Shown: piece after piece, positions 1 to 64,000 of the stretch | How the letters are laid out: the number at the start of each line of letters is the position of its first letter | How positions within the stretch are numbered: position 1 is the stretch's first letter | Origin: Methanobrevibacter millerae | Lineage (GTDB): Archaea; Methanobacteriota; Methanobacteria; Methanobacteriales; Methanobacteriaceae | Reading direction: 5' to 3' | DNA length: 64,000 nucleotides | Assembly: GCF_001477655.1 (NCBI RefSeq) | Contig: NZ_CP011266.1 | Coordinates: forward strand, 1,844,001 to 1,908,000 | Program-made: the position numbers and the translations under genes | Notes under the pieces: generated by a model | The model's input: the letters and a program-made list of their open reading frames with translations, nothing else | Told to the model about the DNA's origin: nothing | Database searches by the model: none

Positions 1-136
1 ATTTATCATTATATGATTTTTTAATTTCAACATAAGCTCTCTTATTTACAGCACCCGCAATAGCAGGTTCACCATAAACAACAGAATGTTCTCCAAATAA
101 AATCATTTTTGCCGGAGCAGAAGCAATAGCCTTCAT
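1..136 (-). CDS. mvk: Mevalonate kinase, N-terminal part (cut by window edge)
   Basis: Only the first 45 or so codons are inside the window; the gene continues past position 1. The start is ATG at 134-136. The translation opens [20 protein letters not shown], followed by a [11 protein letters not shown] segment. This is the N-terminal signature of GHMP-family mevalonate kinases (PAKxILFGEHxVVYG). The family phosphorylates mevalonate with ATP in the archaeal isoprenoid lipid pathway. It lies 8 nt downstream of the MEMO-like gene on the same strand, so it is probably the distal gene of the S13-S2 transcript. The catalytic half cannot be checked here. Confidence 0.9.
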
Positions 137-144
137 AATGACAC

Positions 145-993
145 CTATTTAAAAACACCTGAAGCATACCCAACAACAGAAGTCAAATCACCAGTTACAT
201 CACCGCTTGTTTTATACTGTAAAATATCGCAATTATGCTTGTTGGACATTTTAGAAACGGCAATTGTAGTCATGACCGGACCATAACCACACATGGTTAT
301 GTTATACTGAACAACTTCTTCATAAAGTTTAAATTCATTCATATGTTCTATATCCTCTAAAACAAATCCGTCAACGGTATTTGCCTTTTCTTGATTATTA
401 AAATGAGATAAATCAGTGCTTGCAATAATACAATATGATTTATTTAATTCTTCAGCAGAATCAAAAATTGCCTTTGCAAGATCGCTAGAAGCAGAAAAAG
501 ATTGGGAGCCCATAACAATAGGCACTATAGTAAAATCATCAGAAAAATATTGTAAAAAAGGAAGCTGAACTTCAATAGAATGTTCAAATAGGTGAGCATC
601 AAAATCTGCAGATGCCACATTTGAACAAGAAATTATTGAATTTGCAAAATCTTCGTCAATTTTAACACTTCCCAATGGAGTAATCCATTCCCCTTCATTG
701 AAAACTGAAACTTCACTTCCATAACCAGTATGATTAGGACTTAAAATAACAAAAACTTCAGGAAAACCATTTTGAACTATATGACAATAACTATGCGAAG
801 CTACTGAACCAGAATATTTAAAACCTGCATGAGGAACCATAACATTTATAGGATAATCTAGCCCATCAAAAGTATTTAGCTTTGGAATGAATCCTACACC
901 AAATTCATTGACAAAACAATCTTCAATTGTTTTTCTAAGCATTTCCGGATTATCCGGATAAAATGTTCCATCTACAGCAGGTTTTCTTAACAT
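145..993 (-). CDS. MEMO1 family protein (AmmeMemoRadiSam protein B)
   Basis: A 282-aa protein of normal length for the archaeal MEMO family. It has the family's histidine motifs: [10 protein letters not shown] near residues 53-62 and LSPNHTGYG near 84-92. A later DLSHF segment and an internal [11 protein letters not shown] segment also match the family. MEMO proteins resemble class III extradiol dioxygenases and bind metal; their archaeal reaction is not established. It sits between rps2 and mevalonate kinase, 9 nt from rps2. This conserved archaeal arrangement has been used to suggest a link to isoprenoid metabolism, but only from context. Confidence 0.9.
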
Positions 994-1002
994 TCAATTC
1001 AC

Positions 1003-1602
1003 TTAAAATTTAAGTTCGAAATCAGATGCTTCGATATCTAAGTCACCGTCTTCAGGAATGTCTCCTCTTTCTCTTAAAATTTGTCTTGCAAGTAACCAAT
1101 AAACTAAAGCGATAGCTTTTCTACCTTTGTTGTTAACAGGTACTGCGATATCTACAAAACTGAGTAAGTTTTCAGTATCACATAATGCAATTACTGGAAT
1201 ACCATTTTGTTTTGATTCAAGAACTGCTTGTGCATCTGACCTTGGGTCAGTTACAACAATGATTTTTGGTTCAATGAATTTAGCATAATTTGGGTTGGTT
1301 AAAGTTCCAGGAATGAATCTACCAGGAATAGTTTTTGCACCAGTAATTTCACCGAATTTTTTAACAGGAGCTTGACCGTATTGTCTTGTAGCTACTACTA
1401 AAATGTCATCAGGATTGTATTTTGCTAATAATTTTGCGATTTGTCTAATTCTTTCATCAGTTTTTTGAATATCTAATACATATAAACCGTCAGATCTTAC
1501 TCTGAATATGTATTTTTCCATATCGCTAGTTTTTTGTTGGGTTCCGATATGTAAACCTGCTGCTAAGTAGTTATCTAATTCAATTAATAATTCATTTGTC
1601 AT
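1003..1602 (-). CDS. rps2: 30S ribosomal protein uS2
   Basis: 199 aa, the usual archaeal length. The N-terminal segment [14 protein letters not shown] and the [12 protein letters not shown] and [11 protein letters not shown] segments are typical of uS2. The protein binds the 16S rRNA head-body junction of the small subunit. It is the seventh ribosomal protein gene in this cluster and follows the ferredoxin gene by about 24 nt. The short C-terminal extension ([20 protein letters not shown]) is acidic, as in other methanogen S2 proteins. Confidence 0.96.
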
Positions 1603-1626
1603 ATTTAATTCTCCTTTATAGTTTAT

Positions 1627-1821
1627 TTAAAAGTCATCTTCAATTTTTACACATTCTTCAGGACATACATCCATACATACTTCACAATAACTGCATTCAT
1701 CAGGGTCAACTATTTCAATTTTATCTCCTTTAAGGACTAAAACTTCCATAGGACAAACATCAGCACATTCAGCGCAGTCATCGCCTCTACATTTTGAATA
1801 ATCAATAGTTATTTTTGACAT
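1627..1821 (-). CDS. Small 2[4Fe-4S] ferredoxin
   Basis: 64 aa with two cysteine clusters: CRGDDCAECADVCP near residues 11-24 and CSYCEVCMDVCP near 43-54. The second is a classical CxxCxxCxxxCP motif. The first has an insertion between the first two cysteines (Cx4CxxCxxxC), as in several methanogen ferredoxins. It is likely a soluble cytoplasmic electron carrier with two [4Fe-4S] clusters; its redox partner is not shown by the sequence. It lies between eno and rps2 and is probably co-transcribed with them. Confidence 0.92.
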   Translation of the reverse strand: MSKITIDYSKCRGDDCAECADVCPMEVLVLKGDKIEIVDPDECSYCEVCMDVCPEECVKIEDDF

Positions 1822-1836
1822 TTTTAAATCTCCTTA

Positions 1837-3081
1837 TTAAAATTGACCCATTTTTGGATTTGGAAGTTCCTCTTCAATGCGTATTAATTCATTTAATTTA
1901 GCTATCCTTTCACCACCAATAGCCCCAGTCTTAATCATTGGTGAAGCAAAACCAACAGCCAAATGGGCTATAGTTTCATCAGTTGTTTCACCAGATCTAT
2001 GTGATACTACCGGCACAATATTATGCTGTTTAGCTAATTTAACAGTCGCATAAGTCTCAGATAATGAACCAATCTGATTTGGTTTAATAATAATTGCATT
2101 TGCAGCATTCATTTCAATGCCCTTTAATAATAATTCTTTATTTGTTACAAATAAATCATCACCACAGATAAGACATCTATTGCCAACTTTTGAAGTTAAC
2201 TGAGCAAAACCTTCGAAATCAGATTCATCAAATGGATCTTCTACATAAAACATATTATAAGTTTCAATAATATCTTTTACAAATTCAATTTGCTCACCAG
2301 TATCCCTTTCGACACCATCCTGAGCATAAAGATACTTCTGCTTTTTAGAATTCCACAATTCAGAAGCAGCCATATCTAATGCAGGCCTAATTTCAAGACC
2401 TAATTCATCACCAACTTCTTCACATGCCTTAGCCTGAATTTCCAAAGCATTATCATTAGTAATGTTCGGTACCCATCCACCTTCATCACCTTTTCCACCA
2501 GTGAAATTGGAGTCCTTAGATTGGATAAGACCTTTTAACTTTTTGTGGACTGAAGCATTGGCAAAAATTGCCTCAACAATATTTTTTGCTCCGATAGGAA
2601 CAACTAAAAATTCCTGAATGTCTGGTGCATTAATTCCTGCATGAGCTCCACCATTCATCATATTTCCTAAAGGATAAGGTAATTCATTAACCCAATTACC
2701 TCCCAAATATCTATATAATGGAATGTTAGATGAAGCAGCAGCCGCTTTAGCAACAGCCATAGAAACAGCAACAGTAGTATTACCACCAATAGCTGACAAA
2801 TTTCCAGTTCCATCCACTTCTCTTAATACTTCATCGATAGTAGTAATGTCATTCGCATCCATACCAATAAGCTCTGAAGCAATAACATCTTCAACTTCGC
2901 TTACGATAACATCCACTCCCCCTTCAGGAAATGAGACCACTTCTCTTGAACCGGTACTCGCTCCACTAGGTGCAGCAGCTCTACCAAAACCATTCCAAGT
3001 AGTAACATCTACTTCAACGGTCGGATTTCCCCTGCTATCCAGGATTTTACGAACTTGGACATCTTCTATTACACTATCCAA
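1837..3081 (-). CDS. eno: Enolase (2-phosphoglycerate dehydratase)
   Basis: About 414 aa. It converts 2-phosphoglycerate to phosphoenolpyruvate; here mainly gluconeogenic. Enolase hallmarks are [16 protein letters not shown] at the N-terminus, the [17 protein letters not shown] loop, the [14 protein letters not shown] active-site lysine segment, and [19 protein letters not shown] place the start at a TTG (3079-3081) about seven bases after a GAGGTG ribosome binding site. A GTG three codons upstream overlaps that site and is less likely. In this operon position it couples central carbon metabolism to translation genes, as in Methanothermobacter. Confidence 0.95.
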
Positions 3082-3209
3082 AAAAAACACCTCAGTGTCA
3101 GTTGATTTATTACCACACGACCTATAGTCCTTAAAAATTAGTAAGTTTCTTTATAGAGCCAATATGGTATTTTTATTTTTTAATAATTTAATTAGAATAA
3201 ATAGATAAA

Positions 3210-3401
3210 CTATTTATTCAAATCTTCATTTTTTATAACATCTAATGGTAAAACTCCTTCTTTAAGTTCTTTATAAGCAATATCAATAGGATCTAAGGAG
3301 TCGCCAAGTTCAACTTTTGGTTTTGCACCCATAGATATTTGAATTGCTCTAGCCCCAAGAAGTCTAGCTTGTTCAAATCTTGTTAATTCTTCCATTTCCA
3401 T
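3210..3401 (-). CDS. rpoK: DNA-directed RNA polymerase subunit K (Rpo6)
   Basis: 63 aa starting at the ATG at 3399-3401 ([20 protein letters not shown]). An in-frame extension upstream reaches into the RpoN region but looks unlike the family. RpoK is the archaeal counterpart of eukaryotic RPB6 and bacterial omega. The conserved core is [21 protein letters not shown], followed by [18 protein letters not shown]. It assembles with the large RNA polymerase subunits. The gene is directly downstream of rpoN and upstream of eno, the normal order in Methanobacteriales. Confidence 0.95.
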
Positions 3402-3473
3402 GAATATTACTTCCAATAAAGTTTTTATTTTACCAAATGTAATTTTTTTTAATATCCCTACAACCTGCAAAAT

Positions 3474-3644
3474 TTATTCCCATGTCTGTACATGAGAAAT
3501 TAACATTCTTCTACAACAGTATCTTGTTAAACCTAAATCATCTAAAACATCTTTAGATTTTTCACCATCAGCCACTCTACGATTGTATTCATCAAAGTAA
3601 GCTGATACAGGTTTTCCACAACTTAAACATCTTATAGGAATCAT
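3474..3644 (-). CDS. rpoN: DNA-directed RNA polymerase subunit N (Rpo10)
   Basis: A 56-aa gene read directly from the - strand. It starts at ATG 3642-3644 and ends with TAA at 3474-3476. The protein begins MIPIRCLSCGKPVSAYFDEY, has the zinc-binding CxxCG near residues 6-10, and ends with RYCCRRMLISHVQTWE. The four cysteines of CLSC and CC are the invariant zinc ligands of archaeal Rpo10/eukaryotic RPB10. It lies between rps9 and rpoK, its conserved position. It helps assemble the Rpo3/Rpo11 platform of RNA polymerase. Confidence 0.96.
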   Translation of the reverse strand: MIPIRCLSCGKPVSAYFDEYNRRVADGEKSKDVLDDLGLTRYCCRRMLISHVQTWE

Positions 3645-3694
3645 TTATATCATCTTTTATAAATTTTAATAAAATATAAAAGTACAGAATAAAA

Positions 3695-4096
3695 TTATCT
3701 GTAACTTTTTTGTTTACGTGCTCTTGCTCCAGGACCACCGTATTTTTTAGGTTCTGAACGTCTTGGGTCACCTACTAACATAGTTCTGTCGTAATGAGTG
3801 AATTTTTCTTTTAAATCCATATCTTGTGACCATTGGACGAGTCCTTTTGCAATAACCATACGTGCAGCTTCTGCTTGGCCCATTACTCCACCACCAACAA
3901 CGTGAATGTTAATATCCACTTGGTTAGCTAAGTCACCAGCTAATTTTAAAGGTTCTTGTAATTTTAAATTAGCAAGCTCAGGAGAGTAAAGTTCTAAAGG
4001 TACTCTGTTAATTCTAACTTTACCGGTTCCTTCTTTAACAGTACCACGAGCAATAGCTGTTTTACGTTTTCCACTTGTATGAATAACTTTAACCAT
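3695..4096 (-). CDS. rps9: 30S ribosomal protein uS9
   Basis: 133 aa from ATG 4094-4096 ([20 protein letters not shown]). A GTG two codons upstream is possible, but a GGATGTG-like ribosome binding site suits the ATG. The C-terminus [15 protein letters not shown] is the invariant uS9 tail that reaches the P site of the 30S subunit. The internal [20 protein letters not shown] matches the family. It is translated in the L13-S9-RpoN-RpoK block. Confidence 0.96.
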
Positions 4097-4114
4097 AATC
4101 ACACATCCATTTAT

Positions 4115-4540
4115 CTAAAAGGTAGCTCCTAAAAGTTTGGAGATTTCCCCTAATTCAATACCTTTTTTGAGATTTTTGTATTCTGCTTCAGGAACTGCTT
4201 GGAGTTCTGCATCAGCATATTCAGCAGGTACGCCGACAAATGCTTTTAATCCTTTGTATGCAGTTTTACCTTTTGATTTTTTGAAAGGTAACATACCTCT
4301 TACAGTTCTTCTAAATATATCATCTGGTCTTCTAGGATATTTAGGACCTAAATCACGAGGGTTAGATATACTTGCTCTGTCAACTCTTTGTTTATATTTA
4401 GCATAAGCCCAATCCCTGTTTCCAGTTAACATAATTTTTTCAGCATTAAGAATTACTACTTCTTCGCCTTCTAAAAGATTTTTACTAGTAATACTAGCTA
4501 ATCTTCCTAAAACGCATCCTTCTCCGTCAATAATCATCAT
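4115..4540 (-). CDS. rpl13: 50S ribosomal protein uL13
   Basis: 141 aa. It has the N-terminal [20 protein letters not shown] and the [20 protein letters not shown] signature of archaeal uL13. The conserved [20 protein letters not shown] segment precedes it. It sits 14 nt after L18e and just before S9, the same L13-S9 pairing seen across bacteria and archaea. The start could be the first or second of two adjacent methionines. Confidence 0.96.
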
Positions 4541-4553
4541 GTTTACACCCTAT

Positions 4554-4919
4554 TTATTCAATGATCCTAATGTTTGATCCTTTAGGATTAGTTTCGATTA
4601 TCTCATCAATTGAGATGCATTCTCCACCCGCACTTTCAATTTTTTCTTGTGCTTTAGCTGAGAATTTTAATGCTACAACATTTACTTTTTTGTCTAATTC
4701 ACCGTTAGATAAAACTTTACCAGGTACTAAAATAGTTTCATCAGCATCAGCATGTCTATTAATATCAGATAAGTTTACTTCTGCAGTTCTTCTATTTGAC
4801 CTTGAAAGTCTATTAGCAACATCTTTCCAAATAGCTGCATCTTCACTTTTTGATTGTTTATTAAGTTTATTAATAAGTTCAATAAGGTTAGGATTAGTTT
4901 TGATAATTTTCTTAACCAT
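4554..4919 (-). CDS. rpl18e: 50S ribosomal protein eL18 (L18e)
   Basis: 121 aa, archaeal/eukaryotic-specific large-subunit protein of the L15/L18e fold. Typical segments are IWKDVANRLSRSNRRTAEVN, ETILVPGKVLSNGELDKKVN and VVALKFSAKAQEKIESAGGE. It is only 3 nt from the end of rpoD, indicating tight coupling in the operon. No oddities seen. Confidence 0.95.
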   Translation of the reverse strand: MVKKIIKTNPNLIELINKLNKQSKSEDAAIWKDVANRLSRSNRRTAEVNLSDINRHADADETILVPGKVLSNGELDKKVNVVALKFSAKAQEKIESAGGECISIDEIIETNPKGSNIRIIE

Positions 4920-4922
4920 TAT

Positions 4923-5747
4923 TTACTCCTCCTTCTCACTAAAACTGATAAATTTATCTGCTTTTTCACCTAACTTATCACAAGCTGTTAATAATACTTC
5001 CTTAGGGGGCATTGATCCATCAGTTTCAATTCTAAATATGAAATCATTTTCACGATATCCTACGTTAATATAACTTTTGTCAGGTGCTCCGTTTGCAGCA
5101 GCACGATTGATAGAAGACCTTACACAACTTTTACACATGGAACAATTTTCAATGTCTAAAATTTTAATGTTTTTAGATCTTTTATCGGATTTTAAGACAC
5201 CTCTTGGACATGCATCAGCACAGTCATAATCAATGTCTACTTCATCGTTGAAAGTAATTTCCGGATATTGTTTATAAGCACAAACAGTGGTTGGCATCCA
5301 TTTAACATGGTTTTTACCATAACCTACTTTTGCATAAGCTTCCACAATAAGTTCTTCATCTTCTTTAAGTTTAACAATAGGAATTGTATCGTATACTGGT
5401 TTAATTTTTGAGTCTGAAGATATTAAATCCTTAGAATAAACTACCTTAGGTCCAACTTCATTTAAACGGAATGCAATACCTTGAGGTTCATACCAACCAT
5501 CATCTTCAGGCAATAATAAGCCTTCAATAGCATCCAAATCAGACACTAAAGGAGTTAAACCAAGCCTATGAGCAAGTACCTCATTAAACATAGCAGAATC
5601 ATTTTTAATAATATTCACATCTTCAATAGCTATTTTAGGAACATTAACCATTGCTGTCCTTCTAATAGCATTTACAAAAGGTACTTCTGCATCACGAACA
5701 ATGAATACAATTTCATCATCGCTTTGACTTTTTACTTCTATCTCCAT
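4923..5747 (-). CDS. rpoD: DNA-directed RNA polymerase subunit D (Rpo3), iron-sulfur type
   Basis: 274 aa from ATG 5745-5747 (MEIEVKSQSDDEIVFIVRDA), chosen because a GGAAGGG ribosome binding site precedes it. A TTG five codons upstream overlaps that site. It is the alpha-like assembly subunit of RNA polymerase (RPB3 homologue). A ferredoxin-like insertion carries cysteines near residues 176, 180, 202, 205 and 208 (CADACPRG and CSMCKSC). These are the positions that hold an Fe-S cluster in some archaeal RpoD proteins. It lies between S11 and L18e as in other archaea. Confidence 0.95.
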   Translation of the reverse strand: MEIEVKSQSDDEIVFIVRDAEVPFVNAIRRTAMVNVPKIAIEDVNIIKNDSAMFNEVLAHRLGLTPLVSDLDAIEGLLLPEDDGWYEPQGIAFRLNEVGPKVVYSKDLISSDSKIKPVYDTIPIVKLKEDEELIVEAYAKVGYGKNHVKWMPTTVCAYKQYPEITFNDEVDIDYDCADACPRGVLKSDKRSKNIKILDIENCSMCKSCVRSSINRAAANGAPDKSYINVGYRENDFIFRIETDGSMPPKEVLLTACDKLGEKADKFISFSEKEE

Positions 5748-5762
5748 ATTAAACCCTTCCAA

Positions 5763-6155
5763 TTATACTCTTCTTCCTCTTTTACCACCAGGTCTTCCAG
5801 TACCATCGTGAGGAATTGGAGTGATATCTTCAATTTTACCAATTTTAATTCCAGCCCTTGCTAAAGCACGGATAGTAGCTTGTGCACCAGGTCCTGGACT
5901 TCTAGGTCCGTTTCCACCAGGAGCTCTAACTTTAATATGTAATCCTACAAATCCTTTTTCTTTAGCATCATCAGCTATTCTGGTTGCTGCAGCCATAGCT
6001 GCGAAAGGTGAAGATTGTTGTCTGTCTGCACGAACAACTTTTCCACCAGACCATTGGGAAATAGTTTCAGCACCAGTAATATCTGTTACAGTAATAATAG
6101 TGTTATTGAATGATGAGTAAATATTAGCTATACCCCATTTTTCATCTTTTGCCAT
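5763..6155 (-). CDS. rps11: 30S ribosomal protein uS11
   Basis: 130 aa. Clear uS11 segments are [40 protein letters not shown] and [20 protein letters not shown]. The C-terminus [20 protein letters not shown] is the conserved rRNA-binding tail. It is a platform protein of the small subunit. The S13-S4-S11-RpoD order is the archaeal alpha-operon type. Confidence 0.97.
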
Positions 6156-6167
6156 AAATTACACCCT

Positions 6168-6707
6168 TTATTCTTCTGTATTAGCTTTATTATCCTTATT
6201 ATTGTTGTACTCTTCAATTTGTTTTGCTACAGGTGAAGAACGATAGAATCCAATTTCTTCTTCTTGACCTCTTAATACTACATAACTTGGTGAGTTGATT
6301 TTTTTACCATCTAAAGCTATGTGTCCATGTACAACAAACATTCTTGCTTCTTTAGGAGTACGAGCTAAACCTTTTCTATATACAATAGTTTGTAATCTTC
6401 TTCTTAAGATATCTTCAACAGTTAAACCTAAGATATCTTCAATTGCAGCGTTTTCAGGCAAAACACCGGTTCTAGCTAAGTGTCCTAATAATTCTAATTT
6501 TTCTTCTTGCATTTGATCAGTTGAGAAACCGAGTAAGTATCTTGCTTCCCTACGATATCTTCTAACTAATGTATCAGCTTTCCAAATTTCTTTTTTATTT
6601 TTTAAGCCGTATTTAGTCATTAATTTGTTTTCATCTTTAATCCTTTCTGCGTTCCAAGGATGTGGTGGTGTATTATACTTTTTCCTTGATTTTCTAGGTT
6701 GACCCAT
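6168..6707 (-). CDS. rps4: 30S ribosomal protein uS4
   Basis: 179 aa. It has the archaeal N-terminus [20 protein letters not shown] and a central S4 RNA-binding domain with [20 protein letters not shown] and [20 protein letters not shown]. It is a primary 16S rRNA binder in 30S assembly. The C-terminal tail is asparagine- and lysine-rich, as is common in these AT-rich genomes. It lies 12 nt upstream of rps11. Confidence 0.97.
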
Positions 6708-6759
6708 TAAAACATCTCCTTATCTAAATAAATAATTATATTAAAAATAGCGTTTATGC

Positions 6760-7203
6760 TTATGAACGTCTTACACCAACTGAAGCACTTTTTCTGAAAG
6801 TAGATTTAGTTCTTTGACCTCTTACAGGTAAACCAACTTCATGTCTTCTTCCTTTATAACTTCTGGTCTTTTTCATTCTGTTTAAATCATCCCTTAAAGT
6901 CATGTCAAGGTCAGATTCAATTAAGTGAATGTCTTCACCAGTTTCATAGTCTTCCCTACGATTTAACATCCATGATGGAATATCAAATTTTTGAGGGTTT
7001 TCTATAATGTCTTCAATTTTTGCAACATCTTCATCAGCAATGTATCCGATTTTAGAGTTTAAATCTAAGTCCAAAATACGGCACATAGTTTTAGATAAAG
7101 ATAAACCAATACCTTTAATATCAGTTAAAGCGTGCTCAATGGTTTTATTACCATCTACGTCCTTTCTAGAAATACGCACTAAGTGCTTAAATTCGTCTTC
7201 CAT
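6760..7203 (-). CDS. rps13: 30S ribosomal protein uS13
   Basis: 147 aa, first ribosomal protein of this cluster. Conserved parts are [40 protein letters not shown] and the C-terminal [20 protein letters not shown]. uS13 forms the head contact with the large subunit. The start is preceded by a GGAGGTT ribosome binding site. The transcript may begin in the 7215-7380 spacer, where an AAGTTTATATTG box can be read on the - strand. Confidence 0.96.
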
Positions 7204-7388
7204 TAAATAACCTCCATTTATAGAGCGAACCTACGAGACGGAAAATAATAGATTCGAATGTTTTGAATTTCTCAAAACACAGTTCTTTCAACAATATAAA
7301 CTTAGTATAATAACTAAGAGTGCAAAAAAATATCAGCTTAACAATATCTTTAATAAATATAAAAAAAATAGTGTTAAAAACTAATAAG

Positions 7389-7473
7389 CGCCGAGACTGG
7401 GATTTGAACCCAGGAGGGCAAAACGCCCACGAGATTTCCAGTCTCGCGCCTTACCAGGCTAGACTATCTCGGC
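7389..7473 (-). tRNA. tRNA-Ser (anticodon GGA)
   Basis: Class II tRNA on the - strand. The acceptor strands GCCGAGA and TCTCGGC pair fully; the discriminator is G. The anticodon loop CTGGAAA is closed by a CGAGA/TCTCG stem and gives anticodon GGA, decoding UCC/UCU. A long variable arm (GGGC/GCCC) and a T arm with loop TTCAAAT complete it. No 3' CCA is encoded. It lies about 185 nt upstream of the S13 cluster. Confidence 0.96.
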
Positions 7474-7570
7474 ACAACTAGCTATAAAAAAATACTTGCA
7501 CACACATTACGCAATGTAACATGATATAATAATATATAATAATTAAACTATATAAATGTATTGTTTAAAT

Positions 7571-7635
7571 TAAGATTTTGAAGAAAAATCTAAAATCCAT
7601 GAAAAAATGAACTAGATTTTTCTCACCAAATCTTA
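7571..7635. repeat. Imperfect inverted repeat, possible hairpin
   Basis: The outer arms TAAGATTT and AAATCTTA and the inner arms AGAAAAATCTA and TAGATTTTTCT are mutually complementary. Small mismatched bulges separate them, with a loop of about 20 nt. The element lies between divergently transcribed genes, so it is not an obvious terminator of a known gene. It could be a small RNA fold, a relic of a mobile element, or chance in AT-rich DNA. Confidence 0.4.
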
Positions 7636-7823
7636 AATGGAAAAAGTAATATCATATTACTAATAATAGAGTTTGTCCGTTAATGAATAAATGTGTTTCG
7701 ATGTGAGCAAAAATGCTAGAATGAAATTGAAATTTCACATCTACACAACATCTAATATAAATTAATCAATTAAATTTTAAAAAATGACTTAAACTTTTAG
7801 TAAAACACTTATTTTTACAATTT

Positions 7824-8071
7824 TTAATGGAAATTACTGGGAGAATTATCAACAATTTTTATCAATACTTTCATCATTGAAAAAACAAAATCAGTTAATT
7901 TATCATAATAGTTGCAATCTACTGGTATTTGGACAAAAAACAGGTTAATACCTTCTTGTATCCCAACAGCCGAGAATTTAGTAAAAAGTCTTTTAAAAAT
8001 TAGTAAATCTATAACTCCAATTGGATGCTATTTTCCTGTATTGCCATAGTGATTTCAATTTTTATAGCCAT
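7824..8071 (-). pseudogene. Possible gene remnant, frame-disrupted
   Basis: On the - strand an ATG at 8069-8071 opens a 20-codon frame (MAIKIEITMAIQENSIQLEL) that ends at 8009. A second frame, open from about 8027 to the TAA at 7824-7826, continues with protein-like sequence such as FTKFSAVGIQEGINLFFVQI. A single frame change near 8013-8027 would join them. I do not recognise the family. Open stretches of this size also arise by chance, so confidence is low. Confidence 0.2.
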
Positions 8072-8187
8072 ATATGATTTAACAAAATCTTACCCCCAAT
8101 TAAATTCTACAAAAATAGAAAAAATAGTTGAAATACAATATAAAAATATTTTACCCATTAATATAATATGATTAATTAGGTGATAAA

Positions 8188-8748
8188 ATGACAAATTGGA
8201 TTTTAATTATTGTAATGGTTTTAGTCATTATATTTATCGTTTATACATTTATACACATGTATAATAGATTAGTTAGTTTAAGAAACCGTGTGGAGAATAG
8301 TTTTGCACAAATAGACGTTCAGCTTAAAAGAAGGAATGATTTAATACCTAATTTGGTAGAAACTGTAAAAGGTTATGCCAGCCATGAAAAAGAAGTTTTA
8401 GAAGAAGTTACAAGAGCTCGTGGAAATGTAATGAATGCATCAGGAGTTAAAGAAACAAGCGATGCGAATAATCAGTTGACTGGTGCTTTAAAAACTTTAT
8501 TTGCTGTTGCTGAAAATTATCCTGACTTGAAAGCTAATTCCAATTTCCAACAGCTTCAAGAGCAATTAAACGATACTGAAGATAAAATTGCCTATGCAAG
8601 ACAATTCTATAATGATACCGTATTGATGTATAATAATGCATGTCAACAATTCCCATCAAGCATGCTTGCTAAAATATTCCATTTCAAAACAGGTGAATTC
8701 TTTACAACTGACGAAGCATCCCGCGAAGCTCCTAAAGTAGAATTTTAA
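8188..8748 (+). CDS. lemA: LemA family membrane protein
   Basis: 186 aa, normal for LemA. Residues 3-24 form one N-terminal membrane helix, with most of the protein outside. The signature region is [20 protein letters not shown] followed by [20 protein letters not shown], and the [20 protein letters not shown] segment is also typical. A GGTGAT site precedes the ATG. It lies 12 nt upstream of a DUF2207 gene; this LemA-DUF2207 pairing is common in bacteria and archaea. The molecular role is unknown. Confidence 0.92.
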
Positions 8749-8760
8749 TGGTGAAAACCC

Positions 8761-10536
8761 ATGAACTATAAAAAAATAGCTGTAGTAATATTATTGTCAT
8801 TGGTAATATTTTCTACAGCCAATGCCATTTATGCAGAGGATAAGGAGTATAGTATTATCGATGCATTAATTGACCTTACCATTCAGGAAGACGGACTGCT
8901 CCATGTAAACGAAAGCTACACCTATTCTTTTGAAGGTACTTTCAATGGAGTTTATAGGGATATTCCACTAAAAGATGGAGAAAGTATTGATAATCTGAAT
9001 GTTTATATTGATGGTGCTTATGGAAGCTATGAAGTATCTGAAAAGAACAACAAAAAACATGTGAAAGTTTACTTATGGGCCGATAAAGCGCACACTCAAA
9101 AAATTCATGACCAGAAGGTGAAAGTTACCTATTCTTATGACATGAAAAATGTCGTTACAATATTTAACGATGTAGGGTCATTACAGTACAAAATATGGGG
9201 CAGTGAGTGGGATTGTGAGGTTAAAAAAATAACTGCAAATATCCATCTGCCGGGAGATAAGAACAATATTTATTATCTGAACCCCGAATATTACAATTTA
9301 AGCGATTCAATTAATGGAAATACCATACATGTTGAGACAACTTCAATACCAAAGGGAGAATTCTACGAATTGCAGGTACTGATGCCACTTGATGATTTTT
9401 CAAATGCAACATATGCAAAGCATGTAAACAGTGATGCCAAAGAGCAGATTATGCAAAAGCAGTCCGATTATAAAGGCGGAGTTAGCTTTTGGGGAAATAT
9501 ATTTAACATATTATCTGCACTTTGCTTTATATCTCCGCTATCCTTAATTTTTGTATATTTAAAATACGGAAGAGAACCTAAAGTTGACTATCATGGAATA
9601 TATGAAAGAGAATTGCCAAGTGATGATCCTCCTGCCGTAGTTAATGCAATACTTAATAGATCCAGCATTGGCGAGCCCAACATGAAGGGTTTTGAAGCCG
9701 CAATTATGGATTTGATTGACAGAAAAGTCTTTAAAATACACATTGAAGAGGCAGAACATACTGATGATTTGGTATTGGAATTTGATGATAGCAAATATGA
9801 AGAATTGTCCATTACTGATAAAAAAGCATATGACCTTTTAAAAACATTTAGCGATGGAAATATGCTTAATGTATCCAGACTTTCGTCCAAATTGAATAAT
9901 GAATATAACGGCAAATTATTTAAAGAAAAATTGGATGACTGGAAGGAAAGTGTAAAAAATCAACACATAGGTCAGATTTCAGAATACTTCAATGACACAG
10001 GAACATCAATATCTTATGGGTATACATTTGGAGGACTGGCAATTGCAGTGATATTATTCATAATATCCCTTTTTTCAAAACATCCTGCATCATGGACTTT
10101 AACAATTGCCTCAATATTTTTAGGAGTTATTGCACTTGCAATCTCATTTATACCTGAAGACATTTTTGGAAAATGGACTCCTGAAGGCCGCGTCTACTAT
10201 CTCAAATGGATGAACTTCAAGAAGTTTTTAACAGATAACAGTTTAATTAAAGAACACCCCCCAGAATCAATAGTTGTTTGGAACAAGTACCTTGTTTATG
10301 GAACTGCTCTTGGAGTAGCAGATAAGGTTTACGAATCCATGAAACTTCATGAACCTAGAGTTGCTGATGATGACTATTACTATGGCGACTTGTATATGTT
10401 CCACTCATACTCCGGTTTGATAATGCTTGAAAGTGCATTCAACAATGGAATATCAGCAGCAAACCCTTCATCAGATGGTGGTGGATTCGGTGATATCGGA
10501 GGAGGTTCCGGTGGTGGAGGTGGAGGAGCTTTCTAG
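8761..10536 (+). CDS. DUF2207 domain membrane protein
   Basis: 591 aa. A signal peptide covers residues 1-25 (ending near ANAIYA). A long extracellular beta-rich DUF2207 domain follows, with GTFNGVYRDIPLKDGE near 59-74. One membrane helix lies near 246-267 and a second pair near 420-465. The protein ends in a glycine run (GGGSGGGGGGAF), a hallmark of this family. It is probably made with LemA as a two-gene unit. Its function is not known; it may act at the cell surface. Confidence 0.88.
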   Translation: MNYKKIAVVILLSLVIFSTANAIYAEDKEYSIIDALIDLTIQEDGLLHVNESYTYSFEGTFNGVYRDIPLKDGESIDNLNVYIDGAYGSYEVSEKNNKKHVKVYLWADKAHTQKIHDQKVKVTYSYDMKNVVTIFNDVGSLQYKIWGSEWDCEVKKITANIHLPGDKNNIYYLNPEYYNLSDSINGNTIHVETTSIPKGEFYELQVLMPLDDFSNATYAKHVNSDAKEQIMQKQSDYKGGVSFWGNIFNILSALCFISPLSLIFVYLKYGREPKVDYHGIYERELPSDDPPAVVNAILNRSSIGEPNMKGFEAAIMDLIDRKVFKIHIEEAEHTDDLVLEFDDSKYEELSITDKKAYDLLKTFSDGNMLNVSRLSSKLNNEYNGKLFKEKLDDWKESVKNQHIGQISEYFNDTGTSISYGYTFGGLAIAVILFIISLFSKHPASWTLTIASIFLGVIALAISFIPEDIFGKWTPEGRVYYLKWMNFKKFLTDNSLIKEHPPESIVVWNKYLVYGTALGVADKVYESMKLHEPRVADDDYYYGDLYMFHSYSGLIMLESAFNNGISAANPSSDGGGFGDIGGGSGGGGGGAF

Positions 10537-10556
10537 CTTCCCACCATTTTATTTTT

Positions 10557-13500
10557 TTAATCTTTTTTTGCAGAAACAGTTATTTTATTTGAAATTTGAG
10601 CATTTTCATACTGTGATGTTATTATATACTCGCCAGCCATCAGATTAATGTTTAATTTAGCCGTTCCATTTGAATCAGTGAGTCTTGTATAGAATACGCC
10701 ATTAATATTAAATGTAACACCAACATTTTTCAATGGATTGCCCTTGCCGTCGACAAGTTTTGCTTTGAATTGTGTTCCATCCAGATATGTCATGCTGATA
10801 TCACTGGCAGTTAAAACAGGCAATACTGTAATGTTATATGACATCATTAATCCTGTTAATGGGTCTGTAGCAGTCAATATATACTCACCAGGGTTTAAGT
10901 TAATGTTAAGTCTAGCTGTTCCATTTGCATCGGTTGTCCTGTTGTAGAATACACCGTTGATGTTCATTGTAATATCTACATCAGAGATAGCTTTGCCCGT
11001 ACCATCAATCAGTGCGATATAGAACTGTGATTCGTTTCTGAAGTACTTGACAAGGTTTTGTGCAATTAAAGTAGGCAATACAGTAATTTTATTTTCAACA
11101 GCAATGCCGTTGAATGATGTTCTTATTGTGTAGTTACCAGGATTTAGGTTGATAGCTATTCTGGCCGTACCGTTTTCATCACTTACTCGATTATATTTGA
11201 CACCATTAACATCAAAGGTTACGGTTTCATTAGCTACACCAACATCCGCTTCAAACTTGGAATCATTCTTATATATTTTAACCAAATCCTGCGTATAAAT
11301 AGCTAAATCCTTAGTATAGACTTTTAAAGATGTAGTCATATTTTTTAGTGCCAAATCTTTCCATACATCATCTGTTTTCATGAAAACAGTATCTTTAGCA
11401 TAATGTTGTCGTGAATTATTAAAGATAGGGACAGACTTTTTAGTTATTTCTACTGTAAAATTATCCCCCAGATTTATTGGAATTTCATCTGTTAATTTTA
11501 CTGTATGGAAACCATAATAAGACCCTGTTCCATTTTGCACATGTTTTAATTCATTATTTACATAAATGTTAAGCACATAAGGTTCACCATCATATTTAAA
11601 GTATGTTCCAACCCCACTTATTAATTCAGTCTTTTGGGATTGATATGTGATTTTATAAGAAACATTCTTGCCAAACATATCATCGAAGAATATCATATTC
11701 CCGCTTAAATCCGTTTGATAATTTCTTGCGTATTTTTCAGTATTTTCAATGATAAATCCTACTGCATAACTTAAATTTAGAAAACTTACGTCATAATAAG
11801 ACAGATAGATATATCCTTTATCCCCATTTTCAAAACCAAAATTATCTTTTAGTATCCATGCACCATCTCCTGGAGGAGTAGTTAAGAAATTTTCTTTGGG
11901 ATAATTATCATCCCACCCCACAACAGAAACGACATGTGTCCTTTCATTTAATAAATTCTGATACTGGGCATGTGTTTTGTTATTATAGTCCGGAGCACCT
12001 ACTGACGAATAATACTCTATTGCCAATGATCCATATTTCATTATGGCTTTTTTAATTTCATCATTATCAGTTAAATTTTTCCTAGGCCCCACAAAGATTG
12101 CATCTTGAATATGAATATTATCACCAGTAAAAAATATTGGTGAAACTTTTGCCATTTCATCAAAAGTATCATTTTTTTCAAAAACAGGCCCTAACCAACT
12201 AAGGATATTTTGAGTTGCATATGGAATATATCCACTACCCACTACATCATAAATACCATATTTCGAATATTGTAACATAGTATCTTTTATATTATTTTCT
12301 GAAAAATCATATTCAATTCCTGTTGATTTGAGTAATGCGGATTCAAGAGCCGCTATTGTTCCAAAAGTCCAACAACTACCATCAATTATTTGATTTTTAA
12401 CAGAACTTATCCATCCCCATTCCCGTGAATCAAATTTTTTTGGCAAATTTACTACATCTATTGAATTATTAATCAGAATTAAACTGATCGGATTTTTACT
12501 AACCACATTGAAAAAGTCAGTTTCATTTAAAATTAGTGAATCATTGTTCAAATTTAGTTCACCCATTTCATAATTAAGAAAAACCCCATGAATTGCTTCA
12601 TTGTTATTTTTAAAATTGCTTCTGTTAACATATAAATTACAGTCATAGGCATAAATAGCATTTTTTGTATTGTTGATGAAGTCTGAATTTGAAATATTTA
12701 AAGTACTTTTATCAAAAAACATTCCCCCACCATTATTTTCTTCATCCATCAATTTATTTGAAATAACGGAAATGTTATAGATATTTGCATTTACATTAGA
12801 TGCATATATTGCTCCCCCATCGAAAGTAGCCGCATTATTAATAAATTTTGAATTATTTATTGTTAAATTACCATGTAACTGAAGCAGAGCTCCGCCAAAA
12901 TTCCCTGTGGAATTGATGAAACTGGTATTGGCAATCAATGTAGTTCCAGGCAAACCATTACCAAACACATCTATAAATACTGCCCCACCATTCTTTACGG
13001 CAGTGACATTCATAAATGTACAATTAATAATTTGCGCAACACTCATTTGACTAAGCAGAATTGCACCAGCACTTTCTGTTGAATGAAGGTTTACGAAATT
13101 TGAATTAACAATTACAGTATTTTTCCTATTATATACTGCTGTAGCGAACTTTGAAGTTGAATTTGAAAATGTGGAATTTACAATTCTGATTCCAGAATTT
13201 TCATCTGCCCCATATAATAATGAATAAGTTAAATTATATGAATCTTTAAATACGCAATTATTAATGGTGGAATGAAAAGAAAAAGAAACTGCTCCGCCAT
13301 TTTCGGCATGATTATTGATAAAAACGCAATTGTTCGCTTCAATCAAATCAATCCTTACTGCACCACCTTGCTTAGCAGAGTTATTTTCGAAAGTGACATT
13401 ATTAAAATTTATCCTATCCTTAGTAAAGATAGCTCCACCATTCTCCTTTGAAAAACCGTTTATTAAGTTAAGATTATTAATATTAATATCACCAATAACA

Positions 13501-13757
13501 TTAAAAATTCTTGCCTGTCCATTACCGTTAATTGTATGTCCATTACCATTAATGGTAAAACCCGTTTTATTGACAACTATTCCACTATTTAACAGATAAT
13601 CCGTGGAATTGTCATAAATATAATCATCAGTTATTTCAATACTGTTGCCGGCATCATTAATTTCTGTCTGAAGACTTGAAAAGTTTCCATCAGCGTAAAC
13701 TGCACTAACAGAAATAAAAAGCACCAGAAAAATAAATAAAATTCTAAATTTTTTCAT
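10557..13757 (-). CDS. Secreted adhesin-like protein: beta-helix, papain-family protease, Ig-like repeats
   Basis: About 1066 aa from ATG 13755-13757; an ATG four codons upstream is an alternative. A signal peptide (MKKFRILFIFLVLFISVSAV) leads into about 400 residues of right-handed beta-helix with repeated GGAIF/GGAV and NNSxFINN units. A C1 (papain-type) peptidase domain follows. It has an oxyanion Gln and nucleophile Cys in VKNQIIDGSCWTFG, His in ERTHVVSVVGWDD and Asn in ILKDNFGFENG. Three Ig-like repeats of about 80 aa form the C-terminus. No membrane anchor or sorting motif is seen. It is convergent with DUF2207. It probably acts in cell-surface attachment or protein processing (inference). 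Confidence 0.85.
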   Translation of the reverse strand: MKKFRILFIFLVLFISVSAVYADGNFSSLQTEINDAGNSIEITDDYIYDNSTDYLLNSGIVVNKTGFTINGNGHTINGNGQARIFNVIGDININNLNLINGFSKENGGAIFTKDRINFNNVTFENNSAKQGGAVRIDLIEANNCVFINNHAENGGAVSFSFHSTINNCVFKDSYNLTYSLLYGADENSGIRIVNSTFSNSTSKFATAVYNRKNTVIVNSNFVNLHSTESAGAILLSQMSVAQIINCTFMNVTAVKNGGAVFIDVFGNGLPGTTLIANTSFINSTGNFGGALLQLHGNLTINNSKFINNAATFDGGAIYASNVNANIYNISVISNKLMDEENNGGGMFFDKSTLNISNSDFINNTKNAIYAYDCNLYVNRSNFKNNNEAIHGVFLNYEMGELNLNNDSLILNETDFFNVVSKNPISLILINNSIDVVNLPKKFDSREWGWISSVKNQIIDGSCWTFGTIAALESALLKSTGIEYDFSENNIKDTMLQYSKYGIYDVVGSGYIPYATQNILSWLGPVFEKNDTFDEMAKVSPIFFTGDNIHIQDAIFVGPRKNLTDNDEIKKAIMKYGSLAIEYYSSVGAPDYNNKTHAQYQNLLNERTHVVSVVGWDDNYPKENFLTTPPGDGAWILKDNFGFENGDKGYIYLSYYDVSFLNLSYAVGFIIENTEKYARNYQTDLSGNMIFFDDMFGKNVSYKITYQSQKTELISGVGTYFKYDGEPYVLNIYVNNELKHVQNGTGSYYGFHTVKLTDEIPINLGDNFTVEITKKSVPIFNNSRQHYAKDTVFMKTDDVWKDLALKNMTTSLKVYTKDLAIYTQDLVKIYKNDSKFEADVGVANETVTFDVNGVKYNRVSDENGTARIAINLNPGNYTIRTSFNGIAVENKITVLPTLIAQNLVKYFRNESQFYIALIDGTGKAISDVDITMNINGVFYNRTTDANGTARLNINLNPGEYILTATDPLTGLMMSYNITVLPVLTASDISMTYLDGTQFKAKLVDGKGNPLKNVGVTFNINGVFYTRLTDSNGTAKLNINLMAGEYIITSQYENAQISNKITVSAKKD

Positions 13758-13884
13758 AATATCAACCATATATTACTAATATTTTATAGAATATTCTTAA
13801 AAAAATTATCGAAACTGTATGATTAATATTCACTATGAAGTACTGTTTTCATCAAAGTAATAAAAAATGTTAAAATAATTAGAA

Positions 13885-13916
13885 AAAAATAATTTAATGA
13901 ATCAAAAAATTGATTC
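13885..13916 (-). terminator. Hairpin terminator after cbf5
   Basis: GAATCAA at 13899-13905 pairs with TTGATTC at 13910-13916 around a four-base loop. On the - strand the stem is followed by a T-rich tract (ATTATTTTTTTC at 13881-13892). It lies 9 nt downstream of the cbf5 stop codon and would end the long L3-to-Cbf5 operon. Confidence 0.6.
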
Positions 13917-13924
13917 GAAAATAG

Positions 13925-14890
13925 TTATTTCCACAATCTTGGATATACACCAGGTTTCATGAATACTTTTGATGTATTTACTACAAAACCACCTTCAGCT
14001 TCAAGAATCTCATCTGTAAAATACAATGAATTTCCTGCACCAACCAATTCACCTTTAAGGGTTTCTATAGCCACAATATCGCCTTTTTTAATGTTATCAG
14101 ACAAATAAGCCACCCCACCGCTTGCAAGGTCTGCCCCATGACAGATTGCATCAACAGCAGAATCCTTTATCACTACTTTCGGCAAATAGTCAGCAGCCCT
14201 CTCCATTGGCATTATTGCTTCACGCAAAAATGATTCATCTCCATCTTCAATGTAGAAATGATATGCATCAGTTACATCCTGTAATGTAACTAAATTTTCA
14301 CGTTCACGAAAAGATCCGACCTGCGTTCTTCTAAGCTCCGCCATATGAGCTCCAACTCCCAAAGCTTCACCAATATTGTGGCAGTATGTTCTTACATAAG
14401 TTCCTGCTTCACATCCTATTCTAAATAAAACATCACGGCCTTTAATTTCATAAATAGTAGAATAGTAAACATTACGTGTTCTTAATTCACGTTTGACGGC
14501 AGATTTAACAGGTGGCAATTGAAAAATTTTACCGGTAAACTCCTCAAAAACACGACGAATTTCACTTTCAGGCACATCAGCATGAAATGTAAGTAAACAC
14601 ACATATTCCTTTGGAGCAGTTAATAATAACTGTATTGCACGGGTTGCATCAGCCAAACCTACAGGTAAAATACCCGTAACTTTAGGATCAAGCGTACCCC
14701 CATGACCAGTTTTATCTAATTTTAAAATTCGTTTTACCCATGAGTCTACTTCATGGGATGTTGGTCCTGAAGGTTTATCTAAATTAATAACTCCATTATT
14801 AATATAATCAGTAATTTCCCTATCCTCAGGTTTACACCCATATTCAGGATTTGTAATGGATTTGGATTTTGTAATTAAATTAGTTTTCAT
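13925..14890 (-). CDS. cbf5: tRNA/rRNA pseudouridine synthase Cbf5 (TruB family)
   Basis: 321 aa. It is the catalytic subunit of archaeal H/ACA ribonucleoproteins and also makes tRNA pseudouridine 55. The TruB motif GHGGTLDPKVTGILPVGL, with catalytic Asp, lies near residues 62-79. The KSAVKRELRTRNVY and CEAGTYVRTYCHNIGEALG segments are also diagnostic. The last 75 residues form a PUA RNA-binding domain, ending VFMKPGVYPRLWK. It is the distal gene of the superoperon, downstream of L14e, as in Methanothermobacter. Confidence 0.95.
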   Translation of the reverse strand: MKTNLITKSKSITNPEYGCKPEDREITDYINNGVINLDKPSGPTSHEVDSWVKRILKLDKTGHGGTLDPKVTGILPVGLADATRAIQLLLTAPKEYVCLLTFHADVPESEIRRVFEEFTGKIFQLPPVKSAVKRELRTRNVYYSTIYEIKGRDVLFRIGCEAGTYVRTYCHNIGEALGVGAHMAELRRTQVGSFRERENLVTLQDVTDAYHFYIEDGDESFLREAIMPMERAADYLPKVVIKDSAVDAICHGADLASGGVAYLSDNIKKGDIVAIETLKGELVGAGNSLYFTDEILEAEGGFVVNTSKVFMKPGVYPRLWK

Positions 14891-14956
14891 GAATTAAACC
14901 TTAAAAAATAGTATAAAAAAATAGTAAAAAATAATGAATAAGTAAAATTATTCATC

Positions 14957-15178
14957 TTATAAATCAGCTAAAGCTGCTTTGATAGAGTCAGCGTCGCCAG
15001 AAACATCGATAGTTTCTTCAGTTGGTTCTAAGTGAGCAATGTTACATCTTCTGTTTTTAACAGCTTCTCCGATAACTTCAACATAGTTTTCGTCGATGAT
15101 TTCAACGATTGCACATTTTTCACCAGCTTCTCTTCCAGCAGTTTTAACACATACTCTTCCTACTTCAATTGATGCCAT
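14957..15178 (-). CDS. rpl14e: 50S ribosomal protein eL14 (L14e)
   Basis: 73 aa, typical of short archaeal L14e. The start is MASIEVGRVCVKTAGREAGE and the KOW-like core continues CAIVEIIDENYVEVIG. It follows cmk so closely that its ATG overlaps the cmk stop codon region. It is an archaeal/eukaryotic-specific large-subunit protein. Confidence 0.94.
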   Translation of the reverse strand: MASIEVGRVCVKTAGREAGEKCAIVEIIDENYVEVIGEAVKNRRCNIAHLEPTEETIDVSGDADSIKAALADL

Positions 15179-15696
15179 TATATCACCTTTAATGTTGTTA
15201 AAATGATTTCTGATACTTCTTCAGGATTGAATGTACCAGTATTAATAATCAAATCATAAATATCCATATTTTTTATATCAATATTATGGATATCCATATA
15301 TCTTAAAGCTTCACTTTCCTCACGAACAATAATTTCTTCGGATGCTACATCTACAGATTTTGATTCCCTTTCAGCAATTCTTTGAGAACGCACATCAAAG
15401 GGAGTTACTAACCAAAGTTTTAAATCAGCTTCAACAAAATAAGCAGATAACCTGCCTTCAACTATTAAATTATCTGAAGATTTAGCGAGTTCAGCTTGTC
15501 TTTTATCAATTTCTTTATCAATATCATCATTACCTTCAGCGAATTCACTAAACTCCAAGACAGACATACCTCTTTCAGAAGCCATCTGTCTAAAAACATA
15601 CCCTGCAGAAATATAAGGAATATCTAACTTTTCACTAAGTAATTCCGCAGTGGTTGTTGTTCCAGTTCCAGCTAATCCACCGAGAGTAATTATCAT
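15178..15696 (-). CDS. cmk: Cytidylate kinase, archaeal type
   Basis: 172 aa. It phosphorylates CMP/dCMP to the diphosphate. The P-loop is GGLAGTGTTTTAELL near residues 6-20. The KLDIPYISAGYVFRQMASERG segment is the nucleotide-binding region, and LIVEGRLSAYF precedes the lid. The gene overlaps the L34e stop and abuts L14e, fitting the conserved L34e-cmk-L14e-cbf5 string. Confidence 0.93.
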   Translation of the reverse strand: MIITLGGLAGTGTTTTAELLSEKLDIPYISAGYVFRQMASERGMSVLEFSEFAEGNDDIDKEIDKRQAELAKSSDNLIVEGRLSAYFVEADLKLWLVTPFDVRSQRIAERESKSVDVASEEIIVREESEALRYMDIHNIDIKNMDIYDLIINTGTFNPEEVSEIILTTLKVI

Positions 15697-15962
15697 TATT
15701 TTCTAGCCTCTTCTTTGAAATGTTTACGCATACATTTAGTACATAAGTACCCACCGTATGGACGGCTAGGTCTTTTACTAGTTTTTGAAAGTTTACCAAT
15801 TTCATATGGACGTCCACGAGGAACTCCATGTAATACAGCACCACATTCAGCACAAACATGCTTAGATGGTTTTTTCTTTTTGTATCTTAAAACATTTTCT
15901 CCACCAGGAGTGTTTTTTCTCATTCTTTTATATGATCTTGATCTAAACCTATTTGCAGGCAT
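15696..15962 (-). CDS. rpl34e: 50S ribosomal protein eL34 (L34e)
   Basis: 88 aa. It has zinc-finger type cysteines in [18 protein letters not shown] and [11 protein letters not shown], and an N-terminus [20 protein letters not shown]. This is the archaeal/eukaryotic L34e signature. It overlaps the start of cmk by one base. A spacer of about 110 bp separates it from the upstream EMC3-like gene. Confidence 0.95.
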
Positions 15963-16080
15963 TTAATCACCTTGATTAATTTAATAAAAAATTTAATAAT
16001 TGTGTAATAGCGTATTCAAAATAGAATACTATAATATATCTATTTCATCATTAATAAATATATAAGATTCAAGGGTTAAA

Positions 16081-16671
16081 TTAGAACCCTTGTTTGAATC
16101 CTAAGAATTTTCTTAAAATTTGACTCATACCAAAAGTACAAATCATATACCATAATAACCAGCCAATACCATATGGAATAGTAGCTTTTCCTCCATATAA
16201 AAATTGACCAATGAAATGCCAAAATGGAGTTAAAGTAAGCCAATAAGCAGGAGCAGGTAAGATTAAAACTAAATTACTGATAATAGAAGTCCTCATCCAA
16301 AAGAAAATTAAAATGATTGGAACAAAAGTAACAAGCATTGGTTTAAAAGATTCCATCATTACTGCATTTTGATTTTTGAGCATTTCTGTTTGTTCAGCTT
16401 GAAGTTTAGCAAGTTCTTTTCCATCCCCTTTCTTTTGAGCTTCCCTCATTCTTGAAGAAAGTTCTCTAGATTTTTTTTGATTTTCATTGACTTTATCTTG
16501 ATCTACTAAATACTTGTTAGCAACAGTAGTAATTAAAGAAACAATAAATGCGATAACTAAAACTGTTAAAGCAGGATTTTGTGGGTTTGGATCCAATGCA
16601 AGAAGTGGATTGAATAATGTATTCAATATATCCAAAACCCCACCACTAAGCATACTAAAAATATCAGCCAT
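16081..16671 (-). CDS. DUF106 membrane protein, Oxa1/EMC3/Get1-like insertase
   Basis: 196 aa from ATG 16669-16671 (MADIFSMLSGGVLDILNTLF), preceded by GGTGA. A GTG three codons upstream lies in the ribosome binding site. Three or more membrane helices are visible: near 30-50 (LTVLVIAFIVSLITTVAN), near 110-135, and near 165-185. A cytoplasmic coiled coil rich in K, E and Q (SSRMREAQKKGDGKELAKLQ) lies between. This layout is the archaeal DUF106 branch of the Oxa1 superfamily of membrane-protein insertases. It sits between secY-adk and L34e, consistent with a role at the translocon. Confidence 0.87.
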   Translation of the reverse strand: MADIFSMLSGGVLDILNTLFNPLLALDPNPQNPALTVLVIAFIVSLITTVANKYLVDQDKVNENQKKSRELSSRMREAQKKGDGKELAKLQAEQTEMLKNQNAVMMESFKPMLVTFVPIILIFFWMRTSIISNLVLILPAPAYWLTLTPFWHFIGQFLYGGKATIPYGIGWLLWYMICTFGMSQILRKFLGFKQGF

Positions 16672-16680
16672 ACTATTCAC

Positions 16681-17238
16681 CTATTTTAAAACTTCTACTA
16701 ATTTTGATATAGTTTTTGGCAAATGATTATCATGATTAGCAATGATTTTTACTGTAGCTCCAGTTAATGTTGCATATGCCATAGAAGCAGCCCTATTCAT
16801 TTCTTGATGTAATTGAATATCACTTGCTTTTTCAACATCACGGGAACGAGTATCATCATTCATTCTTCTGTAAATAATCTCATCAGGATTTGCTTCAACC
16901 ATAATGAACAAGTCAGGTTGTAATTGTTCTAAAACCCAAATAGGAAGACCTGGTAAAAATCCAGAAGGAGTATTGATAGTACAATGAGTATCTACAATCA
17001 CATTATTTTCTTCAGATCTTTCTTTGATTCTTTTAGCAGCTTTAGCTTGAATCTCTTTTTGAGTTTCAGCAGGTAATTTCCTTAAAGCATCTCTATCATC
17101 AACAATTTTTTCTTCAATTGCAAGTTCAGTCATTATGTCCCCATAGTTTAAATGGACATAATCAACTTCCTCAAGAGCTTTATTGAGCACAGTTGTACTA
17201 CCTGAACCTGGAATTCCTGTTAATACTACTAATTTCAA
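16681..17238 (-). CDS. adkA: Adenylate kinase, archaeal AdkA type
   Basis: 185 aa. It interconverts 2 ADP with ATP and AMP. The P-loop is LTGIPGSGSTTVLNKALEE near residues 5-23. DTHCTINTPSGFLPGLPIWV and RMNDDTRSRDVEKASDIQLH match the archaeal trimeric AdkA family. These differ from bacterial adenylate kinases. It lies between secY and the EMC3-like gene in the conserved order. Confidence 0.95.
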   Translation of the reverse strand: MKLVVLTGIPGSGSTTVLNKALEEVDYVHLNYGDIMTELAIEEKIVDDRDALRKLPAETQKEIQAKAAKRIKERSEENNVIVDTHCTINTPSGFLPGLPIWVLEQLQPDLFIMVEANPDEIIYRRMNDDTRSRDVEKASDIQLHQEMNRAASMAYATLTGATVKIIANHDNHLPKTISKLVEVLK

Positions 17239-17269
17239 TTTAATCCCTCTATTAAAAATATGGAGAAGA

Positions 17270-18634
17270 TTAATCTCCTCCTAAAACTTTCCTAAGTAGT
17301 GGATTTGAAGACATTAATTGTTCTTCAGCCATTTCTTCATATAGCTTATGTATAATACCTACAGTAAGCAATACACCGGTACCTCCACCTAAAGCACCAG
17401 TTAAATCTGCAAAGAATGCAATAATACCTACATATAAACCACTTATAATGGTAAGAGCAGGAATATATTTTTTCAAAATTTTATATAATTGACGTTTACT
17501 GCTTCTGAAACCAGGTATTTGGATACCTGAATTGTAAAGTTGTTCTGAAATTTTCTTAGCATTTAATCCACTGATTTCAACCCACAAGTATGAGAATAAA
17601 ACACAACATGCCAAGAAGAATATAGCATATACAATAATATGTATAGGTTCTGTAGCGAACATTCCAATATTATTTGGTGTTGACAATAACCATGCAGCAC
17701 CATTTACAGCTTTACCGTTTTCGATTTGACCTAAAATAGGGAAACCAATTTTTTGGAAAACATTTGCCAAAAGTGTAACGTTTACAAGAAGTGCACTTGT
17801 TAAAATAACTGGCATGTTACTTGCATAAACGAATTTTAAAGGATATTTACCAACAGAACCTCTAATTCTTCCATGTCCTTTTACAGCACCATGTGAAATT
17901 GGAATTTCAACACGGATAGATTCTCCATAAACAACAACCAAGAATACACAAATTGTTGCAATTAATGGAATTAATAATGTGAAATTAGCAGCACCAGCAG
18001 CAATAGATTGTATAAATCCTGGAATAGCACCAGTCATTATTCCATCAGTGCCCGGTAAGAAATTGAATGTTCCAACAAGAATTTGTTGACATACACCAGC
18101 AGCAATGAATAAACCAATACCACTACCGAATCCCCATTTAGAAACAACTTCATCCAAATATATAACTAAAACTGCACCAATTACAAGTTGAAGGAATAAT
18201 ACACCAAGATAAGAATTATCAATTGGTACTAAGTTACCAGTTAATACTAGAACACCCGCCTCAAACATTGTAAAAACAATAGATAACAGTTTTTGAGTAG
18301 CTTGGAAATGAGACTTGTCTTTGTGTGAAGAAAGATCCAAATCTAATAAACCAGAACCGACTAATAACTGCAATACAATTGATGCAGTAACAATAGGACC
18401 AATTCCCAAAGTAAGAATTGAACCGAAACTTCCAGCCATAACTGCCCTTAAAGCTGCAAAGTTATCCACAGCAGCCGGACTTAATCCGTATAAGGGTATT
18501 TGAGTTAAAATGTAATATAATACCAAAATAAGAGCAGTCCATTTAAGTTTTTCATTAAAATCTTCATGATGAACAGGAGATTTTACTTCAGGTAAAAACT
18601 TAAACATTGGCTCCAATACTTCAAGAGATGACAT
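17270..18634 (-). CDS. secY: Preprotein translocase subunit SecY
   Basis: 454 aa with about ten membrane helices. It forms the protein-conducting channel with SecE and SecG/Sbh. The plug region follows the first helix, in ITQIPLYGLSPAAVDNFAAL. Conserved parts are LGIGPIVTASIVLQLLVGSG, YGESIRVEIPISHGAVKGHG and the cytosolic loop GLNAKKISEQLYNSGIQIPG. It follows rpl15 by about 30 nt. No unusual features. Confidence 0.97.
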   Translation of the reverse strand: MSSLEVLEPMFKFLPEVKSPVHHEDFNEKLKWTALILVLYYILTQIPLYGLSPAAVDNFAALRAVMAGSFGSILTLGIGPIVTASIVLQLLVGSGLLDLDLSSHKDKSHFQATQKLLSIVFTMFEAGVLVLTGNLVPIDNSYLGVLFLQLVIGAVLVIYLDEVVSKWGFGSGIGLFIAAGVCQQILVGTFNFLPGTDGIMTGAIPGFIQSIAAGAANFTLLIPLIATICVFLVVVYGESIRVEIPISHGAVKGHGRIRGSVGKYPLKFVYASNMPVILTSALLVNVTLLANVFQKIGFPILGQIENGKAVNGAAWLLSTPNNIGMFATEPIHIIVYAIFFLACCVLFSYLWVEISGLNAKKISEQLYNSGIQIPGFRSSKRQLYKILKKYIPALTIISGLYVGIIAFFADLTGALGGGTGVLLTVGIIHKLYEEMAEEQLMSSNPLLRKVLGGD

Positions 18635-18663
18635 TTTATTCCTCTAAAAATTATAAAGGAAGA

Positions 18664-19101
18664 CTATAATTCTATAGCCTCTCCTCCTACTTCTTCAATT
18701 TTTTCAATAGCAGATGCTGAGAATTTAGGAGCTGAAATTTTGAAAGTTTTAGAGATTTTACCTTTAGCTAAAACTTTATCATAACCTAATTCGGTCACAT
18801 CAATAACAATAGCATCTCCATCCATGGATGCTTTTCCATCAGCAATTAAATCATCAGCTTTTTCTTCTAAGTAACTTAAGTTAACAGAATTAACTTTTTT
18901 AATCATTTTTTGAGGTCTTTTAAAACCATGTTTACCGAAATGATCAGGATCGTGGATAACAGTCCAAGTCCAGTGTTGTTTTCCGGCTCCAGCTTTACCT
19001 TTTCCACCTTTGTTACCTGCACCTCTACGTTTTTTAGTACAGCCTCCTCCGTTGGATCTAGAACCTCTGAGTTTGTTAATTTTACGTTTTGTTCTAATCA
19101 T
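18664..19101 (-). CDS. rpl15: 50S ribosomal protein uL15
   Basis: 145 aa from ATG 19099-19101 (MIRTKRKINKLRGSRSNGGG); AGGTG lies about ten bases before it. The arginine/glycine-rich N-terminus RGAGNKGGKGKAGAGKQHWT penetrates 23S rRNA in the family. The C-terminus holds KISAPKFSASAIEKIEEVGG, shared with L18e. It is immediately upstream of secY, as in bacteria and archaea. Confidence 0.96.
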   Translation of the reverse strand: MIRTKRKINKLRGSRSNGGGCTKKRRGAGNKGGKGKAGAGKQHWTWTVIHDPDHFGKHGFKRPQKMIKKVNSVNLSYLEEKADDLIADGKASMDGDAIVIDVTELGYDKVLAKGKISKTFKISAPKFSASAIEKIEEVGGEAIEL

Positions 19102-19115
19102 AATAAACACCTAAT

Positions 19116-19574
19116 TTAAAGCATTCTTTTTGCGAGATCTTTAATTTCTTCGCCCCTGTAACCTAATGATCCACCTTCATTAATGGATAAACGGATATCC
19201 TCATATCCTTTTCTAGGAGGGTGTAAACGGAATACAGGTTTAATTCCCACATCAGCTAATTTAACTTCTGATTTGATTACAGCTTCTGCTAATTCAGCAA
19301 TGTCTTTGTAATCTGAATTTTCAGCTACAAATTCATCAGTTACTTTGTTATTACCTTCGATTCTACCTCTTTTAGCAATAAGTTGGGCTAAAAGTTCAGC
19401 ATCAATTTCACCCCAGGTAATGTAATCCTTAGACTTTTGAAGCATACCTTCAAAACTAGGATTTTCTTCAACTAATACTGCGTGGTTGATTCTGTTAAGT
19501 CTTAACATGTGTAAAGTGTCAGCAACTTTTTGAATGACACCAGTAGTTCCTCTAACTCTAATAACTAAAAACAT
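19116..19574 (-). CDS. rpl30: 50S ribosomal protein uL30
   Basis: 152 aa from ATG 19572-19574 ([20 protein letters not shown]), with GGTGATG just upstream. The long archaeal form has [20 protein letters not shown] and the C-terminal [20 protein letters not shown]. The spacing to S5 is about 12 nt. It is a large-subunit protein of the spc-type operon. Confidence 0.95.
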
Positions 19575-19586
19575 AATCATCACCAA

Positions 19587-20228
19587 TTAATAGTTAACTC
19601 CCATTTTCTTGAGGTCTTCTTTACTTGCTTTAACTTCACTTAAAGTTTTTAAAGCATCAAATACTGCATTAGCAAAGTTAACAGTAGTTTGGGTTTGACC
19701 GAAAGATTGAGACCATACATCGTGAATACCAGCAAGTTTTAAAATGGTTTTACCTACATCACCAATTACTAAACCTACTCCTGCAGGTGCAGGCATTAAG
19801 TTTACGCTAACACTACTGGTTTTACCTTGTACTTTGAAAGGTACTGTGTGTTCTCTTCCACAAACACAACCCCAATCACCACAGCCTCTTCTTACTTTGA
19901 TAATGTTATATTTAGCATTATCAACAGCTTTTCTGATTGCAGGTCCAACCTCTTTAGCTTTACCTTGACCTAATCCAACATAACCATCTTTGTTACCTAC
20001 AGCAACAATTACTCTGAAATTAACTTTTCTACCGGATTTATGCATCCTTTGAACTAAGTTAACATCCATTACTTCTTCTTCTAAATCCGGAATTAAGGCA
20101 TCAACTATTTCTAATTCCATAATTGGAAGACCTTTTTCAAAGATTTCATCGATATCAGTAATGGTTCCATCTTTAACTAATTGACCCATTTTAGTTTTAG
20201 GTTCCCATTCATCAATATTAAAACTCAT
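19587..20228 (-). CDS. rps5: 30S ribosomal protein uS5
   Basis: 213 aa. The double-stranded RNA-binding-like S5 domain includes [20 protein letters not shown] and the [20 protein letters not shown] segment specific to archaea. The C-terminal half holds [20 protein letters not shown]. uS5 contributes to decoding fidelity. It lies 2 nt from L18. Confidence 0.97.
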
Positions 20229-20230
20229 AG

Positions 20231-20812
20231 TTATTCCTCTGCCTCATCAATCTTCTTAATAGTTTCATCAAAGTTTTCAGGTAAGTCTGCAGGCTCTAAA
20301 CCTCTTTCTAAATACTTTGAGAATTTTTTAGCTTTATCTTCATCATCTAAAGATTCAGCATAATTTGCGATATGTTCTCCTCTAATACGTTCGTCTTCAG
20401 GGAAAATAAAGTCTCCGTGAGGAACTTCTAAACCTGCATCAACAGCACCTTTGAGAGCTGCGAATATTTTAGAACCTTTAATAGGAGATCTTAAACCAAT
20501 GTCTAAAATTGCATAGTCTACACCTGCAGCTAAAGCTCTTTTAGCACAGAGGTAACCAGTTAAATAAACACCAGTAATATTACCAGCATTTCCTAAGTAA
20601 CCGTAGTTAGATAATTGTTTACCAACAGCAGATGCAACAGTGACATCTCCTTCAGGAGTGTAATCTATAACTTGAACAGTAGCTTGAGCGTTAGAAATTC
20701 TAACAACTAAACGAGATTTTTCGTAATCAATTAATTTAATCCTAGCACCGTAATCGGTTTTTCCTTCTCTTCTTCTTCTAAATGCTACTTTATAATTAGT
20801 TCCTTGTGCCAT
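20231..20812 (-). CDS. rpl18: 50S ribosomal protein uL18
   Basis: 193 aa, archaeal long form. It starts [20 protein letters not shown] and contains [20 protein letters not shown] and [20 protein letters not shown]. It binds 5S rRNA. It is almost contiguous with L19e and S5. The acidic C-terminal tail ([12 protein letters not shown]) is typical. Confidence 0.96.
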
Positions 20813-20814
20813 GT

Positions 20815-21270
20815 TTACTCATCTCCTTTAATTAAGTCATGGTCACGTGCGTAGTTTCTCATGTAAGATTTACTTCTGAAAGCTCCACCTTTTGCCATTT
20901 TGTATAATTTACGGTAAGTGGTAGCATCAATAACTTCATCTTCACGCATTTCTTTAAGGTCTTTTCTTAAAGCTCTGATTGTAGTCATCCATTGTTTTTT
21001 CTTAGGAGTACGAGCTTTTTTTGCACCTTTTCTACTACCTGCACCTTTTCTTTTTCCTTTTGCTTTTTGTTCTGCGATTTTTTTAGATCTGTAGCTACTA
21101 ATACCTTTTTGAGGTTTTGCTTTAATAGCTCCATCATTAATTAACTGCTTAACTCCATCTCTAGTAATCGCCATGGATACTTCTTCAATTCTTTCAGGAT
21201 CAATCCATACACGATTAAGCCCTACTTTGAGGATACTTGCAGCTAATCTTTTTTGAGTTGTAAGATTCAT
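20815..21270 (-). CDS. rpl19e: 50S ribosomal protein eL19 (L19e)
   Basis: 151 aa. The N-terminal MNLTTQKRLAASILKVGLNR and the central basic SSYRSKKIAEQKAKGKRKGA are diagnostic. The C-terminus AFRSKSYMRNYARDHDLIKG matches archaeal L19e. Unlike its neighbours it follows a 136-bp spacer that holds two hairpins and a TATA-like box, so it may also be transcribed from its own promoter. The ribosome binding site is GGAGG. Confidence 0.96.
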   Translation of the reverse strand: MNLTTQKRLAASILKVGLNRVWIDPERIEEVSMAITRDGVKQLINDGAIKAKPQKGISSYRSKKIAEQKAKGKRKGAGSRKGAKKARTPKKKQWMTTIRALRKDLKEMREDEVIDATTYRKLYKMAKGGAFRSKSYMRNYARDHDLIKGDE

Positions 21271-21289
21271 ATATATAATCCTCCATAAT

Positions 21290-21325
21290 TCAGCATAGCT
21301 GATAAATTTAGATAAATAATCTAAA
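21290..21325 (-). promoter_or_regulatory. Two short hairpins in the L19e leader
   Basis: TCAGC (21290-21294) pairs with GCTGA (21298-21302) around ATA. TTTAGAT (21307-21313) pairs perfectly with ATCTAAA (21319-21325) around five bases. Both lie just upstream of the GGAGG site of rpl19e, within the only sizeable spacer inside the superoperon. An ATTTATATTTATAGG stretch further upstream on the - strand could be an internal promoter. The regulatory role is inferred from position only. Confidence 0.45.
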
Positions 21326-21405
21326 CTCCCTTAATTTTATCTTTAATAGTCATAGCAATTCTATAAAAGCCCCTGAAATGATATGACCTATAAATATAAA
21401 TTCAT

Positions 21406-21741
21406 TTAAATATTTTTATTTAAGACTTTAATTCCTAACTCAGATGCTTTATCTAACATCATGAGTTTTTTCCTTTTACCAATAGAAGCACTGATTCTTG
21501 CAGCATCAGTTTCTGGATTTAAAGCTTCTAATTCATTCATATTGTGAACAAGAACATCATTATAACCGGAAGGGTGTAAATTCCTAATAGCTCTAGGGGT
21601 TCTGTATCCAATAGCAGGCATGTCTGGTTTTCCTGCTTCATATCTTCTCATTTTACTTGTTTTACCTCTAGGGCGTCTCCATTTTATTCCAAGTTTTTTA
21701 TAACGAGCATATTCTTGTCTTTTAAATCTTTTATTAGCCAT
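21406..21741 (-). CDS. rpl32e: 50S ribosomal protein eL32 (L32e)
   Basis: 111 aa from ATG 21739-21741 (MANKRFKRQEYARYKKLGIK). Typical L32e content is WRRPRGKTSKMRRYEAGKPD, AIGYRTPRAIRNLHPSGYND and ISASIGKRKKLMMLDKASEL. It is slightly shorter than many archaeal homologues, lacking part of the N-terminal extension. It lies between L6 and the L19e spacer. Confidence 0.94.
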   Translation of the reverse strand: MANKRFKRQEYARYKKLGIKWRRPRGKTSKMRRYEAGKPDMPAIGYRTPRAIRNLHPSGYNDVLVHNMNELEALNPETDAARISASIGKRKKLMMLDKASELGIKVLNKNI

Positions 21742-21753
21742 AATAATCACCAA

Positions 21754-22290
21754 TTATTCTTTGCTAGTTAAGTATATTCCGTCTTGGAATACTCTAGGAT
21801 CTCTTCCTTTAATTTTAGTTGCTTGTTCTAAGTTAGCCATGGTTTGACCAACATGTTCCTTATTAATACCAGTAATTGTTACCTCATCACCTTTAACTGC
21901 TACTTTAGCACTACCTACAATTTTTGCAGTTCTTGGGTGTCTTTCCCCGAGGAAATTGTCAATATTTACGATATCTTTTTCGACTTTTACAGTCATTGGA
22001 AAGTGAGCAAATACGATTTTCATATGATATTCAAAACCATCAGTTACACCAGTAATCATATTGTTGATGTGTGCTTTTGTGGTTCCAATCATTGCTTTAT
22101 CTTTCTTTTTAGGAAATGCTGTTTCTAAAACAACATTGTCTTCATCTTTTTTAATACTTACATTAGGATAAGTAAATTTTCTGGAATCTTCTCCATTAGG
22201 TCCTTTTACAGTGACCTCATTATTTTCAATTATAACTTCAACGCCTTCAGGGATTTCAATTTCTTCCCTTATAGCTGCAGCTACTACCAT
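21754..22290 (-). CDS. rpl6: 50S ribosomal protein uL6
   Basis: 178 aa with two L6 repeats. The first contains [20 protein letters not shown] and the second [20 protein letters not shown] with [20 protein letters not shown]. uL6 lies near the factor-binding site of the large subunit. A GGTGAT site precedes the ATG. It follows S8 by 8 nt. Confidence 0.96.
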
Positions 22291-22298
22291 TATATCAC

Positions 22299-22691
22299 CT
22301 AATACATGTAAGCCAACAAACGTCCACCAATTCCTTTTTCTTTAGCCTCATAGTGAGTCATAATTCCCTGAGGAGTAGTGACAATTAAAATACCGAAGTT
22401 TTTTGCTGGCAAATATCTTTTTTCAAATTTCTCAAATTCATCTTTCTTTACAGCGTGACGAGGTTTGATAACACCACATTTGTTAATGTTACCTAATAAT
22501 TCAACTGTGAATTTTCCTGCTCTATTGTCATCGATGTATTCAAAGTTACCAATATAATTCTCTTTTTGCATTGTGCTTAAAACTTCCCCGATTAATTTGG
22601 AAGCAGGAGAAATAACACAAGAGTCGTTTACTTGTAATTCGTTATTTCTAATATTTGTTAAAGCATCTGCAAGAGGATCCATAAGACTCAT
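22299..22691 (-). CDS. rps8: 30S ribosomal protein uS8
   Basis: 130 aa. The N-terminus [20 protein letters not shown] and the C-terminus [20 protein letters not shown] are the family signatures. It binds the central domain of 16S rRNA. It lies 11 nt after S14 with a GGTG ribosome binding site. Confidence 0.97.
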
Positions 22692-22702
22692 ATCATAACA
22701 CC

Positions 22703-22846
22703 TTAATTATATTTTTTAAATCCGATTTTAGGAGCAATTTCCCTAAAACATTGTCTGCACAAATTTAATCCATATCTACTAATCATAGCAGAGTGGTCTC
22801 CACAACGAGCACATTTTTTTGCTGCTTTTCCATATTTTCTTGGCAA
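22703..22846 (-). CDS. rps14: 30S ribosomal protein uS14, zinc type
   Basis: A 47-aa gene read directly from the - strand. It starts with TTG at 22844-22846, seven bases after GGTGAT, and ends with TAA at 22703-22705. The protein is [20 protein letters not shown], then [13 protein letters not shown], ending [13 protein letters not shown]. Two CxxC pairs (CARC and CRQC) form the zinc site of S14. It lies between L5 and S8, its universal position. The non-ATG start is set by the lack of any in-frame ATG nearby. Confidence 0.95.
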
Positions 22847-22855
22847 ACTAATCAC

Positions 22856-23377
22856 CTATTCATTTATTTCAGTTACATAATTAACATTAAAGTTTTCTTC
22901 CATGAATTTCATGGTTTCTTCTTTAGAAATTCTATGTTTTTGAGGAACTTTCTTTTGTTGGATTTTTCTTCTAGCTATTCTGTAACCAGGTTTTTCAAAA
23001 GTGATTGAAACATTCATACCAAAAATACCGATATCAGGATTATATTTCATTCCAGGAATATCAATATGTTCTTTAATACCGAAGGAAAGGTTTCCTTGAG
23101 CATCAAATTGAGTAGGTTTAATGTTTCTGCTAATTCCTTCTAAAACCATTTCAATTGCTTTGTCAGCTTTCTCTCCACGTAAAGTTAATTTACATGCGAT
23201 TGGTTGACGTTTTCTGATACCCCATTCAGGATTAGTAACTTTTGAATAAGTTTTAACTGGGGTTTGATCAAACATTTCTTCTAAAAGAGTAATAGCACGT
23301 GATAATTTTTCACCAGCTTCTCCTACACCAATACTGACAGTAGCTTTTTCGATTTTAACTTCATTCATTGGGTTCAT
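22856..23377 (-). CDS. rpl5: 50S ribosomal protein uL5
   Basis: 173 aa. Conserved segments are [40 protein letters not shown] and [20 protein letters not shown]. It binds 5S rRNA and contacts the P-site tRNA. A GGAGGT site precedes the ATG, which overlaps the rps4e stop codon by 4 nt. This suggests translational coupling. Confidence 0.97.
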
Positions 23378-24102
23378 TTATTAACCTCCAATAAAGAAAT
23401 TGCTGGAGCATCGCTACCAACTACAAATGCATAATCTTTTAAAGTTAAAAATTCATCTTTTGCACTATTTTCGATGATAATAGTATTTGGATTTGATGAT
23501 TGATTTTCAATAATTTCACTTACAGTACCTAATTCACCAGTGTGTTTACCACCAGTAACAAGAACAGTAGCACCAATTTCTAAAGGATAAACTTCTTTAA
23601 TTTCTTGTTCAGGTACTTTTAAACAAATTACATCTCCAACATTGTAATCATTTTCATCGAGAATGAGATTTTTACCATCGTGTAAGTTTAATTGAATTTT
23701 TCCACCTTTAATAGTGGTTTTATTAACAATTTTACTTAATTTTAAATCATTTTCTTCGATTAATTTTAATTGTAATCTTCCTTTAGTGTCTAAAAGAACT
23801 CTGTAAATCTCACCAGTTTTTGGAATTTCTATAACATCTTGGAAACCAACTGGGAATTTATAATCTTTGACAACTCTGCCATCTACTAAAACATTACCTG
23901 AGTTAATAATCCTTTTAGCTTCTCTAGAATTATCTGCTAATTTTAAAATATCTCTGATAACTAAAGTTAATGGAATTGCATCAACAATAGCATGAGAACC
24001 TGCGGAAGGTTTAACTGTCCAGGTATCTTCTTTAGGATGAATAGGCCAAGTTTTAGGTGCTTTATATCTTTTAAGATGTTTTCTAGATCCCATTTTAGCC
24101 AT
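23374..24102 (-). CDS. rps4e: 30S ribosomal protein eS4 (S4e)
   Basis: 242 aa from ATG 24100-24102 ([20 protein letters not shown]), preceded by GAGGAGAT. An earlier in-frame start would run into rpl24 and lacks family similarity. The N-terminal S4-like RNA-binding domain includes [24 protein letters not shown] motif lies near [20 protein letters not shown]. It is archaeal/eukaryotic-specific. Confidence 0.96.
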
Positions 24103-24103
24103 T

Positions 24104-24454
24104 TTAATTATCTCCTCTATTTTTAATTCTTCTATCGTCTTTTGTATCAGCATCAATAATCATTAAGTTAGATGGATCAACTGGAAGGAAAACTGCAGTT
24201 CCATCTGGTTTTGATAAAGTAACTTCTTCAATAGTAACTTTGTAAGAAGTATAATCAACTGAAAGAACTTCTCCTTCATGTCCTTTGAAATCTCCACGGA
24301 GAACTCTAACTTTATCTCCTGATCTTAATGGTAAAGATCTTTTACCTAAATCTGCCCTTAAATCTTTACTTAAAGTAGCACTTAAGTGTTTACCACGTGC
24401 GTGAGCAGGAGCATTATAAAGAGCTTTTCTTTGTTTTCTTGGTTGTTTTGACAT
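24104..24454 (-). CDS. rpl24: 50S ribosomal protein uL24
   Basis: 116 aa. The archaeal N-terminus [20 protein letters not shown] precedes the KOW motif [20 protein letters not shown]. It starts assembly of the large subunit by binding the 5' end of 23S rRNA. It is one base from the S4e start, so the two are likely coupled. Confidence 0.96.
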
Positions 24455-24462
24455 TTTTTCAC

Positions 24463-24861
24463 CTATACTAAAATATTTGCTGCACTACCTACACTAGGCC
24501 ATCTGTCAGCTGCTTCTTTAGCAACAGGTCCTCTAATTTCAGACCCTTTTAATATTCCTTCAGGAGTAATAATAACAGCCGCATTATCTTCAAATTTAAC
24601 ACGAAGACCATCAGCACGCCTATATTCCTTTTTTTGCCTAATAACTACTGCGTTAACAATTTCTCTCCTCATGTCAGCAGTTCCTTTTTTAACAGAAGCA
24701 ACAACTAAATCTCCAACACCAGCAACGTCTAATCTCCTTCTTACACCTTTAAATCCTTTAACGGAAATAATTTCGATTTCACGTGCACCAGTGTTATCAA
24801 CACATTGGAGTCTTGCTCCAATTGGTAATGCTTTAGATACACTAGATGTTAATGGTTTCAT
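24463..24861 (-). CDS. rpl14: 50S ribosomal protein uL14
   Basis: 132 aa. Diagnostic parts are [40 protein letters not shown] and the C-terminal [20 protein letters not shown]. It contacts 16S rRNA in bridge B8 and the factor-binding region. It lies 5 nt from S17. Confidence 0.97.
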
Positions 24862-24866
24862 ATTAT

Positions 24867-25184
24867 TTACTCTCCTTTAACCTCAACTAAAACAAAATGT
24901 TTAGTTTTACTTAATGGTCTGCATTCTGCAACTTTTACAGAATCACCAACATTCACATCTAAGCAATCTGGTTTGTGAACATTGATTTTAGATTTCCTTT
25001 TTTCATATCTTTCATATTTTCTAATGAATTTATAGTAACTACGTTCAACACTAATGGTCCTTTCAGCTTTGTTACTTACAACAACACCTTCAAGAACTTG
25101 ACCTCTTACAGGTAAAGTTCCGTGGAAAGGGCAGTTAGGATCATCACATGTAGTTTCTGGTTCTTGAACATTAAGCCCAACCAT
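24867..25184 (-). CDS. rps17: 30S ribosomal protein uS17
   Basis: 105 aa. It has the archaeal N-terminal extension with [20 protein letters not shown] and the OB-fold core [20 protein letters not shown]. The final part contains [14 protein letters not shown]. It is a primary 16S rRNA binder. It lies 11 nt after the RNase P subunit gene. Confidence 0.96.
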
Positions 25185-25195
25185 ATTATCACCAT

Positions 25196-25471
25196 TTAAA
25201 TTTTTTTAAACCTTTTTTTTATTCTATCTTCAGGACGAATCGACAAAATATCACCATTCACTTCAACTTTTTCCCCAGATGGAATTTCGAAAGTGAAAAT
25301 TGAACCTTTTTTGGGAATTATTTTTTCCTGACCCTCAGATTCAATTTTAAATGTATTTTTTGTCTCATCAATAATAATTCCATATAAATTAAGAGATTTA
25401 TTGCTTTTACTTTTCACATCAACAGCCAATCCAATGAACTCGTGATGAACTAAATTTTTTGAAGTAATCAT
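25196..25471 (-). CDS. rnp1: Ribonuclease P protein component 1 (Rpp29/Pop4)
   Basis: 91 aa, the usual length for archaeal Rnp1. The segments [40 protein letters not shown] and [20 protein letters not shown] match the Sm-like barrel of the family. It works with RNase P RNA in 5' maturation of tRNA. Its place between SUI1 and S17 is conserved in archaeal superoperons. Confidence 0.92.
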
Positions 25472-25550
25472 ATTCCCAAATCTCTTAACTAAAACATTTA
25501 TAATAAATCATGCAGAAAAATTATAAAATTTTATTGAATATATCGAAGGA

Positions 25551-25889
25551 TTATCTTCTTTTTTTATTATTTTTCTTTGATTCACGAATTTCTATTGTAT
25601 CAGATGAGAAACCCATTTCAGATAAAACTTCTTTAACCTTAACTTTATGATCACCTTGAAGCTCTATTTGGCTATTCTTAGCGGTTCCACCACAAGCACA
25701 TTTTGCTTTAAGAGTTTTAGTAAGCTCTTTGATATCAATATCATGTTCATCGATACCTTCGATAATAGTCATGAGTTTTCCGAATCTTCTTCTAACTGTA
25801 AAAACTTTTACAGCCTGAACTTCACGTGCAATTTCTTCACAGACACAAAGTTCTTCAGGAAGCCCACATACATCACAGATTTTTGACAT
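25551..25889 (-). CDS. sui1: Translation initiation factor aIF1 (SUI1/YciH family)
   Basis: 112 aa. An N-terminal zinc-ribbon-like [13 protein letters not shown] precedes the SUI1 domain with [40 protein letters not shown] and [19 protein letters not shown]1 proteins monitor start codon selection on the small subunit. It is contiguous with L29 and followed by an 80-bp gap before rnp1. Confidence 0.93.
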
Positions 25890-26096
25890 TTAATTCTCCT
25901 TCTGTTTTTCATTCAATATTGTAAGAACACGAGCAATTGTTCTTTTTAATTCTCTAATTTTTCCAGGATTTTCATTAACCCCGGCAGCTGCACTTTTAGA
26001 AACATTTTTGGATAATTCAGTTCTGAGTTCAACTAATTTTTCTTGAATCTCATCAACTTCCATGTCCCAAATTTCTTTACTTCTTAAAATCGCCAT
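25890..26096 (-). CDS. rpl29: 50S ribosomal protein uL29
   Basis: 68 aa, two-helix protein. MAILRSKEIWDMEVDEIQEK and NPGKIRELKRTIARVLTILN are typical. It lies at the exit-tunnel rim, where it binds targeting factors such as SRP. It is contiguous with the SUI1 gene. Confidence 0.95.
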   Translation of the reverse strand: MAILRSKEIWDMEVDEIQEKLVELRTELSKNVSKSAAAGVNENPGKIRELKRTIARVLTILNEKQKEN

Positions 26097-26131
26097 TGTT
26101 CCAACTCTTTTAAGATAATTAAATTTAGTAT

Positions 26132-26893
26132 TTAACTATCATCATTTTCTACTTCTTCAGTAGCTTCTTCTTCGACAACTTCTTCTAATTCCTCTAAATC
26201 TTCGATTTCTTCGACGATTTCTTCCTCTTCGATGACTTCTTCAGTTTCAACATCGATTTCTTCTTCAATAACTTCTTCACCATCTTCTTCAATGATCATT
26301 TTTGGAGGAAGAATTTCAACGGAATCAGGTAATACAGTTTCTGGAGGCATAATTCTTACATAAATACCTAATACACCAGGTTTTAATTGAACAGTTGCAA
26401 AACCTTCTTCAACTAATCTGATTGAAGGTTCACCACATTTTTTAATGTATCCTTCAACGAATTTAGCAACAGCAGATCTTGAACCTCTGATTTTACCAGA
26501 AATAGTAACTTCTACACCTTGAGCTCCAGCTCCCATAATTCTACGAATAGTGGAGTAAGCAACTCTTCTGAAGTGCATACCTCTTTGTAACATGTTAGCT
26601 ATTTTATAAGCCATGATTTTAGGGTTAAGTTCAGGAACAGCAACTTCTTTAACTTCAATTTGAGGATTGTCTAATCCAAATTCGTTTTTAAGAGTATTGG
26701 TAATGGACCTAACATTTTTTCCACCTCTACCAATAACCATACCAGGTCTTTCAGCGTAAACAACAACCATAGTACCTAAAGGTGTAATTTGAACATCCAT
26801 ACCTCCGTATCCTGCTCTTTCAAGTTCTTTTTCTAAGTATTCATCAATCCTGGTTCTTCTAAGGCCCTCTGTGACAAAATCTTTTTCTATCAT
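26132..26893 (-). CDS. rps3: 30S ribosomal protein uS3 with acidic C-terminal tail
   Basis: 253 aa. A KH domain holds VVYAERPGMVIGRGGKNVRS and the C-terminal S3 domain has GVEVTISGKIRGSRSAVAKF. The last 50 residues are almost wholly acidic (runs such as EEEIDVETEEVIEEEEIVEE). Some archaeal S3 proteins carry such tails; this one is long. The tail is GAA/GAG-rich DNA and therefore repetitive. uS3 lies at the mRNA entry channel. Confidence 0.96.
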   Translation of the reverse strand: MIEKDFVTEGLRRTRIDEYLEKELERAGYGGMDVQITPLGTMVVVYAERPGMVIGRGGKNVRSITNTLKNEFGLDNPQIEVKEVAVPELNPKIMAYKIANMLQRGMHFRRVAYSTIRRIMGAGAQGVEVTISGKIRGSRSAVAKFVEGYIKKCGEPSIRLVEEGFATVQLKPGVLGIYVRIMPPETVLPDSVEILPPKMIIEEDGEEVIEEEIDVETEEVIEEEEIVEEIEDLEELEEVVEEEATEEVENDDS

Positions 26894-27360
26894 TAGTTAG
26901 CCTCCTGTAAAACTATTTGAATGTGAGTTGTAGGTGTATTGAAAGGAGTCATTCTACCGAATGCTCTAGGGATGTAACCTCTAATTACAATACCTCTGTG
27001 ACTTGAGATATGTTCAATGAATAATTTTTCAGTGTCCATACCTTTGTATTCAGCATTAGCTTCAGCATTTTCTAAAACTTTTAATACTTGTTCAGCTGCT
27101 TTTACAGGGTATCTACCACTAGCCCATCCTTCTTGACCTTTTCTGTGTCCAACACCTCTATTGTGTCTTTTGAAAGGAACAGATTTTTTCATTTCAATAA
27201 CATCTTCTAAATAAGTTTTAGCTTTAGCTACTTCCATTCCTCTAATTGCATTACAAATTTCAACACAGTGTTTTGGGGAAATCTTGAGAGATTTTGCCAT
27301 AGCACGTGCAGTTTTTGCTTCATCAACTTCTTTATTATAAGCATATTTATTATTAGCCAT
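26893..27360 (-). CDS. rpl22: 50S ribosomal protein uL22
   Basis: 155 aa, archaeal form. Conserved parts are [40 protein letters not shown] and [20 protein letters not shown]. It lines the nascent peptide tunnel. The stop overlaps the S3 start by one base. Confidence 0.96.
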
Positions 27361-27372
27361 GATCTAATCTCC

Positions 27373-27783
27373 TTATTTAAGTGGTACAAACATAGATGAT
27401 CTTGTAGCTCCCATACCAGGGTCCCCGTGTTGAACTCTTTGTCTGGTTGGTGCATATTCACCAAAGTAATGACCTAACATTTCTGGAGTAATTTTTACTT
27501 CAACAAAGTTGTGACCATCATAAATACCGAAAGTGGTTCCAACCATTTCAGGTATAACAATCATATCTCTACAATGGGTCCTTACAACAACAGGACGACC
27601 ATCTTTAGTTCCTTCTTTATTCAATTTTCTCATTTTATCCAAAACTTTTTGTTGTCTTGGTAAGAATCCTCTCTTTAAAGATCTTCTTTGTCTTGCAGGA
27701 TATAATTTCATTACTTCCTCTAAAGACATTTCTTGTAATTCTTCAAGAGTATAACCTTTATATTTAAATACTTTTCTTGCCAA
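27373..27783 (-). CDS. rps19: 30S ribosomal protein uS19
   Basis: 136 aa. The archaeal N-terminal part [20 protein letters not shown] precedes KTHCRDM-like [20 protein letters not shown] and the tail [17 protein letters not shown]. It lies in the head of the small subunit. It is between L2 and L22. Confidence 0.96.
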
Positions 27784-27798
27784 TGAAACACCCTCTAT

Positions 27799-28524
27799 CT
27801 ATCTTTTTAATCCAGTTCTTCTAGCTGCAATTGAACCAACTTTTCTTCCTGGTGGTGCATGTCTTGAAATAGTAGTAGGACGACCAGGATGTTGTCTGTT
27901 ACCTCCCCCGTGAGGGTGATCTACTGCGTTCATTGCTACTCCTCTAACAGTCATACATTTCTTACCTTTAGCTTTAAGAGCATGCCATCTTTTACCGGCT
28001 TTGAGATAAGGTTTATCTTTTCTACCTCCACCAGCAACGACACCAATACTTGCACGACAATTAGGGTTTAAATATTTTAATTCACCAGATGGTAATTCAA
28101 CAACAGTTTGATTTGCATCGTGAGTAATTAAAGAAGCATAAGTTCCAGAAGATCTTACGAAACGACCACCGTCTCCAGGAGTATTTTCGATATCATAAAT
28201 TGGAGTACCTTCAGGAATTTCAGCGAGTGGTAATGTGTTACCAAATTTAATAGGTGCAGAAATACCACATTCAATTTCATCATCAACTTGAATGCTTTCA
28301 GGTGCTAATATATATTTCTTTTCTCCGTTTTCGAATTTTACTTCTGCAATAGGAGCTGTTCTTGCTGGGTCATGTACAATATCAATGACTTTACCTTTAA
28401 TACTTCCTTCTTTTTCTAATGCATCGAAAGATCTGTATCTAATTTTATCTTTAAACCGATGAGAAGCAACACGATGAGTAGGAGTTCCTTTACCTCTTCT
28501 TTGATGTATTAATCGTTTTCCCAT
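27799..28524 (-). CDS. rpl2: 50S ribosomal protein uL2
   Basis: 241 aa. The signature VRGVAMNAVDHPHGGGNRQH near residues 195-215 contains the conserved His near the peptidyl transferase centre. The N-terminus MGKRLIHQRRGKGTPTHRVA is archaeal. Its position L23-L2-S19 is universal. Confidence 0.97.
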   Translation of the reverse strand: MGKRLIHQRRGKGTPTHRVASHRFKDKIRYRSFDALEKEGSIKGKVIDIVHDPARTAPIAEVKFENGEKKYILAPESIQVDDEIECGISAPIKFGNTLPLAEIPEGTPIYDIENTPGDGGRFVRSSGTYASLITHDANQTVVELPSGELKYLNPNCRASIGVVAGGGRKDKPYLKAGKRWHALKAKGKKCMTVRGVAMNAVDHPHGGGNRQHPGRPTTISRHAPPGRKVGSIAARRTGLKR

Positions 28525-28536
28525 TCAAATTCCTCC

Positions 28537-28797
28537 TTAGAATACTCCTATTCTGACAGCAAGTTCTTCTGCCATTTCTTCTTCTACAAGTTTAATGTAT
28601 GCTACTTTTTCACCTTTAGTAGTGATATGAGTATTAACTCTAGCTACTTTTTCTTCGTATAACTCTTCAAAAGCTCTTTTGATTTGGCCTTTGTTAGCGG
28701 TACGACGTACGACAAAAGTAATTTCATTATTTAAGTCGATTAAATTCATGGTTTTTTCAGTAACATGAGGTTTAATAATAATTGAGTATGAATCCAT
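28537..28797 (-). CDS. rpl23: 50S ribosomal protein uL23
   Basis: 86 aa from ATG 28795-28797 (MDSYSIIIKPHVTEKTMNLI), following GGTGATT. The rest has NEITFVVRRTANKGQIKRAF and VARVNTHITTKGEKVAYIKL. It sits at the tunnel exit and is the SRP and translocon docking site. It lies between L4 and L2. Confidence 0.96.
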   Translation of the reverse strand: MDSYSIIIKPHVTEKTMNLIDLNNEITFVVRRTANKGQIKRAFEELYEEKVARVNTHITTKGEKVAYIKLVEEEMAEELAVRIGVF

Positions 28798-28822
28798 AAT
28801 AATCACCTTAATTTATCCAAAA

Positions 28823-29587
28823 TTATTGGAATAAACCTCCTAACTTTTCTACAGCAGATTTGGTGTAAATAGTAAGTCTTCCTGGGTGAGTACCTGGTGC
28901 TAATAATTCAGCGTTCAAGTTATCAACAACTACAACATCTACACCAGCATGGTTTCTTGCACCTAAGCTGATACCATCGTCTTCACCGACAACTAAAAGA
29001 GGTCCTTTTACTTTTTTGTATTTTCTTCCTCTTGTTTTACCTCTACCTGCTCTTATTCTTTTTCCTTCTTTTGCACGAACAATATCATCATAAACTCCTA
29101 AACTTTGGAAGATTTCACGAGTTTGTTTAGTAGTTTTAACAGAAGAAATTTCATCTTCAACAATAATAGGAACTTGTTCTAAATCTTCGACTTTGTGTCC
29201 TCTTTTTTCAACAAGTTCTTTATTAGTGGTTGCTGCGATAGCTGATCTAATAGCAAATCTTCTTTCTTTTATGTTGATTTTTTCGTGATGATTTTTCTCA
29301 GCTCTTGTTGGGTGAGCTTGTCTACCACCAATAGCCATTGGTACAAAAGCTGCTCTTGAACCATTTTTAATCCTAGGAACTCTAGCAGTACCTCTACCAG
29401 AACCCCATCCTTTTGCTGAAGTTCTTTTACCTGCCATTGGGTCATTACCCCATGGTTGAACTCTAGCGGATTGTGCTGATAAAACAGCTCTTTTAATTAA
29501 ATCTGGTCTGTAAACTTCATCAAAAATAGCTGGAAGTTCAATTTCTTCTTTTACTTCCCCATTAATAGAATAAACATTAGCCTTCAT
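28823..29587 (-). CDS. rpl4: 50S ribosomal protein uL4
   Basis: 254 aa, archaeal/eukaryotic long type. RVQPWGNDPMAGKRTSAKGW, GSRAAFVPMAIGGRQAHPTR and the C-terminal GTHPGRLTIYTKSAVEKLGG are diagnostic. A tunnel loop is rich in Arg and Gly. It is 2 nt from L3. Confidence 0.96.
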   Translation of the reverse strand: MKANVYSINGEVKEEIELPAIFDEVYRPDLIKRAVLSAQSARVQPWGNDPMAGKRTSAKGWGSGRGTARVPRIKNGSRAAFVPMAIGGRQAHPTRAEKNHHEKINIKERRFAIRSAIAATTNKELVEKRGHKVEDLEQVPIIVEDEISSVKTTKQTREIFQSLGVYDDIVRAKEGKRIRAGRGKTRGRKYKKVKGPLLVVGEDDGISLGARNHAGVDVVVVDNLNAELLAPGTHPGRLTIYTKSAVEKLGGLFQ

Positions 29588-29589
29588 GA

Positions 29590-30600
29590 TTATACCCCTT
29601 GTTTAGATTTTGTACTGATGTAATTAATTTGAGGTATATCCTCAGATTTCTTAGTAGGCCTAATTGCTTGTCTTAAAATAACTAACCTTTTAGATGGTCC
29701 TGGAACAGAACCTTTAATTAAAACGTAATCATTTTTAACAAGGCCGTATTTAATAAATCCACCATCAGGGTTGATTTGATCAACTTCATCAGCAGATGCA
29801 ATTTTTAAAACTTTTTTATTGAATTCAGTTCTTTTATGGTATCCCATTTGACCTGCTTGTGCTACAGTCCACATAGTTCTTCTTGGAGTCCAAGGACCAA
29901 TTGAACCAACGTGTCTTCCTTTACCACTTCTAGTAGCTTTACCATATTGAATTCTAATATTCCATCTTTTAACTACACCTTGGAATCCTTTTCCTTTTGT
30001 AGTTGCAATTGCATCAACAAATTGACCTTCATTTAATATGTCACTAGCTTTTACTTCATTACCTAATAATTCTAAAGCAGTATTTAATTTTTCTTCAGCG
30101 TTTGCGCCTCCAATACCACATTCAAATATGTCTGGTTTTTTCTTAGGTACGCTAGTTACTTTAGGATTGGTGTGTACTAAGACTTTGATATCTTCTGTGC
30201 GATCTAAAACACCTTGTATTTTTGCAATAGCTTCAGATTTATTGTATTCTTTAGGAAGTGAAATTTTCCTAGAGAGTTCTTCATCCAAATTATCTGCAAG
30301 TACTTCGGTGATTACTTTCAATCCACGAGAAGTTTTTTCGTATGCTCTAATTCCCATTACTACGACAGGAGGGACTTCCAAAACAGTAACTGGAGTAAAT
30401 ACTTCCATACCATTAGTTGGAGAGTTTTTATCGGTATCAGTGACTAAAGCATGAGTCATACCGACTTTATACCCTGCGAGGCCTAGTAATTTTGGTTCAT
30501 CATTTTGCGGCCAAGCTTTAACTCTAGGGGTTTCTTTTGCTGCTCTTTTCCTTGGACTATAAGCAACAGACCCTTTTCTTGGCTGGTGATGTCTTACCAT
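29590..30600 (-). CDS. rpl3: 50S ribosomal protein uL3
   Basis: 336 aa, archaeal type, and first gene of the S10/spc superoperon. MVRHHQPRKGSVAYSPRKRA, LAGYKVGMTHALVTDTDKNS and GKGFQGVVKRWNIRIQYGKA are typical, as is HVGSIGPWTPRRTMWTVAQA. A GGAGGTTAATG context gives the start. The 318-bp upstream region contains two strong hairpins that may be a leader structure. Confidence 0.97.
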   Translation of the reverse strand: MVRHHQPRKGSVAYSPRKRAAKETPRVKAWPQNDEPKLLGLAGYKVGMTHALVTDTDKNSPTNGMEVFTPVTVLEVPPVVVMGIRAYEKTSRGLKVITEVLADNLDEELSRKISLPKEYNKSEAIAKIQGVLDRTEDIKVLVHTNPKVTSVPKKKPDIFECGIGGANAEEKLNTALELLGNEVKASDILNEGQFVDAIATTKGKGFQGVVKRWNIRIQYGKATRSGKGRHVGSIGPWTPRRTMWTVAQAGQMGYHKRTEFNKKVLKIASADEVDQINPDGGFIKYGLVKNDYVLIKGSVPGPSKRLVILRQAIRPTKKSEDIPQINYISTKSKQGV

Positions 30601-30654
30601 TCATTAACCTCCTTAATATATATTTTCCTTTATTTTAATTATATTCAAATATTC

Positions 30655-30703
30655 AATAGCTTAAAAAGCTATTTTGACAAAATTACTCGAAAATAATCTT
30701 GTC
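30655..30703 (-). promoter_or_regulatory. Paired hairpins in the rpl3 operon leader
   Basis: GACAAAATTA (30676-30685) pairs with TAATCTTGTC (30694-30703) over ten positions; read on the - strand the single non-canonical pair is a G-U wobble. Directly next to it, AATAGCTT (30655-30662) pairs perfectly with AAGCTATT (30666-30673) around three bases. The two stems are adjacent, 55 nt before the rpl3 start. This is consistent with a structured 5' leader that could be a ribosomal-protein binding site. Confidence 0.5.
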
Positions 30704-30832
30704 GAAATAATAAATAGCTGCAAGAAATTTACAACTAGATAAATATTATTTTAATATATTCTATATGAGCTAAAATTTATTTGAAGCACAATAAAGAATT
30801 TATTTAATGTATAAATAATTCTGCGCTAAGTT

Positions 30833-30854
30833 ATTTTTGGCGAGTCCCAAAAAT
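30833..30854 (-). terminator. Hairpin downstream of the SPOUT methyltransferase gene
   Basis: ATTTTTGG (30833-30840) pairs perfectly with CCAAAAAT (30847-30854) around six bases. It lies 65 nt past the stop codon of the SPOUT gene. It may end that transcript before the rpl3 leader. No long T run follows, so termination is a guess. Confidence 0.4.
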
Positions 30855-30918
30855 ATCAATGTATAAAAAGTTGAGCAAATAATCTATTAGCAGTGTAAAA
30901 ACTAATAAACAAAGTGAA

Positions 30919-31749
30919 TTAATATTTCATAAAGTTAAATAAAGAAAGCGTAGCGACAACTGCCTCTTCAGTTCTAACAGTTTCAGTACCCTGACCCGGA
31001 ATCGTATTTAATTTAACTAAATCCCAATTAGGATTTGAAACATCTTCTTGAATTGAAGAATAAGGGCCACCAAACAAAATAGCAATACTTTTAGATTCAT
31101 CTACTTTATGCTTTAATTCATCAAAAATAGAATCAATATAATCTCCATATCTTGTAGTTTCAATTACAAGATCAGGTTTAATTAATTTTAAGCTATTTTT
31201 AAGACTCTTATTAGAGGAAATAACATTGTATCCCCAGTAAATGTCATCTGGTTTATCAGGTGTGACTATTACTTCTTTCTTAGCTATTTTAGCAATCTTA
31301 AAGTCAAAAATTTCTTTAACAGAAAGTTGCTCTTTGCAGAATGCAAGTTTATCCATACCTATATCAACAAAAGTTCCTTTATTGTTTCTTTTAACAGTGA
31401 ATCCTTGTCTATAATCACCGACGTCAGGTTGACCTTTCAAAGGATGATGCGGAGTTCTTAGTGGTGGGAGTATACCTACATGCTTGAGTTCTTTTTTTAT
31501 TGGAAAAGCTTGTTTCCTCAAGTATTGAGGTGTGTCCATAAATCTTAAAACTTCAGCCATAAAGGCTCCATCACTTTCCCCATCTTCATTCTTCATATGG
31601 TCATCATTGTAAATAACCACATTATCTGCTTGAAACACGGCTAAAGCTCTGCCTAAAATCCCTACTTTATAAGTACGAACTTTGAGATCTTTAGACTCAG
31701 AAAGAAATGAATTTGGAATAAATATAGATAGCTCATCTTTATACATCAT
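30919..31749 (-). CDS. Putative SPOUT RNA methyltransferase (MTH1 family)
   Basis: 276 aa. The N-terminal part (IFIPNSFLSESKDLKVRTYK) and PPLRTPHHPLKGQPDVGDYR match the archaeal family related to human SPOUT1, which contains the Methanothermobacter protein MTH1. An OB-like insertion (VKRNNKGTFVDIGMDKLAFC) sits in the middle. The knotted cofactor-binding C-terminal half has AILFGGPYSSIQEDV and LNTIPGQGTETVRTEEAVVA. Such proteins are predicted to methylate rRNA. It lies just upstream of rpl3, as in Methanothermobacter. A TATATAAAG box only about 21 nt before the ATG suggests a leaderless mRNA. Confidence 0.85.
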   Translation of the reverse strand: MMYKDELSIFIPNSFLSESKDLKVRTYKVGILGRALAVFQADNVVIYNDDHMKNEDGESDGAFMAEVLRFMDTPQYLRKQAFPIKKELKHVGILPPLRTPHHPLKGQPDVGDYRQGFTVKRNNKGTFVDIGMDKLAFCKEQLSVKEIFDFKIAKIAKKEVIVTPDKPDDIYWGYNVISSNKSLKNSLKLIKPDLVIETTRYGDYIDSIFDELKHKVDESKSIAILFGGPYSSIQEDVSNPNWDLVKLNTIPGQGTETVRTEEAVVATLSLFNFMKY

Positions 31750-31768
31750 ATATAATATATTATATAAA

Positions 31769-31778
31769 GTATATAAAG
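31769..31778 (-). promoter_or_regulatory. TATA box of the SPOUT gene
   Basis: CTTTATATAC on the - strand lies 20-29 nt before the ATG at 31747-31749. Archaeal transcription usually starts about 25 nt after the TATA centre, which here falls at or next to the start codon. No ribosome binding site is visible, in line with a leaderless transcript. Confidence 0.5.
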
Positions 31779-32003
31779 ATTACCCTACATTTACCTTTCA
31801 CTAAAATAGATTTACACATTTTTAAGTATTATATCAATTATAATACCTGTAGCTCTTTTTATGCTACCAACTTTTTTATACTCAGAGAATATATTACTAT
31901 TATATATTAAGTAACTACTATATAAAGGTATCTCTTTTTAGGTCAAAAATTAAAAAAAATAGAAATTTTAAAAAAATAAAATGATTTAAATGGCAAAAAC
32001 GCA

Positions 32004-32633
32004 TTATAATGTTGCCCTTATGACAATAACATCAACATTTCGTGATTCATCCGTGTGAAATTCATATATCTTCGCAATAGGAAAAGAATATCTGAAAACA
32101 TGAGTAATATTGAATGACAAATTTTGATAAAAGTTTACTAAAAATTCTTCAGTCGATGCCATGTGAAAAGAATATAAAACATCCGGCGAAATATCACATG
32201 CTTTTTTAACAAAACCCAAATCAATGCCTCTGTCAGCTCTTTTTTGAGATCCGAATGGAGGATTTTGAAATATTGTATCTGCATTAAACTCATCTTCTAA
32301 GTCCAATACATCACCTTCAATATAATTTATATTATATAATCCCATATCATCAGCACTTCTTCTGGCCAAATCCAGAGACTCATTATCGATGTCAATACCT
32401 GTTGCAGATTTTGCTCCAAGCAACATTGAACCTATTGAAAATATGCCGCAGCCACAGCCCAAATCTAAAATATCCTTATTTTCAATATCCCCTAATGATA
32501 AAGCATTCCATAACAAATCTGATGCAATAACTGAAGGCGTGGAATACTGTTCAAGTTCCACTTTCGGTTTTGGGTGTGGGGGGATGGATTGAATTCTCAT
32601 TTCCAAATGTTTCTTGCGGGTAATTTTTTTCAT
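32004..32633 (-). CDS. METTL5-like methyltransferase
   Basis: 209 aa from ATG 32631-32633 (MKKITRKKHLEMRIQSIPPH); a further 15 codons upstream do not fit the family. The SAM-binding motif DLGCGCGIFSIGSMLLGAKS and the catalytic NPPFGSQKRADRGIDLGFVK are clear. The NPPF motif marks N6-adenine methylation of nucleic acid. Close relatives are archaeal homologues of METTL5, the 18S rRNA m6A enzyme; here the likely target is 16S rRNA (inference). It is divergent from pycA. Confidence 0.85.
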   Translation of the reverse strand: MKKITRKKHLEMRIQSIPPHPKPKVELEQYSTPSVIASDLLWNALSLGDIENKDILDLGCGCGIFSIGSMLLGAKSATGIDIDNESLDLARRSADDMGLYNINYIEGDVLDLEDEFNADTIFQNPPFGSQKRADRGIDLGFVKKACDISPDVLYSFHMASTEEFLVNFYQNLSFNITHVFRYSFPIAKIYEFHTDESRNVDVIVIRATL

Positions 32634-32700
32634 ATAATCAACAAATTTATTATTTATAGTAAATATATTTAATATCATAAAAATTACTTTGAGGTTTCAA

Positions 32701-34191
32701 ATGTTTGAAAAAGTATTAATCGCAAATAGAGGAGAGATAGCTATCAGAGTTATGCGGGCTTGTCGTGAACTTGATATGAAAAGTGTAGCAATTTACTCTG
32801 ATGCAGATAAAACTTCCCTTTATACAAATTATGCAGATGAAAGTTATCCTTTAGGTAATCCTTCACCTGCCAAATCATATTTAAATATTGAAAAGATTAT
32901 CAATATTGCACTTGAATCTGGAGCTGATGCAATACATCCAGGATACGGATTTTTAGCGGAAAATCCTAAATTTGGGGAAGAATGTGAAAAAAATGGTATA
33001 AAACTTATTGGACCAAGTGGAAAAGTTATCCATGAAATGGGAGATAAAATCACATCCAAAGCTTTAATGAAAAAAGCGGGCGTACCGGTTATTGAAGGAA
33101 CTCCTGAAGGAGTACAGGATATTGAAGAGGCAAAAGAAATAGCTAGAAATATTGGATATCCAGTAATTGTTAAAGCTTCCGCAGGTGGTGGAGGTATTGG
33201 TATGCGTGCAGTTTACGAAGAAGAAGAACTTGTACGTGCTATTGAATCTACACAATCTGTTGCAGCTACAAACTTTGGTGACTCTACAGTATTTATTGAA
33301 AAATACCTTGAAAAACCAAGACACATTGAATTCCAACTTTTAGCTGACGAGCATGGAAATGTCATTCATGTAGCGGACAGGGAATGTTCCATTCAAAGAA
33401 GACATCAAAAATTGCTTGAGGAAGCACCGTCCCCAATCATGACTGAAGAATTAAGAGAAGAAATGGGTGGAAGCGCTGTAAAGGCTGCAGAGTATATTGG
33501 ATATACCAGTGCAGGCACAGTCGAATTTTTATATGACAACGGCAATTACTACTTCCTGGAAATGAACACACGTATTCAAGTGGAACACCCAATTACGGAA
33601 CTTGTTACCAATACTGATTTAATCAAAGAGCAAATCAGAATTGCAGCAGGTGAAGAATTAAGTTATGAACAAAAGGATATTCAAGTAACCGGACATGCAA
33701 TTGAATGTCGTATTAATGCAGAAGATCCATTAAATGATTTTTCACCAAATCCTGGTAAAATTACTGGATACAGGTCTCCTGGAGGTCCGGGCGTGCGTTT
33801 AGACAGTGGAGTGTATATGAATTATACTATCCCAACATTCTATGATTCAATGATTTCAAAATTAATTACCTATGGAAGAAATCGTGAAGATGCCATAAAC
33901 AGAATGAAAAGAGCATTGAGCGAATACATTATTTTAGGTGTAAAAACTACAATTCCATTCCATAAAGCTATTTTAAGAAATCCAAACTTTATAAGTGGAG
34001 ATTTAAACACACACTTCATAGATACCTACAAAAAAGGTATTGAAAGTGAAATGAATAATGTAATAGCTGAAGATTTAGAAATTGTAAATAAACTCAAATC
34101 AACATTCATGCCAGGTAAAAAAATTGCAGCAATTTCAGCAGCAGTAGGATCTTACCAAAACCAAGCAAAAAGCCATATTGGAAAAAAATAG
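32701..34191 (+). CDS. pycA: Pyruvate carboxylase subunit A (biotin carboxylase)
   Basis: 496 aa from ATG 32701-32703 ([20 protein letters not shown]), with GAGGT upstream. The ATP-grasp domain has [20 protein letters not shown] and the catalytic [20 protein letters not shown]. It carboxylates biotin with ATP and bicarbonate; the carboxyl group then goes to pyruvate on subunit B, giving oxaloacetate for the incomplete reductive TCA pathway. Subunit B is not in the window. Biotin ligase follows 15 nt downstream, an arrangement known from Methanothermobacter, which favours PycA over acetyl-CoA carboxylase. Confidence 0.93.
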
Positions 34192-34206
34192 TTTAATGGG
34201 ATTAAA

Positions 34207-35124
34207 ATGCAAAATGAAATAATAAACATACTTAAAAAAGAAGAAAAATTTTCTGATAAAACCATCGAAGAAATTCGTGAAGTTGAATTAAATGATTTTT
34301 CAGATATTATTAAAGAAGTCGGCAAACAGGAAACAGAATATTTGAACAGGACCGAAATTTTAGATGGATTGAACACAAAAACTATTGGAAAAGAGTTATA
34401 CCTCTTTAAAGAAGTGATGTCTACAAATACAGTAGCCAAATTCTTATCAGAAAATGATGTAAATAATGGAACTGTTATCATTTCTGAAAAGCAAAGCGGT
34501 GCAAAAGGCAGACTGGGAAAATCTTGGGAATCACCATTAGGAGGTATTTGGTTATCTCTTGTAGTTAAACCAAATGTAGACCACTCAAAAATCCCAATGA
34601 TTACTCTTGCTACTGGTGTTGCTGTTGTTAAAACTCTTGAAAGAATAGGAATAGAAAATGCAGAAATCAAATGGCCAAATGATGTTATGATCAATGATAA
34701 AAAAGTCTGTGGAATTCTAACAGAAGCCATAACAAAATTCAACAGCATTGAAAGTGTCATTATCGGTGTCGGAATTGACGCTAATTTTGATGTGAATGTA
34801 CTTTCCAAAGAATTGCAGGAAGGAACAACCACATTGGACATTGAATTAGGCCATAGGGTTAATGAAAATGAAATTATTAGATTCTTCCTAGAAGAATTTG
34901 AAAGAATTGGTATCTTATTCGAAGAGGGAGGATTTGAAAGAATCCTTAAAGAATGGAGAAAATATTCATATTCAATAGGAAAAATCGTAGAAGTAAGAGA
35001 ACCTTTCAGCAAATCTTATGACGGATATGTTTTAGGTATTTCAAGAGAGGGTGCTCTAGTTGTAGAAAAAATTGATGGAACCTTAGAAAAAGTAATATCT
35101 GGAGAATGTATAATTAAGAAGTAA
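34207..35124 (+). CDS. birA: Biotin--protein ligase
   Basis: 305 aa. It attaches biotin to the carrier subunit of pyruvate carboxylase via biotinyl-AMP. The catalytic motif is GAKGRLGKSWESPLGGIWLS near residues 98-117, and KWPNDVMINDKKVCGILTEA is the second signature. The last 45 residues form the C-terminal beta barrel. The first 65 residues are charged and do not clearly show the winged-helix repressor domain of bacterial BirA. Its 3' end overlaps the convergent PLP-enzyme gene by 11 nt. Cotranscription with pycA is likely. Confidence 0.93.
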   Translation: MQNEIINILKKEEKFSDKTIEEIREVELNDFSDIIKEVGKQETEYLNRTEILDGLNTKTIGKELYLFKEVMSTNTVAKFLSENDVNNGTVIISEKQSGAKGRLGKSWESPLGGIWLSLVVKPNVDHSKIPMITLATGVAVVKTLERIGIENAEIKWPNDVMINDKKVCGILTEAITKFNSIESVIIGVGIDANFDVNVLSKELQEGTTTLDIELGHRVNENEIIRFFLEEFERIGILFEEGGFERILKEWRKYSYSIGKIVEVREPFSKSYDGYVLGISREGALVVEKIDGTLEKVISGECIIKK

Positions 35125-36268
35125 ATACAATCTCCCTACATTTATCTTCATTAATAACTAACTTTTTCAAGTTATTAAATGAAGATACTATTTTTTTATT
35201 TAAATCATCCAAATCCAAATTAAAAGCATCACTTGTTGATAAATCGAATCTTATTGTGGCTGATGCACCAGGCATGGAAACCGGCGGAATTGTAATAATA
35301 CCATGTTCTTTCAATAGTATAAAAGAAAATACATAAGCCACATCATTGTCAGATAAATTATGAGACACTTTTAGTTCACTGGCCAAATCACCCGGAGTAA
35401 TCATCACACCCGTGGGCGTGGCCTTAAAATTAGTAAAATTTTGATTTAATAAAGTTAAAAAATCATCTTTTCTGTCAAAACTTCTGATTAAATTTTCACC
35501 GTTGAAATTTTTAATACCATTCAACATTGCAAGAATGGCTGGAGGCTGAGCTTCAAGACCAAATTGATTTACTTTAACTTTAATCTCATCAATTAAATCA
35601 CTGCGACCTGCCATCAATCCACCTCTTGGACCGGGCATCAATTTATCAGTACTTGTTATCGAAATATCAGCACCCAAATCACATGCTTTAGGCTGATTGA
35701 ATACAACAGTTCTAAGCCTTGCTCCAGATGCATCATCAACCATTACAGGAATGTCTTTTTCATGAGCCATTTCAATGACTCTTTTAAAGTTATCCAAATC
35801 TATGACTTTATGATCCATCGTTGAACCTGTAATGACAACAAGGGATGTGTTTTCAGGTATTGAAAATTCATCAAAATTATCTGTTTCACTATAATTGGCA
35901 TTGACTAACTTACAACTTCTTGGAATTGATGGATGGGCAGGCAATTCTGCCAGATAATGAACAACATTAGTATTTTCACCTACAAGAGTTAATATCGTTG
36001 CAAGTATTCCGGAGGAAGTTCTGTTTAAAGGCAAAACCTTTTCTCCTCCCATATGTTCAATACCTACCTTTTGAAGTTCCTCTTCAAAAATGGCGGGACC
36101 CACATAAGTTTCTAAAAGATTAATTTCTGAAGGGCTTGCTATAAATCCTCCGGACAATCCAGTCAAATCATATAATGATTCACGGGATTTGTTTAAGACC
36201 CAATCCTTAATAATGGATAATGCATTTTCTCTTTTTTTAACTTCATCCAAAGAGTTGTTTACAATCAT
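35114..36268 (-). CDS. PLP-dependent protein, UPF0425 (MJ0158-like) family
   Basis: 384 aa with an aspartate-aminotransferase fold. The predicted Schiff-base lysine is in ISITSTDKLMPGPRGGLMAG, and VDDASGARLRTVVFNQPKAC holds the cofactor-binding Asp. The family is related in sequence to selenocysteine synthase SelA. However, the MJ0158 protein was reported not to have that activity, so the function is unknown. The C-terminal part contains ITIPPVSMPGASATIRFDLS. It is joined directly to the small gene upstream, suggesting an operon. Confidence 0.82.
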   Translation of the reverse strand: MIVNNSLDEVKKRENALSIIKDWVLNKSRESLYDLTGLSGGFIASPSEINLLETYVGPAIFEEELQKVGIEHMGGEKVLPLNRTSSGILATILTLVGENTNVVHYLAELPAHPSIPRSCKLVNANYSETDNFDEFSIPENTSLVVITGSTMDHKVIDLDNFKRVIEMAHEKDIPVMVDDASGARLRTVVFNQPKACDLGADISITSTDKLMPGPRGGLMAGRSDLIDEIKVKVNQFGLEAQPPAILAMLNGIKNFNGENLIRSFDRKDDFLTLLNQNFTNFKATPTGVMITPGDLASELKVSHNLSDNDVAYVFSFILLKEHGIITIPPVSMPGASATIRFDLSTSDAFNLDLDDLNKKIVSSFNNLKKLVINEDKCREIVFTS

Positions 36269-36598
36269 TTATGAATCATCCAATTCAAATTTCATGTCGC
36301 CAAATGCTTCAAGGAAAGGTTTTAAATCTTTTTCAGTTAATGGAATAGAAGTATATTGTTCTTCTTCAGGTTCTTCATAGGAATATTCTGCATCAAGTAC
36401 TTTTCCTTCAGGAGTAACCCAAATCATTAAACTGTCACTGACAGTGTCACTTTTTTTGGTTGGCGGGAAAAACACTTCAAATGAAGTACCTAATTGAGAA
36501 AAGAATTTTTCCTTTTCTTCTTCACTTTTATTGCATTTTTTTATTTTTCTGATTCTTGATTTCAATCTTTTTTCTGCAAGTTCATTTATTTCTGACAT
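36269..36598 (-). CDS. Conserved hypothetical protein
   Basis: 109 aa, not recognised. The N-terminal 30 residues are strongly basic and helical (EKRLKSRIRKIKKCNKSEEE). The C-terminal half is acidic (EYSYEEPEEEQYTSIPLTEK). No membrane helix or cysteine motif is seen. Its stop codon abuts the start of the UPF0425 gene, so the two are probably translated together. Confidence 0.7.
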   Translation of the reverse strand: MSEINELAEKRLKSRIRKIKKCNKSEEEKEKFFSQLGTSFEVFFPPTKKSDTVSDSLMIWVTPEGKVLDAEYSYEEPEEEQYTSIPLTEKDLKPFLEAFGDMKFELDDS

Positions 36599-36676
36599 TT
36601 TAAAAAACTCCTCATAAATATTATTTAAATTAGTTATAAATTAATTCTTAAAATTATAATATATAAATTAGTATAG

Positions 36677-37198
36677 TTAATCATATAAACTATTTCCTTT
36701 ACTGTCCATTGCCACAATAAGAGGTCCAAAATCCTTCACTTTTAAATTCCAAATAGCTTCAGGCATTCCTAAATCTAACCAATCCACACTTTCAATTTTT
36801 TCAACTGCATCGACATATAATGCTGCACAACCACCAGTTGCAACCACATAAACAGCTTCATTTTCAATTAAAGCTTCACGAACAGTATCATCCATACCAC
36901 CTTTTCCAATTACAATTTTAGGACCCATTGCAATTACATCACTTTGATATGGATTCATACGCATTGAAGTAGTTGGTCCAATAGCAACCATCTTGTAGTC
37001 ATTATCCTCTTCAGTTATTATCGGACCTGCATGAAAAATGGCCGCTCCACCAATATCTCTTGGAGCACCTTGTTCTAAAATTCTTTTATGAGCCTGATCA
37101 CGTGCAGTCAAAATGTTACCCGTTAAGCTGATAACATCACCAATTTTTAAATCCGCCACACTTCCATCCTTAATCGGAACATTAATTTTCTTCTCCAT
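36677..37198 (-). CDS. fumB: Fumarate hydratase class I, beta subunit
   Basis: 173 aa, the C-terminal (beta) half of the two-subunit archaeal fumarase. Conserved parts are [40 protein letters not shown] and [20 protein letters not shown], ending with [18 protein letters not shown]. With the iron-sulfur alpha subunit it converts fumarate to malate and back. The alpha subunit is not in this window. A tartrate dehydratase beta subunit would look the same; in methanogens fumarase is expected. Confidence 0.9.
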
Positions 37199-37387
37199 TG
37201 ATACACCTGTATAATAAAATATATTATTTAAAAAAAATCAAATTAATTATTATATAATATTTAGAATTAATATTATTTAAAGTAGTAATAGTTTCTCAAG
37301 AAACACCAATATAGTATAGTTATACTCAATCATATCATTGAAATATTAATTCAGGAAAATATTACTAATCAATTGAAGGAGTAATCT

Positions 37388-38062
37388 ATGGACAACAAAA
37401 AAATAATTATTATTGGAATAATAATTCTAATCATTGCTGTGGCAATTATTCTATTAATGTTAACAGCAGTAAATTATGAAAAAATTGAAATAACACCTAA
37501 TGGAACAAGTATAGATGCTCCAGCCAAACAAACCAAATATAATGGAAAAATTGAAGGTGCTAAAGTTTGGAATTGGAACAATGGAATATTAGTTACATAC
37601 AATCCTAATGAAGATAAAGATTTTATCAAAGTAACCGAAATAGGTTTTAATGCCCTGAATAAAATAATACAAAATGGAGAGAAACAAGAGATTGACGGTT
37701 ATACATGCTATATAATAAATGCTGAAGACCTAATACAAGTACACATATTTGAGGTCATAAAAGTAAATTTAAATGGCAAATTTTATTGTATACCTTTATC
37801 GAATGAAACAAGCCACGATAATCTTATAATCTGCTGCAACAACAAGGATATAGCATTGCATATGGCCAAATCAGTACACTACAAAAATGTTTTTCCCGAC
37901 AATAAAAATTTAGATAATACAATTTCTAAAGTAGAAAACATGACTGGAGATTTGCAGTCTAAAGCAAATGATTATATAAATAATCAAGATTTAAATGACA
38001 TCAAATCCACAATAGAAGATAAAGCAGGAGATTTACGGTCAAAAAATCCAATTAAAATATAA
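37388..38062 (+). CDS. Membrane-anchored hypothetical protein
   Basis: 224 aa, not recognised. One N-terminal membrane helix (residues 5-27, IIIIGIIILIIAVAIILLML) anchors a soluble domain of about 150 residues. A charged C-terminal helix follows with two related units, MTGDLQSKANDYINN and IEDKAGDLRSKNP. A GGAG ribosome binding site lies before the ATG. A clear hairpin terminator follows. It appears to be a single-gene transcript. Confidence 0.75.
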   Translation: MDNKKIIIIGIIILIIAVAIILLMLTAVNYEKIEITPNGTSIDAPAKQTKYNGKIEGAKVWNWNNGILVTYNPNEDKDFIKVTEIGFNALNKIIQNGEKQEIDGYTCYIINAEDLIQVHIFEVIKVNLNGKFYCIPLSNETSHDNLIICCNNKDIALHMAKSVHYKNVFPDNKNLDNTISKVENMTGDLQSKANDYINNQDLNDIKSTIEDKAGDLRSKNPIKI

Positions 38063-38071
38063 TAAATAAAA

Positions 38072-38099
38072 TAAGGATTATCTTTGAAACTAATCCTTA
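38072..38099 (+). terminator. Hairpin terminator
   Basis: TAAGGATTA (38072-38080) pairs perfectly with TAATCCTTA (38091-38099) around ten bases. It lies 9 nt past the stop codon of the 224-aa membrane-anchored protein. Confidence 0.65.
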
Positions 38100-38301
38100 A
38101 CACACTCATGAAAATATTTTAATTTAACATTAAACTGAAAATAATTTTAAGTAATTTAATATAGTGTAAGGACTAAACTTTATATTATTATATGTGCTAT
38201 TATGGATTAGTGAAATATATATTATCTTTTTGACAAATTTAATATATTCATTATGACTAACTTTTATATGAGATTTAAGAAAAATAGTAGGATAAATTTT
38301 T

Positions 38302-40134
38302 ATGTCAAGTATGAGTAGCGTTGCAGGATTATCAAAATATATTAAGACACTCCCAAGTACAGGAAAATCAATTATAGCAATCTGTATTTTAAGTTTTTTA
38401 ACTGGAGTGATACAATTTTTAATAAATCCTCAAGACAGTTTATCATATAATTTTTTTACTGAAGGATTCTGTACATTTATGATATTAGGTGTTAGTTCTA
38501 TTTTAAGCGGTAGCGTTAACCAGTATTGGGTTAGAGCCCTTAAAGGAATTAATCTAAAAATTAAGCATTCCATGTTTTTATCTATGCTTTCGATGATATT
38601 CATTTCTTTAATTTTAATTGCAGGTGCAATTTTAGCTCAAATATTCCACATTTATCTATTTGTAAATTCGTTATTATTCGCTTGTGTGTTGGTTTATGGA
38701 TTTAATACATTGGTATTATGGAGTACAACAAAAATAGGATTTTCCAAATCTGCAATAATAGGATTAATTCAGCCAATTTTAGTTTTAACAATGCTTGTAT
38801 TATTGATGTTCCTGTGGAGTGACCCATCAGTATTTTCAACACCTGAAATAATAAACATTATTTTAAAATCTGTTGTTGCCTGCCTCATATTTGTTTTGAC
38901 AATATATGCATTCATTACAATTCTCGCATCACCTTTAAAGAAAAATTTGGGTATAGGAATGCTAGACTTATTAAGTCTGTTTATAATGCATATGAATGAA
39001 GGTTCCAATGATTTAGAATCCACCTTCGAAAACATGGGAGAATCAATAGATACAGTAGTTACATTTATTTGTTTTAAAGGAGTTAACGGCATTAAATCAT
39101 TATTCATATCTCCATCCGTGCATCCAGGACCATTAGGAAAAATTGGAGGATCAAACATGCCTACAATACTTGCAAACTCATTCGATCATTTTACAATGGT
39201 TGCTCATGGTCCATCAACACATGACTTCAATCCAATTTCATCCAAAGAAATAGACAAAATTGAAAAAAGTGTTAAAGACGGATTAAGTGAAGTAACATTC
39301 TCAAAAAAAGCAAGCAAGTTTAAAAGATATTCCATGAATGCTGCAAATATTGGAGTTCAATTCTTTAATGAAGGAATGGTTATACTCTCAACACTTGCAC
39401 CAAACGGTAGTGATGATATCGAGTTTGGTGTCGGCCTTACAATGATGACCCAAAGTATCAGCAAATGTAATGTGAAAGATTCAGTTATTGTAGATTGTCA
39501 CAATTCATTTACTCCTGAAAGCGGTGAAGTTTTACCTGGAAATCCTGAAGTTTTCGATTTGATTGATGCAATTGATAAAATTGAAGAAACTGAAAAACAT
39601 GCCAATATCAGAGTAGGCTGCTGCGAAGATAAGATGGAAACCCTTGATAAACATGAAGGTATTGGGGAAAGCGGTTTGAAAGTAATGGTAATCGAAGTAG
39701 ATAATCAGAGAACAGCATATGTTTTATTTGATTCAAATAATATGGAAATCGGATTCAGACAAGAAATTATGGATGCTACAAAAGATTTGGACATTGATGA
39801 AATAGAAGTGATGACCACAGATACACATACTGTGAATACCTTATCAAGAGGATATAATCCTGTTGGAATAGAAAAAAGACCTGAAATAATAGAATATATA
39901 ATAAAATGTATAAAAATAGCTATTGATGATTTGGAAGATGTTGAAGTAGGAACTGGAACCAAAAAAATAAAAAACCTCAACACATTCGGTCCAAAAAATT
40001 CAACAGAACTTATCTCAACAATAAGCTCAATTGTTGCCGTCAGTAAAATAATAGCTCCAGTTTTGTTATTGACTGCATTGTTTATAGTATTTATATGGAT
40101 TTTTTATGGTAATTTACCAATAATTGGCAATTAA
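38302..40134 (+). CDS. DUF2070 family membrane protein
   Basis: 610 aa. The first 210 residues hold six or seven membrane helices. A soluble domain of about 380 residues follows, with the conserved SPSVHPGPLGKIGGSNMPTI, VAHGPSTHDFNPISSKEIDK and DCHNSFTPESGEVLPGNPEV. A final membrane helix (residues 585-605) closes the protein. This is the archaeal DUF2070 layout; the many His, Asp and Cys residues hint at a metal-dependent enzyme, but no activity is known. Its 3' end overlaps the convergent small membrane gene by 21 nt. Confidence 0.85.
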   Translation: MSSMSSVAGLSKYIKTLPSTGKSIIAICILSFLTGVIQFLINPQDSLSYNFFTEGFCTFMILGVSSILSGSVNQYWVRALKGINLKIKHSMFLSMLSMIFISLILIAGAILAQIFHIYLFVNSLLFACVLVYGFNTLVLWSTTKIGFSKSAIIGLIQPILVLTMLVLLMFLWSDPSVFSTPEIINIILKSVVACLIFVLTIYAFITILASPLKKNLGIGMLDLLSLFIMHMNEGSNDLESTFENMGESIDTVVTFICFKGVNGIKSLFISPSVHPGPLGKIGGSNMPTILANSFDHFTMVAHGPSTHDFNPISSKEIDKIEKSVKDGLSEVTFSKKASKFKRYSMNAANIGVQFFNEGMVILSTLAPNGSDDIEFGVGLTMMTQSISKCNVKDSVIVDCHNSFTPESGEVLPGNPEVFDLIDAIDKIEETEKHANIRVGCCEDKMETLDKHEGIGESGLKVMVIEVDNQRTAYVLFDSNNMEIGFRQEIMDATKDLDIDEIEVMTTDTHTVNTLSRGYNPVGIEKRPEIIEYIIKCIKIAIDDLEDVEVGTGTKKIKNLNTFGPKNSTELISTISSIVAVSKIIAPVLLLTALFIVFIWIFYGNLPIIGN

Positions 40135-40383
40135 AATCCAAACAATAATCCATGTAAAGAAGAAAGGTAAAACACAATCCCATATTTTTTGAGATCTATC
40201 AATTTCTTCTGTTGCAATTTTATCAGCTGATTTCATCATGGCATAAATAAAAACAATACCAAATATTAACCCAACCATATCATTTTTGAATCCTAAGGTT
40301 CCAATAGTGAATATACCAGATAATAAACCAGCAACGATTCCTAAAACAACATTAATTGAAGTAAGTTTAACAGTGTCGTCCAA
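40114..40383 (-). CDS. Small three-helix membrane protein, possibly EMC6-like
   Basis: 89 aa with three hydrophobic segments: SINVVLGIVAGLLSGIFTIG near 9-28, MVGLIFGIVFIYAMMKSA near 36-53, and the C-terminal PFFFTWIIVWILIANYW. The size and helix layout resemble archaeal EMC6-like proteins found in Methanobacteriales. I cannot confirm this by sequence motifs. An AGGAAATA site precedes the ATG. It is convergent with DUF2070 and divergent from the RqcH gene. Confidence 0.75.
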   Translation of the reverse strand: MDDTVKLTSINVVLGIVAGLLSGIFTIGTLGFKNDMVGLIFGIVFIYAMMKSADKIATEEIDRSQKIWDCVLPFFFTWIIVWILIANYW

Positions 40384-40473
40384 AATATTTCCTCCACAAA
40401 ATAAATTAAATAGAATAAATATAATTTAATAATTAATAGTATATTAAAGTATTGATATTTAAAGGTGTTTTAA

Positions 40474-42480
40474 ATGAAAGCAATGTCAAATGTGGACATT
40501 TTTACAATTAGTGATGAACTTAATAATTTATTAACAGGTGCAAGAGTAGATAAATCCTTCCAACCAACCAAAGATATCGTTGTAATGAGATTTCACGTAG
40601 CTGGAACCGGAAGAGTTGATTTAGTGATGCAATGTGGTTCAAGGATACATACAAGCAAATATCCGCTTGAAAATCCCACCAATCCACCAACATTCCCAAT
40701 GCTTTTAAGAAAAAGGGTGAAAGGAGCCCATGTTGTAAGTGTGAGTCAGCATAATTTTGATAGAGTTGTTGAAATTAAAGTAAAAAAAGACAAGTATTAT
40801 ACGATTGTTGTGGAATTGTTTGATAAAGGAAACATAATACTTTTGGATGAAGACAACAATATTATTTTACCTCTTAAAAGAAAACATTGGTCTACCAGAG
40901 ATATAAGTTCAAAAAAAGAATATGTTTTTCCTGAAGATAGAGGTATCAATCCAATCAATGTTAGTGAAGAAGAATTTAAAGAAATTTTTATTGAAAAAGA
41001 CAGCGATGTTGTGAGAACTTTAGCAGTTAACGGTTTTGGAAGTTTATATGCTGAAGAAATAATTGAAAGAGCAAATGAAAACACCGAAATAGATAAGAAT
41101 ACTTTAAATAAAGATTTAACACAAGAACAGTTTTCTGCATTATATAATTCATTAAAAGAATTATTTGATATTTTAAAAAATGAAGAGTATAAGCCCCAAA
41201 TCGTTAAGGATGGAAGAAAGGAAGATGTACTTCCATTGGATTTGGTGAAATATGATGGCTTTGAAAAGAAATATTACGAGAATTTCAATGAGGCATGTGA
41301 CGAGTTCTACTCAAAAAAAGTTAATACTGATATAAAAAATGTCAAAGAAAAAATCTGGAATAAAAAAGTAAACAAGTTTGAAAAAAGATTACGTTTACAA
41401 GAAGAAACACTCGATAATTTTAATAAAACTATTGAAACAAGCCAACATAAAGGAGAGTTAATTTATTCTAATTACACCACCCTCGAAAATCTAATAAATG
41501 TTGTTAACTCAGCCATAAGTAAAGACTACTCTTTTAAAGAAATTGGAAAAATTCTTAAAAAAGCAAAAGAAGATGGAATGAGTGAAGCGGAAATATTTGA
41601 ATCAATTGATAAAATGGGCGTTTTAACACTGAAAATTGAGGATACTTCAATAATAATAGACCCTAAATTATCAATTCCCGAAAACGCTGAAAATTATTAT
41701 GAAAAATCTAAAAAAGCTAAAAAGAAAACAAAAGGTGCTTTAATAGCTATAGAAAACACCAAAAAACAACTTGAAAAAATTAAAGCCAAAAAAGAAGTGG
41801 CCATGGAAAATATATCCATTCCAAAAAAGCGTGAAAAGAAAAATCTTAAATGGTATGAGAAATTAAGATGGTTTATTACTTCAGACAATACTTTGGTGAT
41901 TGGTGGACGTGATGCAGGCACTAACGAAGCCGTTGTCAAAAAATATTTAGATAATAATGACATTTATTTGCATGCAGACATACATGGTGCATCATCAACT
42001 GCAATAAAATTAGAAGGCAAATCATTAAATGATACAATCCTCAAAGAATCTGGTGAGTTTGCAGCATCATTTTCATCTGCTTGGTCAAAAGGTTTCACAA
42101 CCCAAGACGTGTTTTGGGTTCATCCAGACCAGGTATCAAAAACACCTGAAGCTGGAGAATTTTTAGCAAAAGGATCATTTGTAATAAGAGGAAACCGCAA
42201 TTACATAAGAAGTGCAAGAGTAAAAATCGCTATCGGAATAGTTGACTATGAAGGAAAAAGAATAATGGCCGGACCAGTGGAATCACTTGAGGCACACTGT
42301 GACAATTATGTTGTGCTGAAACCGGGATATACAAAAAAAGAAGCGATAGCTAAAAAGATTCTGCATAAAATAAATGAAGAAGATTTATTGACTCTTGATG
42401 ATATTATTAGAGTACTACCATCAGGCAAATGTGATATCGATGAAGAGTATCATCAAAGAAAAAAATATGAAAAGAATTAA
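40474..42480 (+). CDS. rqcH: Ribosome quality control protein RqcH/Rqc2 (NFACT family)
   Basis: 668 aa. The NFACT-N domain starts MKAMSNVDIFTISDELNNLL and includes RVDKSFQPTKDIVVMRFHVA. Charged coiled coils cover about residues 290-450. The NFACT-R domain follows with KLRWFITSDNTLVIGGRDAG and DIYLHADIHGASSTAIKLEG near residues 500-520. Family members bind stalled large subunits and tRNA and direct C-terminal tailing of nascent chains. The stop overlaps the convergent UPF0173 gene by 4 nt. Confidence 0.92.
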   Translation: MKAMSNVDIFTISDELNNLLTGARVDKSFQPTKDIVVMRFHVAGTGRVDLVMQCGSRIHTSKYPLENPTNPPTFPMLLRKRVKGAHVVSVSQHNFDRVVEIKVKKDKYYTIVVELFDKGNIILLDEDNNIILPLKRKHWSTRDISSKKEYVFPEDRGINPINVSEEEFKEIFIEKDSDVVRTLAVNGFGSLYAEEIIERANENTEIDKNTLNKDLTQEQFSALYNSLKELFDILKNEEYKPQIVKDGRKEDVLPLDLVKYDGFEKKYYENFNEACDEFYSKKVNTDIKNVKEKIWNKKVNKFEKRLRLQEETLDNFNKTIETSQHKGELIYSNYTTLENLINVVNSAISKDYSFKEIGKILKKAKEDGMSEAEIFESIDKMGVLTLKIEDTSIIIDPKLSIPENAENYYEKSKKAKKKTKGALIAIENTKKQLEKIKAKKEVAMENISIPKKREKKNLKWYEKLRWFITSDNTLVIGGRDAGTNEAVVKKYLDNNDIYLHADIHGASSTAIKLEGKSLNDTILKESGEFAASFSSAWSKGFTTQDVFWVHPDQVSKTPEAGEFLAKGSFVIRGNRNYIRSARVKIAIGIVDYEGKRIMAGPVESLEAHCDNYVVLKPGYTKKEAIAKKILHKINEEDLLTLDDIIRVLPSGKCDIDEEYHQRKKYEKN

Positions 42481-43196
42481 TCCTGATACTCTTCAGGATT
42501 ATATTCAAAATATTCATTAGGATTTAAAATAACTGTACTGATTTTTGGATTGAATTGCATCACAAAGTTTGCAAAAATAGTAGGATCTTGCTCTATTGCG
42601 GGAAAAGTATTGTAATGCATTGGAATTGTTACCTTAGGATTTAACCACATTGAAGCAAGAGCTGCTTCAAAAGGACCCATTGTAAATTTATCACCAATAG
42701 GAACCATAACAATATCCGGCTTGTAAATATCACCAATAATTGTTTTCATATCACCAAATAAACCAGTATCCCCAGAATGGAATATTGAAGTTCCGTCTTC
42801 AAAGGTAATTAAAAAACTAGCTGCAACACCACCAGGAACTACTTCTTCAACCATATCAATATCAGAGGAATGTTTTGCATCAAGCATAGTGAATTTAACT
42901 CCCCTGAATATGAAAGAACCACCGATATTGACACCAATAGTTTCTATACCTTGTTTAGATAAAAATAAAGACACTTCATGAATAGCTGCAATAGGGGCAT
43001 TAGTTGAATTGGAAATATCTAATGCATCACCCAAATGGTCAGAATGTCCGTGAGTAACTAGAATAATATCCGGATTTAATTCTTCTACAGGAACCGGACA
43101 TGAAGGGTTGTTACTGATGAACGGATCAATTAATATATGGACATCATCATCACTTATTACTTCAAAACATGAATGGCCTAACCATCTAATTTCCAT
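42477..43196 (-). CDS. UPF0173 metal-dependent hydrolase
   Basis: 239 aa, metallo-beta-lactamase fold. The metal motif is LVTHGHSDHLGDALDIS (HxHxDH), with further ligands in MLDAKHSSDIDMVEE, IFHSGDTGLFGDMK and IPMHYNTFPAIEQDP. This matches the UlaG-like UPF0173 family, whose natural substrate is unknown. Its ATG overlaps the stop of the upstream 398-aa gene (TAATG), suggesting coupling. Confidence 0.92.
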   Translation of the reverse strand: MEIRWLGHSCFEVISDDDVHILIDPFISNNPSCPVPVEELNPDIILVTHGHSDHLGDALDISNSTNAPIAAIHEVSLFLSKQGIETIGVNIGGSFIFRGVKFTMLDAKHSSDIDMVEEVVPGGVAASFLITFEDGTSIFHSGDTGLFGDMKTIIGDIYKPDIVMVPIGDKFTMGPFEAALASMWLNPKVTIPMHYNTFPAIEQDPTIFANFVMQFNPKISTVILNPNEYFEYNPEEYQD

Positions 43197-44392
43197 TAAG
43201 CAACTCCCCCAGCAATACTATTTAAAATCACATTTTCATCCAAGTTAGAAGCAATATTCCAAGTTTTTTCAAAATCGGCTCTGATATTTGAAATTGAAGC
43301 TCTATCATCATAAATAGCACCATACTCAGGATTGCCTGAAACATAACCGTCAGAGATAATCATTGCATGTGAGTCATCTGTGATTAAATTAACGGTATGT
43401 ACCTTAGGTACAGTTTTTATATGAACTCCTTGTTTTAACAAAGAAGCTATTAATACAGTATAAGAAATATCAGATAAATCAAATTCATCAATAATAACTC
43501 TTGAATATATTGTAGGGACATGAGATAAGAATCTGTCGGATAAAGTGTTTAAAGATGGGATTTCCAACATTATTTCTTTATTCACTCCAACAGCCAATTC
43601 TTCAAAAGCATCATTTGAAGTAACTAATTCATTACCTATTAAAACATTACCTTTTAAAGAGTCAGGAACAGGCAATCTTTCAGGGTTATTAATATCAATT
43701 GCAATATCTCTTTGAGTAGGAACTGTTTGAGAAACAATTGCTGGTTCCAAATCCTGAGATAATGCTTTTTTAATTTCTTCTGTTTTATCAACACTTTGTT
43801 CTACAATAGGAGTTTCTTCATAAATGTAATCTTTTGAACGTTTTTTAGGTTTTCTAGTAACTTTAATAGGTTTTTCATAATTTGGGGTGAAATTCAATTC
43901 TTTATCTAAATCCACTTCTTTTTCTTCAGTATTTACAACACGTAAAACCGCTTTAGATTCATCAATTTCAGGAGCATCGAAGTACTCTCTTGGAGAAAGA
44001 GTGGAATTTTCTTCAGATTCATAATATTCCCACAGACCACTATCATCAATATTTTTACCATAATCATAATCATCATGTTCAGGCCTCATTATTAATGGAC
44101 CGTTATTATCAAAATCACTGTTTGATTTAGAATTCCTTTTTGGAAAATTAATAGATGATTTATTGAATTCACCAGAATTCAAAAAGTCTTTGATAAGACC
44201 ACTAGTTTTTTCAGCATTAGAATCAACAAAATAACTTATAATTAATATTATACCAACTATAGCTATTAAAAAACCAACCATCAATAAGACATCTACAAGG
44301 TTATATACCATTACTTCATATGATATAACCACACCAATCACAAATAAAATAATTCCTGATACAAATTTTAATGTATTTCCCAATTTGTTCAC
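43196..44392 (-). CDS. Two-helix membrane protein with PLD/TrmB-like C-terminal domain
   Basis: 398 aa, not firmly assigned. Two membrane helices lie near residues 8-28 and 33-53. A long charged linker (about 60-220), rich in Asp, Glu and Lys, follows. The C-terminal domain (225-398) includes ASLLKQGVHIKTVPKVHTVN, DDSHAMIISDGYVSGNPEYG and NIRADFEKTWNIASNL. It resembles phospholipase D-like domains, or the effector domain of TrmB regulators, without visible HxK motifs. It is coupled to the downstream UPF0173 gene. Function unknown. Confidence 0.75.
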   Translation of the reverse strand: MNKLGNTLKFVSGIILFVIGVVISYEVMVYNLVDVLLMVGFLIAIVGIILIISYFVDSNAEKTSGLIKDFLNSGEFNKSSINFPKRNSKSNSDFDNNGPLIMRPEHDDYDYGKNIDDSGLWEYYESEENSTLSPREYFDAPEIDESKAVLRVVNTEEKEVDLDKELNFTPNYEKPIKVTRKPKKRSKDYIYEETPIVEQSVDKTEEIKKALSQDLEPAIVSQTVPTQRDIAIDINNPERLPVPDSLKGNVLIGNELVTSNDAFEELAVGVNKEIMLEIPSLNTLSDRFLSHVPTIYSRVIIDEFDLSDISYTVLIASLLKQGVHIKTVPKVHTVNLITDDSHAMIISDGYVSGNPEYGAIYDDRASISNIRADFEKTWNIASNLDENVILNSIAGGVA

Positions 44393-44506
44393 CCTTCATC
44401 AATTAATATTCACTCAAATACTAATATTTATTAATTACCCTATTTATAAACCTAATGGTTAAAATATCAAATTTCACCTAAATTAATTCATCAAATAAAA
44501 AAAATA

Positions 44507-44514
44507 TTTATATA
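44507..44514 (+). promoter_or_regulatory. TATA box upstream of the class III pilin-like genes
   Basis: TTTATATA in an AAAATATTTATATACTC context is the best archaeal TATA match in the 44393-44664 spacer. Transcription would begin near 44535 and give a leader of about 130 nt. The rest of the spacer is AT-rich and shows no gene. Confidence 0.4.
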
Positions 44515-44664
44515 CTCTTTGTTTTTGAGTGATTTTCCTATTAAAAAAAAATATTCAAAGTGAAAAATTGCTTTTAAAAAAACATGATACTTAAATGTAA
44601 TACTTTTTTAATTTAAAGTAATATTAATATTATTGAAAAAACTACATTTTAAATGGTGAGAACA

Positions 44665-44871
44665 ATGAAGTCAATGAAAAAATTTATCAACGAAGAATCA
44701 GGTCAGGGCGCAGCAGAATACATTTTACTGTTCGGAGGAGTTATTGTTATTGCACTTCTAGCTTTAACAATATATAGATCATATATGGAAACCAGCGATA
44801 AAAGTTTAAAAGCAAAAGACGATATTATAGACGTCAGAAATACAATATTGGACAATAGAACACATGTATAG
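44665..44871 (+). CDS. Class III signal peptide protein (pilin-like)
   Basis: 68 aa from ATG 44665-44667 (MKSMKKFINEESGQGAAEYI), chosen because GGTGAG lies four bases upstream; an ATG four codons earlier overlaps that site. The motif ESGQGAAEYILLFGGVIVIA is a class III (QxxxE-type) signal peptide. EppA-type prepilin peptidases cut before the Q, leaving a hydrophobic pilin helix. The mature part is only about 55 residues. It overlaps a second such gene by 8 nt. It probably forms pilus-like fibres, as in Methanococcus. Confidence 0.88.
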   Translation: MKSMKKFINEESGQGAAEYILLFGGVIVIALLALTIYRSYMETSDKSLKAKDDIIDVRNTILDNRTHV

Positions 44872-45043
44872 AAAAATAGACAATAAAGGACAAAGTAGTG
44901 CAGAACTGATCCTAATCATTGGAGGATTATTGGTTATAATATTATTTGTAGCATCCTACATTACAAAAATAACAAACACTACTCAAAATTCTTTTAAAGG
45001 ATTAATAAAACAAGAAAGAGATTATTTAATAAATAAAATATAA
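44864..45043 (+). CDS. Second class III signal peptide protein (pilin-like)
   Basis: A 59-aa gene read directly from the sequence. It starts with ATG 44864-44866, inside the last codons of the previous gene in another frame, and ends with TAA 45041-45043. The protein starts MYRKIDNKGQSSAELILIIG, again with a G|QSSAE class III cleavage site and a hydrophobic helix. The 8-nt overlap indicates translational coupling with the first pilin-like gene. The mature product would be about 50 residues. The processing peptidase gene is not in this window. Confidence 0.82.
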   Translation: MYRKIDNKGQSSAELILIIGGLLVIILFVASYITKITNTTQNSFKGLIKQERDYLINKI

Positions 45044-45061
45044 GGGGAGTAAACTCTCCTT
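45042..45061. terminator. Bidirectional hairpin between convergent genes
   Basis: AAGGGGAG (45042-45049) pairs with CTCTCCTT (45054-45061), with one wobble, around TAAA. It overlaps the stop codon of the second pilin-like gene and touches the stop of the polyferredoxin gene. It can serve both strands. Confidence 0.55.
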
Positions 45062-46067
45062 ATTCATCTAAAATTTTGTTTAAACATTCATTCCAAGATT
45101 CAGAATTAATATTAGTTAATTTCATCGAAGTTCTGGTTAATTCACGAATGTTTTGAGGACATGCACTAACACATGCTCCACACAAATTACAAAATGTTAA
45201 ATTAGTTTCAGATTTGCCATCAACGATTTCAACAGCATTACATGGGCAAACATCCAGGCATGCATGACAAGAATCACCTTTACAAATTCCCTCTTCAGTT
45301 TCAACTAATTCTAATTTACCTGCAAATGGTTTAGATACATTAATTGCATCTACAGGACAAATTTCAGCACACCATGAACAATTTACACAATCGTCTTCAA
45401 CAATATATGTCGTTCCAGTAATTTCAGGAACTATAATTTGATCTTGTAACATACAAGTTGAACAGATTTCAGTAATCGCATCTTGAGGACATATCCGTTT
45501 ACAAATTCCACAATAAACACATTTTGATGTATCTACTTCAATGCTATTATTAAGCAAATCAACACTGGATGTAGGTACATTATTTATTATAATTGCTCCA
45601 GGAGGACATAAATCAGCACAGAATCCACAATAGATACATTTTTCATCATCAATAGAGATTTCTCCTCTAACTAAATCTTCTCTTTTAGGGAGTTCTCTTT
45701 TGAACAATATTGCATCCCTTGGACAAGCAATAGAACATCTTCCACAGAATAAGCAATCCTCTTCACATACTTCAGATTCAACTTCCCAATTTGGATAATT
45801 ATCCATTTTTTTGATTTCAGTACCATCAATAGTCAAGGATAATGCATCGAATGGACAAGCTACAGAACATAAACCACACAATACACATGAATTAGAATTT
45901 ACAGACAATAAATCCATCTCTATTAATCCACGTGCAATAGGTACAGTTGGCTCCAATCTCAAAGAAGATGTGGGACAAACATTACTACAAATTCCACAAC
46001 CTAAACATTTTGAATCATCATATTTCAATTTACGAACTTCTGAACCAGTTCTTTCTACATTAAACAT
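45060..46067 (-). CDS. fwdF: FwdF-like polyferredoxin, eight [4Fe-4S] motifs
   Basis: 335 aa with eight CxxCxxCxxxCP-type motifs, from CLGCGICSNVCP near residue 21 to CNLCGACVSACP near 294. One (CKGDSCHACLDVCP) has the widened first spacing. The N-terminus (VERTGSEVRKLKYDDSKCLG, then PIARGLIEMD) resembles FwdF of formylmethanofuran dehydrogenase. FwdF wires electrons between Fwd modules and heterodisulfide reductase. No other fwd subunit gene is near, so this may be an extra or alternative copy. A small ferredoxin gene lies just upstream. Confidence 0.82.
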   Translation of the reverse strand: MFNVERTGSEVRKLKYDDSKCLGCGICSNVCPTSSLRLEPTVPIARGLIEMDLLSVNSNSCVLCGLCSVACPFDALSLTIDGTEIKKMDNYPNWEVESEVCEEDCLFCGRCSIACPRDAILFKRELPKREDLVRGEISIDDEKCIYCGFCADLCPPGAIIINNVPTSSVDLLNNSIEVDTSKCVYCGICKRICPQDAITEICSTCMLQDQIIVPEITGTTYIVEDDCVNCSWCAEICPVDAINVSKPFAGKLELVETEEGICKGDSCHACLDVCPCNAVEIVDGKSETNLTFCNLCGACVSACPQNIRELTRTSMKLTNINSESWNECLNKILDE

Positions 46068-46079
46068 ATATCATCCCTC

Positions 46080-46271
46080 TCAGGCTTTTGATATAGCTTG
46101 GTTAGGACAATTCTGAATACATAAGTCACAATCATCACAATTTTCAGGGACAATTTTAACATCCCCATCCTCTTCTATGATTGCTCCTTGTTCACAAAGT
46201 TTAATGCATAAACCTTGAACTGGACAATTTTCAATATGTCCACAAACATCAGAATCTATTTTAACTGCCAT
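46080..46271 (-). CDS. Small ferredoxin-like protein next to the polyferredoxin
   Basis: 63 aa. The first motif is unusual (CGHIENCPVQGLCIKLCEQG) and the second is classical (CDDCDLCIQNCP). It may be FwdG-like or a 2[4Fe-4S] ferredoxin with a modified first cluster. The spacing to the FwdF-like gene is 12 nt, so the two are probably one transcript. Confidence 0.85.
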   Translation of the reverse strand: MAVKIDSDVCGHIENCPVQGLCIKLCEQGAIIEEDGDVKIVPENCDDCDLCIQNCPNQAISKA

Positions 46272-46378
46272 ATAACCACCTCAATTTACATACTTATATT
46301 AATTTCTAAAAATTAACTAAATATGTTAATTTATAATATATCGAAATGTACATATAAACATATCGATATTTTTTTGAT

Positions 46379-46834
46379 TTAAATGATTAATCCATTTTTA
46401 TCTATTTCGCCACGCCTAATTCTTGTAGACGAAATTGGATTTCCATCTTCGGCAAGTACAAAACTAACAACAATAATATCAAGAGGATTCATTCCTTTAG
46501 ATAATCTAATCTCATTAATTTTCATTGCAGTAGGTTCTGTCTCTTCACTTACAACAATTGCATCAAAATCAGCTTCATATATAGTTGTTCCAAAAGGATC
46601 ATCTAATGACACTACTCTAAAATTAGATTTATCTTTAAAAAACAATTTCAAATTGTTCATTCTCTCTTCACATGAATCAATTTCTCCTTTCAAACCACCA
46701 AATGCATCGGATGTTACACCAATCTCAATTCGATTACCTAGTTCAAAAGCAGTAGATAATAACTTTTTATGACCATCATGGAACTTATCGAAAGTACCGC
46801 CGACAGCCACCTTAGAATATCTTTTATTACTCAT
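46379..46834 (-). CDS. coaD: Phosphopantetheine adenylyltransferase, archaeal type
   Basis: 151 aa. It makes dephospho-CoA from 4'-phosphopantetheine and ATP. The nucleotidyltransferase motif is VAVGGTFDKFHDGHKKLLST near residues 9-28, with HxGH in the form HDGH. A second signature, ISSTRIRRGEI, lies near the C-terminus. The sequence follows the archaeal/eukaryotic PPAT group. It is a single-gene unit on the - strand. Confidence 0.92.
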   Translation of the reverse strand: MSNKRYSKVAVGGTFDKFHDGHKKLLSTAFELGNRIEIGVTSDAFGGLKGEIDSCEERMNNLKLFFKDKSNFRVVSLDDPFGTTIYEADFDAIVVSEETEPTAMKINEIRLSKGMNPLDIIVVSFVLAEDGNPISSTRIRRGEIDKNGLII

Positions 46835-46900
46835 AATATTGTCCTAATTAGTTTAGTATATAATATGTATATTAGAACTATTATAAATTATTTAGCAATT

Positions 46901-47317
46901 AAGGATGTGCCAAAGGACCAAGGCGAATTCCTCTCTCGGTAAAAATTTCGCTGAAACCTCTATATAATTAGGGTCCAATAATTCAATAAGGCCTTTCATA
47001 ATTATATTCACCATATCTTCATTGAAGTCCTTATGATTCCTTTGAAGAAAAAGGCTTAGATAGACACATATCCACTAAAAAACTTTCAAAAAAAGAAAAA
47101 AGTACAATTTATGGGAAAAACCATTTCAAAAAGACAATTTATACTACGATGCAGAAATTGGAACCTGCATATGCCCTTTGGGAGAAATTTTATATCGAAG
47201 AAAAAACATACGAATACAAAAACAAACAAAGAATAACATACTAGACAAATGAATGCAAAAACTGTATAATGAAAGAAATCTGCTGCAAAAAAAGAACTAA
47301 ATTTGTGGCACATCCTT
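46901..47317 (+). mobile_element. Decayed insertion sequence with 12-bp terminal inverted repeats
   Basis: AAGGATGTGCCA (46901-46912) is repeated in inverse orientation as TGGCACATCCTT (47306-47317). Between them, on the + strand, frame-shifted pieces of a transposase can be read. They run [20 protein letters not shown], then PFQKDNLYYDAEIGTCICPL with GEIL, then CKNCIMKEICCKKR. The YDxExxxxxCPxGxxL and CxxCxxxxxC arrangement is like the zinc region of IS1182/IS5-type transposases. At 417 bp the element lacks most of a transposase, so it is an internally deleted relic. Confidence 0.65.
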
Positions 47318-47322
47318 TAATT
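47043..47322 (+). pseudogene. Transposase remnant inside the decayed insertion sequence
   Basis: At least three frames must be joined to read the conserved pieces, and an in-frame stop (TAG or TGA) interrupts each long frame near 47240-47260. The pieces are in the right order for one transposase: a GLxxHI(S/P)TKK segment, then YYDAEIGTCICPLGEI, then CKNCIMKEICCKKRTKF. There is no catalytic-domain N-terminus. It is inactive. Confidence 0.55.
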
Positions 47323-47347
47323 TAAAAAAAGAAAAAAATGAAGTTAA

Positions 47348-50300
47348 TTAGAATGAAATACTGGAATAGTATCCATTAAGTGAATAATTATAGTTATTCC
47401 AATTAACAACATTATCAAATGAGTTTCTAGTACTTGTTGAATCACTAACAATCCAAGTGTCACCGATTAATACTTGAGCCCATACATGACCGTATGTACT
47501 ACCACTACTAAATACACATGTTCCATGGACATATCTAGCAGGGAGGCCTGCTGCTCTGTATAAAGCGATAGACAAATGCGCTTGGTCTACACAATTCCCA
47601 GTTCCTGCATTTAATGTACCTACCGCACCATAATGAGTGTCATAATAGAAACTATATGATATTTGATCTCTTACATAATTATAGATAGCTTTAGCTTTAT
47701 CAACTGAATTAGTTAATCCTTGAGTTAAACTATTTGCAAGAGCAACAATTTGAGCATTAGTAACCTGACAATTGGTTGAACTGGATAAGTACGGTGTTAA
47801 ATCTGTAATCGTATTTTTCTTATCGAGTGAACTTTGAGGTTCATATAATTTTAGAGATTTAATAGATACGGATGAAGGCAAATTATTATTTAAACCATAA
47901 TATACAATAACCCTAGTTAACGCGTAAACAATACCATCATAACCTATAGTACCAATGCTAGTATCAACAGAATTAGGCGTTACACCATCCGTCATGCTAA
48001 CAAATACTGAACTTGCAAGAGCAACATATTCACTTAAACTACCCATATTTGATGCAGAACCAGGAGAATCTGGATCGGAAACATCAAAGACATATAAATC
48101 AGAATAATCACCATTTGATATGCCAATTATAGCTTCGGAAATTAAATATAGATATTGTGCAGTGGAAAATGTATCTTCACCAATCAAAACATTGCTTGGC
48201 AATGCCGCATTAACTTCAATATATTGATTTACAGAATTTGCAGCACTGATTAAATCATTGAGAGATATGGTTCCTACCACATTAATAAATGATAAACCCA
48301 CATTTGATTCATTATCATAACTATAAGTAATAGGATATAAACCTTTATTTAAACCATTGATTTCAATAGTGGCTATACCATCAGAATCAGTTATATTATT
48401 TACTGTTAAATCAGCGTAATTGAACTGAATAGATACATTTGAAATTGGATTATAATATGCATCCAATAATGTGACTGAGAAATAGCCTGTAGTTCCCACA
48501 ATTATATCCAAATCGTCAGCTTCGAATATAGTACCATTAACTAAAATATGATTAGAAATGGTTTTTGCTGAATAAAATACATTATCCAAGGAAGTAGTTA
48601 TTTCATAATACCCTACAGGAAGACCAACATTCAATTTAGCTACACCAGACTCATTAGTCGTTCTATTGTAAGAAACACCGTTAATTGTAAATGAAACTAC
48701 GGTATTTGCTATAGGAGTACTATTTTTATCAACCAAAGTTGCAACAAAGCTAGCTGATTCAGAATAATTTTTTGCAAGATCATCTGCAATAAATTCAGCA
48801 AACATTTTATCTACAACAATAGTGTTAGTTCCATCATTATAATCAACAGAATCAACATTTGAATAACTATAAAATATTTCATAAGTGCCCGGAATTAAAT
48901 TAATTGATAAGCCAGCCACACCACCATCATTAGTAGTACGATTATAACTCATTCCGTTAATAGTAAATGTAATAGTCTCATTGACTAATGGTTTTGAATC
49001 CAAGTCAGTTAAAGTAACATTGAATCTAGAACCATCATTATAGACCATACTTATATCATTACCAGATAGTATTACTGTAGAATTAGCAACCACAAATTTT
49101 TTAGTTATATTGGAAGAATAATAATTCCAATTTCCGTCAAATCCAATTTCAATATCATAAGTACCTTCTGAAAGATTTGAAACAGGAATTTCTGCTAAAC
49201 CATTTTCATCACTTATAGCAGTTTGAGTTAAATTAGCATACTTGAAGTATACATTAGCATTGCTAATACTCTTATTATTTTCTCCAATCAAGTTTACAGC
49301 ATAAACCCTATCGGTACCAAGAATAATGTGTGCATCATTACCATTAATAATAGACTTAGCTTTATTAATAGTTATAATATTAGATACTGATAAACCATTA
49401 TCAGTAGTAGATGTAATAGTATAGTTACCTACATTAAGATTAATATTTAAGTGAGCATCCCCATCATTGCCAGTTACACGAGTATAGAATATACCATTAA
49501 TATTGAATGTTACATTACCACCAACTAAAGGATTACCTTCATCATCAATAACATATGCAACAAATGAACTATTCCTATAAATCATGTTTAAATCATCTGC
49601 AGATATAGTAGGCAATACCTCTATATTATTAGAATGCATTTCACCATTAATTGGATTAATAGCAGTAATAGTATAATTATCTGGATTAAGATTAATATTC
49701 AATTTAGCCATACCACTATCATTAGTAGTACGAGTGTAATAAACACCATTAATATTAAATGTTACATTAGTGTTAGTCAATAGATTACCCTCATTATCAA
49801 CAAATGTAGCATAATACTGAGTATCATTTTTATAATACTTAACTACATCATCACCAGCAATAGTACTTAATACAGTAATATTATTAGAACACATTTCACC
49901 ATTAATTGGATTAATAGCAGTCAAAATATAATCTCCAGAATTAAGATTAATATTTAATTTAGCTGTTCCATTCTCATTAGTCTTTCTTTCATAAAACACA
50001 CCATTTATATTAAATGCAACAGTGGTATTGTTTAAAAGAGCTCCTTGACCATCAACAAATGTAGCATAATACTGAGTATCATTTCTATAATATTTCTCAA
50101 CATCTTCTCCTGAAATTGTAGATAATACTTTAACTATATTTGTAGTAGAAGAAGATTCATAGCTACTTGTTCCTGCAAATAAAGCACCAATAGTATAATC
50201 TCCGGAATTTAAATTTATTAAAATTGAAGCAATTCCTTGATCATTAGTAGTTCTTGTATAATTAATTCCATTAATATTAAAAATTACACTTTGATTAGTC

Positions 50301-50695
50301 AATAAAGTACCTTCACTATCAGATAAAACAACTTCATATGCAGTTCCATTTTTAAAGTATAATTCAGTATCATTTCCAGCTAATGAAGTTGATTGAGCAT
50401 CATTAACCAAAAGTTCATCATCAGAGATATATTGGGATGTAAATAACCCCTCATCTTCATCAGAAGAATAATTATCATCATGAGAAGGTGTCTCTGGGAT
50501 AGAATCATCACTAGAAACTTCTAAATTTTGTAAAGAAAAAACAATTTTATTATTTTCATTTAATAAATTTGAATCATCTATAGTAACATTTGAATCTATT
50601 GCTGAAACAGAACCTATCATTAAAAAGACTGTGAAAACAATAGAAAAAATTATTACTTTATTTATATTAGAAATTTTTCCACCTCTTACTCTCAT
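47348..50695 (-). CDS. Secreted protein: Ig-like repeats, pseudomurein-binding repeats, transglutaminase-type peptidase
   Basis: 1115 aa from ATG 50693-50695; an ATG 16 codons upstream would lengthen the signal peptide. The signal peptide has NKVIIFSIVFTVFLMIGSVS. About eight Ig-like repeats of 80-90 aa (with NVTFNINGVYYTRTTN-type units) span residues 100-810. Two pseudomurein-binding-like repeats follow: LISAANSVNQYIEVNAALPS near 815 and a second near 890-945. The C-terminal 140 residues are a transglutaminase-type domain with GTGNCVDQAHLSIALYRAAG, YGHVWAQVLIG and WIVSDSTSTRNSF. The probable triad is C1035, H1070 and D1085. Such domains cleave pseudomurein cross-links in peptidase family C71. 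Confidence 0.85.
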   Translation of the reverse strand: MRVRGGKISNINKVIIFSIVFTVFLMIGSVSAIDSNVTIDDSNLLNENNKIVFSLQNLEVSSDDSIPETPSHDDNYSSDEDEGLFTSQYISDDELLVNDAQSTSLAGNDTELYFKNGTAYEVVLSDSEGTLLTNQSVIFNINGINYTRTTNDQGIASILINLNSGDYTIGALFAGTSSYESSSTTNIVKVLSTISGEDVEKYYRNDTQYYATFVDGQGALLNNTTVAFNINGVFYERKTNENGTAKLNINLNSGDYILTAINPINGEMCSNNITVLSTIAGDDVVKYYKNDTQYYATFVDNEGNLLTNTNVTFNINGVYYTRTTNDSGMAKLNINLNPDNYTITAINPINGEMHSNNIEVLPTISADDLNMIYRNSSFVAYVIDDEGNPLVGGNVTFNINGIFYTRVTGNDGDAHLNINLNVGNYTITSTTDNGLSVSNIITINKAKSIINGNDAHIILGTDRVYAVNLIGENNKSISNANVYFKYANLTQTAISDENGLAEIPVSNLSEGTYDIEIGFDGNWNYYSSNITKKFVVANSTVILSGNDISMVYNDGSRFNVTLTDLDSKPLVNETITFTINGMSYNRTTNDGGVAGLSINLIPGTYEIFYSYSNVDSVDYNDGTNTIVVDKMFAEFIADDLAKNYSESASFVATLVDKNSTPIANTVVSFTINGVSYNRTTNESGVAKLNVGLPVGYYEITTSLDNVFYSAKTISNHILVNGTIFEADDLDIIVGTTGYFSVTLLDAYYNPISNVSIQFNYADLTVNNITDSDGIATIEINGLNKGLYPITYSYDNESNVGLSFINVVGTISLNDLISAANSVNQYIEVNAALPSNVLIGEDTFSTAQYLYLISEAIIGISNGDYSDLYVFDVSDPDSPGSASNMGSLSEYVALASSVFVSMTDGVTPNSVDTSIGTIGYDGIVYALTRVIVYYGLNNNLPSSVSIKSLKLYEPQSSLDKKNTITDLTPYLSSSTNCQVTNAQIVALANSLTQGLTNSVDKAKAIYNYVRDQISYSFYYDTHYGAVGTLNAGTGNCVDQAHLSIALYRAAGLPARYVHGTCVFSSGSTYGHVWAQVLIGDTWIVSDSTSTRNSFDNVVNWNNYNYSLNGYYSSISF

Positions 50696-51122
50696 TACGA
50701 AAATTTTAATAAAAATATGATATATACTAAGATTAGTATTCATAATGAGTAAATAAAGATTATAATTTAATAATATATAAATGTTTTTGTAACTTTAAAA
50801 TTAAAAAAACTAATTAAAACAAGTTAAATTAAACAAAATCGTTTAAAAATATGCATAAATCACATTAAAATGAAAATTTAAGTGGAAACAAAGAAATTCA
50901 AGATTAAATATCTTGAATTTAAATTCATCAAAAAACAACCTTATGAAACATAAATACATTACAAACCAGATACCAAAATTAAAAATCATCAGATATTATC
51001 AAATTTTATTAAAAAATAATAGTGAAAAAATCATATATAGAAAAATTAATAAAAAATATAATAAAAAACAAAAAAATAAGCAAAATTATAGAAAATATAA
51101 AAAATAATGAAAAATTGAAATT
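50696..51122. other. AT-rich spacer between divergent genes, with a perfect palindrome
   Basis: This spacer of about 430 bp separates the - strand peptidase gene from the + strand radical SAM gene. A TATATAAA box at 50774-50781 (read TTTATATA on the - strand) is a good promoter for the peptidase gene. An 11-bp perfect inverted repeat lies at 50894-50920. The A- and K-codon-rich open frame at 50913-51107 looks like composition, not a gene. Confidence 0.6.
50894..50920. promoter_or_regulatory. 11-bp perfect inverted repeat (operator or RNA hairpin)
   Basis: AAATTCAAGAT at 50894-50904 and ATCTTGAATTT at 50910-50920 are perfect reverse complements separated by five bases. It lies between divergent promoters, so it does not follow any annotated gene. 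A regulator-binding site or the terminator of an unseen small RNA are both possible. Confidence 0.45.
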
Positions 51123-52672
51123 ATGATATTTGAAGACAATATTTTTAAAAAAGATTATAAAAAATAAACATCCGCTTTGCTTTGACATATCCAAACATAT
51201 ACAAAACAGCAATGTCATCACTTGGTTATAATATATTGTATAATTTTATTAATGAAAGAGACGACACATGGTGTGAAAGAGTAATATATCCGGATTTTCA
51301 TTCAATTGAGTCTAATACTCCACTCAATAACTTTGACATAATTAGTTTTTCATTGCAATTTGAAGAAGATTATTTCAATGTTGTGAAAATACTAAAAAAA
51401 TCAAATATTCCATTAAAACGAGAAGACAGAACAGAAAATGATCCATTAATAATAGCCGGGGGCCCATGTGCCACAGCCAATCCAATGCCTTTAAGTGATT
51501 ACATTGACATATTTATCATAGGCGAAGGGGAAGTAATAATAAATAAATTTCTAGACCAGTATAACAAAAATCCGAAATTAAGCAATTTCTTAGATATAGA
51601 TGGAATATATATTCCTAAGTTCGACAATGATGCAAAAATAGCAATAGTAAGCAATATGGATGATGCATACCACATTACACAGCCAATCATCACTAAAAGT
51701 GATAATGATGAATATAAAACTGTTTTTAGTGATTCAATTATGTTAAATGTGTCCAGAGGATGTACAAGAGGCTGCAGATTTTGCATGTCAAGTTATCTTT
51801 ATAGGCCAATGCGTGAAACAAATATTGAAAGACTAATTGATACTGCTGTCAAGACAAGAGAAAACACTGGATTAAATAAAATTACATTAATTGGTGCTGC
51901 AGTTAGTGATTATTCACAAATCGAGTCGTTGATTCGAAAATTAGAAGAAAAGGATTTTCAAATATCAACACCTTCACTTAGGATAGAATCGATTACATAT
52001 GAAAGTTTAAAGCTTCTAAAGGAAAGTGGTCTTAAAACTATAACATTAGCACCCGAGTCTATTGAAGAACTCAGAAAAAGAATCAATAAGGACATACCTG
52101 ATGAAAAAATTTTTAGTGTCATAAAAGATGCTGTCAAACTCGATTTCAATATAAAATTATATTTTTTAATTGGACTTCCCTATGAAACAAAAGAGGATAT
52201 AAAATGTCTTTGTGACTATATTGAAAAAATTGCAAACATGCATACATCAAGACATAAAATAAAATTCAGCATAAATCCTGTTGTTCCAAAACCACATACT
52301 CCTCTACAATGGATGAGTTATAATTTTAAAGATATAAAACAAAAAAGTAAATATATTAAAAAGAATTTAAGAAAATATAATGTCAAGATAGAAAGTCCTA
52401 AAAAAGCACTAATTCAGTATATATTGTCTTGTGGAAATAGAGACATTTCTACAATTATTGAAAAATCATTGACAAAAAACATAACGCTTCACGAGTGGAT
52501 GAACTATCTGCCGGAATATAATATTGATGATGAACTGCCCTGGGACAAAATTGATGTTGGTGTAAAAAAAGAATTTTTAAAAATTGAACACAAAAGATTA
52601 GAATCAAAAAAGCAAACTCCATGGTGTGATGTATCCCCATGCTATAACTGCGGTGCATGTGAAATTAAATAA
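51123..52672 (+). CDS. Radical SAM protein with B12-binding-like N-terminus; 5' end disturbed
   Basis: The open frame from TTG 51182 gives 496 aa, but similarity starts upstream. An ATG at 51123 opens a short frame (MIFEDNIFKKDYKK) that ends at TAA 51165. One extra A in the A6 run at 51159-51164 would join it to NIRFALTYPNIYKTAMSSLG. The radical SAM cluster motif is CTRGCRFCMSSY, and the domain continues with ETNIERLIDTAVKTRENTGL. The C-terminus has a CxxCGxC (CYNCGACEIK). The N-terminal third resembles cobalamin-binding-type regions. Substrate unknown. If no frameshift exists, the TTG at 51182-51184 is the start. Confidence 0.8.
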
Positions 52673-52706
52673 TGAAAATAATATATAATATTATAGAGGA
52701 ATTATT

Positions 52707-53825
52707 ATGATTAACCCTGCAAAAAGAACAAGAACAATTGAATTATCCCAAATAAGAAAAATGTTTGAAGTAACCAATCCGGATGCAATTAACTTAGGAA
52801 TTGGAGAACCAGATTTTGATGTACCTGAAAATATCAAAAAAGCAATGATTGAATCAATACATGAAAATGATACACATTACACTCCAAATAAAGGATATAT
52901 TGAATTAAGAGAGGAAATTGTAAACAAATTCAAAAAAGACAATGATATAAAAACAAATCCTGACAATATAATTGTAACCGTCGGGGCAAGTGAAGCTCTC
53001 TATATGTGTGCTCAGGCATTTATAGAAAAAGGCGATGAAGTATTACTGCCTAATCCAAGTTTTTTATCATATGAAGCCTGCGTAAAATTAGCTGATGGAA
53101 AAGTAGTGCCTGTTGAATGCAGTATGGAAAATGAATTCAAACTACAGGCAAACGATGTTGAAGAAAAGATTAGTGAAAATACTAAAGCCATCATATTAAA
53201 TTCACCATCTAATCCTACTGGAGCAGTAATGGAAAAAGAAGACATTAAAGCAATAGCAGATTTATCCGTGGATAAAAATTTCCTGATTATTTCTGATGAA
53301 ATATATGAAAAAATAATATATGGCAAAAAACATTACTCTCCTGCCAAATGGAGTGACAATGTAGTGACTTTAAACGGTTTTTCAAAAACATATGCAATGA
53401 CTGGGTTAAGAATAGGATATTTAACAGCAAATGAAGAGCTATGTGAAGAATTGCTTAAAATTCACCAATATAACATAGCATGTGCCACTACAACCTCACA
53501 AAAAGGAGCACTTGAAGCTTTAAGAGGACCTCAAGACGAAGTAATTAAAATGGTTAAAGAATTCAAAAAAAGAAGAGATTTAATTGTTGAAAGATTAAAC
53601 GGAATGGGCTACAAAACAGTTAATGCAGAAGGAGCATTTTACGTATTTCCAAAAATTGAAGATAAAAACTTTGTTCAAAAAGCTGCAAAAGCAGGAGTTA
53701 TCACAGTACCTGGGGCGGCATTCGGATCAAACGGTGAAGGCCATGTGAGAATGTCTTATGCAAACTCCTATGAAAATATTGAAAAAGCAATGGATATTCT
53801 TGAGGAGAAAATTATAAATGAATGA
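52707..53825 (+). CDS. Aminotransferase class I/II (aspartate aminotransferase-like)
   Basis: 372 aa, PLP enzyme of fold type I. Motifs are NLGIGEPDFDVPENIKKAMI at the N-terminus, ILNSPSNPTGAVMEKED, and the Schiff-base lysine in TLNGFSKTYAMTGLRIGYLT. The likely activity is amino-group transfer between glutamate/aspartate or an aromatic amino acid and a 2-oxo acid; the exact substrate cannot be read from sequence. An AGAGGAA site precedes the ATG. The next gene starts 8 nt before its stop, so the two are coupled. Confidence 0.9.
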   Translation: MINPAKRTRTIELSQIRKMFEVTNPDAINLGIGEPDFDVPENIKKAMIESIHENDTHYTPNKGYIELREEIVNKFKKDNDIKTNPDNIIVTVGASEALYMCAQAFIEKGDEVLLPNPSFLSYEACVKLADGKVVPVECSMENEFKLQANDVEEKISENTKAIILNSPSNPTGAVMEKEDIKAIADLSVDKNFLIISDEIYEKIIYGKKHYSPAKWSDNVVTLNGFSKTYAMTGLRIGYLTANEELCEELLKIHQYNIACATTTSQKGALEALRGPQDEVIKMVKEFKKRRDLIVERLNGMGYKTVNAEGAFYVFPKIEDKNFVQKAAKAGVITVPGAAFGSNGEGHVRMSYANSYENIEKAMDILEEKIINE

Positions 53826-54726
53826 ATCCCGAGAAAAAGCAGGTCAAAAAGCAGCATTTGTAGCGATATTATCTAATTGCTTTTTAACCGTTTTTAATAT
53901 CCTTATTGGAACAATGAGTGGAAGTTATGCATTAGTTGCTGAAGGAATCCACACATTATCCGATGTTGCAACATCAATTATAGCATATATTGGATTTAAA
54001 ATAGGACAACGTCCTGCTGATGATAAACACCACTACGGCCATGGACGTGCTGAAGCCATAAGTGGACTGGTTATAGTTTTATTTTTAACAATTGTTGGAT
54101 ATGAAATCATAGATACTGCAATAGACAAACTTTTGGATCCCAGTTTAATTACTACACCAGACATATATGCAGCATTGATGGCTATTTTTGGAATATTCAT
54201 CAATTTAGCAATTAGTAAATATATTATAAATATTGGTAAAAAAATTAACAGCCCCGCTATTGTAGCTGATGGAGAACACCAAAAAACAGATATTTATTCA
54301 TCAATTGCAATATTAATCGGAGTTATTGTATCAAATATGGGTTTTCCAATTTTAGACCCAATTATTGGATTGATAATTGGTCTTATAATATTAAAAACAG
54401 CATATACCATAGGTAAAGAAAATATCGACAACATAATGGGAAAAGTACCAGACGATAGATTAATAAGAAAAATTGAAAAAATTGTTCATAAAACCCCAAA
54501 TGCCCATGAAGCACATAATATTAAAATAGATAACTACGGGTCTTATTCCGTTGTTAGTTTGCATGTTAAAGTTGATGGGGATATGACTGTTAACGAAGCA
54601 CATAAAATTGTTCATGAAATAGAACAGAACATTCAAAATAAACTACCCGCCGTCAAATCAGTGTCAGTTCATACATGTCCTTTAGGATTAGAATATAAAC
54701 ATGAACAAAAAATAGATAAAAAATAA
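53818..54726 (+). CDS. Cation diffusion facilitator (CDF) family transporter
   Basis: 302 aa with about six membrane helices in the first 200 residues. The two metal-site motifs are EGIHTLSDVATSIIAYIGFK near 42-61 and DGEHQKTDIYSSIAILIGVI near 151-170, the HxxxD pattern of the family. A cytoplasmic loop contains HHYGHGRAEAISG. The C-terminal 90 residues form the usual cytosolic CDF dimerisation domain. It exports divalent metals such as zinc, manganese or iron in exchange for protons; the metal is not determined here. Confidence 0.93.
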   Translation: MNESREKAGQKAAFVAILSNCFLTVFNILIGTMSGSYALVAEGIHTLSDVATSIIAYIGFKIGQRPADDKHHYGHGRAEAISGLVIVLFLTIVGYEIIDTAIDKLLDPSLITTPDIYAALMAIFGIFINLAISKYIINIGKKINSPAIVADGEHQKTDIYSSIAILIGVIVSNMGFPILDPIIGLIIGLIILKTAYTIGKENIDNIMGKVPDDRLIRKIEKIVHKTPNAHEAHNIKIDNYGSYSVVSLHVKVDGDMTVNEAHKIVHEIEQNIQNKLPAVKSVSVHTCPLGLEYKHEQKIDKK

Positions 54727-54732
54727 TTAAAA

Positions 54733-54816
54733 CGCCGGGACCGGGATTTGAACCCGGGTGATCATATGATCATCGGATTAGCAGTCCGACGCCGTACCAG
54801 GCTGGGCCATCCCGAC
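54733..54816 (-). tRNA. tRNA-Ser (anticodon GCT)
   Basis: Class II tRNA on the - strand. The acceptor strands GTCGGGA and TCCCGGC pair with one G-U. The discriminator is G. The anticodon loop CTGCTAA, closed by CGGA/TCCG, gives GCT for AGC/AGU serine codons. The variable arm (GATCATATGATC) is a perfect stem, and the T arm is CCGGG/CCCGG. No CCA is encoded. It lies 80 nt downstream of the SRP RNA. Confidence 0.96.
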
Positions 54817-54896
54817 ATAAACAAAACAAGATATAACATTATATGTAAAAAGTTATTTATAAACTTATTCATTTTTTAATTAATGGCATGTTCAAG

Positions 54897-55193
54897 AGTG
54901 GACTAATCTCAAAAATATAAGTGATCTGAAAATCCAACTCCACCCCGGGATACTACAAGCATCAATTGTTAATAGTAGAGCTGCTCCCTTCCGGGCCTGA
55001 CACGTTCCCATATTAAAGATAATTCTTCTTTACCCTCCAGTAAAGACTTTATCACCATTAATCCTGTAGGACGAAGTTTCTATGTTGTTTTTCCAGGCTT
55101 ATATTTAATTAAAAAGCCGCCTCTTGAACTTCAACTGCACCAAAGGGGGTGTGTGCTTACAGAGGACCCCTAACCCTCCAGTCTAGCCACTAT
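54897..55193 (-). ncRNA. ffs: SRP RNA (7S RNA)
   Basis: About 297 nt on the - strand. The helix 8 region reads CAGGCCCGGAAGGGAGCAG (plus-strand 54981-54999), with the conserved GGAA tetraloop and the flanking GTGTCAGG. The 5' end AGTGGCTAGACTGGAGGG and the 3' end CCACT pair as the terminal helix. A TTTATATAAT box at 55211-55220 fits transcription from about 55193. It scaffolds SRP19 and SRP54 for membrane targeting. Its linkage to a serine tRNA is known from other Methanobacteriales. Confidence 0.95.
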
Positions 55194-55210
55194 TATTTTA
55201 TATAATTAAT

Positions 55211-55220
55211 ATTATATAAA
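55211..55220 (-). promoter_or_regulatory. TATA box of SRP RNA and tRNA-Ser
   Basis: TTTATATAAT on the - strand lies about 23-27 nt upstream of the inferred SRP RNA 5' end. This is the usual spacing for archaeal stable RNA promoters. The rest of the spacer to 55484 is AT-rich and shows no gene. Confidence 0.6.
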
Positions 55221-55484
55221 TGTTAACAATTTCACTGAAAAAAAAACTTTTACAGTAACTAGATAAAACTTCTTATAAAATCCATTTAAGATTAAATTTG
55301 ATTTAAAAAATTTAAATAGTCTTTTTAAAAATAATTTCAGTACAAAAAAATAGAATATGATTCAATGACAAAAATCAAATAAATATTCACTAAAAAGAAA
55401 ATATGAATAAAAAATCATTACTGGAAAAAATAAATTATTACAGTAAATGAATTAAAATTGTTAAATTTAAAAAAATAGAATAAA

Positions 55485-55508
55485 AAGAGGTTAATTAGAA
55501 TACCTCTT
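55485..55508 (-). terminator. Hairpin overlapping the stop codon of the CBS gene
   Basis: AAGAGGT (55485-55491) and ACCTCTT (55502-55508) pair perfectly, and the stop codon lies in the loop. On the - strand a TTTTTATTCTATTTTTTT tract follows. This looks like an intrinsic-type terminator built into the 3' end of the gene. Confidence 0.55.
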
Positions 55509-55884
55509 GAATAATATCCCCATCAGAAATAATACCCACCAATTTTCCATCTTCAACAATTGGTATTTGATTTAATATTCCAGAACCCGGAATAGCTTCT
55601 TTCATGACATCAATAGCTGTTTCTAAGGTATCATCTGGAGATATGGTTACTACATCTTTAACCATGATTTCTTCAACTTTAGTTCCTAATTCATATTTGT
55701 CCAATATTAAATTATGGCCAACATCAGTAGCAGTAATAATACCAATAATCTTTTCACCATCAACAACTGGAAGAGAACTAATTTTATATTGCATTAATTT
55801 TTCAAAAGCATATACAACATCAGTTTCAGGAGTAGTTGTTATGACATCACGAGTCATTATTTCAGATACTTTTTGTTCCATCAT
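55495..55884 (-). CDS. CBS domain pair protein
   Basis: 129 aa from ATG 55882-55884 (MMEQKVSEIMTRDVITTTPE), six bases after GGAGGTG. Two CBS motifs fill the protein, each with a typical end (EKIIGIITATDVGHNL and GKLVGIISDGDIIQEV). CBS pairs bind adenine nucleotides and act as energy sensors. The start lies 22 nt inside the 3' end of the 2-phosphoglycerate kinase gene, so the two are coupled. Confidence 0.9.
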   Translation of the reverse strand: MMEQKVSEIMTRDVITTTPETDVVYAFEKLMQYKISSLPVVDGEKIIGIITATDVGHNLILDKYELGTKVEEIMVKDVVTISPDDTLETAIDVMKEAIPGSGILNQIPIVEDGKLVGIISDGDIIQEVF

Positions 55885-56776
55885 TGCTTTCACCTCCAAA
55901 TTTATCTATAATCTCATCAACCATTGAATCAATGGTTTGCCTAAAATCAACATTATTTATAATAGGATTATGATGAATATTAGCCTGTTCAATTAAAAAA
56001 TTTTGAGTTTTCCTAATTGTAGAAAAATTATCCATGTAATGTTCAAGAGATCTTTTTACCCAAGGTTGCCTACATCGAGTATAAAATCTCTGTTTATGCA
56101 TTTCCTCATCCTCAACAATTAATGTAAACATCATCACATTACCCTGATTAAGTAAATCTTCCCTAATAAATCCTGGAACTACATGAACTCCCTCTACAAT
56201 AATACTAATTCCCTCTTTAATAGACCTTTCAATAATTGCTTCGATACCTACATTTACAACATCCACATGACTTATGAATCCTTCAATAATTGCATCTACA
56301 CGAATTGCAGGAGTCCTTATACTTTCATATGCATCAAAACTGGATTTGTGTATAACTGGATTCAGTTCCTTTGAAATTATCTTACGCATGACTTCCCTAA
56401 TCATATCGGTACTTATAATATTTTTTAATCCCAAACGATTTGCAAGTTCAAATGCCATGGATGACGTTCCAACACCAGAAGCTCCGCCAATCAAAATAAT
56501 TAAAGGTTCTTCAGATTTTCTAACCGTCCTCCATCGCTCATACTTTTTAGAAAAACCTGAATCAACTGTATCTAAGTATCTTGCAATAGTTTTAGCCAAT
56601 TCATCAACAGATATTTCACTAATACCTCTTTCAATAAGATTATTTTCAATATCATTAGCAATTTCATACGCCTGATTTAGACCAATACTGGAAACTCTCA
56701 ATGAACGAGCTAAAATTCCTTTGGAAAAAGGTTCTTTATAAGAATTCCCATCAACATTACCAATTACCCAAATCAT
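55862..56776 (-). CDS. pgk2: 2-phosphoglycerate kinase
   Basis: 304 aa. An ATP-cone-like N-terminal domain (residues 1-90) precedes the P-loop LIGGASGVGTSSMAFELANR near 95-114. The rest has IISTDMIREVMRKIISKELN and SIIVEGVHVVPGFIREDLLN. The enzyme phosphorylates 2-phosphoglycerate to 2,3-bisphosphoglycerate, first step of cyclic 2,3-diphosphoglycerate synthesis in methanogens. The cyclising synthetase gene is not seen here. The overlapping CBS gene may be functionally linked (inference). Confidence 0.9.
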   Translation of the reverse strand: MIWVIGNVDGNSYKEPFSKGILARSLRVSSIGLNQAYEIANDIENNLIERGISEISVDELAKTIARYLDTVDSGFSKKYERWRTVRKSEEPLIILIGGASGVGTSSMAFELANRLGLKNIISTDMIREVMRKIISKELNPVIHKSSFDAYESIRTPAIRVDAIIEGFISHVDVVNVGIEAIIERSIKEGISIIVEGVHVVPGFIREDLLNQGNVMMFTLIVEDEEMHKQRFYTRCRQPWVKRSLEHYMDNFSTIRKTQNFLIEQANIHHNPIINNVDFRQTIDSMVDEIIDKFGGESNDGTKSI

Positions 56777-56891
56777 GATATCCCTTAAATTTACTTATCA
56801 AAAAAATATTTTTAAATTATAATAAATAAAATTTGTTATTTGATTTTTTGGTAGTTGATAAAAAAAGAGTAAAATAAAAAAAGAAAATATA

Positions 56892-57581
56892 TTATTCATC
56901 TAATTGAATAATATTAATATCATAATTTGAACCATCAGCAATATCTATTAAAACTGCACCGTTATCCTTCAACATTCCAGGATTAGCTACATCTGTAGTT
57001 ATGCCTATTTTACTAAGAGACTTAGCTTCATGTATATGGCCACAAATATTTATTTCAGGTTCAAACTCGTGGATTGATTTTAAAATTCCTGAACTGCCAA
57101 CATGGTCACCACCAGAAGTTAAATCAGCATCTGTATTAAATGGCGGTGCATGAGTTACAAGAATCCTAACCTTAGGAACATCCTTATTGTATACATAATC
57201 ATAATTAGCCATTAACTCAAAAACATCCCCATATATTTTTAAATCTTCTATTTCACCAGGAGTATCAAATGGTGTAGGATTAGATCCACCATATCCAAAT
57301 AAAATAGCATCTCCATAACCAATAATTTCATTATGTAAACAAAATGCTCCAGATTCACCGATTGCTTTACAAATTCCCGTAGGATCACAATTACCCGGGA
57401 TTGCAATTACATCACAATCATAATCAAATATTTTTCCAATGAATTCTCCAACAAATTCTAAAGGTCCGAAATTTGTAATATCACCAAGAATTATAACCAA
57501 ATCAATGTCATTATTTTCTAAATATTTATATAAATTTTCGTTTTCTTCACCGTGAATATCACTAATAGCTAAAATTTTCAT
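56892..57581 (-). CDS. Metallophosphoesterase (YfcE/MJ0936-like)
   Basis: 229 aa, calcineurin-like. The metal motifs run in order: ISDIHGEEN, ILGDITNFG, IPGNCDPTG, LVTHAPPFN and ICGHIHEAKSL. These are all five blocks of the family. Substrates of archaeal members are uncertain; some cleave phosphodiesters in vitro. It is downstream of two small conserved genes on the same strand with an 11-nt gap. Confidence 0.92.
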   Translation of the reverse strand: MKILAISDIHGEENENLYKYLENNDIDLVIILGDITNFGPLEFVGEFIGKIFDYDCDVIAIPGNCDPTGICKAIGESGAFCLHNEIIGYGDAILFGYGGSNPTPFDTPGEIEDLKIYGDVFELMANYDYVYNKDVPKVRILVTHAPPFNTDADLTSGGDHVGSSGILKSIHEFEPEINICGHIHEAKSLSKIGITTDVANPGMLKDNGAVLIDIADGSNYDINIIQLDE

Positions 57582-57592
57582 ATTATCGCCTA

Positions 57593-58120
57593 TTATTCTT
57601 CTAAAAAGAAAGAACCCATTTCTTTTAAACCCACTTGTAAATCAGGTTTATCACCATGCAATGCAACAGTAACATCATCATCAAATTCTATGATAAGTCC
57701 ATTCCATTCAGCAATTTCCTGAACTCTTTCTTCAGCTAATGGAACTTTTAAATTTATTCTACCTGTTGTTAGGCCAGGAGGAGTATTGACCAAAAATGTT
57801 GAACGTGACTTAGGAAATTCAAATACTTCCTCACCTTTCATTGCCCGTTTAAATAAATCAAGCCAATGGTCAACATATTCCTCTCCCTCATTTTCTGCAA
57901 TGGACAATATTGTTCCTTGAATACTATTTAAAGACATTTCTGCTTTTGCCAAACCATTAATCAAATCAGGATGAGAAGGATCTTTCTTATATGAACTAAT
58001 TGAAGATCTAATCAATCCCATCTCAGGGTTAATTCCTTTAGGAATTTCATATCCCTTTTTATGTAAATCCGTAATTAGATTATTAAGAATTAACCAATTC
58101 TGTTCGGAGGGTAAACTCAT
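57593..58120 (-). CDS. Conserved methanogen protein (DUF2096-like)
   Basis: 175 aa. It starts MSLPSEQNWLILNNLITDLH, has HPDLINGLAKAEMSLNSIQG in the middle, and VNTPPGLTTGRINLKVPLAE near the C-terminus. I believe this is the DUF2096 family, found mainly in methanogenic archaea; the assignment rests on memory of the family and needs a profile search. No membrane helices. Its start overlaps the stop of the upstream gene by 4 nt. Confidence 0.78.
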   Translation of the reverse strand: MSLPSEQNWLILNNLITDLHKKGYEIPKGINPEMGLIRSSISSYKKDPSHPDLINGLAKAEMSLNSIQGTILSIAENEGEEYVDHWLDLFKRAMKGEEVFEFPKSRSTFLVNTPPGLTTGRINLKVPLAEERVQEIAEWNGLIIEFDDDVTVALHGDKPDLQVGLKEMGSFFLEE

Positions 58121-58383
58121 AAATGTCCACCTATAATTTTTAAAGTAGTGTGGTTTATTTTAGCATCTGCTTCTTTTAATTCTTTTTCTATTTCTCTAGT
58201 ATTATTGTATGAGTCTAAGAATAATACATGATGAGTAGAAGTTCCAGCAATGTTTAAAATAGCTATTTCATCATCATCATTAAGCTCTCTTTTATCAATA
58301 GTTGCTTTAAATTGAACATAAGGTTCATATTCTTCCGGAAGGTCACTATATTTAAATATACCATCTAATGTTGCTACAAACAT
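58117..58383 (-). CDS. Conserved methanogen protein (DUF749-like)
   Basis: 88 aa from ATG 58381-58383 (MFVATLDGIFKYSDLPEEYE), after GAGAGGT. The core DIAILNIAGTSTHHVLFLDS-type segment (DEIAILNIAGTSTHHVLFL) and the tail KINHTTLKIIGGHL resemble the DUF749 family. Function unknown. It is the first gene of a three-gene unit with the DUF2096-like protein and the phosphoesterase. Confidence 0.8.
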   Translation of the reverse strand: MFVATLDGIFKYSDLPEEYEPYVQFKATIDKRELNDDDEIAILNIAGTSTHHVLFLDSYNNTREIEKELKEADAKINHTTLKIIGGHL

Positions 58384-58544
58384 TTTAATACCTCTCATAT
58401 TTAATTAATATTTTAACTTTTTATGTTAATAATATATAAAATTAATTGTAATTCATTCGTATATTATCAAACAAAAATAAAATTTGAAAAAAAATTGTTA
58501 CAAAAGTAACAATAAATCCGAAATGTGTTTTCAATGCCTAAAAT

Positions 58545-58575
58545 TAAAAAAAAAGAATAAGGATAAAAATCCTTA
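58545..58575 (-). terminator. Hairpin terminator after hdrB
   Basis: TAAGGAT (58558-58564) pairs with ATCCTTA (58569-58575) around four A residues. On the - strand it is followed by TTCTTTTTTTTTAATTTT. It lies 4 nt past the hdrB stop codon. Confidence 0.7.
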
Positions 58576-58578
58576 AAC

Positions 58579-59475
58579 TTATTTAGCGTTTTCACCTAAA
58601 GCTTTAGCTAAAGCAGGTGCTGCATCAATTTTTTGTGCGTCTAAAGTTAATTCATCAGAAGATAATCCCATAGCTAATCCGTATAATTGAGCTAAGTGGA
58701 ATACAGGAATTGCAAAGTCAGTTCCGTATCTTTCGTTAACTTCAGTTTGTCCTTGATCGAATTGCATGTGACAGAAAGGACATACATCAATAATAGCATC
58801 TACGCCAGCTTCAGACATGTGGTCGAGTTTTTCTTTGGTGTAACTTGCAGTTACATCAATATCTCTAGCCCTTAAACCTCCACCTGCACCACAGCACATC
58901 ATTTTGTCTTTGTAATCGACAGATTTTGCACCAGTGATTTCTACAAGGTCGTCTAAGATTTGTGGGTTTTCAGCTTGTTCTTCGATACCTATTTCTTCAG
59001 TAGGTTTTAAGAAGTGGCATCCGTAGTGAACTGCAACGTTTAAATCTAAAGGTTTTTCAATGAGGGATGCTAATTTTTCGTATCCAACATCGTCTCTTAA
59101 GATTTGAGCTAAGTGTTTTACGTTAGTAGTTCCTTTGAACTCTTTACCAATTTCAGCTAAGTTTTCATTAATTTTAGCTCTTTTTTCTTCGTTGTCTTTT
59201 AACATGTGGTTAGCTTCAAATAATGAACCGAAACATCCGTTACATTCAGTCATGATGTCAGCACCCATATCTTCTGCAAGAGTTAAGTTACGTGCAGCAA
59301 TGGTAGCCCAAGTTTCTTCATCGAAAGAACCGAATACACCAGGAGCAGGACAACAGGAAGCTCCTTCCATATCTTTTAATTCAATATCTAATGCGTCAAA
59401 TAATATACGGGTTGCTTTTTCAATACCTGGATAACGGTTAGGCATGATACAACCTAAGAAATATGCGATTTCCAT
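58579..59475 (-). CDS. hdrB: CoB--CoM heterodisulfide reductase subunit B
   Basis: 298 aa. It carries the two cysteine-rich CCG domains: CCPAPGVFGS and CNGCFGSLFE in the first half, VHYGCHFLKPTEE and MCCGAGGGLRARDID with CPFCHMQF in the second. HdrB holds two noncubane [4Fe-4S] clusters that reduce the CoM-S-S-CoB heterodisulfide. It works with HdrA and HdrC in flavin-based electron bifurcation. hdrC lies 22 nt upstream on the same strand; hdrA is elsewhere, as in other Methanobacteriales. Confidence 0.96.
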   Translation of the reverse strand: MEIAYFLGCIMPNRYPGIEKATRILFDALDIELKDMEGASCCPAPGVFGSFDEETWATIAARNLTLAEDMGADIMTECNGCFGSLFEANHMLKDNEEKRAKINENLAEIGKEFKGTTNVKHLAQILRDDVGYEKLASLIEKPLDLNVAVHYGCHFLKPTEEIGIEEQAENPQILDDLVEITGAKSVDYKDKMMCCGAGGGLRARDIDVTASYTKEKLDHMSEAGVDAIIDVCPFCHMQFDQGQTEVNERYGTDFAIPVFHLAQLYGLAMGLSSDELTLDAQKIDAAPALAKALGENAK

Positions 59476-59497
59476 ACTAAAACTCTCCTAAATTAAA

Positions 59498-60598
59498 TTA
59501 TTCTTTTAATCCGCCGGTTGCTTCATCGTAACCGATTAATTCATCAAATGCGGTAATTTTACATAATTTTTGTACTTCTTCTAATGCTCCAGCATCTGCG
59601 TGAGTGGTTGCAGGAACTTCGGAAAGACCAATTTTGCTTCTTAAAGCTTTTGCAGCATCATTGATTGGTACAGCGTGACCTGTGTTAATTACAAATACAC
59701 CAGTCATTTTGTGTGGTTTTGCCATGTATCCAGCGTGAGCAGCAACATTACGTGCTTTTTTAATAATTTCCACAATTTTTACACTTCTAGGACATCTTTC
59801 TTGGCAAGTGTAACAGGTAGTACACATCCATAATGCGTCGTCAGTGATTACTTCTTCTTTTAATCCAAGTAAACATTTTCTGACAATTTGTCTTACTTTA
59901 TAAGGAGTTCTTCTTCCTGAAGGACATCCTCCACCACAGGTACCACATTGGAAACAATGTTTAACAGTTTCAATTCCAGCATCAATAAACTCAGCAGTAA
60001 ATTCTGGGTCACGATTTGCATCTGTTAATAATTCTTTATCAGTCAATAAAGTCATATTATCTCTCTTTTTATCTTCTTTTTGTTCTTCTTCATCGTCATC
60101 AGTTTTCTCAACTGATTCGATTTCATCATCAGTGTTATCATCTTCCTCTTCTGAAGAAGTATTTTCTTCAACATCTAAAGATTCTTCCACAGGAACTTCA
60201 TCTTCAATTTCTGAAGTTTCATCGCCATCTTCATCAGCAACAACTTCCACTGATTCAATTTCTTGAACTTCTTCTACATCAGAATCAACTTCCCCAACTT
60301 TAGGAATTTCTTCATCATTAGAAGGTTCATCTTCTTCTATTATAGGAAGATTATCCTCGACACTTTCATTCTCGATTGAACTAACATCTTTTTTGAATTT
60401 TAACTCAGTAGCACCAGTATCAAGATCTTTTTTAATAGAAACTTCACGTGAAACTGAGATTTTAGTACCGGATACTATAGGGTCGTTAAAATCTGAAGAT
60501 GTCTCTTCGGCATCAACAGAAATATTTTCTCTGATACCTTTTTCTTCCATATCCTTTTCCTCTTTAAACAAGGATTTAAGACGATTTATAATAGACAT
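59498..60598 (-). CDS. hdrC: Heterodisulfide reductase subunit C with long acidic N-terminal extension
   Basis: 366 aa from ATG 60596-60598 (MSIINRLKSLFKEEKDMEEK), preceded by GAGGTG. The last 185 residues (from the Met at 60053-60055, MTLLTDKELLTDANRDPEFT) are a complete HdrC with CFQCGTCGGGCP and CTTCYTCQERCP [4Fe-4S] motifs. The first 181 residues form a short amphipathic helix followed by a low-complexity Glu/Asp/Ser tract. An AGAGAG motif just before the internal ATG could also allow a short form. HdrC passes electrons to HdrB. Confidence 0.93.
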   Translation of the reverse strand: MSIINRLKSLFKEEKDMEEKGIRENISVDAEETSSDFNDPIVSGTKISVSREVSIKKDLDTGATELKFKKDVSSIENESVEDNLPIIEEDEPSNDEEIPKVGEVDSDVEEVQEIESVEVVADEDGDETSEIEDEVPVEESLDVEENTSSEEEDDNTDDEIESVEKTDDDEEEQKEDKKRDNMTLLTDKELLTDANRDPEFTAEFIDAGIETVKHCFQCGTCGGGCPSGRRTPYKVRQIVRKCLLGLKEEVITDDALWMCTTCYTCQERCPRSVKIVEIIKKARNVAAHAGYMAKPHKMTGVFVINTGHAVPINDAAKALRSKIGLSEVPATTHADAGALEEVQKLCKITAFDELIGYDEATGGLKE

Positions 60599-60805
60599 TG
60601 AAAACACACCTCGGATTTTCACAGGAACATATCCTCCAATCCTTAATTATAATTTATCTGAAAATCATATATAAAGGTTACTAAATTTTTCATCAGTGTA
60701 ATCAAAAAGATTACACCCAATAATTTTTTTAGGAAAACCTAAAATTTTAAAAATTAATAAACAATAATATACAAAATAAAAACAATAGACAAAAGGAAGA
60801 ATTAA

Positions 60806-61549
60806 ATGATAGAAAAATTCGAAATTAAATCACATGATGGACCTGGAAGAATAGGAAAATTAAACGGTGAAAAAACTCCAAAATTATTTTATAAAGATGA
60901 ATTAAAAATCGCACCGTCAGAAGGATCCGCATACAATATTGATAAAGAAATAGCTAAATTCAACATAGAAGAAACCATAAGGCTCGCAGAAGAAAATGTT
61001 GATAAATGCAATGCTGCAGTAATTCAAGGATCAAAATACATAAACTTAAGAATTGAATGCATGAAGAAACTTGAAGAAATAGGATACAATATTTTTATTG
61101 TTGCAAATAGCGATGAATTATTAACAAATCCTCGAGAATTGGTAGATATTATTGTTAATTTAAGAAAAAATGCCCATCCTTCAAGCATATTAATTTTTAC
61201 TTTTGCTGAAAGTTCATTTATGCCAATTTTGACATATATGGGAATTGATGGTTTTTTAACTAATTCAAGTAACTATTATAGTCACCTAAAGGTATTGCAA
61301 ACACCCACCAAAGCATATGATTTGAATACATACAAATTATTTGATGAAATAACACAAGAAGAAATAGAAGAAAAAAATGTGGAATGCTTAGAATTTGTCA
61401 TTAGAGAAATTCAGGCCCATATGGAAAATAGTTCTTTAAGAAATTTAGTTGAAGAGCGCTCTACAACCTCTCCCCAAAACATTTCAACTTTAAAAATTTT
61501 AGATAAAAAATATATGGATTTTATTTTAGAATACAACCAATTATTCTAA
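60806..61549 (+). CDS. tRNA-guanine transglycosylase-like protein (ArcS N-terminal type)
   Basis: 247 aa. The start MIEKFEIKSHDGPGRIGKLN and KTPKLFYKDELKIAPSEGSA resemble the TGT-like N-terminal domain of archaeosine synthase ArcS (TgtA2). TYMGIDGFLTNSSNYYSHLK and VECLEFVIREIQAHMENSSL also fit that domain. Full-length ArcS has an added catalytic core and a PUA domain, which are absent here. It could be a split subunit or a non-catalytic paralogue. AGGAAG precedes the ATG. Confidence 0.72.
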   Translation: MIEKFEIKSHDGPGRIGKLNGEKTPKLFYKDELKIAPSEGSAYNIDKEIAKFNIEETIRLAEENVDKCNAAVIQGSKYINLRIECMKKLEEIGYNIFIVANSDELLTNPRELVDIIVNLRKNAHPSSILIFTFAESSFMPILTYMGIDGFLTNSSNYYSHLKVLQTPTKAYDLNTYKLFDEITQEEIEEKNVECLEFVIREIQAHMENSSLRNLVEERSTTSPQNISTLKILDKKYMDFILEYNQLF

Positions 61550-61966
61550 TTTAAATGATGCAATCAAATCGGCATATTCATTAATTGCTTCTGAAGAGTA
61601 ATCAGCAGTCCTTAACTCAAAAATATAGATATTGCCCTCCTGAATAAAAACATAAGTATGTATATCAAAAGTAATATCACGAGTTTTTATATTTCCGTGA
61701 AGCTTAATTGCATCCATCGATGCAATCTGAATAAATTCAGAACTTAAAATCACTCCACCATCATCAACAATGCATTTTTCCATAAATTCCTTATAACTAT
61801 CCAAATTAGTTTCAGTCGGAAAAGAAACAACATTCAATAAATTGCTTTCACCTTTAGAAAGAGTGGCAATGCAGTCAGGATTGGAGAAAGTATCTGCCGT
61901 TTCAATATCCCATGTATCCGGATACTCAAAACTCACATTACCTGATTGAAACAACTTATTCTCCAT
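61541..61966 (-). CDS. Hypothetical protein, PsbP/DcrB-like fold
   Basis: 141 aa from ATG 61964-61966 (MENKLFQSGNVSFEYPDTWD), following GAGGATG. The FEYPDTWDIETADTFSNPDC start and the ending EAINEYADLIASFKLE resemble the small PsbP/DcrB-type domains common in Methanobrevibacter. It is convergent with the TGT-like gene by 9 nt. It overlaps the end of the upstream coiled-coil gene, so the two are probably co-expressed. Confidence 0.7.
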   Translation of the reverse strand: MENKLFQSGNVSFEYPDTWDIETADTFSNPDCIATLSKGESNLLNVVSFPTETNLDSYKEFMEKCIVDDGGVILSSEFIQIASMDAIKLHGNIKTRDITFDIHTYVFIQEGNIYIFELRTADYSSEAINEYADLIASFKLE

Positions 61967-62870
61967 CTTTTTCATCCTCTTTTGTTGATTTGATTTCAAT
62001 CGTTTCTGGAGATTCTTCTAACGTATCAATATATTTGGAGAATGGTTCTGGAAGTTTTGGCATTACTTCTTTTAATATTTCAGCTGCATCCAATTCCAAT
62101 GCCTGTCCTGAAAGTAACTGATCAACATCAAAGTCAAAATCAAAAGGCTTAAGCAAATCGTCAGTAGGTACCCTTAAGTTAATTTTATGTTTGTTAAGTA
62201 TCATTTTTATAGTACTTGTGTTTCTGATTTGTTCATTCATGTCATCAATAGTACTATTTATATCATATGCTATGGCTTTATTCTTCTCATTTACATCATG
62301 TTTAGCTTTTGAAATGGACTTTTCTAAACTGTCAACCAACTCAGCATTTCTTCTATTAATATTATCCCTAGCTTCATCAATGACAACATTAATAGCATTT
62401 AAAATAGATTTATTTAACTCAACATTATAAGCAAGAATCATTTTATTTTTATAATCCAATTCTTTAAAAATAGCAACCCTTTCCTCATCAACACTTACAA
62501 GTTTCTTATTTAACTCATAAATTTCATCTTTAGCCTTAATTAACTCCTCTTTATCAGACAACTGGTCTTTCAGTGAGCCAACATCATCAAAAAATGAACC
62601 TTTAAGTGCGTCCAACTGTTCCTGCAATTCAAGTATTTCAGCATCTTTTTGAGCTAAAAGCTCCTCATCAACTTTAGAATTATTTTTTATCAATTGTTCA
62701 TATTCATCTTTAGGAATGACTTTAACTAAATCATTATCTTCAAACGGATCTTCTTTTTTTAAACTGACTTGTTTTTGTTTTGATTCTTTTTCAACCGAAT
62801 TACCGTCTTTATCTTTACTGGTATATTTTTTTGTATATACCCGAACAGTCCTAAATTCCTCATTTTCCAT
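61956..62870 (-). CDS. Coiled-coil protein of unknown function
   Basis: 304 aa from ATG 62868-62870 (MENEEFRTVRVYTKKYTSKD), with AGGTG seven bases upstream. After a basic N-terminus of about 45 residues, heptad-like helices run from about 65 to 225 (for example EELLAQKDAEILELQEQLDA). The C-terminus holds KVPTDDLLKPFDFDFDVDQL-like acidic segments (VPTDDLLKPFDFDFDVDQLL) and no membrane helix. No recognised domain. It is the first gene of a pair with the PsbP-like protein. Role unknown; it may be a structural or chaperone-like partner. Confidence 0.65.
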   Translation of the reverse strand: MENEEFRTVRVYTKKYTSKDKDGNSVEKESKQKQVSLKKEDPFEDNDLVKVIPKDEYEQLIKNNSKVDEELLAQKDAEILELQEQLDALKGSFFDDVGSLKDQLSDKEELIKAKDEIYELNKKLVSVDEERVAIFKELDYKNKMILAYNVELNKSILNAINVVIDEARDNINRRNAELVDSLEKSISKAKHDVNEKNKAIAYDINSTIDDMNEQIRNTSTIKMILNKHKINLRVPTDDLLKPFDFDFDVDQLLSGQALELDAAEILKEVMPKLPEPFSKYIDTLEESPETIEIKSTKEDEKDGE

Positions 62871-62972
62871 TTCCAAACACCTACTTAATTATATCTACAT
62901 TCATTATAATTTAAATAGTTTATCTAAAAATGATTAAAAAAAATAATTATTGAGGAGGTTAATTTATAAAAA

Positions 62973-63128
62973 TCACTTCTCCTCATTTTCAATCCACAAC
63001 ATCATAGCTTCTTCGATAGCTTTTGAATACCATCCGGTAGTGAACAACAACTTAGAAGAGGCTAATTTACGAAAATACATGTCAAGGTCATTATTGACCT
63101 TAATGGTAACTCTTCTATTTTTAGTCAT
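62973..63128 (-). CDS. Small ribbon-helix-helix-like DNA-binding protein
   Basis: A 51-aa gene read directly from the - strand; ATG 63126-63128, stop TGA 62973-62975. The protein begins MTKNRRVTIKVNNDLDMYFR and continues KLASSKLLFTTGWYSKAIEE. A beta strand RVTIKVNN followed by two helices is the ribbon-helix-helix layout (MetJ/Arc type). Such proteins bind operators as dimers and often repress their own gene. It lies next to the coiled-coil gene; no partner toxin gene is seen. Confidence 0.55.
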   Translation of the reverse strand: MTKNRRVTIKVNNDLDMYFRKLASSKLLFTTGWYSKAIEEAMMLWIENEEK

Positions 63129-63266
63129 GAATAATTATTATTTATCTTCTAGTAAATAAAGCATACAGTATCTTATGGACTTAATTTCATTTATTAATTA
63201 TAATAATTATATTAAAAAGTTAAATTGGCCAAAATTAAAACATTTTGAATATACTTTTTAGGTAGA

Positions 63267-63410
63267 TTAATTATCAAAAATCACCACCCCATTCAGCAAT
63301 TTATTCCGTATCTTCCAACAATAAAATTCCCACATGCCCAATGAAATCTCCGGCCGATTAATCCCACAGACAAATTCACACACAGGACACTTAAACAAAA
63401 GTCTTGTCAT
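63267..63410 (-). CDS. Possible 47-aa cysteine-motif protein
   Basis: On the - strand, ATG 63408-63410 opens a 47-codon frame ending TAA 63267-63269. It reads MTRLLFKCPVCEFVCGINRP, then EISLGMWEFYCWKIRN, ending KLLNGVVIFDN. The CPVCEFVC part is a CxxCxxxC motif that could bind zinc. The local base content is higher in G+C than the flanks. A weak TATA-like AAATATAAC lies just upstream and no ribosome binding site is seen. It could be a real small protein or a gene fragment. Confidence 0.35.
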   Translation of the reverse strand: MTRLLFKCPVCEFVCGINRPEISLGMWEFYCWKIRNKLLNGVVIFDN

Positions 63411-63456
63411 AAAAATGTGTTATATTTACCCGGCAATATACTTATCCAACAAAAAG

Positions 63457-63466
63457 ATTTATATAT
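63457..63466 (+). promoter_or_regulatory. TATA box of candidate RNA copy 1
   Basis: ATTTATATAT is a strong archaeal TATA box. The expected start near 63484-63488 falls just before the first hairpin of candidate RNA copy 1. Confidence 0.5.
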
Positions 63467-63485
63467 GAGAAAAACATAAGTATTA

Positions 63486-63600
63486 TACGATATGAAATAA
63501 AATTCATGTCTACAATGAACATCAGTCAACCATTTTATAATCTCCAATTGTTAGTTCATTGCACTTAAAATGCGAAGTAGATAAAATTCTACTTCACTCC
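63486..63600 (+). ncRNA. Candidate structured RNA, copy 1
   Basis: Three hairpins can be read in order on the + strand. Hairpin 1 is GATATG (63489-63494) with CATGTC (63505-63510). Hairpin 2 is CAATGAAC (63513-63520) with GTTCATTG (63554-63561), an 8-bp stem. Hairpin 3 is GAAGTAGA (63574-63581) with TCTACTTC (63588-63595). Shared blocks with copy 2 are ACGATATG, AATTCAT, CAATGAACATCA and ATCTCC. A CCCTCCCCTTTT tract follows. No protein frame is conserved. I do not recognise the family. It lies about 375 bp before copy 2. Confidence 0.55.
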
Positions 63601-63816
63601 CCCTCCCCTTTTATAAACACATCGAAATCCATCATTAAAATATGAAAATATTTACTTATTTAAATTTAATTAATTATATACATATGATCCACATATTTTA
63701 TAATAAATCAACATCAAAAATCAAATAATTTAATAAAAAACACAAAATATACATAATTGAATTAAAACATAGTACAAATTAACCTCAAACATAAATTTTA
63801 ATTCATTATAGGAAAA

Positions 63817-63825
63817 ATTTATATA
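63817..63825 (+). promoter_or_regulatory. TATA box of candidate RNA copy 2
   Basis: ATTTATATA is a strong archaeal TATA match. A second TATA-like stretch (CTATATATAC, 63829-63838) has the same distance to hairpin 1 as in copy 1, so either may be used. Confidence 0.45.
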
Positions 63826-63854
63826 AAACTATATATACTATTAAAACATATTAA

Positions 63855-63970
63855 AATACGATATGTTTTAAAATTCATATCAATGAACATCAAAAAGATT
63901 AAATTATTATCTCCGAAATTTGTTCATAATACAACCAGTATCGTAGATTGAAATATATCTACGATTACTT
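63855..63970 (+). ncRNA. Candidate structured RNA, copy 2
   Basis: It has the same order of elements as copy 1. Hairpin 1 is GATATG (63860-63865) with CATATC (63876-63881). Hairpin 2 is ATGAAC (63883-63888) with GTTCAT (63922-63927). Hairpin 3 is ATCGTAGAT (63940-63948) with ATCTACGAT (63957-63965). The hairpin 3 stem has a wholly different sequence from copy 1 but is kept as a stem. In hairpin 1, a U-A pair here is a U-G pair in copy 1. These changes support a folded RNA read on the + strand. Confidence 0.55.
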
Positions 63971-64000
63971 CCCTAAAAAGATTAAACATCATCCAAAATG

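Follow-up and report, generated by a model that had tools for sequence, protein, structure and literature searches.

An adhesin-like protein of pseudomurein archaea carries binding repeats and a transglutaminase-fold domain related to phage C71 peptidases

We describe a gene on the minus strand of a 64,000-nucleotide stretch of the Methanobrevibacter millerae chromosome (the window) whose product, judging from its sequence, is probably a secreted protein that grips the cell's own pseudomurein wall, whose peptide bridges it would cut or, possibly, link. On balance we take it to be a core chromosomal pseudomurein-remodelling isopeptidase, an autolysin of its own wall, and we favor this reading over that of a cross-linking enzyme. 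The domains of the protein, the invariance of its triad, its predicted fold, its kinship with peptidase family C71, its near-universality and its fixed location are directly established. At stake is how an archaeon cross-links its pseudomurein and opens it again; the published cross-linking candidates, in the text available, are transglutaminase (TG) genes of this kind.

Results

Domain organization

The features of the open reading frame (ORF) are listed below, with residues numbered from the first ATG. The original prediction ended the gene at 50695, which is the second ATG; the first lies 48 nt further upstream, at 50743.

47348..50743, minus strand: whole ORF from the first ATG, 1131 aa
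50679..50686, minus strand: Shine-Dalgarno-like AGAGGTGG, four bases upstream of ATT, from conservation of a 17-mer
50672..50674, minus strand: candidate ATT (AUU) start codon, residue 24, kept in 33/33 orthologue-locus sequences
50600..50674, minus strand: putative signal peptide, residues 24-48, ending SVSA, read by eye from a hydrophobic core and a small-x-Ala end kept in orthologues
48290..50386, minus strand: Ig-like stalk, residues about 120-818, about eight domains, from Big_3_5 and Big_1 stretches (outer limits approximate)
47852..48271, minus strand: pseudomurein-binding region, residues 825-964, with apparently four PMBR-like units, from PF09373, the model and cross-HMM matches
48179-48271, 48080-48178, 47957-48046 and 47852-47956, minus strand: PMBR-like units 1-4 (unit 2 from structure only)
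47351..47797 (Pfam core 47441-47743), minus strand: transglutaminase-fold catalytic domain, residues 983-1131, from PF01841 (E 5.6e-25), the AF2 model and PDB matches
47591..47593, minus strand: Cys1051, putative catalytic nucleophile, in N-C-V-D, invariant 55/55
47486..47488, minus strand: His1086, triad member, in Y-G-H, invariant 55/55
47441..47443, minus strand: Asp1101, triad member, invariant 55/55

This domain and motif content is genuine and far beyond chance. The two families for which an HMM check had been proposed were both matched: Transglut_core (PF01841) at residues 1001-1101 (E 5.6e-25, 88.2 bits against a Pfam cut-off of 23), and PMBR (PF09373) over the whole protein (E 1.6e-9, 37.8 bits against 24.9), with two stretches at E<=1. 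Eight stretches of Big_3_5 and seven of Big_1 agree with the predicted eight or so Ig-like repeats, and a signal peptide was likewise recognized by eye. No beta-helix family was present among the 11 Pfam matches, and an NCBIfam search of the protein gave no match. An N-terminal ABD, PMBR, a C-terminal TG domain and the absence of a beta-helix define Group III (TG-type) adhesin-like proteins (ALPs) in the available text of PMC11532034, and the protein shows all four; it is a Group III ALP, a class already published.

The motifs GTGNCVDQAHL, YGHVWAQV and WIVSDSTS read as originally quoted, and their Cys1051, His1086 and Asp1101 are invariant across 55/55 aligned modules, all of which match PF01841 and 54 of which match PF09373 (E<=0.1). 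An adhesin with a degenerate catalytic domain, a reading in keeping with the classing of Group III ALPs as adhesin-like proteins (PMC11532034, available text), is the least probable explanation we weighed, the triad and its adjoining residues being unchanged over the 55 rows.

Other PMBR proteins have been reported to bind pseudomurein (PMC3124540, available text). Two PMBR-like segments had been predicted, in line with the two Pfam stretches, one above the cut-off of 24.9 (28.2 bits, 47861-47956) and one below it (22.8 bits, 48182-48274), but the region looks like four units in the AF2 model of the module (pLDDT 94.1), with units of helix and strand spanning module residues 10-36, 39-58, 88-110 and 113-143. 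HMMs of units 1, 3 and 4 cross-detect in some of the 55 modules at a lax i-E<=1; that of unit 2, a unit proposed from structure alone, gave almost only self-matches at the same threshold.

Kinship with phage C71 peptidases

The predicted order of binding repeats followed by a Cys-His-Asp domain, as in the phage enzymes PeiP and PeiW, is present in the ORF protein. The first PDB match of the predicted module in Foldseek is PeiP (8z4f_A, E 9.1e-10, 328 columns), in an alignment over both modules with a TM-score of only 0.29 and an rmsd of 18 A, and PeiP also comes first in BFVD. The proposed superposition on PeiW aligned 130 residues of the catalytic domain at 2.9 A (Z 11.3). By sequence, PeiW (8jx4, E 5.2e-6) and PeiP (8.4e-6) are both matched by the family profile, and a profile-profile comparison with six C71 proteins reached a probability of 98.1 and E 9.9e-14. 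Profile methods were needed because single-sequence searches missed both enzymes: tblastn with the module against a collection of phages (E<=1) listed neither, and the full-length protein matched, by phmmer in the PDB, nothing but 3isr and, weakly, an antibody chain.

The prediction of a C71-like peptidase is supported as kinship, by profile, fold and motifs, but not as strict membership. Judged by its profile matches, the catalytic domain belongs to PF01841 and not to PF12386 (C71), which has no match in the ORF protein at E<=1 and none at the gene in a scan of its own genome, and which matches 41/55 modules at E<=0.1 (best 4.1e-6). Structural scores are higher for 3isr (Z 16.5) and TG3 (12.8) than for PeiW. 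Generic TG-like domains scored 44-52 bits (6/8) or 25-27 bits (2/8) with the family HMM, and C71 proteins 25-33, a comparison that favors the generic rows since most were picked by similarity to the ORF protein. Y..Y, NC.D and GH are common to 64/64 rows (54 from host genomes, where proviral origin is possible, 4 viral and 6 C71) versus 0/8 generic domains, a descriptive count, as the motif was read from the same 64 rows. In a free tree, two of the eight generic rows fell inside the module/C71 group, on long branches and with bootstrap not settled; a tree holding all eight apart was not rejected (p-AU 0.536) and scored 0.40 higher, again with long branches.

Transglutaminase chemistry can run as hydrolysis or as transfer. 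That both fit the present sequence and model evidence alike counts against an autolysin, as does a catalytic domain that scores further from C71 than from generic TG-like domains.

Cross-linking, which the original prediction had not considered, is the role that two published studies, in their available text, suggest for TG genes in archaea with pseudomurein: Leahy et al. 2010, and PMC11915815, which names OG0000044, a group likened to our ORF by description, as 'best candidate'. The triad would transfer the acyl group of a stem peptide to a lysine of the next one, like bacterial transpeptidases. While the near-universality of the module in the phylum and a structural likeness to TG3 at least equal to that to PeiW (Z 12.8 versus 11.3) speak for this alternative, we consider it rather unlikely, given an active-site signature common to proven pseudomurein hydrolases (the C71 enzymes; PMC4592898, available text) and the presence of the same module in a phage. 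In a scan of viral contigs, 72 pattern stretches included 2 relatives, and Drs3, a Methanobacterium virus, has the whole PMBR and TG module (31% identity over 91%, E 1e-36). Cross-linking has no obvious use to a phage, so Drs3 counts for hydrolysis, its lytic role being putative.

Transglutaminase folds can also form isopeptide bonds. The protein might accordingly be a ligase that covalently fixes itself or other adhesins to the wall, as its adhesin-like make-up and Ig stalk could suggest, but attachment is already supplied by PMBR and the Drs3 relative (CDS 903 bases) is too short for an Ig stalk, making this improbable.

Distribution and gene neighborhood

Relatives of the module occur in 144/151 genomes of the phylum (best match E<=2.5e-26), in a survey that assumes pseudomurein in all phylum genomes. 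Genome contigs yielded 258 candidate relatives, of which the best 80 were all titled Methanobrevibacter or Methanobacteriaceae, with no bearing on bacteria. A radical-SAM or coaD-like neighbor flanks 37 of these best 80 of 258 loci, and both do so in 26. Outside Methanobrevibacter, 18 regions (one per genome) comprised one with both flanks of the ORF's locus, locus A (L190), one retaining radical SAM and aminotransferase (L184) and one retaining the flanks of a second locus, locus B (L183); the remaining 15 had neither flank set, bar ferredoxin matches of 22-32% in three.

The neighborhood kept across Methanobrevibacter looks like that of a core gene rather than a weapon. Of the two roles originally offered, remodelling of the host wall fits best; a weapon against related methanogens, to which a surface location and the damage that pseudomurein cutting would do to relatives could point, is very improbable for a gene that is present in nearly all of those relatives, is syntenic and has no obvious immunity gene, by Pfam name, among five scanned neighbors.

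In the genus g13, represented by fragmented MAGs, Transglut_core is absent in 5/6 genomes and Mur_ligase_M gives 4-7 matches in 6/6, a marker that is not wall-specific (present in 12/14 control genomes). Co-loss of module and wall genes was not seen in g13 by this marker. The TG absence disfavors a cross-linker only weakly, given the fragmented MAGs, the marker's lack of wall specificity and the g13 PMBR proteins with a different Cys/His domain.

Translation start

The ORF may start at the ATT at 50672-50674 instead of at either ATG. The 17-mer AGAGGTGGAAAAATTTC has a single match within the whole window and is kept in 32/33 orthologue-locus sequences covering the stretch, with one base different in the other (L107). 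An in-frame ATG, GTG or TTG at or upstream of the ATT is absent in 29/31 RGGK-type N-termini, and 7/7 loci inspected have, further upstream, an ATG in the +1 frame, which reads MRTKRWKNF (MSKRWKNF in L125). Orthologues seem to be without a usable canonical start, beginning at AUU or via recoding from the upstream ATG. Titles and abstract openings of the literature on AUU start codons in archaea named no such gene. A promoter and terminator scan with a bacterial consensus, in this archaeal host, gave signals at shuffle level.

A paralogue at locus B

A paralogue of 1499 aa is encoded at locus B (SM9 contig 942448-946947). It combines the same PMBR-TG module with a glycosidase-like TIM barrel, in SM9 and in 18/18 loci there, and the best structural matches of the barrel are tied between Cwp19 (Z 22.4) and PgaB (21.9). 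An Asp and a Glu are invariant in the aligned barrels. This makes it a candidate two-bond pseudomurein hydrolase. The barrel is found in the paralogue only, not in the ORF protein, and TIM barrels resemble many enzymes. A search for pseudomurein and DUF4015 together found no publication, as judged by listing order.

Discussion

Under the favored reading of a wall-remodelling isopeptidase, the protein would be exported through its cleavable signal peptide, with the Ig-like domains as a stalk, and the PMBR units would anchor the C-terminal module to pseudomurein. Cys1051, with His1086 and Asp1101, would then attack the wall peptide at an amide or isopeptide bond and form an acyl-enzyme, which water would hydrolyse as in PeiW and PeiP; cross-links would thereby open as cells grow or separate.

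A wider proposal is tentative, and we doubt it more than we believe it: pseudomurein archaea would keep a dedicated set of autolysins, passed on vertically and based on a single PMBR and TG-fold isopeptidase module, kin to phage C71 lysins. Our ORF would be the locus-A member, expressed from a start that is conserved but non-standard (AUU, or +1 recoding after an ATG further upstream) and that maybe keeps a wall-cutter scarce, and the locus-B paralogue a bifunctional hydrolase with the first pseudomurein glycosidase.

Characterized pseudomurein peptidases reported in the available literature are viral (PeiW, PeiP and PeiR). With a near-universal protein, an active part of ~310 aa and an obvious dead mutant, the question of cutting or linking is directly testable; among genetically tractable pseudomurein methanogens, Methanothermobacter thermautotrophicus deltaH is reported to have a shuttle-vector system. 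Should the enzyme prove to cut, it would be an autolysin of the host and a target for action against rumen methanogens, and its locus-B paralogue a lead to a glycan-cutting enzyme.

The closest solved catalytic fold is 3isr, a putative cysteine protease from Cytophaga hutchinsonii (Z 16.5, 2.9 A, 148 residues), which is bacterial and aligns to the catalytic part only (model 148-313). The OG0000044 transglutaminases are, like our ORF by description, exported TG proteins of pseudomurein archaea, proposed as cross-linkers in the available text of PMC11915815, whereas we favor a remodelling isopeptidase. Group III ALPs of M. smithii and Methanosphaera stadtmanae share the Ig-like (ABD), PMBR and C-terminal TG arrangement without a beta-helix; PMC11532034 takes their N-terminal helix as a membrane anchor, whereas that of the ORF looks like a cleavable signal peptide, and the C71 link, fixed loci and odd start are absent from its account in the available text. 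Drs3 ORF35, a 'pseudomurein-binding repeat protein', has the whole PMBR and PF01841 module as in our protein, in a stand-alone phage gene (CDS 903 bases) two genes past one annotated tail protein. PeiW and PeiP (MEROPS C71), unlike the ORF protein, are lysins of phages, 284 and 305 aa long, with no Ig stalk and with catalytic domains in PF12386 (295.9 and 318.5 bits) instead of PF01841, yet they share with it the binding repeats followed by Cys-His-Asp and the motifs Y..Y, NC.D and GH.

A transglutaminase-fold surface protein related to phage pseudomurein endoisopeptidases

We analyzed the protein encoded by the following open reading frame:

47348..50743, minus strand: whole open reading frame, 1131 aa counted from the first ATG

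Pfam identifies about eight Ig-like domains, pseudomurein-binding repeats (PMBR) and a C-terminal Transglut_core domain. The motifs behind the original prediction lie where it placed them, and profile searches matched both of the families it named, PMBR and transglutaminase, with two PMBR stretches of which one alone exceeds the family cut-off. In another surface-type protein of 1070 aa (window 10557-13769, minus strand), Ig-like domains come after a papain-family (Peptidase_C1) domain.

We aligned the module formed by the PMBR and the transglutaminase-fold (TG) catalytic part (residues 819-1131) with 53 rows from genome assemblies, including a paralogue from the source genome, taken to be M. 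millerae SM9, and with phage Drs3. Rows are called host by their source, and some may be proviral. Cys1051, His1086 and Asp1101 are invariant across the 55 modules, as are Tyr1030, Tyr1033, Asn1050, Asp1053, Gly1085 and four more residues. At E<=0.1, PF01841 matches 55/55 modules, PMBR 54/55 and Peptidase_C71, the family of PeiW and PeiP, 41/55. The window protein itself has no C71 match at E<=1. The host enzyme belongs to PF01841. SM9 has one C71 match in a gene located at contig 584086-584904 and a weak one in the 1499-aa paralogue; the former gene is probably the predicted endoisopeptidase of the one prophage described in the available text of the SM9 genome paper (PMC4987999).

Kinship to PeiW and PeiP is nevertheless supported by profiles, model and signature, so that for the proposed "C71-like" domain the relationship is supported and strict family membership is not. 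The module profile retrieves 3isr (E 1.6e-17), then PeiW (8jx4, E 5.2e-6) and PeiP (8z4f, E 8.4e-6), and aligns with six C71 proteins over 239 columns, binding repeats included (probability 98.1, E 9.9e-14). With an AF2 module model built from a 54-row alignment leaving out Drs3 (pLDDT 94.1, pTM 0.85), Foldseek ranks PeiP first in the PDB (E 9.1e-10), but with a TM-score of 0.29; PeiP is also the top viral structure match. For the catalytic domain, VIA-align Z is highest with 3isr (16.5), followed by TG3 (12.8), and reaches 11.4 with PeiP (rmsd 13.6); superposition on PeiW, proposed earlier as a check, gives Z 11.3 and 2.9 A over 130 residues.

The signature Y..Y + N-C-x-D + G-H, noticed in the same rows in which it was then counted, is present in 64/64 rows (54 host, 4 viral, 6 C71) and complete in none of eight generic TG-like domains, one of which has GH alone. 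TG-domain HMM scores are 44-52 bits for six generic domains, 25-27 for the other two and 25-33 for the six C71 rows, the generic set being biased to high scores, since seven of its rows were found by searching with the window protein and one more comes from SM9. C71 appears to be a divergent branch. Tree analysis is compatible with a single pseudomurein clade, as keeping all eight generic rows outside it gives a p-AU of 0.536 and a likelihood 0.40 higher, but in the free tree, which has long branches, two of the eight fall inside the pseudomurein group.

Module genes are widespread and occupy fixed loci

Across Methanobacteriota, 148/151 genomes have a module match at E<=1e-5, some of the weaker ones spanning repeats alone, and in 144 the best match reaches E 2.5e-26 or lower. 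Of the seven that fall short, five belong to one genus, g13 (six genomes in all), and the others are G048 and G139. Transglut_core was not found in 5/6 g13 genomes, while Mur_ligase_M, which is not wall-specific, matches in all six. Three g13 proteins (L069, L070, L071) and the similar L073, whose genome of origin is absent from the genome list, join PMBR-like repeats to a different Cys/His-containing domain that received no Pfam name in the two proteins scanned. They have a hydrophobic N-terminus, and the C-terminal domain, with GDCY, GNHR and ETCR motifs, is perhaps another papain/TG-fold wall enzyme. In L014 (viral contig vir080) and L072 (G048), a non-PMBR N-terminal part precedes a terminal TG-like domain with pseudomurein-type motifs. 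The L014 gene lies four genes ahead of an annotated baseplate protein, and both proteins are possible virion-borne entry lysins.

Among the best 80 of 258 candidate loci, 37 have a radical-SAM or coaD-like gene in their flanks (both in 26; locus A, that of the window gene) and 18 a thermosome or DtxR-like gene (locus B); 25, some on short contigs, have none of these nearby. Pfam confirmed radical SAM, aminotransferase, cation efflux, polyferredoxin, Cpn60/TCP1 and iron-dependent repressor neighbors; "coaD" is how we interpret a cytidylyltransferase-like match. There are thus two or more orthologous groups with a fixed genomic location, a pattern that favors a housekeeping role.

Locus-A genes probably start at AUU

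Locus-A orthologues keep the following element:

50670-50686, minus strand: Shine-Dalgarno-like sequence and ATT

Counting the window, there are 38 locus-A open reading frames, and 33 of them contain the start stretch: 31 have RGGK, L107 differs by one base, and in L101 the main frame breaks immediately downstream. The remaining five are truncated at a contig end or lack the stretch. Of the 33 sequences, 32 contain the 17-mer AGAGGTGGAAAAATTTC and all contain the ATT. In 29/31 RGGK sequences a stop lies just upstream, with no ATG, GTG or TTG ahead of ATT; in L121 and L125 the next 25 codons are also free of them. In SM9 and L096 a single-base difference provides an ATG in frame, for which visual inspection shows no separate Shine-Dalgarno-like sequence. 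This conserved arrangement suggests that initiation probably occurs at AUU, or else that translation from the upstream ATG undergoes +1 recoding, as that ATG lies one frame off in the seven orthologues inspected.

A glycosidase-like barrel is fused to the module at locus B

Contig 942448-946947: SM9 paralogue (L018), 1499 aa, at the thermosome/DtxR-like locus, with Ig domains, DUF4015 barrel, PMBR and TG

A domain of about 270 aa precedes the module in SM9 and in 18/18 other locus-B loci. In SM9 and in 7/7 proteins scanned, this domain matches Pfam DUF4015, described as a "putative glycosyl hydrolase"; it was not found in L104, the sole protein scanned from outside locus B. The predicted structure is a TIM barrel (pLDDT 88.0) whose best matches, tied, are C. 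difficile Cwp19 (Z 22.4), which cuts peptidoglycan, and PgaB (Z 21.9), which cuts a glucosamine polymer; chitinases and other glycosidases score close behind. As TIM barrels resemble many enzymes, these matches to a model are evidence of fold, not of substrate. DUF4015 matches 126/151 genomes of the phylum (113 over cut-off) versus 1/14 controls, and is probably fused to PMBR at G105:C18 and G005:C97, where the open reading frames that contain it agree in length and position with those of PMBR-region matches. Similar barrels also occur in shorter open reading frames. The SM9 paralogue is a candidate two-bond pseudomurein hydrolase. That the module is found joined to a glycosidase-like barrel favors wall cutting as the function of this family.

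Cutting or cross-linking of pseudomurein

In the text available to us, transglutaminases are proposed as pseudomurein cross-linkers by Leahy et al. 2010 (PMC2812497) and by a 2025 pangenomic study (PMC11915815), while PeiW and PeiP are described as hydrolyzing Ala-epsilon-Lys bonds and being inhibited by dansylcadaverine. Hydrolysis and cross-linking draw on one chemistry. We judge a cross-linking role for the window enzyme less likely than cutting: it shares its signature with proven pseudomurein hydrolases, phage Drs3 carries the whole module, and the paralogue fuses the same module to a glycosidase-like barrel. For these reasons we lean towards an enzyme that cuts pseudomurein. The accessible part of a survey of peptidoglycan hydrolases in archaea, published in 2025, gives only two homologues in pseudomurein classes, so known bacterial-type enzymes seem to leave the wall-cutting role unfilled.

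In literature covering few subscription journals, we found no signature link between host TG adhesin-like proteins (ALPs) and C71, no two fixed loci of PMBR-TG genes, no DUF4015 fusion as a wall enzyme and no non-canonical start of locus-A genes. Published text does describe the architecture itself, under the name Group III ALP, and assigns four proteins from two species to it. The window protein has the same architecture and is a further member, with the same catalytic triad as PeiW and PeiP.

Follow-up and report, generated by a model that had tools for sequence, protein, structure and literature searches.

Tandem putative small RNAs of Methanobrevibacter with a loop complementary to the fdhA translation start

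In this study, a tandem pair of three-hairpin RNAs, about 130 nt per copy and each with its own promoter, was found on the + strand within positions 63457-63970 of the window, which is the whole 64-kb stretch of Methanobrevibacter millerae SM9 DNA that was analysed. It is highly likely that the two are sibling trans-acting sRNAs and that RNAs of the copy 1 type mask the ribosome-binding site (RBS) of fdhA and thereby repress FdhA synthesis. Methanogens of this genus thus very probably control formate use by a previously undescribed regulatory RNA. As read from the sequence, each copy comprises an archaeal promoter and, in order, a hairpin at the 5' end, a second one displaying an anti-Shine-Dalgarno (anti-SD) loop and a terminator-like 3' hairpin, which in copy 1 is followed by ACTCCCCCTCCCCTTTT (Table 1). 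An earlier sequence-only reading had detected the tandem RNA and missed its likely function, the hairpin-2 loop being antisense to the fdhA translation start.

The repeated blocks and TATA boxes described in that reading were recovered as direct repeats (63485-63510 and 63856-63881, 85% identity over 26 nt), a repeated CAATGAACATCA starting at 63513 and 63881, and a TATA box about 27 nt 5' of each copy. The next gene downstream is dph5 (TIGR00522, 332 bits), which lies on the opposite strand in convergent orientation and terminates just past copy 2. The only tRNA and SRP genes present in the window sit away from the RNA copies. Upstream of the pair lies a separate 37-nt repeat of 73% identity (62940-62976 and 63248-63284), overlapping the 3' ends of two short ORFs on the - strand: one encodes 51 aa (62973-63128), the other 47 aa with a Cys pair (63267-63410).

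Table 1 Features of the two RNA copies in the window
Feature	Position	Strand	Basis or remark
Copy 1 TATA box, TTTATATA	63458-63465	+	A-rich BRE-like sequence precedes; same spacing before every homologous copy
sRNA copy 1 (fdhA-directed), predicted transcript	63485-63613	+	Ends approximate
Copy 1 covariance-model match	63485-63605	+	109.8 bits
Copy 1 hairpin 1, 8 bp	63489-63510	+	Folding
Copy 1 hairpin 2, stem CAATGAAC/GTTCATTG, displays antisense loop	63513-63561	+	Folding
Copy 1 antisense segment	63526-63547	+	Exact complement of fdhA SD/start region, G000:C1:2382885-2382906
Copy 1 hairpin 3, terminator-like	63574-63595	+	Folding
Copy 1 U-run	63609-63612	+	Read from sequence
Copy 2 TATA box, TATATATA	63830-63837	+	Read from sequence
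sRNA copy 2, diverged sibling	63856-63975	+	Covariance-model match, 62.8 bits
Copy 2 hairpin 1	63860-63881	+	Folding
Copy 2 hairpin 2, loop TTAAATTATTATCTCCGA at 63899-63916	63883-63927	+	Folding
Copy 2 hairpin 3, stem unlike copy 1, fully paired	63937-63969	+	Folding

The three hairpins drawn earlier for each copy are also the predicted + strand folds of both (MFE -26.4 kcal/mol, z -5.6 for copy 1; MFE -23.4 kcal/mol, z -4.0 for copy 2), and the opposite strands fold less stably (z -3.6 and -1.35, respectively). The U-A to U-G change reported in hairpin 1 is present, and the hairpin-3 stems, GAAGTAGA/TCTACTTC in copy 1 and ATCGTAGAT/ATCTACGAT in copy 2, are indeed different in sequence and fully paired in both. 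Many hairpin-3 stems occur across the homologues, with complete replacement in copy 2 of the window and in copy 2 of genome G009; this 3' hairpin is terminator-like, with a C/U-rich tail after it. Hairpin 1, with a minimum of 5 bp, was found in 88 of 89 copies, and 87 of them have hairpin 3 with a minimum of 6 bp. The selection on + strand structure proposed in the sequence-only reading is in agreement with the better folding of these 89 homologues in the sense than in the antisense orientation (mean z -4.5 and -2.6). On a 40-sequence alignment, 96.3% of the cells pair, compared with 37-50% in slid controls. Two-sided changes were seen in just 8 cells of this alignment because most of the RNA sequence is conserved, and the predicted structure is supported mainly by conservation, by the retained pairing of hairpin-3 stems that were replaced and by hairpin-1 changes to G-U on one side.

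Using a covariance model (R1) built on 40 sequences, the RNA was found in 57 of 67 Methanobrevibacter species genomes and in 34 of the 37 good-quality ones, so the two copies lie far beyond chance; as the match in G021 is the fdhA site itself, a stricter count is 56 of 67. Each genome carries 1-3 copies, usually in tandem and mostly adjoining dph5. The exact hairpin-1 pattern occurs, in 12 genomes of the window's clade, at this locus only. The model also detected three divergent relatives with altered anti-SD loops or stems (G078:C14, G084:C5 and G085:C48), two of which are extra copies on other contigs. Matches in a DNA search with copy 1 were confined to the same genus, and outside the genus, over the whole order, the covariance model gave three weak matches alone (E 4e-4 to 5e-3), none of them convincing. 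In addition, the exact 22-letter antisense pattern was found in 65 stretches among 84,980 named genomes, 64 of which are labelled Methanobrevibacter. The 65th belongs to a MAG labelled Cellulosilyticum (JAGAVZ010000229.1); its sequence is of the Methanobrevibacter type, and it is probably a misbinned contig. Rfam 15 returned no match at gathering score and nothing relevant at E<=5 over either copy, consistent with the RNA having been called unrecognised, and we found no regulatory RNA described for Methanobrevibacter or its fdh in the open-access papers searched. By sequence, structure and host, the RNA is a new family of predicted sRNAs, and its mode of action, if confirmed, would be of a known kind with few archaeal precedents.

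The 22-nt antisense segment that copy 1 displays in its hairpin-2 loop (63526-63547) has an exact second match in almost all genomes of the genus; in M. millerae SM9, this match is 475 kb from the RNA locus. The complementary strand there reads TTTTGGAGATTATAAAATGGTTGA, which spans the Shine-Dalgarno sequence, spacer and first three codons of fdhA, ATG included. This gene encodes a formate dehydrogenase alpha subunit of 721 aa (TIGR01591 Fdh-alpha, 914 bits) and directly follows fdhC as the second gene of fdhC-fdhA. Complementarity to the RBS, start codon and codons 2-3 extends over about 20-26 nt in copy 1 and most homologues, and the 15-mer CATTTTATAATCTCC is present in 63 of 67 genomes, compared with none for a reversed control. 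In 32 genomes, the duplex of the RNA with the fdhA leader of the same genome reaches -29.2 to -41.9 kcal/mol. The value for M. millerae SM9 is -35.0 kcal/mol, against a best of -26.1 and a median of -11.1 for a background of 268 candidate start regions taken from the window. A hairpin (AAGAAGCATTATTGCTTCTT) with a T-rich run after it is also located between fdhC and fdhA (G000:C1:2382919-2382959, about 2420-2460 of locus L033, - strand); its GCTTCTT side is found before fdhA in many genomes, and it could be a leaky terminator or a processing site within the operon.

The fdhA genes were gathered by protein search, independently of the leader sequence. In genomes that carry the sRNA, conservation of the fdhA leader is 86-100% from position -16 to +7, but only 51-81% at positions -17 to -28 and 62% at the wobble positions of codons 3 and 4, so it stops at the limits of the complementarity; codon 2 is GTT in 35 of 37. 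The moaE leaders, used as a control, drift freely over the same species. On the RNA side, 66 of 89 copies retain the fdhA antisense with no more than 3 changes over 20 letters, and it is exact in 35. Loop substitutions are concentrated at the two letters opposite the junction of the start codon and codon 2 (33 of 41), and 24 of the 41 retain G-U pairing. True compensatory RNA-mRNA pairs do not occur because the fdhA target is almost invariant. Taken as a prediction from these comparisons, the RNA-fdhA pairing is strongly supported.

The canonical fdhA leader is found in 33 of 34 RNA-bearing genomes, G010 having one extra base, and in 4 of 7 genomes without detected RNA, with G020, G029 and G031 differing (one-sided hypergeometric probability about 0.01, computed by hand and uncorrected for kinship and incomplete assemblies). 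The four with a canonical leader and no RNA detected (G021, G024, G069 and G075) are incomplete assemblies, and G022 was counted through the leader of a named record taken as the same genome. These counts omit G005, G008, G013, G027 and G067, in which fdhA is in another operon, where it follows a gene for a ferredoxin-like Fe-S protein, not fdhC, and has an unrelated RBS. The RNAs of G008 and G013 no longer pair with fdhA (-12.8 and -7.5), in line with a loss of selection. G027 and G067, both 82% complete drafts, are exceptions to the co-occurrence: the antisense is kept, and the only fdhA found is in another operon, with an unmatched leader. G085 combines a canonical fdhA leader with a weakly pairing RNA (-23.7).

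As for the mechanism, two features of trans-encoded RBS-masking sRNAs are found here at the sequence level, namely a predicted independent unit located away from its target and conserved complementarity to an initiation region. We infer from this that the sRNA is transcribed, binds in the cell and represses fdhA. It would pair with the fdhC-fdhA mRNA at the fdhA start, and since both the SD and the AUG would be covered, 30S loading at fdhA would be blocked, as proposed for sRNA162 of Methanosarcina mazei, and formate dehydrogenase would be repressed. As fdhA is second in the operon, the effect would be discoordinate, that is, the FdhC transporter would be made and the FdhA enzyme held back.

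Copy 2 retains the promoter, hairpins 1-3 and the ATCTCC anti-SD, and most of the fdhA pairing is lost (-18.7 versus -35.0 kcal/mol for copy 1). It would be a duplicated sibling whose promoter and scaffold were kept and whose loop drifted off fdhA, and it may be in decay, retain weak redundancy or have been retargeted. When its 18-nt loop was searched against M. millerae SM9 with up to 3 mismatches, there was no start-region site among the matches inspected, and the best match was inside a transporter gene. Second copies within the same clade have loops that differ from one another, which speaks against a single new target common to that clade, and a target search for the altered loops of G004, G010 and G077 gave matches at background level. 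With copy 2 and these related loops as candidate retargeted copies, we also consider, only tentatively, that the tandem copies form a retargetable sRNA array in which the promoter, 5' hairpin and terminator are fixed, the anti-RBS loop is exchangeable and duplicates are turned to other mRNAs.

Other explanations of the locus can be weighed against repression of fdhA alone. The one with the most substance, although we regard it as rather unlikely, is that the anti-SD loop controls several targets, which besides fdhA would include a conserved membrane protein of 253 aa and molybdopterin genes. In M. millerae SM9 and many relatives, the 15-mer occurs where the gene for this protein starts, and single genomes carry it at mobB, moaE or mop. 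However, the moaE leaders are not conserved, leader matches at the 253-aa gene are limited to about half of the genomes viewed, and the duplex with this gene in M. millerae SM9 (-26.0) does not surpass the best background start (-26.1). The 253-aa gene (G000:C1:929842-930600) is present in 59 of 67 species, its start region shares GGAGATTATAAAATG with fdhA in about half of the genomes viewed, and its product has no Pfam or NCBIfam match. The exact fdhA-start 15-mer at mobB, moaE and mop/TOBE is seen in few genomes, and a molybdenum regulon suggested by these sites was set aside as the moaE leader is not conserved.

Far less probable is a positive action, in which pairing of the RNA at the fdhA start shields the fdhC-fdhA mRNA against cleavage or unfolds an inhibitory structure. 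A weak fold around the SD is predicted for the fdhA leader, and archaeal sRNA154 is described as stabilizing some targets, an action proposed for nif mRNAs, with its other loop masking an RBS (PMC5867862); however, the duplex predicted here spans the SD, spacer and AUG, which would exclude the ribosome. That a fragment of fdhA was captured inside a non-regulatory structured RNA would agree with a single short segment alone matching fdhA, but it is very improbable given that the antisense is kept in 66 of 89 copies genus-wide, together with the promoter and fold, and that the match does not run beyond the functional start region. The least credible reading makes the RNA a modification guide, of the C/D-box or another type, or a leader of the downstream gene. 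TGATGA-like letters occur in hairpin 2 of some copies, yet conserved C/D boxes are absent from the 40 aligned copies, no family matches over the copies in Rfam, and the complement is an mRNA start. The sequence-only reading had left a small RNA gene and a leader element side by side. The former holds, with its own promoter, three hairpins, a terminator-like end, genus-wide + strand conservation and no Rfam match, and the latter, including a cis-acting riboswitch, fails because dph5 is convergent and runs towards the RNA.

The predicted repression of fdhA by RBS masking resembles known systems in several respects. In M. mazei, trans-acting sRNA162 was proposed from binding and mutant data to mask the RBS of a second cistron; like our predicted RNA, it pairs with the start of that cistron as well as its RBS, is proposed to make operon expression discoordinate and is restricted to one genus (PMC3510493). 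However, genus, fold and target differ, and sRNA162 pairs via a variable single-stranded linker at -17.6 kcal/mol (PMC3510493), whereas the RNA of Methanobrevibacter would pair 20-26 nt through a conserved loop, with energies of -29 to -42 kcal/mol that come from a different program and are not strictly comparable. Two further M. mazei sRNAs act in central metabolism, as here: sRNA154 has an anti-RBS loop and sRNA41 masks RBSs inside polycistronic mRNAs, but their targets (glnA2, ACDS) and host are different, and tandem siblings are not described for them in the available part of the source (PMC5867862). Our RNA is set apart from sRNA162, sRNA154 and sRNA41 by their descriptions, not by their sequences. 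Archaeal precedents for RBS masking are few, and those found are all in Methanosarcina. Multicopy bacterial sRNAs such as LhrC and NgncR_162/163 pair with the SD regions of mRNAs. Several near-identical sRNA genes per genome, a similarly multicopy arrangement, are present for Listeria LhrC (PMC4132741) and Neisseria NgncR_162/163 (PMC9973317). Unlike these bacterial sRNAs with many targets, the RNA of Methanobrevibacter is predicted to pair almost perfectly with one conserved archaeal target.

Methanobrevibacter is the principal genus of methanogens in the rumen and human gut, and formate dehydrogenase decides the ability of the cell to live on formate besides hydrogen. Reports on the expression of rumen formate dehydrogenase are conflicting (PMC10658910). 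If the RNA controls FdhA translation, fdh transcript counts would not predict the enzyme level. With one predicted main target and a comparative set of about 57 species, the system would also be a clean model for archaeal RBS masking.
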